Assembly (NCBI GenBank): GCA_011040545.1
Contig: DQYM01000020.1
Coordinates: 1 to 10,185 of the forward strand
DNA: 10,185 nt
Origin: Candidatus Bathyarchaeota archaeon
GTDB taxonomy: Archaea > Thermoproteota > Bathyarchaeia > EX4484-135
Reading direction: 5' to 3'
Shown piece after piece: positions 1 through 10,185 of this stretch (position 1 is the stretch's first letter; the number at the start of each line of letters is the position of its first letter). The notes under the pieces were generated by a model. The model was not told the DNA's origin. It did not search any database and saw nothing but the letters and a program-made list of their open reading frames with translations. The position numbers and the translations under genes were made by a program.

Positions 1-1806
1 CATAAGGCCAGATATAGCGTAGTAGATGGAATTCAAGCCAAGCCTTCCCCTTAGCACCCCCCTCAGGCGCCTGAGATAGGGCCTAGTGGCTAGGATCCCC
101 TCAGGCCTTGGCCTGCCCCGCACGTACAATGAGAAGGCCAGGAGGGCCCCAGCAGCCAAGAGGGATAGGGAGGCCAGCGTACCAGGTAAGTGCCAGGAGG
201 TTAGAGCTGAGCTAGCAGTGGATTTGGTTCCTAGGTAGCTATTTAATACTGATCCGAGGGGCTCCTCTAGTCCTGGCATTATTATAGGGGCAAGTAGGCC
301 TATTACCACGGATATTATAGCTAGAAGGGCAGGTGTGAATGAGGCTAGGTGCCCTAGGGATGCCCCTGCATGCCTCTCCCCCCTGGCTGGCCCATGGAAG
401 ACCAGGCCCAGCATCCTTATCGTGTAGAAGGCTGTTAGGAATACTGTTAGTAGGGCTAAGAGGAAGGGCAGCATGAGGCCAGAGGCCAAGCAGGCACTTA
501 GTATTTCTTCCTTGCCCCAGAAACCACTCAAGGGGGGAAGGCCGATCAGGGAGAGGCCCAGGACCAAGGACGATGCCCATGCCAGCCCTATCTCACGCCT
601 CAGGCCACCCATTTGCTCCACGTATATGGAGCCAGCCAAGTGGATAGCTAGGCCAGCTACCATGAAGAGGGCTGATTTGAAAGCTGCGTGGGCAGCTAGG
701 TGGTAGAAGGTAGCCGTGAGGGCAGGGGCTGGATCGGGCATTAGGCCAGCAGCACCTAGGCCCAGCATCATGTATCCAAGCTGGCTCATGGTGGAGTAAG
801 CGAGGATCTTCTTCAGCTCAGAGGACACACAGCCTTCTGCTGCTGCTAAAATGGCTGTAAGGGCACCTGAGTAAGCTACTATCAGGAAGAAAATAGATGC
901 CTCCCAGGCCCCGAGCTCGTGGAGGCCAATGTAAAAGATGGGGAGGAAGCGAGCTGCAACAAACACGCCAGCCTTCACCATGGTAGCAGCGTGTATGAGG
1001 GCCGAAACGGGCGTGGGACCAGCCATGGCCTCTGGCAACCACTCCTGGAATGGAAACTGAGCTGATTTTGAGAGGGGACCAGCAGCTAGGAGCGTGGCCG
1101 TGAGGGCGAGCATGCCAGGCGTGCTGGCGAGGGCAGCTAGCCATGCCTTGGCACTAGCGTAGATGGCCGTGAGCCTGAGGGTGCCTGCGTAGGCGTAGAT
1201 CAGGAATATGCCAGAGAACATGAGGACATCGCCCACCGTGGTCGTGAACAGGGCCTTGAGGCCACAGTGCGAGGGCGAGTACATGGGTTCGGGAGGTGGG
1301 CCCCCGACCCAGCGCTCAGGCTCATCCGTGTAGTAGTGGCTTATGAGGGCGTAGCTACAGAAGCCCACTAGCTTCCAGCCAACTAGCATGGTGATTAAAT
1401 CGCCAGCTAAAACGAGGAGGAGCATGGAGGCCAGGAAGAGGCTCATGAGGGACCAGAAGCGGGGCCAGCCAGGCTCATGCCTCATGTAATCGGCTGAGTA
1501 GAGCAGTATCAGGAGGCCGATGAGGGACACCAGCACGGCCATGAGGAGGCTAAGGGGGTCTAGGAGGATGAAGAGGGGTATCCCTGGGGCCCATAGGGGG
1601 CTAGCCTCAAGCTCTAGGTAAGAGCTACCCCAGAGAGATGTAAGCAGGAGGGCTGATGAAACAAGACTGATGGAGCATGCTGATATCGCCACGGCGGGAG
1701 GGGCCTTCTCATGGATCCTGCCTAGGAGGGCAGCTAGGACGGTCGCTAGAGCTGGTGCCAGGATGCAGGAGGCAACTAGGTAGGCTGTGGGGAGTGGGAC
1801 GACCAT
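1..1806 (-). CDS. nuoL: NuoL/MrpA-type antiporter-like subunit of the membrane hydrogenase (3' end outside the window)
   Basis: Large proton-translocating membrane subunit of the complex I / group 4 hydrogenase family. The reading frame is open for 602 codons and leaves the window at base 1, so the C-terminal lateral helix and last TM segments are missing. Family motifs, read from the sequence: TM5 region GWKLVGFCSYALI (about residues 143-155), KSAQFPFQEWLPEAM with the TM7 lysine K247, GPTPVSALIHAATMVKAG (263-280), SSELKKILAYSTMSQLGYM, FYHLAAHAAFKSALFM and GLPPLSGFWGKEEIL. The TM5 glutamate of the family (E144 in E. coli NuoL) is Lys145 here (codon AAG, bases 1374-1372). The preceding gene stops with TGA inside ATGA at 1812-1809. 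ATG 1812 lies only 1 nt after GGAGG, whereas ATG 1806 lies 7 nt after it, so 1806 is chosen. It is the last visible gene of the minus-strand unit. The family call is very secure; the ion carried is unknown. Confidence 0.93.
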   Translation of the reverse strand, partial: MVVPLPTAYLVASCILAPALATVLAALLGRIHEKAPPAVAISACSISLVSSALLLTSLWGSSYLELEASPLWAPGIPLFILLDPLSLLMAVLVSLIGLLILLYSADYMRHEPGWPRFWSLMSLFLASMLLLVLAGDLITMLVGWKLVGFCSYALISHYYTDEPERWVGGPPPEPMYSPSHCGLKALFTTTVGDVLMFSGIFLIYAYAGTLRLTAIYASAKAWLAALASTPGMLALTATLLAAGPLSKSAQFPFQEWLPEAMAGPTPVSALIHAATMVKAGVFVAARFLPIFYIGLHELGAWEASIFFLIVAYSGALTAILAAAEGCVSSELKKILAYSTMSQLGYMMLGLGAAGLMPDPAPALTATFYHLAAHAAFKSALFMVAGLAIHLAGSIYVEQMGGLRREIGLAWASSLVLGLSLIGLPPLSGFWGKEEILSACLASGLMLPFLLALLTVFLTAFYTIRMLGLVFHGPARGERHAGASLGHLASFTPALLAIISVVIGLLAPIIMPGLEEPLGSVLNSYLGTKSTASSALTSWHLPGTLASLSLLAAGALLAFSLYVRGRPRPEGILATRPYLRRLRGVLRGRLGLNSIYYAISGLM

Positions 1807-1808
1807 GC

Positions 1809-3296
1809 TCATCCCTCCTGGTGGCCTAGGCTCAGTAGGTCCTGGGCACCCAGCGAGGCTAGATCTAAGGCTAGCCAGGGCCAGATGCCTAGGGCGATGA
1901 TGAAGCTGGAGAGGGTGAAGAAGGAGGCTAGCTCTGGCAGTGGGGTGCGCCCCCTCCTAGCTGGCTGGCCCTCCGCTTCCTGCCTCAGTAGCTCCTTCAC
2001 GGCCCTGAAGTAGACAGCAGCAGCTACTACCACGTTGACCAAGAAGGCAAGAGCCAGCCACCACCAGGCTGAGGAGAAGAAGGCAGAGAAGAGCAGGATC
2101 TTCTCCACAAAACCAGATGTACCAGGCAGGCCCGCCCGACAGGTCAGCGCTAAGGTCAGGAAGGTTGTAGCAGCTTTCCTCAGAGCTCTAGAGCGGGATA
2201 GGTGGCTAAACAATCTTGATCTAGCCACAGAGGCTAAGGAGCCAGCCCCAAGGAAGGCCAGGGACTTGGAGAAGGCATGACTAATGATTAAGAATATCAA
2301 GGCCGAGATAGACCCTGCTGTTCCAACTGCTAGGGCAGCAGCCATGTACCCTATTACAGCCAAACTTGAGTAGGCCAGGAAGCGCTTTACATCTGATTGG
2401 ACTAGGGCGCAGAAGTTGCCCAAGAACATATTCGCTACTCCAACGAGGGCTAGGAGGACATGCCAGCCTGATGCTGATTGATGAAATATGGTCAGGAGGG
2501 CCTTCAGTAGCCAGAAGAAGCCTATTTCCGTAGTTATACCAGCTAAGGTAGCACTTACTGGTGTTGGGGCCTCTGAATAAGCATCTGGAAGCCATGTGTG
2601 GAGCGGGACCAAAGCAGCTTCAACACCAGCCCCAGCTACGAAGATCAGGAGAGCTATCTGAAGCCATGGACCACTTGCCCCTGATAGCCTCTCGGCCAGC
2701 TGGAGTAAGTTCAGTGTGCCAGCCATGCCGTAAAGCAGGGAAGCACCAAAGAGCATGACCAAGGCACCAGAGGAGCCCATTATGAAGTACTTCCAAGCTG
2801 CCTCAAGGGCTGCCTTCCTATCCCCACCTAGGGCCACGAGGGCGTAGGCCGAGAGGCACATGACCTCCCAGAAGACGTAGAGGACCAAGAGGTCGCCTGA
2901 GAATAGCACGCCTACCATGCCTAGGCAGAGGCCTAGGAAGGCGGTGGAGAAGCCAGGCTCGTATGGCTGGCTTAGGGCATAGAGGGAGGCTGCTGAGGCC
3001 ACTAAGAGGGCCACTACAGCTAGGAGGAGGCTGGCCCTATCCACAAGGAAGGTGGTTGAGAGGCCTAATGGCCCAAAAGCTATCACGATGGGCCATCCTA
3101 AGGCCTGACCTGAGAGGTATGGCATGAGCAGGCAGTAGGAGGCCATTAAGAGGGTCGTGAGGGGTGAGGCCAGAGAGAGAGCACGTGGTAAGCTGGGTAG
3201 GGCCTTAGAGCGACCAAGGCATTCAACTACTGGCGATATCAGGAGGGAGGCAAGCAGCACGTAGAGGACCAGTATCGGATCTAGCAGGCCCCTCAC
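1809..3296 (-). CDS. NuoM/NuoN (MrpD-family) antiporter-like subunit
   Basis: A 495-residue polytopic membrane protein of the proton-conducting family (Proton_antipo_M), usual size for NuoM/NuoN/MrpD. Visible motifs: FSGDLLVLYVFWEVMCLSAY with the TM5 glutamate E144, AAWKYFIMGSSGALVM (about 166-181), PLHTWLPDAYSEAPTPVSA (231-249), QSDVKRFLAYSSLAVIGYM with K304, the TM11 IISHAFSKSLAF, and GLPGTSGFVEKILLF. The lysine normally preceding PLHTWLP in TM7 is Glu226 (VEAALVP), and the TM8 position usually occupied by Lys in NuoM (LAG..LK.G) is Glu256 (AGITTEIG). The gene starts at GTG within GTGA, overlapping the nuoK stop by 4 nt, and ends in ATGA at the start region of nuoL, so translation is probably coupled. 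NuoM and NuoN are hard to separate from sequence alone; HTWLPDAY leans to NuoM/MrpD. It would form one ion channel of the pump. Confidence 0.92.
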   Translation of the reverse strand: MRGLLDPILVLYVLLASLLISPVVECLGRSKALPSLPRALSLASPLTTLLMASYCLLMPYLSGQALGWPIVIAFGPLGLSTTFLVDRASLLLAVVALLVASAASLYALSQPYEPGFSTAFLGLCLGMVGVLFSGDLLVLYVFWEVMCLSAYALVALGGDRKAALEAAWKYFIMGSSGALVMLFGASLLYGMAGTLNLLQLAERLSGASGPWLQIALLIFVAGAGVEAALVPLHTWLPDAYSEAPTPVSATLAGITTEIGFFWLLKALLTIFHQSASGWHVLLALVGVANMFLGNFCALVQSDVKRFLAYSSLAVIGYMAAALAVGTAGSISALIFLIISHAFSKSLAFLGAGSLASVARSRLFSHLSRSRALRKAATTFLTLALTCRAGLPGTSGFVEKILLFSAFFSSAWWWLALAFLVNVVVAAAVYFRAVKELLRQEAEGQPARRGRTPLPELASFFTLSSFIIALGIWPWLALDLASLGAQDLLSLGHQEG

Positions 3297-3610
3297 CCCC
3301 GTAGCTTCCTCAGGGCCCAGGCATCAACGGTCCCAGTGCGCTTGTATATAGCTAGGGCCAGGGCTAGGCCGAAGGCAGCTATGCACCCTCCAACAGCTAG
3401 CACGATTATAATAAGTACCCCAACCACGGGATCTGAGTGGCCTGGATTGGACATGGCCGAGAGGGCAGCAAAAGCAAGGCAGGTAGCATTTACAAGTACC
3501 TCAAGGGAGATTACAAGCCTAATTAGGTTCCTCTTGGAGGCCAAGCCGTAGAGGCCTAGGACCAGGAGGCCCAGGGAGCATATCAAGACGGCTTCTGGCC
3601 CGCTTAACAA
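3293..3610 (-). CDS. nuoK: NuoK / MrpC-type small membrane subunit
   Basis: A 105-residue protein with three TM segments, close to the size of E. coli NuoK (100 aa). The motif KRNLIRLVISLEVLVNAT (about 26-43) carries the TM2 glutamate E37, equivalent to E. coli NuoK Glu36. The second channel glutamate (E. coli Glu72, AAAEASIGLALLL) is absent: the aligned stretch is AVGGCIAAFGLALAL, with Ile77 at that site, which resembles MrpC/Mbh-type proteins more than complex I. The start is TTG at 3610, overlapping the end of the upstream nuoJ-C gene by 7 nt, with a purine-rich GGAGGGGTGAGGAG just upstream. The stop is TGA shared with the GTG of the next gene. It is expected to sit between NuoJ and the antiporter-like subunits in the membrane arm. 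Confidence 0.92.
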   Translation of the reverse strand: MLSGPEAVLICSLGLLVLGLYGLASKRNLIRLVISLEVLVNATCLAFAALSAMSNPGHSDPVVGVLIIIVLAVGGCIAAFGLALALAIYKRTGTVDAWALRKLRG

Positions 3611-3879
3611 CGCTCCTCACCCCTCCACAGCCTAACCATGGCTACTCCCACGGCAGCAGCCAGTAGGGCCAAGGATGCCTGGGCAATGAGGTCTGGAAAC
3701 CTATCCTCCCAGATGACGTAGGGGAGGGCCTCATTCATCTCCTCTACTGGCCTGAGGGAGGCTGGCTTCCCGAACTTAAAGGATGGGAAGGGCGGGAATC
3801 CCTGGACCAGCAAGAGGGCCAGGAGGGCAGCCGAGAGGAGCACAGCCAGAGCGCCAGCTAGGGGCCTAAGTGCCCTCAT
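3604..3879 (-). CDS. NuoJ C-terminal half (split NuoJ / MrpB-like), 91 aa
   Basis: The protein starts at ATG 3879 (MRALRPLAG), not at the farther upstream TTG at 4005: residues encoded between 4005 and 3880 are Arg/Cys/Pro-rich and lie antisense-of-frame over the preceding gene. The start lies in an ATGA overlap with the stop of the nuoJ N-terminal half. The protein has one TM segment near residues 8-26, a periplasmic-type loop (GFPPFPSFKFGKPASL), then EALPYVIWEDRFPDLIAQ leading into a second TM segment (about 66-84) and a short basic tail. Position between the NuoJ N-half and NuoK, and the TM-loop-TM plan, indicate the second part of NuoJ, which is also split in some archaeal Fpo/Mbh systems. 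Direct similarity to NuoJ in this half is weak, so identity rests partly on context. Confidence 0.8.
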   Translation of the reverse strand: MRALRPLAGALAVLLSAALLALLLVQGFPPFPSFKFGKPASLRPVEEMNEALPYVIWEDRFPDLIAQASLALLAAAVGVAMVRLWRGEERC

Positions 3880-4115
3880 AGCGCCTCGCCCCCAACGAAC
3901 ATTACAGCTGCTACAAGCAGGATCACGACGGCACCTGCATATACGAGTAAGTGGAAGAGGGCCACGTAGGTAGCGATGAGGAGCCAGTAGATCAGGCCAG
4001 CACATATAAACATGACGATGAGCCAGATGATGGAGCGCATGAGCTTCTTGTCCTCAAGGGCCGCCAGGGCTGACGCAAGGGTGATGGCCGCTAGGACTAT
4101 CAGAGCCAGGTCCGT
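3876..4115 (-). CDS. nuoJ: NuoJ N-terminal half, apparently starting at ACG (79 aa)
   Basis: This gene is easily missed because its frame has no ATG, GTG or TTG between the upstream in-frame TAA (near 4166) and an ATG that falls after TM1. Read from ACG 4115 it gives MDLALIVLAAITLASALAAL, a loop with EDKKLMRS, then two TM segments containing LIYWLLIATYVALFHLLVYA and GAVVILLVAAVMFVGGEAL. The sequence FHLLVYAGAVVILLVAAVMF matches the NuoJ TM3 signature (VQILVYAGAVVVLFLF-type). A GGGGGAGAGGG purine run ends 1 nt before the ACG. CTG at 4109 is an alternative start. The stop TGA overlaps the ATG of the C-terminal half. It is the first gene of the minus-strand unit, 85 bp from the divergent nuoA start. 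The identification as NuoJ is firm; the start codon is inferred. Confidence 0.82.
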   Translation of the reverse strand, partial: TDLALIVLAAITLASALAALEDKKLMRSIIWLIVMFICAGLIYWLLIATYVALFHLLVYAGAVVILLVAAVMFVGGEAL

Positions 4116-4151
4116 GCCCTCTCCCCCACCTCGGCTAGGCAGGGTAGCCTT

Positions 4152-4179
4152 CTTAAGGCTTATACTTTACCAGCTTAAG
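4152..4179. promoter_or_regulatory. Pair of CTTAAG sites 22 bp apart flanking the TATA-like core
   Basis: CTTAAG occurs at 4152-4157 and 4174-4179. Each is itself a palindrome, and the starts are 22 bp apart, about two helical turns, on the same DNA face. They bracket the TATA-like TATACTTT. This geometry fits a dimeric transcription factor, but no regulator is encoded in the window and the assignment is speculative. Confidence 0.3.
4153..4163. promoter_or_regulatory. Palindromic box TTAAGGCTTAT, shared with 8100-8110
   Basis: The inner TAAG-G-CTTA is a perfect inverted repeat around base 4158. The same element (ATAAGGCTTAA on plus, TTAAGCCTTAT on minus) lies at 8100-8110 ahead of the nuoCD-nuoI unit. 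From the centre to the candidate start is 43 nt for nuoA (4201), 43 nt for nuoJ-N (4115), and 43 nt for nuoCD from the second copy. It may be the BRE/TATA core itself or an overlapping regulator site. Confidence 0.6.
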
Positions 4180-4200
4180 TCAAGTAAGGGGCGAGGGGCG

Positions 4201-4545
4201 ACGGAGGGAGACTATCTTACGTTACTAGGTTTGGCATTTGGCCTATCCTTGATTATAGCGCTCATCCTCTACATCGTTGGAAGGCTAATGGCTGAGAAAG
4301 GGACTAAAACAGAGGCTGAGCTATCGCCCTATGCCTGTGGGGAGGCAGTGCCCCCAGTAAGGCCTAAGATGGATATGTCTAGGTTCTTCGTCTACCTACT
4401 TCTCTTCCTAGCCTTTGATGTAGCCACGCCCATAATCGCCCTAGCCGTGCTGGGCCACTACGTACAGGCAGCCCTCTACCTGGCCGTGATCCTACTGGCC
4501 ATCCTAACCCCCGCCTTCTACCTAAGGGAGCTGATGGGGAGGTAG
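4201..4545 (+). CDS. nuoA: NuoA-like membrane subunit, apparently starting at ACG
   Basis: Small subunit of complex I-type enzymes at the junction of the membrane arm and quinone/active-site region. The conserved core is visible: a first TM (about residues 8-28), a loop with LSPYACGEAVPP, then MSRFFVYLLLFLAFDV and a third TM ending in LREL. Versus complex I, YECG is YACG, and in the FDVE motif the acidic Glu is Ala75 while Asp73 is kept. The frame is open upstream to ATG 4012, but that part lies antisense to nuoJ-N, crosses the promoter, and encodes an Arg/Ser-rich stretch unlike any NuoA, so it is rejected. After the promoter the first plausible starts are ACG 4201 (giving MEGDYLTLLGLAFG, 114 aa, normal length) and TTG 4231 (which would begin inside TM1). 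ACG 4201 is preferred on length and on its spacing to the palindromic box. Confidence 0.85.
   Translation, partial: TEGDYLTLLGLAFGLSLIIALILYIVGRLMAEKGTKTEAELSPYACGEAVPPVRPKMDMSRFFVYLLLFLAFDVATPIIALAVLGHYVQAALYLAVILLAILTPAFYLRELMGR
4538..4543 (+). promoter_or_regulatory. Shine-Dalgarno GGAGGT fixing the TTG start of nuoB
   Basis: GGAGGT overlaps the nuoA stop codon TAG (4543-4545) and lies 7 nt upstream of TTG 4551. This strong site is the main reason for accepting the TTG as the nuoB start. Confidence 0.75.
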
Positions 4546-4550
4546 TAGCC

Positions 4551-4985
4551 TTGGGCCTCCTACGCTGGGCTAGGGCAGTTTCACCATGGATCCTCCACTT
4601 CAATACTGGTGCCTGCAATGCCTGTGATATAGAGGTCGTAGCTGCCCTCACGCCAAGGTTTGATGTAGAGCGCTTTGGCGCCCTTAAGGTCGGTAGCCCA
4701 AGGCACGCTGACATCTTAGTTGTAACTGGGCCAGTAACACGGGAGTCAGAACCAAGGTTAAGGCGCCTCTACGAGCAGATGCCTGAGCCCAAGCTCGTAA
4801 TGGCCGTTGGGACGTGCGCCATAAGCGGTGGTGTCTTCGCTGGCTGCTACAACGTACGTGGTGGCGTGATAAACGTGCTTGGCAAGGCAGATATGATGGT
4901 GCCAGGATGCCCACCTAGGCCTGAGGCCATCTTAGAAGGCTTGATAAAGCTAGTAGAAAGGTTAAGAGGCATTAAGAAGAGGTGA
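4551..4985 (+). CDS. [NiFe] hydrogenase small subunit, group 4 (NuoB/MbhJ/HycG type)
   Basis: A 144-residue electron-transfer subunit carrying the single [4Fe-4S] cluster next to the active site. Ligands visible: C22 and C25 in NTGACNACDIE, C89 in AVGTCAISGG and C120 in VPGCPPRPEA. The CxxC spacing (CNAC) is that of group 4 hydrogenases (MbhJ, EchC, HycG); complex I NuoB has two adjacent cysteines (CC). The stretch SPRHADILVVTGPVT and LTPRFDVERFG are also typical of the Mbh-like proteins. The start is TTG, supported by GGAGGT at 7 nt. It follows nuoA by 5 nt and its TGA stop overlaps a GTG at 4982, so nuoA-nuoB-nuoH are translated as one operon. It should pair with the large subunit encoded at 6374-8062, although the two are in opposite transcription units. 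Confidence 0.95.
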   Translation: MGLLRWARAVSPWILHFNTGACNACDIEVVAALTPRFDVERFGALKVGSPRHADILVVTGPVTRESEPRLRRLYEQMPEPKLVMAVGTCAISGGVFAGCYNVRGGVINVLGKADMMVPGCPPRPEAILEGLIKLVERLRGIKKR

Positions 4986-4990
4986 TCGCC

Positions 4991-5971
4991 ATGGTCTTGA
5001 GCTTGAATGACCTAATAGCCATGCTTATCTTCCCTGGCTTCTTCTTCCTCATATTAATGGCCTTCTTCCTAGAGTGGCTAGATAGGAAGGTAGTAGCAAA
5101 AGTGCAGGATAGGTATGGCCCCCTAATGGCTGGCCCAGCGGGCATACTCCAGCCCATAGCCGATTTCATCAAGCTCCTCTCTAAAGAGGATATAGTGCCA
5201 AGGGGGGCCAATAAGGTGCTCCTAACGGCTGGCCCTATACTAATGGTTGCCCTCCCGCTGACGGCCCTCCTCTTCGTGCCCATAGATGGCCAGAGCGCCA
5301 TAGTTGATTTTGAGGGGAGCCTTATAGCTGTCCTCTTCATACTGATACTGACTACCCAGCTTGTGCTCCTAATCGGCTGGGCTAGTGCAAATGTATTTGC
5401 TGCTGAGGGATCCATGAGGTCAGCCCTCCAAATGCTTAGCTATGAGATACCCCTTGCCCTCACGGCCATCTGCCCAGCCCTCATGGCTGGTAGCCTAAGC
5501 CTCAGCGAGATCTACCGTGCCCAGGCGGAGCTTGGCTGGCCATTCCTGGCCTACCTACCGCCCCTTGGCGCCATATCCTTCTTGGTGTTCCTAACGTGCT
5601 CCCTAGCTGAGCTTGAGAGGGTCCCCTTTGATGCCCCAGAGGCGGAAACCGAAATAGTAGCAGGCTGGATGACGGAGCTAACTGGCCGAAGGCTAGCCCT
5701 CGTTAAGCTAGGAAGGAACCTGGACTTCCTCCTAATGGCCAGCTTGATGGCCAGCCTCTACCTTGGCGATCCAATAACGCCTAGCTTGCCCCTGCTGGCA
5801 CCAGCTGCCTTCATATTGAAAACGCTAGCCTGCGCTGGCATCATGTCCTTCGCTAGGGGCCTAGTAGCTAGGTTCAGGATAGACCAGGCCCTACGCCTAT
5901 TCTGGACCTACATAATACCGATATCAGTAGGCGTCCTAGTGGCTACTAAGCTTGCCCTCCTGCTTGCCTAG
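4991..5971 (+). CDS. nuoH: NuoH / MbhM-type membrane anchor subunit
   Basis: A 326-residue polytopic protein that connects the peripheral catalytic arm to the membrane pump. The first cytoplasmic loop reads EWLDRKVVAKVQDRYGP followed by GILQPIADFIKLLSKED, and the third loop ELERVPFDAPEAETE (about residues 208-222), both hallmark NuoH sequences; GWMTELTGRRLALVKLGRN follows. GTG 4982 is an alternative start overlapping the nuoB stop, but GAGGTGATC at 4979-4987 is a near-perfect anti-16S match and lies just before ATG 4991, which favours the latter. The C-terminal end overlaps the convergent nuoI by 26 bp (5946-5971). The SKEDI form of the first loop resembles Mbh/Ech hydrogenases more than quinone-reducing complex I. 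Confidence 0.95.
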   Translation: MVLSLNDLIAMLIFPGFFFLILMAFFLEWLDRKVVAKVQDRYGPLMAGPAGILQPIADFIKLLSKEDIVPRGANKVLLTAGPILMVALPLTALLFVPIDGQSAIVDFEGSLIAVLFILILTTQLVLLIGWASANVFAAEGSMRSALQMLSYEIPLALTAICPALMAGSLSLSEIYRAQAELGWPFLAYLPPLGAISFLVFLTCSLAELERVPFDAPEAETEIVAGWMTELTGRRLALVKLGRNLDFLLMASLMASLYLGDPITPSLPLLAPAAFILKTLACAGIMSFARGLVARFRIDQALRLFWTYIIPISVGVLVATKLALLLA

Positions 5972-6377
5972 CCTGCCCCCCGCCCCCAACGTGGCTTACG
6001 CTTACGACCCTGAAGTCCAGCACGAGGTCGTGGGGATCTGAGGCCACGGGGGCGAGCTGCTGAGTTGGGCTAATGGCCCCCTTTGGGCAGCTCTCGGCAC
6101 ACTGGAAGCAGAATATGCACTTGCTTAGGTCCACTACAGGGACGCCTAGGCCCCTGCTGTAGCCAGGCTCCTTTACGAGCACTATGGCACCTGATGGGCA
6201 ATCACGGGCGCAGAGGCCACAGCCAACGCACTTATCTAGTTCTATCATGTGCTGGCCCCTGAAGCCCTTTGGCACCTCAATCTTCTCCTCTGGGTAGCGG
6301 ACAGTAGCTGGCCTCCTTACTACGGCCCTTAGGAGCGTCCGAATGGCATCCTTTAGCAGGGCTGGCAGTAGCCTCAA
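5946..6377 (-). CDS. nuoI: NuoI / MbhN-type ferredoxin-like subunit with two [4Fe-4S] clusters
   Basis: A 143-residue iron-sulfur protein that carries electrons between soluble ferredoxin and the NuoB-like cluster. Two CxxCxxCxxxCP sets are complete: C50, C53, C56, C60 (CVGCGLCARDCP) and C87, C90, C93, C97 (CIFCFQCAESCP). The N-terminal region has RRPATVRYPEEKIEVPKGFRG, the usual membrane-docking segment of Mbh/Nuo I subunits. The start is TTG within a TTGA overlap with the large-subunit stop, so the two are probably translationally coupled. The last residues (about VGGGGQARQAGGQA) are Gly/Ala/Gln-rich, unlike the core, and their codons lie partly opposite the end of nuoH, which suggests that the stop codon has drifted into the neighbouring gene. 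Confidence 0.94.
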   Translation of the reverse strand: MRLLPALLKDAIRTLLRAVVRRPATVRYPEEKIEVPKGFRGQHMIELDKCVGCGLCARDCPSGAIVLVKEPGYSRGLGVPVVDLSKCIFCFQCAESCPKGAISPTQQLAPVASDPHDLVLDFRVVSVSHVGGGGQARQAGGQA

Positions 6378-8062
6378 GACCTACCAAGCCTCCTAGCTAG
6401 CTTAGGTAGCTCATCTATGTAGCAGGACCAGGAGCGACCACTACCAACATCAACGACCACTACCCTATCCGTGCATGAGAAGCATGGGTCTATGCTGGCT
6501 AAGGTAACTGGCACGTCAGCTAGGTAGACGCCCTGTAGCATCTTAGCAAGTGGGGCTAGGTTCGTGAAGGTAGGGGTCCTTATCTTAAGCCTAGCTGGCT
6601 TATCCGTGCCGTTTGCTAGCAGGTAGTAGAGGAGCTCCCCCCTTGGTGCCTCAACCGTGCAGACGGCCTCGCCAGGGCCAACCCTCCTTGGAGCCCTTAC
6701 CCTTACCTTGCCCCCTGGAAGGCAGGAGAAGGACTCCTCAATTACATCTAGGCTTACAAGGCATTCCTCTATGCGTGCTACATACCTAGCCCACGAATCG
6801 CCTTCTTTAAGCACGATCGGCCTAAATGTTGATAGCTCCTCATAGGCCACATATGGATCCTTATCCCTAACATCAAAATCAACACCAGAGGCCCTTAGGG
6901 TTGGCCCCGTAGCACATAAATCTATAGCATCTGAGCGAGTTAGAATGCCTACCTTCTCCGTCCTAGCCAGAATGGTCGGGTCTGTTTTAAACACATCAAG
7001 GTAGTGTTCTAATCGCTCCCTAAGGGGCCTTAGGCGTGATAATATCTTATTGATGAGTGATGGCGATACATCCCTGCTGACCCCACCTATGCGGTTGAAG
7101 GAGCTTATCACACGGTTGCCAGTTAGGAGCTCCATAGCATCCATGACGGCCTCCCTATCACGCCAGATGTACATGAATAGCGTGGAGAAGCCCATTTCCT
7201 CAGCTGCTACACCAAGTAGGAGCATGTGGCTGTGGAGCCTGTTCAGCTCTGCAGCAGCAACCCTTAGGAACTGAACTCTCCTTGGGACCTCAAGGCCGAG
7301 GACACGCTCAACTGTAAGGCAGTAGCAGAGGCTATGGGCTACATTACAGATGCCACATACACGCTCGCACAGGTAGAGGTCGTGGATGTAGGTCCTGCGT
7401 TCGGCTGCCTCCTCTATGCCCCTGTGGGCGTAGCCTATCCTTATATCAACATCTACTACTACCTCGCCATCTACCTTGAATACGAATCGCTCTGGCTCGT
7501 GAAGGGCTGGGTGCTGGGGGCCAATTATGAGCGTGAGGTAGGGGCCTTCCTCACCAGTTATAACTGGCTTCAACTTGGGCTTTGTTTCAACTGGCCTAAG
7601 CCGCCTTGCCTCTACTTCCTTCCTAAGTGGGTGAAAGCCCTCAGGTGCATCATCTGGTAGCAGGAGCCTCTTTAGGTTCGGATGGCCCTTGAACACCACG
7701 CCGACCATATCATATGCTTCACGCTCATGGAGGTTAGCACCAGGTATAATTGGCGTGAGGCTATCAACTACTACAGGCCCCTCCCCCTTCTCAACCTCCA
7801 TCCTAAGCGTTAGGATGGCCTTATCCAGCCTTAGGTGGTAGAGGAGGGCTATTTTATCGCCTAGATCTACGCCAGTTAGGCCAGATAGCCTTAGGTCTGG
7901 GAAGGCGTGCTTTAGGGCTCTTACAGCCTTGGTGTGTGCGCCTAGAACCACCTCAGCCCATGCCCTAAGTGGGCTTACACGCCTGTAGGAAATGAGGTCC
8001 CCACCAAGCTCCTGCTTCAAGAGGCCCTCGCAGGCCTCTAGCTCATCCAGCCCCTCCCTCGT
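6374..8062 (-). CDS. [NiFe] hydrogenase large subunit fused to a NuoC-like domain (HycE/HyfG type, NuoCD)
   Basis: Catalytic subunit. Numbering is from TTG 8020 (548 aa). Residues 1 to about 145 form the NuoC (30 kDa) domain, ending in LHEREAYDMVGVVFKGHPNL and PDDAPEGFHPLRKE. The rest is the NuoD/hydrogenase domain. Both nickel-binding motifs are intact: E219-R-V-C222-G-I-C225-N-V-A-H229 and D511-P-C513-F-S-C516-T-D-R519. NuoD of complex I lacks these cysteines, so this should bind a NiFe(CN)2CO centre. A 29-residue tail follows R519, as in E. coli HycE, where the protease HycI cuts after the equivalent Arg. LHSHMLLLGVAAEEMGF and NRIGGVSRDV are family sequence. An upstream in-frame ACG at 8062 adds 14 residues completing the first NuoC helix, has GTGAGGGG 8 nt before it, and sits at the same distance from a palindromic box as in two other genes; it is used here, but TTG 8020 remains possible. 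HycE-like length (562 versus 569). Confidence 0.95.
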   Translation of the reverse strand, partial: TREGLDELEACEGLLKQELGGDLISYRRVSPLRAWAEVVLGAHTKAVRALKHAFPDLRLSGLTGVDLGDKIALLYHLRLDKAILTLRMEVEKGEGPVVVDSLTPIIPGANLHEREAYDMVGVVFKGHPNLKRLLLPDDAPEGFHPLRKEVEARRLRPVETKPKLKPVITGEEGPYLTLIIGPQHPALHEPERFVFKVDGEVVVDVDIRIGYAHRGIEEAAERRTYIHDLYLCERVCGICNVAHSLCYCLTVERVLGLEVPRRVQFLRVAAAELNRLHSHMLLLGVAAEEMGFSTLFMYIWRDREAVMDAMELLTGNRVISSFNRIGGVSRDVSPSLINKILSRLRPLRERLEHYLDVFKTDPTILARTEKVGILTRSDAIDLCATGPTLRASGVDFDVRDKDPYVAYEELSTFRPIVLKEGDSWARYVARIEECLVSLDVIEESFSCLPGGKVRVRAPRRVGPGEAVCTVEAPRGELLYYLLANGTDKPARLKIRTPTFTNLAPLAKMLQGVYLADVPVTLASIDPCFSCTDRVVVVDVGSGRSWSCYIDELPKLARRLGRS

Positions 8063-8174
8063 GGCACCAGCCCCTCACAGCAGGCTACAGGCCTAGTAGA
8101 TAAGGCTTAATGGAGCATTAGCTAGCCTTAATCACTAATAGGCTTGAGCGGGCGTGGCGTTGAGGCGAGCTAGC
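8063..8174. promoter_or_regulatory. Divergent promoter region of the hydrogenase large subunit and the ADP-ribosylglycohydrolase gene
   Basis: The gap is AT-richer between about 8098 and 8142. On the minus strand TTAAGCCTTATCTA (from 8110) is a TATA-like element 37 nt before ACG 8062. On the plus strand CCTTAATCACTAATAG (about 8126-8141) could serve the glycohydrolase gene, with a short leader carrying GAGGCGAG before ATG 8175. No RNA gene or hairpin terminator is apparent. Promoter elements are inferred from sequence only. Confidence 0.5.
8100..8110 (-). promoter_or_regulatory. Second copy of the palindromic box TTAAGCCTTAT
   Basis: It differs from the copy at 4153-4163 only in the central base when both are read toward the gene. 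Its centre, 8105, is 43 nt from ACG 8062, the same distance as in the two divergent starts at the first copy. I found no other copy of the inner TAAGSCTTA in the window by eye. Confidence 0.55.
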
Positions 8175-9086
8175 ATGGCCGTGAGCCCAGGGGTGCTTAG
8201 GTCTAAGTTCGCTGGTAGCCTCCTCGGCACTGCTATTGGGGATTCACTTGGAGCTGGGGCCTGGCTTAGAATCCCTGGCCGTGAGCTCGCACCTCACTAC
8301 ACAGATGACACCCACATGGCCATAAGCGTGGCGAAATCGCTTGTTGAGAAGAAGGGGCTTGATTTAGAGCACCTCTTCCTGACCTTCGTGCGTGATTGGG
8401 AAGCCGAGCCCTGGAGGGGCTATGGGCCTGGCCCACCAGCCATATTCAGGGCCTTCAGGCGAGGTGAGGATCCAAGGAGGGTAGCTGAGCAGCTCTACCC
8501 AGGTGGCTCATTTGGGAATGGTGCTGCCATGAGGGTAGCTCCCCTAGCCTGCTTCTACCACGATGACCTAGAGGAGCTTAGGAGGGCAGTTGAGGGGGCC
8601 AGTAGGCTAACGCACACGCACCCACTGGGCATTGAGGGGGCACTGCTCCAGGCCTACGCAGTAGCCATGGCCGTGAGTTCTACTGGGCCACTAAATGGCC
8701 TGGCCTTCGTAGAGGAACTCCTCTCCCTGGCCGAGAGCCAAGTGTATAGGCGGAAGCTCACGACCATAATTGGCTTCCTCTCAAGGCCAAGGAGGCCAAG
8801 CAGGAGGGAGGTCGTGAGGGAGCTTGGGAATGGTGTTGAGGCCTTTAACTCAGTGCCAACCGCCATCTATGCCTTCACGGCCACGAGCAGTTTTGAGGAA
8901 GCCGTTAGGATGGCCGTGAGCTTTGGTGGCGATATGGATACCATAGGCGCTATGGCTGGCGCCATAGCTGGTGCCTTCTATGGCCGTGAGGCCATACCTG
9001 CTAGGTGGCTAGGTGAGCTTGAGAACAGGGATTACATAGAGCGTTTGGCCGTGAGGCTCTGGGAGGTAAAGATGGGCTTAGGCTAG
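8175..9086 (+). CDS. ADP-ribosylglycohydrolase (ARH/DraG family)
   Basis: About 303 residues, standard for the all-helical, di-Mg2+ ADP-ribosylhydrolase family that removes ADP-ribose from proteins or small molecules. Family motifs are complete: GSLLGTAIGDSLGA near the N-terminus, YTDDTHMAI (T43, D44, D45 from ATG 8175) and GGDMDTIGAMAGAIAGAFYG (D253, D255, T256), which supply the metal ligands; GNGAAMRVAPL and THTHPLGIEGA lie between. GTG 8154 and TTG 8160 are possible earlier starts, but GAGGCGAG at 8162-8169 favours ATG 8175. The gene is divergent from the hydrogenase large subunit and overlaps the convergent orc1/cdc6 gene by 9 bp. The substrate cannot be told from the sequence, and a link to the hydrogenase is only positional. 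Confidence 0.93.
   Translation: MAVSPGVLRSKFAGSLLGTAIGDSLGAGAWLRIPGRELAPHYTDDTHMAISVAKSLVEKKGLDLEHLFLTFVRDWEAEPWRGYGPGPPAIFRAFRRGEDPRRVAEQLYPGGSFGNGAAMRVAPLACFYHDDLEELRRAVEGASRLTHTHPLGIEGALLQAYAVAMAVSSTGPLNGLAFVEELLSLAESQVYRRKLTTIIGFLSRPRRPSRREVVRELGNGVEAFNSVPTAIYAFTATSSFEEAVRMAVSFGGDMDTIGAMAGAIAGAFYGREAIPARWLGELENRDYIERLAVRLWEVKMGLG
8177..9055 (+). repeat. Cluster of the word GGCCGTGAG (six copies here, nine on the plus strand of the window)
   Basis: Exact copies start at 8177, 8277, 8669, 8912, 8982 and 9047 within the glycohydrolase gene, and at 1096, 1165 and 9930 in genes on the opposite strand. A one-mismatch copy is at 712-720. Only one copy was found on the minus strand (5459-5467). 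Two reading frames are used inside the glycohydrolase gene (AVS and GRE), so the excess is not explained by one repeated peptide. No function is assigned. Confidence 0.45.
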
Positions 9087-10184
9087 GCCCTCCTCAGCTA
9101 GGACCTCCTTAAGCAAGGACCTTGGGATGGCTAGCCTTATCTTCTTGGTCCTCCCGTACCGCCCCATGTTCGCTAGCTGAGCGTTTAGGAGGCCAAGCAT
9201 GTCAAGCTCATTTATTATGCTGCTTACCCTCCTCTGCGTCAGGGGGCTAATGGCCATTCGGCCACAGATGGCTGAGTAGGCAGCGTATATCTCGCCTGTG
9301 ATGGCTGAGCTAGAGCGCTTCGTCATCTCGTAGACGGCCAGCAGGACCAGCTTGGCGTGGAGGGGGAGACTCCTTATGGCAATTACCGTCCTATCGTGCT
9401 CAATCTGCTTTAGTGCCTTCCTGACGTGCTCCTCCGATACCCTCGTGGCCCCCTCACGTTCTGCGATCTCACCAGCTACCCTAAGGAGGTCTAGCGCCCT
9501 ACGGGCATCACCGTGCTCCTGGGCCGAGAGGGCTGCACATAGGTTTATAACGGGCTCGGGGACGGCCCCCTCAACGAAGGCCAGCTTAGCCCTCTCAAGC
9601 AGTATATCACGTAGTTGAGCAGCATTATATGGCTTAAAGACCATTTCCTCCTCGCTAAGCGAGCTTAGCACCCGTGGATCTAGGTGCTCCTTGAACGTTA
9701 GGTCATTTGATATGCCTATGAGGGAGATCTTAGAGCCATTTAGCTCTGGCCCCATGCGTGTTAGCTCGTAGAGGAGGGCATCTCCATGTGCCTTGACCAG
9801 CACATCTATTTCATCAAGCATCACCACGAATACTATGGCCCTTCGGGAGAGGGCCTTCTTCAGCCTGCTGAGTACCTCTGCCTTCGCTAGGCCAGTGAAA
9901 GGGACCTTAACGCCTAGTGATGAGCACATGGCCGTGAGGACACGGTACTCTGTCCCCACCATACGACAGTTCACGTAGCAGGTGGCCACTGGGGCACCTA
10001 CCTCCTCAGCCTTGGCCCTTAGCTTCTCAAGGACGAACCTAGCTACAGCCGTCTTCCCAGTACCCGTCTTGCCATATATGAAGACGTTTGAGCACTTCTG
10101 GCCCCTCAGGGATGGGGCCAATATGGAGGCCAAGGTCCTTATCTCGTTCTCCCTATGTGGTAGTCGCTCTGGTACGTAGTCGTG
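9078..10184 (-). CDS. cdc6: Orc1/Cdc6 replication initiator (5' end outside the window)
   Basis: Archaeal origin-binding AAA+ ATPase. The frame is open to the right edge, so the N-terminus is missing; the first visible residues HDYVPERLPHREN are the typical segment just before the AAA+ fold. Walker A is YGKTGTGKTA (about visible residues 37-46), Walker B VVMLDEID (about 120-127), sensor 1 GISND (around 157-161), sensor 2 region HGDARRALDLLRVAG, and a C-terminal winged-helix domain begins near LPLHAKLVLLAVYEM and includes SPLTQRRVSSIINELDMLGL. About 368 residues are visible of a usual 390-410. A methionine-type start (TTG 10133) exists inside the frame but would cut off conserved sequence. It ends with TAA at 9080-9078 within the convergent glycohydrolase gene. 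Origin recognition boxes, if present, would lie upstream, beyond the right edge. Confidence 0.96.
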   Translation of the reverse strand, partial: HDYVPERLPHRENEIRTLASILAPSLRGQKCSNVFIYGKTGTGKTAVARFVLEKLRAKAEEVGAPVATCYVNCRMVGTEYRVLTAMCSSLGVKVPFTGLAKAEVLSRLKKALSRRAIVFVVMLDEIDVLVKAHGDALLYELTRMGPELNGSKISLIGISNDLTFKEHLDPRVLSSLSEEEMVFKPYNAAQLRDILLERAKLAFVEGAVPEPVINLCAALSAQEHGDARRALDLLRVAGEIAEREGATRVSEEHVRKALKQIEHDRTVIAIRSLPLHAKLVLLAVYEMTKRSSSAITGEIYAAYSAICGRMAISPLTQRRVSSIINELDMLGLLNAQLANMGRYGRTKKIRLAIPRSLLKEVLAEEGLA

Positions 10185-10185
10185 C

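What the first reader, a model, noticed from the sequence alone, without database searches (positions are those of the whole stretch)
1..8062. Group 4 [NiFe] hydrogenase built on a near-complete complex I subunit set, including NuoA
Seen: the large subunit keeps both nickel CxxC motifs and the cleavable tail, and the small subunit has hydrogenase-type CxxC, yet the locus also encodes NuoA, NuoH, NuoI, split NuoJ, NuoK, NuoL and a NuoM/N protein, and no NuoEFG. Known: characterised Hyc/Hyf/Mbh/Ech hydrogenases are not described with a canonical NuoA, whereas complex I has lost the nickel ligands. Inference: this is an intermediate or hybrid ferredoxin/H2 ion pump, informative for the origin of complex I, possibly in the poorly characterised group 4 lineages of archaea.
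Basis: partly seen in the sequence, partly recalled or inferred. Interest (0 to 1): 0.75.

Follow-up and report, generated by a model that had tools for sequence, protein, structure and literature searches.

The report
Complex I-like nickel-iron hydrogenase (Hfo)
The window encodes a hydrogen enzyme that keeps its nickel site but is built on the membrane framework of respiratory complex I; this type was already named Hfo in 2021, and the new part is a set of residues in three subunits that change together with the nickel site.

Summary
In detail: the contig encodes a [NiFe] large subunit with both nickel motifs and a 29-residue tail, a small subunit, and NuoA, H, I, split J, K, L and an M/N-type subunit. 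The NuoA loop reads x-(C/S/G)-G-E in 79 of 79 nickel-type loci but has an acid before the Cys position in 9 of 9 Ni-less rows; NuoD's MbhL-Glu21 equivalent is Glu in 67 of 67 readable nickel rows and 0 of 20 Ni-less; NuoH Lys126 occurs only in Ni-less rows. Nickel loss is one branch on my tree, so this is one evolutionary event, not many.

The parts
1..1812 (-). NuoL/FpoL-like antiporter subunit, 3' end cut by the contig edge
   Evidence: PF00361 7.1e-53, best NCBIfam models NuoL
1809..3296 (-). NuoN/NuoM-like antiporter subunit
   Evidence: PF00361 4.6e-64; TIGR01770 NuoN 9.9e-67, TIGR01972 NuoM 5.2e-61
3293..3610 (-). NuoK-like subunit
   Evidence: PF00420 1e-19
3604..3879 (-). C-terminal part of split NuoJ (J2)
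   Evidence: no Pfam or NCBIfam hit; found next to K and J1 in syntenic loci by iterated profile
3876..4166 (-). N-terminal part of split NuoJ (J1); open frame given, start codon uncertain
   Evidence: profile hits to J genes of syntenic loci; frame
4231..4545 (+). NuoA/ND3-like subunit with loop motif YACGE and FDVA in place of FDxE (open frame from 3991)
   Evidence: PF00507 4.5e-7; ND3/NuoA in PDB; alignment; start codons
4551..4985 (+). small subunit (NuoB-like) with hydrogenase-type GACNACD
   Evidence: PF01058 8.6e-31; sequence
4982..5971 (+). NuoH-like membrane anchor; loop ELERVPFDAPEAETE; Val at the ND1-K126 position
   Evidence: PF00146 1.3e-86; columns
5946..6377 (-). NuoI-like 2[4Fe-4S] subunit
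   Evidence: TIGR01971 2.4e-26, Fer4
6374..8020 (-). fused NuoC + [NiFe] large subunit with L1 CGIC, L2 DPCFSCTDR, MbhL-Glu21 equivalent and 29-residue tail
   Evidence: best PDB hits HycE 1.7e-85 and MbhL 2.7e-85, ahead of complex I chains

Best explanation
The locus encodes an Hfo: an energy-converting [NiFe] hydrogenase built from the 11 subunits shared by Fpo and Nuo. Electrons enter from ferredoxin at NuoI, pass through NuoB to the nickel-iron site in the C/D protein, where protons are reduced to H2 (or H2 oxidised in reverse). The NuoD beta1-beta2 loop, the NuoA TM1-2 loop and the NuoH loop pass the redox change to the J/K/L/M/N pump arm. Shown here: gene set, nickel ligands, proton-shuttle Glu, maturation genes, family placement. 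Inferred: ferredoxin as partner, ion pumping, and that a full NuoA places the pump arm as in complex I rather than in the rotated position of Mbh/FHL. Direction: probably H2 evolution from reduced ferredoxin made by 2-oxoacid oxidoreductases, reversible for CO2 fixation.
For: Subunits by Pfam/NCBIfam. Nickel ligands intact. Of the 80 loci, 70 have NuoA on the fetched stretch, 62 have A-B-CD-H-I in a row on one strand and 37 of these run on to J-K-L. Window in a starred 23-row clade (100/98) with Bathyarchaeota/Bathycorpusculum and related rows; Ni-less rows are one side of a 100/99 branch. Own genome: HypD and HycI protease; HypB, HypC, HypA by eye; three PF01558 (POR) genes; CdhC; no NuoF; no Ni-less NuoD among the hits. 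Literature: PMC7886697; PMC10477458 passages.
Against: PMC7886697 states that no hydrogenase of subgroup 4g is biochemically characterised. Direction and coupling ion are unknown; Loh et al. prefer H2-driven ferredoxin reduction. The assembly is 85.85% complete in 257 contigs, so absence of NuoF or of a Ni-less complex is not proof. The genome has a second group 4 large subunit beside an HdrB-like gene (C61), so the Hyp genes could serve that one.
Confidence: 0.85

Rival explanations
1. A respiratory complex (Fpo/Nuo type) whose nickel motifs are relics: it passes ferredoxin electrons to a quinone-like carrier.
For: Complex I-type membrane set with a conserved NuoH loop; NCBIfam best models are NuoD/NuoB/NuoH names; Ni-less Fpo-like complexes occur in class-mates (L124-L138) and in Methylarchaeales (PMC9478090 passages).
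Against: The MbhL-Glu21 equivalent is Glu in all 67 readable nickel rows and none of 20 Ni-less; tail plus HycI protease and Hyp genes; tree places the window on the nickel side; NuoA lacks the ND3-E38 acid and NuoH lacks K126.
Confidence: 0.05
2. An Mbh/Hyc-like hydrogenase with a chance or non-partner NuoA gene nearby.
For: Closest solved large subunits are HycE and MbhL.
Against: NuoA is on the stretch in 70 of 80 loci and directly before B-CD-H-I in 62; its motif tracks the type of NuoD; the window large subunit lies outside the Mbh/Hyc/HdrB-type clade (14 rows, 100/99).
Confidence: 0.04
3. Direction only: the same enzyme run mainly in reverse, with the ion gradient driving H2-dependent ferredoxin reduction for the Wood-Ljungdahl pathway.
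For: Proposed for Bathy-6 by Loh et al. (PMC7886697 sections 8 and 10); CdhC is present in this genome.
Against: Three POR-domain genes point to a ferredoxin source from 2-oxoacids; no direct evidence either way.
Confidence: 0.35

Closest known systems
Hfo, Fpo-like [NiFe] hydrogenase of Bathyarchaeia (HydDB subgroup 4g; PMC7886697)
   Same: 11 complex I-type subunits, L1/L2 nickel motifs, no NuoEFG nearby, same class of archaea
   Different: Gene order here is broken into three blocks (J1-J2-K-N-L; A-B-H; I-CD) and NuoJ is split; the large subunit has a tail, whereas 36 rows of one Bathyarchaeal clade end at DPCFSCTDR
Mbh (group 4d) of Pyrococcus furiosus
   Same: [NiFe] large subunit with Glu21; MbhI carries the equivalent TM1-2 loop (PMC11228991 passages); antiporter subunits
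   Different: No freestanding three-helix NuoA (from papers); pump arm placed differently (PMC7684303, PMC9474812 passages); large subunit in another starred clade
FHL/Hyd-3 and Hyd-4 (Hyc, Hyf; group 4a)
   Same: C-D fused large subunit with tail; HycC C-terminus is ND3-like with a conserved Cys (PMC9474812 passages)
   Different: NuoA element fused to HycC/HyfB, loop reads VCGY/ACGY, so neither acid
Fpo-like / Nuo complexes without nickel
   Same: Same membrane subunits including NuoA
   Different: Nickel Cys set and MbhL-Glu21 equivalent lost; acid before the Cys position in NuoA; mostly Lys126 in NuoH

Membership tests
Hfo (Fpo-like [NiFe] hydrogenase) | Same 11 subunits as Fpo/Nuo (A-D, H-N) | tested here: met
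   A, B, fused C/D, H, I, J (two genes), K, L, M/N type in the window plus a NuoM-like gene at the edge of contig C33; linkage of C33 inferred from both edges being cut, not shown
Hfo (Fpo-like [NiFe] hydrogenase) | L1 and L2 nickel motifs in subunit D | tested here: met
   CGICNVAH and DPCFSCTDR
Hfo (Fpo-like [NiFe] hydrogenase) | No NuoEFG and no FpoFO module | tested here: inconclusive
   None in the window; no PF01512 (NuoF) in the genome; FpoF/FpoO, NuoE and NuoG not searched genome-wide; genome 85.85% complete
Hfo (Fpo-like [NiFe] hydrogenase) | Large subunit groups with Bathyarchaeal Hfo | tested here: met
   Starred 23-row clade 100/98 holding Bathyarchaeota and Bathycorpusculum rows
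Hfo (Fpo-like [NiFe] hydrogenase) | HydDB class 4g | not testable with these tools
   HydDB not available; BA1 and Bathy-6 enzymes are 4g in PMC5037454 and PMC7886697
Hfo (Fpo-like [NiFe] hydrogenase) | H2/ferredoxin activity coupled to ion transport | not testable with these tools
   Experiment; not shown for any 4g enzyme according to PMC7886697
Respiratory complex I / Fpo | Nickel ligands lost in NuoD/FpoD | tested here: not met
   All four Cys present
Respiratory complex I / Fpo | Input module NuoEFG or FpoFO | tested here: inconclusive
   None in the window; no NuoF in the genome; the rest not searched genome-wide
Mbh (group 4d) | No freestanding NuoA; MbhI instead; Mrp-type Na+ module | tested here: not met
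   NuoA of the ND3 family present; no Mrp-type A/B/C/F block seen in the window, though the contig is cut

The most novel reading that the evidence does not exclude
Nickel loss in the complex I lineage came with a coupled three-subunit relocation of charged groups: the hydrogenase proton-shuttle Glu in the NuoD loop was given up while NuoA gained the acid before its loop Cys (ND3-E38) and NuoH gained Lys126. The ancestor already had the full NuoA-containing arm, so complex I architecture would predate quinone chemistry, and Mbh/Hyc would be reduced, rotated derivatives.
Probability: 0.25. Interest if true: 0.75.

Novelty: new member of a known kind. Interest (0 to 1): 0.42.

Why it matters
Hfo has been proposed as the living enzyme type nearest to the switch from hydrogen to quinone chemistry, and it is already in print. 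What this work adds is a concrete, testable residue signature of that switch (NuoA, NuoD, NuoH), which lets a NuoA sequence predict whether its complex is of hydrogenase type, and NuoA-containing nickel clusters in Chloroflexota.

Tried and rejected
NuoA by chance: rejected (profile, synteny, motif). NuoA equal to a hydrogenase-only subunit by sequence: no Mbh/Hyc chain among the 27 PDB hits at E<=10, and a COG comparison found no relatives of NuoA (PMC13399641 passages), although structural papers describe MbhI and the HycC C-terminus as ND3-like. Relic nickel motifs: rejected. A root for the tree: tried with two outgroup rows on end branches of 2.45 and 3.66 changes per column; the root fell between Ni-less and nickel rows, which is against a simple 'Hfo before complex I' and also exposed to long-branch error, so I draw no conclusion. 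AU test: Hfo as one clade not rejected (p 0.405). Structure prediction of NuoA never ran, so there is no fold search and no A/H/CD contact model. The residue associations rest on one nickel change on the tree; the Fisher value printed is not meaningful as a probability.

Prediction test: for NuoA genes whose NuoD was not readable on the fetched stretch I wrote predictions for 16 genomes first; all 16 agreed. Limits: the NuoD type of G003, G009, G048 and G122 had been seen before, so 12 were blind; in G003 and G053 the only NuoD found belongs to the Mbh/HdrB-type clade, so the true partner may be missing; G102 and G127 hold nickel-type NuoD genes besides the predicted Ni-less one, and in G102 the Ni-less NuoD is in two contig-edge pieces, each lacking its motif. 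G046 and G074 read ACGQ, so the rule that held is 'acid at the second place', not 'Glu at the fifth'.
Full report
What is there. The window is a complete contig (G000:C16, 10,185 bp) of a 1.06-Mb assembly in 257 contigs, completeness 85.85. Genomes of the same class include two whose contigs match named Bathyarchaeota records in length and place (G014 = RSWS8, G038 = M17C-01), so the source is very probably a Bathyarchaeia archaeon. On the minus strand lie L (cut by the edge), an M/N-type subunit, K and a NuoJ split in two; on the plus strand A, B and H; on the minus strand again I and a fused C/D protein. An ADP-ribosylglycohydrolase and, by eye, an Orc1/Cdc6-like gene follow.

Catalytic site. 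The C/D protein has CGIC and DPCFSCTDR motifs followed by 29 residues. Its best solved relatives are E. coli HycE and P. furiosus MbhL, ahead of complex I chains. In an alignment of 96 large subunits I classed 70 as nickel type by the two motifs and 26 as Ni-less. The residue equivalent to MbhL Glu21, the proton shuttle according to PMC11228991 (passages), was not used for that classing: it is Glu in 67 of 67 nickel rows readable there (3 gaps) and in 0 of 20 readable Ni-less rows (6 gaps).

Genome context. HypD and a HycI-type protease lie on contig C12, with HypB and HypC by eye on the same contig and HypA by eye at the start of C61; HypE and HypF were not searched. A third antiporter-like gene is cut at the edge of C33; since the window's L gene is cut at its own edge, C33 is a likely continuation, but linkage is not shown. 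No NuoF; three PF01558 genes; CdhC. The only other relative of the large subunit found in this genome lies on C61 next to an HdrB-like gene, the HdrB-linked kind discussed in PMC9723716 (passages).

It is a known kind. PMC7886697 (Loh, Herve and Brune 2021; abstract, passages, sections 8 and 10 read) describes an 11-subunit Fpo-like [NiFe] hydrogenase, Hfo, in Bathyarchaeia, with L1 and L2 motifs, classed 4g, with similar clusters in Ca. Methanomethylicus and Pyrodictium, and argues that it is a closer link to complex I than Mbh. PMC10477458 (passages) applies the name to cultivated Bathyarchaeum tardum. PMC8407382 and PMC9478090 (passages) describe Fpo-like clusters in the same phylum, the latter explicitly without nickel motifs. 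A search for papers holding at least four of the words Loh, Hfo, hydrogenase, complex I, Fpo-like found only the first two.

Relatives. One scan of genome contigs gave 80 loci, the best of 563. Of these 80, 70 have NuoA on the stretch, 62 have A-B-CD-H-I in a row on one strand, and 37 of the 62 run on to J-K-L; several of the 10 without NuoA are cut by contig ends. In Chloroflexota J-K-L-L precedes A-B-C-D-H-I. In a tree of 128 large subunits, 79 of 112 nickel rows have NuoA on the same stretch. Rows without it include Mbh, Hyc, Hyf and HdrB-type enzymes, nine database proteins without context, and split clusters such as G009, where A-C-H-J-K-L lies at about 39 kb and B-D-I at about 341 kb of one contig. 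Twenty rows, 19 of them named Chloroflexota members and one 'bacterium', form a clade at 100 (SH-aLRT).

Phylogeny. Careful tree of 96 rows: nickel and Ni-less rows are separated by one branch, 100/99; the window lies in a 23-row clade (100/98) of Bathyarchaeal and related rows. In the 67-row tree the 14 Mbh/Hyc/HdrB-type rows form one clade, 100/99. Holding all Hfo rows together is not rejected (p 0.405). With two very long outgroup rows the root falls between Ni-less and all nickel rows (nickel side 99/86). That speaks against Hfo as the direct ancestor of complex I, but the design invites long-branch error. So 'intermediate' is neither shown nor excluded.

NuoA. ND3/NuoA is the PDB family hit by a profile of 23 Hfo-type NuoA proteins (26 of 27 hits at E<=10). 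[quoted passage not shown] I infer that an Hfo has the complex I arrangement.

Residue switch. First set: the loop reads (Y/F)-x-(C/S/G)-G-E without acid at the second place in 79 of 79 nickel loci, and has Glu at the second place and none at the fifth in 9 of 9 Ni-less rows, E. coli NuoA included (alignment, count). Second set: of 151 genomes of the phylum I took 60 stretches. Where a NuoD readable over both motifs and a NuoA lay on one stretch, 19 of 19 nickel loci fit, and 21 of 21 Ni-less loci have an acid at the second place: 20 Glu (one, L239, beside an unread residue) and 1 Asp (L210); L195 and L196 have Glu at both places. One Ni-less NuoD stretch (L190) had no NuoA found. The prediction test on 16 genomes is told with its limits under Tried and rejected. 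NuoH: the position of mouse ND1-K126 is Lys in 0 of 103 NuoH rows from nickel loci with NuoA (2 gaps; commonest Arg 46 and Pro 43), in 0 of 16 from nickel loci without NuoA, and in 28 of 32 from Ni-less loci after two non-partner rows are set aside; the other four are Arg in three and Pro in L210, whose NuoA has Asp. The type of some of these loci was taken from the genome-wide NuoD search. In mouse complex I, ND3-E38 contacts ND1-K126, and ND3-C39 contacts NDUFS2-H55, at the quinone site (PMC10396290 passage). The simplest reading is that proton supply was rewired when nickel was replaced by quinone chemistry. Because nickel loss is one branch on my tree, this is one event seen many times by descent.

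Tail. Of 112 nickel rows, 37 end at the R of the L2 motif: 36 in one clade supported at 100 (SH-aLRT) and MbhL, for which I had only a PDB chain. One more, L117, also ends there. Such proteins would need no C-terminal cleavage. The main text of PMC7886697 has no occurrence of 'protease' or 'C-terminal'.

Mechanism. Best supported: ferredoxin to NuoI, NuoB, nickel site, H2, with the NuoD/NuoA/NuoH loops driving the pump arm. Gene set, ligands and loop residues are shown; ferredoxin, pumping, direction and arm placement are inferred.

Noticed in passing
L068, L072-L074, L076-L081, L084, L087, L091-L094, L096-L098, L100: [NiFe] Hfo-like clusters in Chloroflexota (Anaerolineae, Thermoflexus, Ornatilinea; one row named only 'bacterium'), a 20-row clade at 100; 18 of 20 have NuoA on the stretch, loop Y-x-(S/G)-G-E. 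The words Chloroflexi and Anaerolineae do not occur in the main text of PMC7886697; the listings of paper searches (15 of 31 shown; 3) named nothing of the kind, but those papers were not read.
   Followed up: partly
L025, L030, L031, L033, L034, L036, L037, L041-L053, L055-L062, L064-L067, L069: Large subunits that end exactly at DPCFSCTDR, with no C-terminal extension to cleave; with three database proteins they make one clade at 100.
   Followed up: partly
L103 (G000:C61:1-5358): Second group 4 hydrogenase set in the same genome: HypA, Fe-S protein, C-type, HdrB-like, large subunit, small subunit fused to a ferredoxin domain (by eye); no NuoA found.
   Followed up: partly
L114 and L237 (G009); also L110, L112, L236: Split Hfo: in G009 B-D-I and A-C-H-J-K-L lie about 300 kb apart on one contig. 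L110 (G024), L112 (G019) and L236 (G003) look like single halves of the same arrangement; the other halves were not looked for or not found.
   Followed up: partly
L216:3-1390 and L217:10597-12001: A-H-K-L-M/N cluster without NuoD next to a full Ni-less cluster; its NuoA loop reads FTGG and its NuoH has Pro at K126. Partner unknown.
   Followed up: no
L125, L127, L133: Ni-less NuoD in 660-670 aa proteins that seem, by eye, to include a NuoB-like part, in three class-mates (G011, G021, G031); no NuoA, H or J found on the stretches.
   Followed up: no
window 4130-4231: Divergent region between J1 and NuoA; J1 has no ATG/GTG/TTG before its first membrane helix and NuoA's best start is TTG at 4231 after a GGAGGGAG stretch.
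   Followed up: partly
window 8154-9086 and 9078-10184: ADP-ribosylglycohydrolase (PF03747 1.3e-63) and a cut Orc1/Cdc6-like ATPase (by eye) downstream of the hydrogenase.
   Followed up: no
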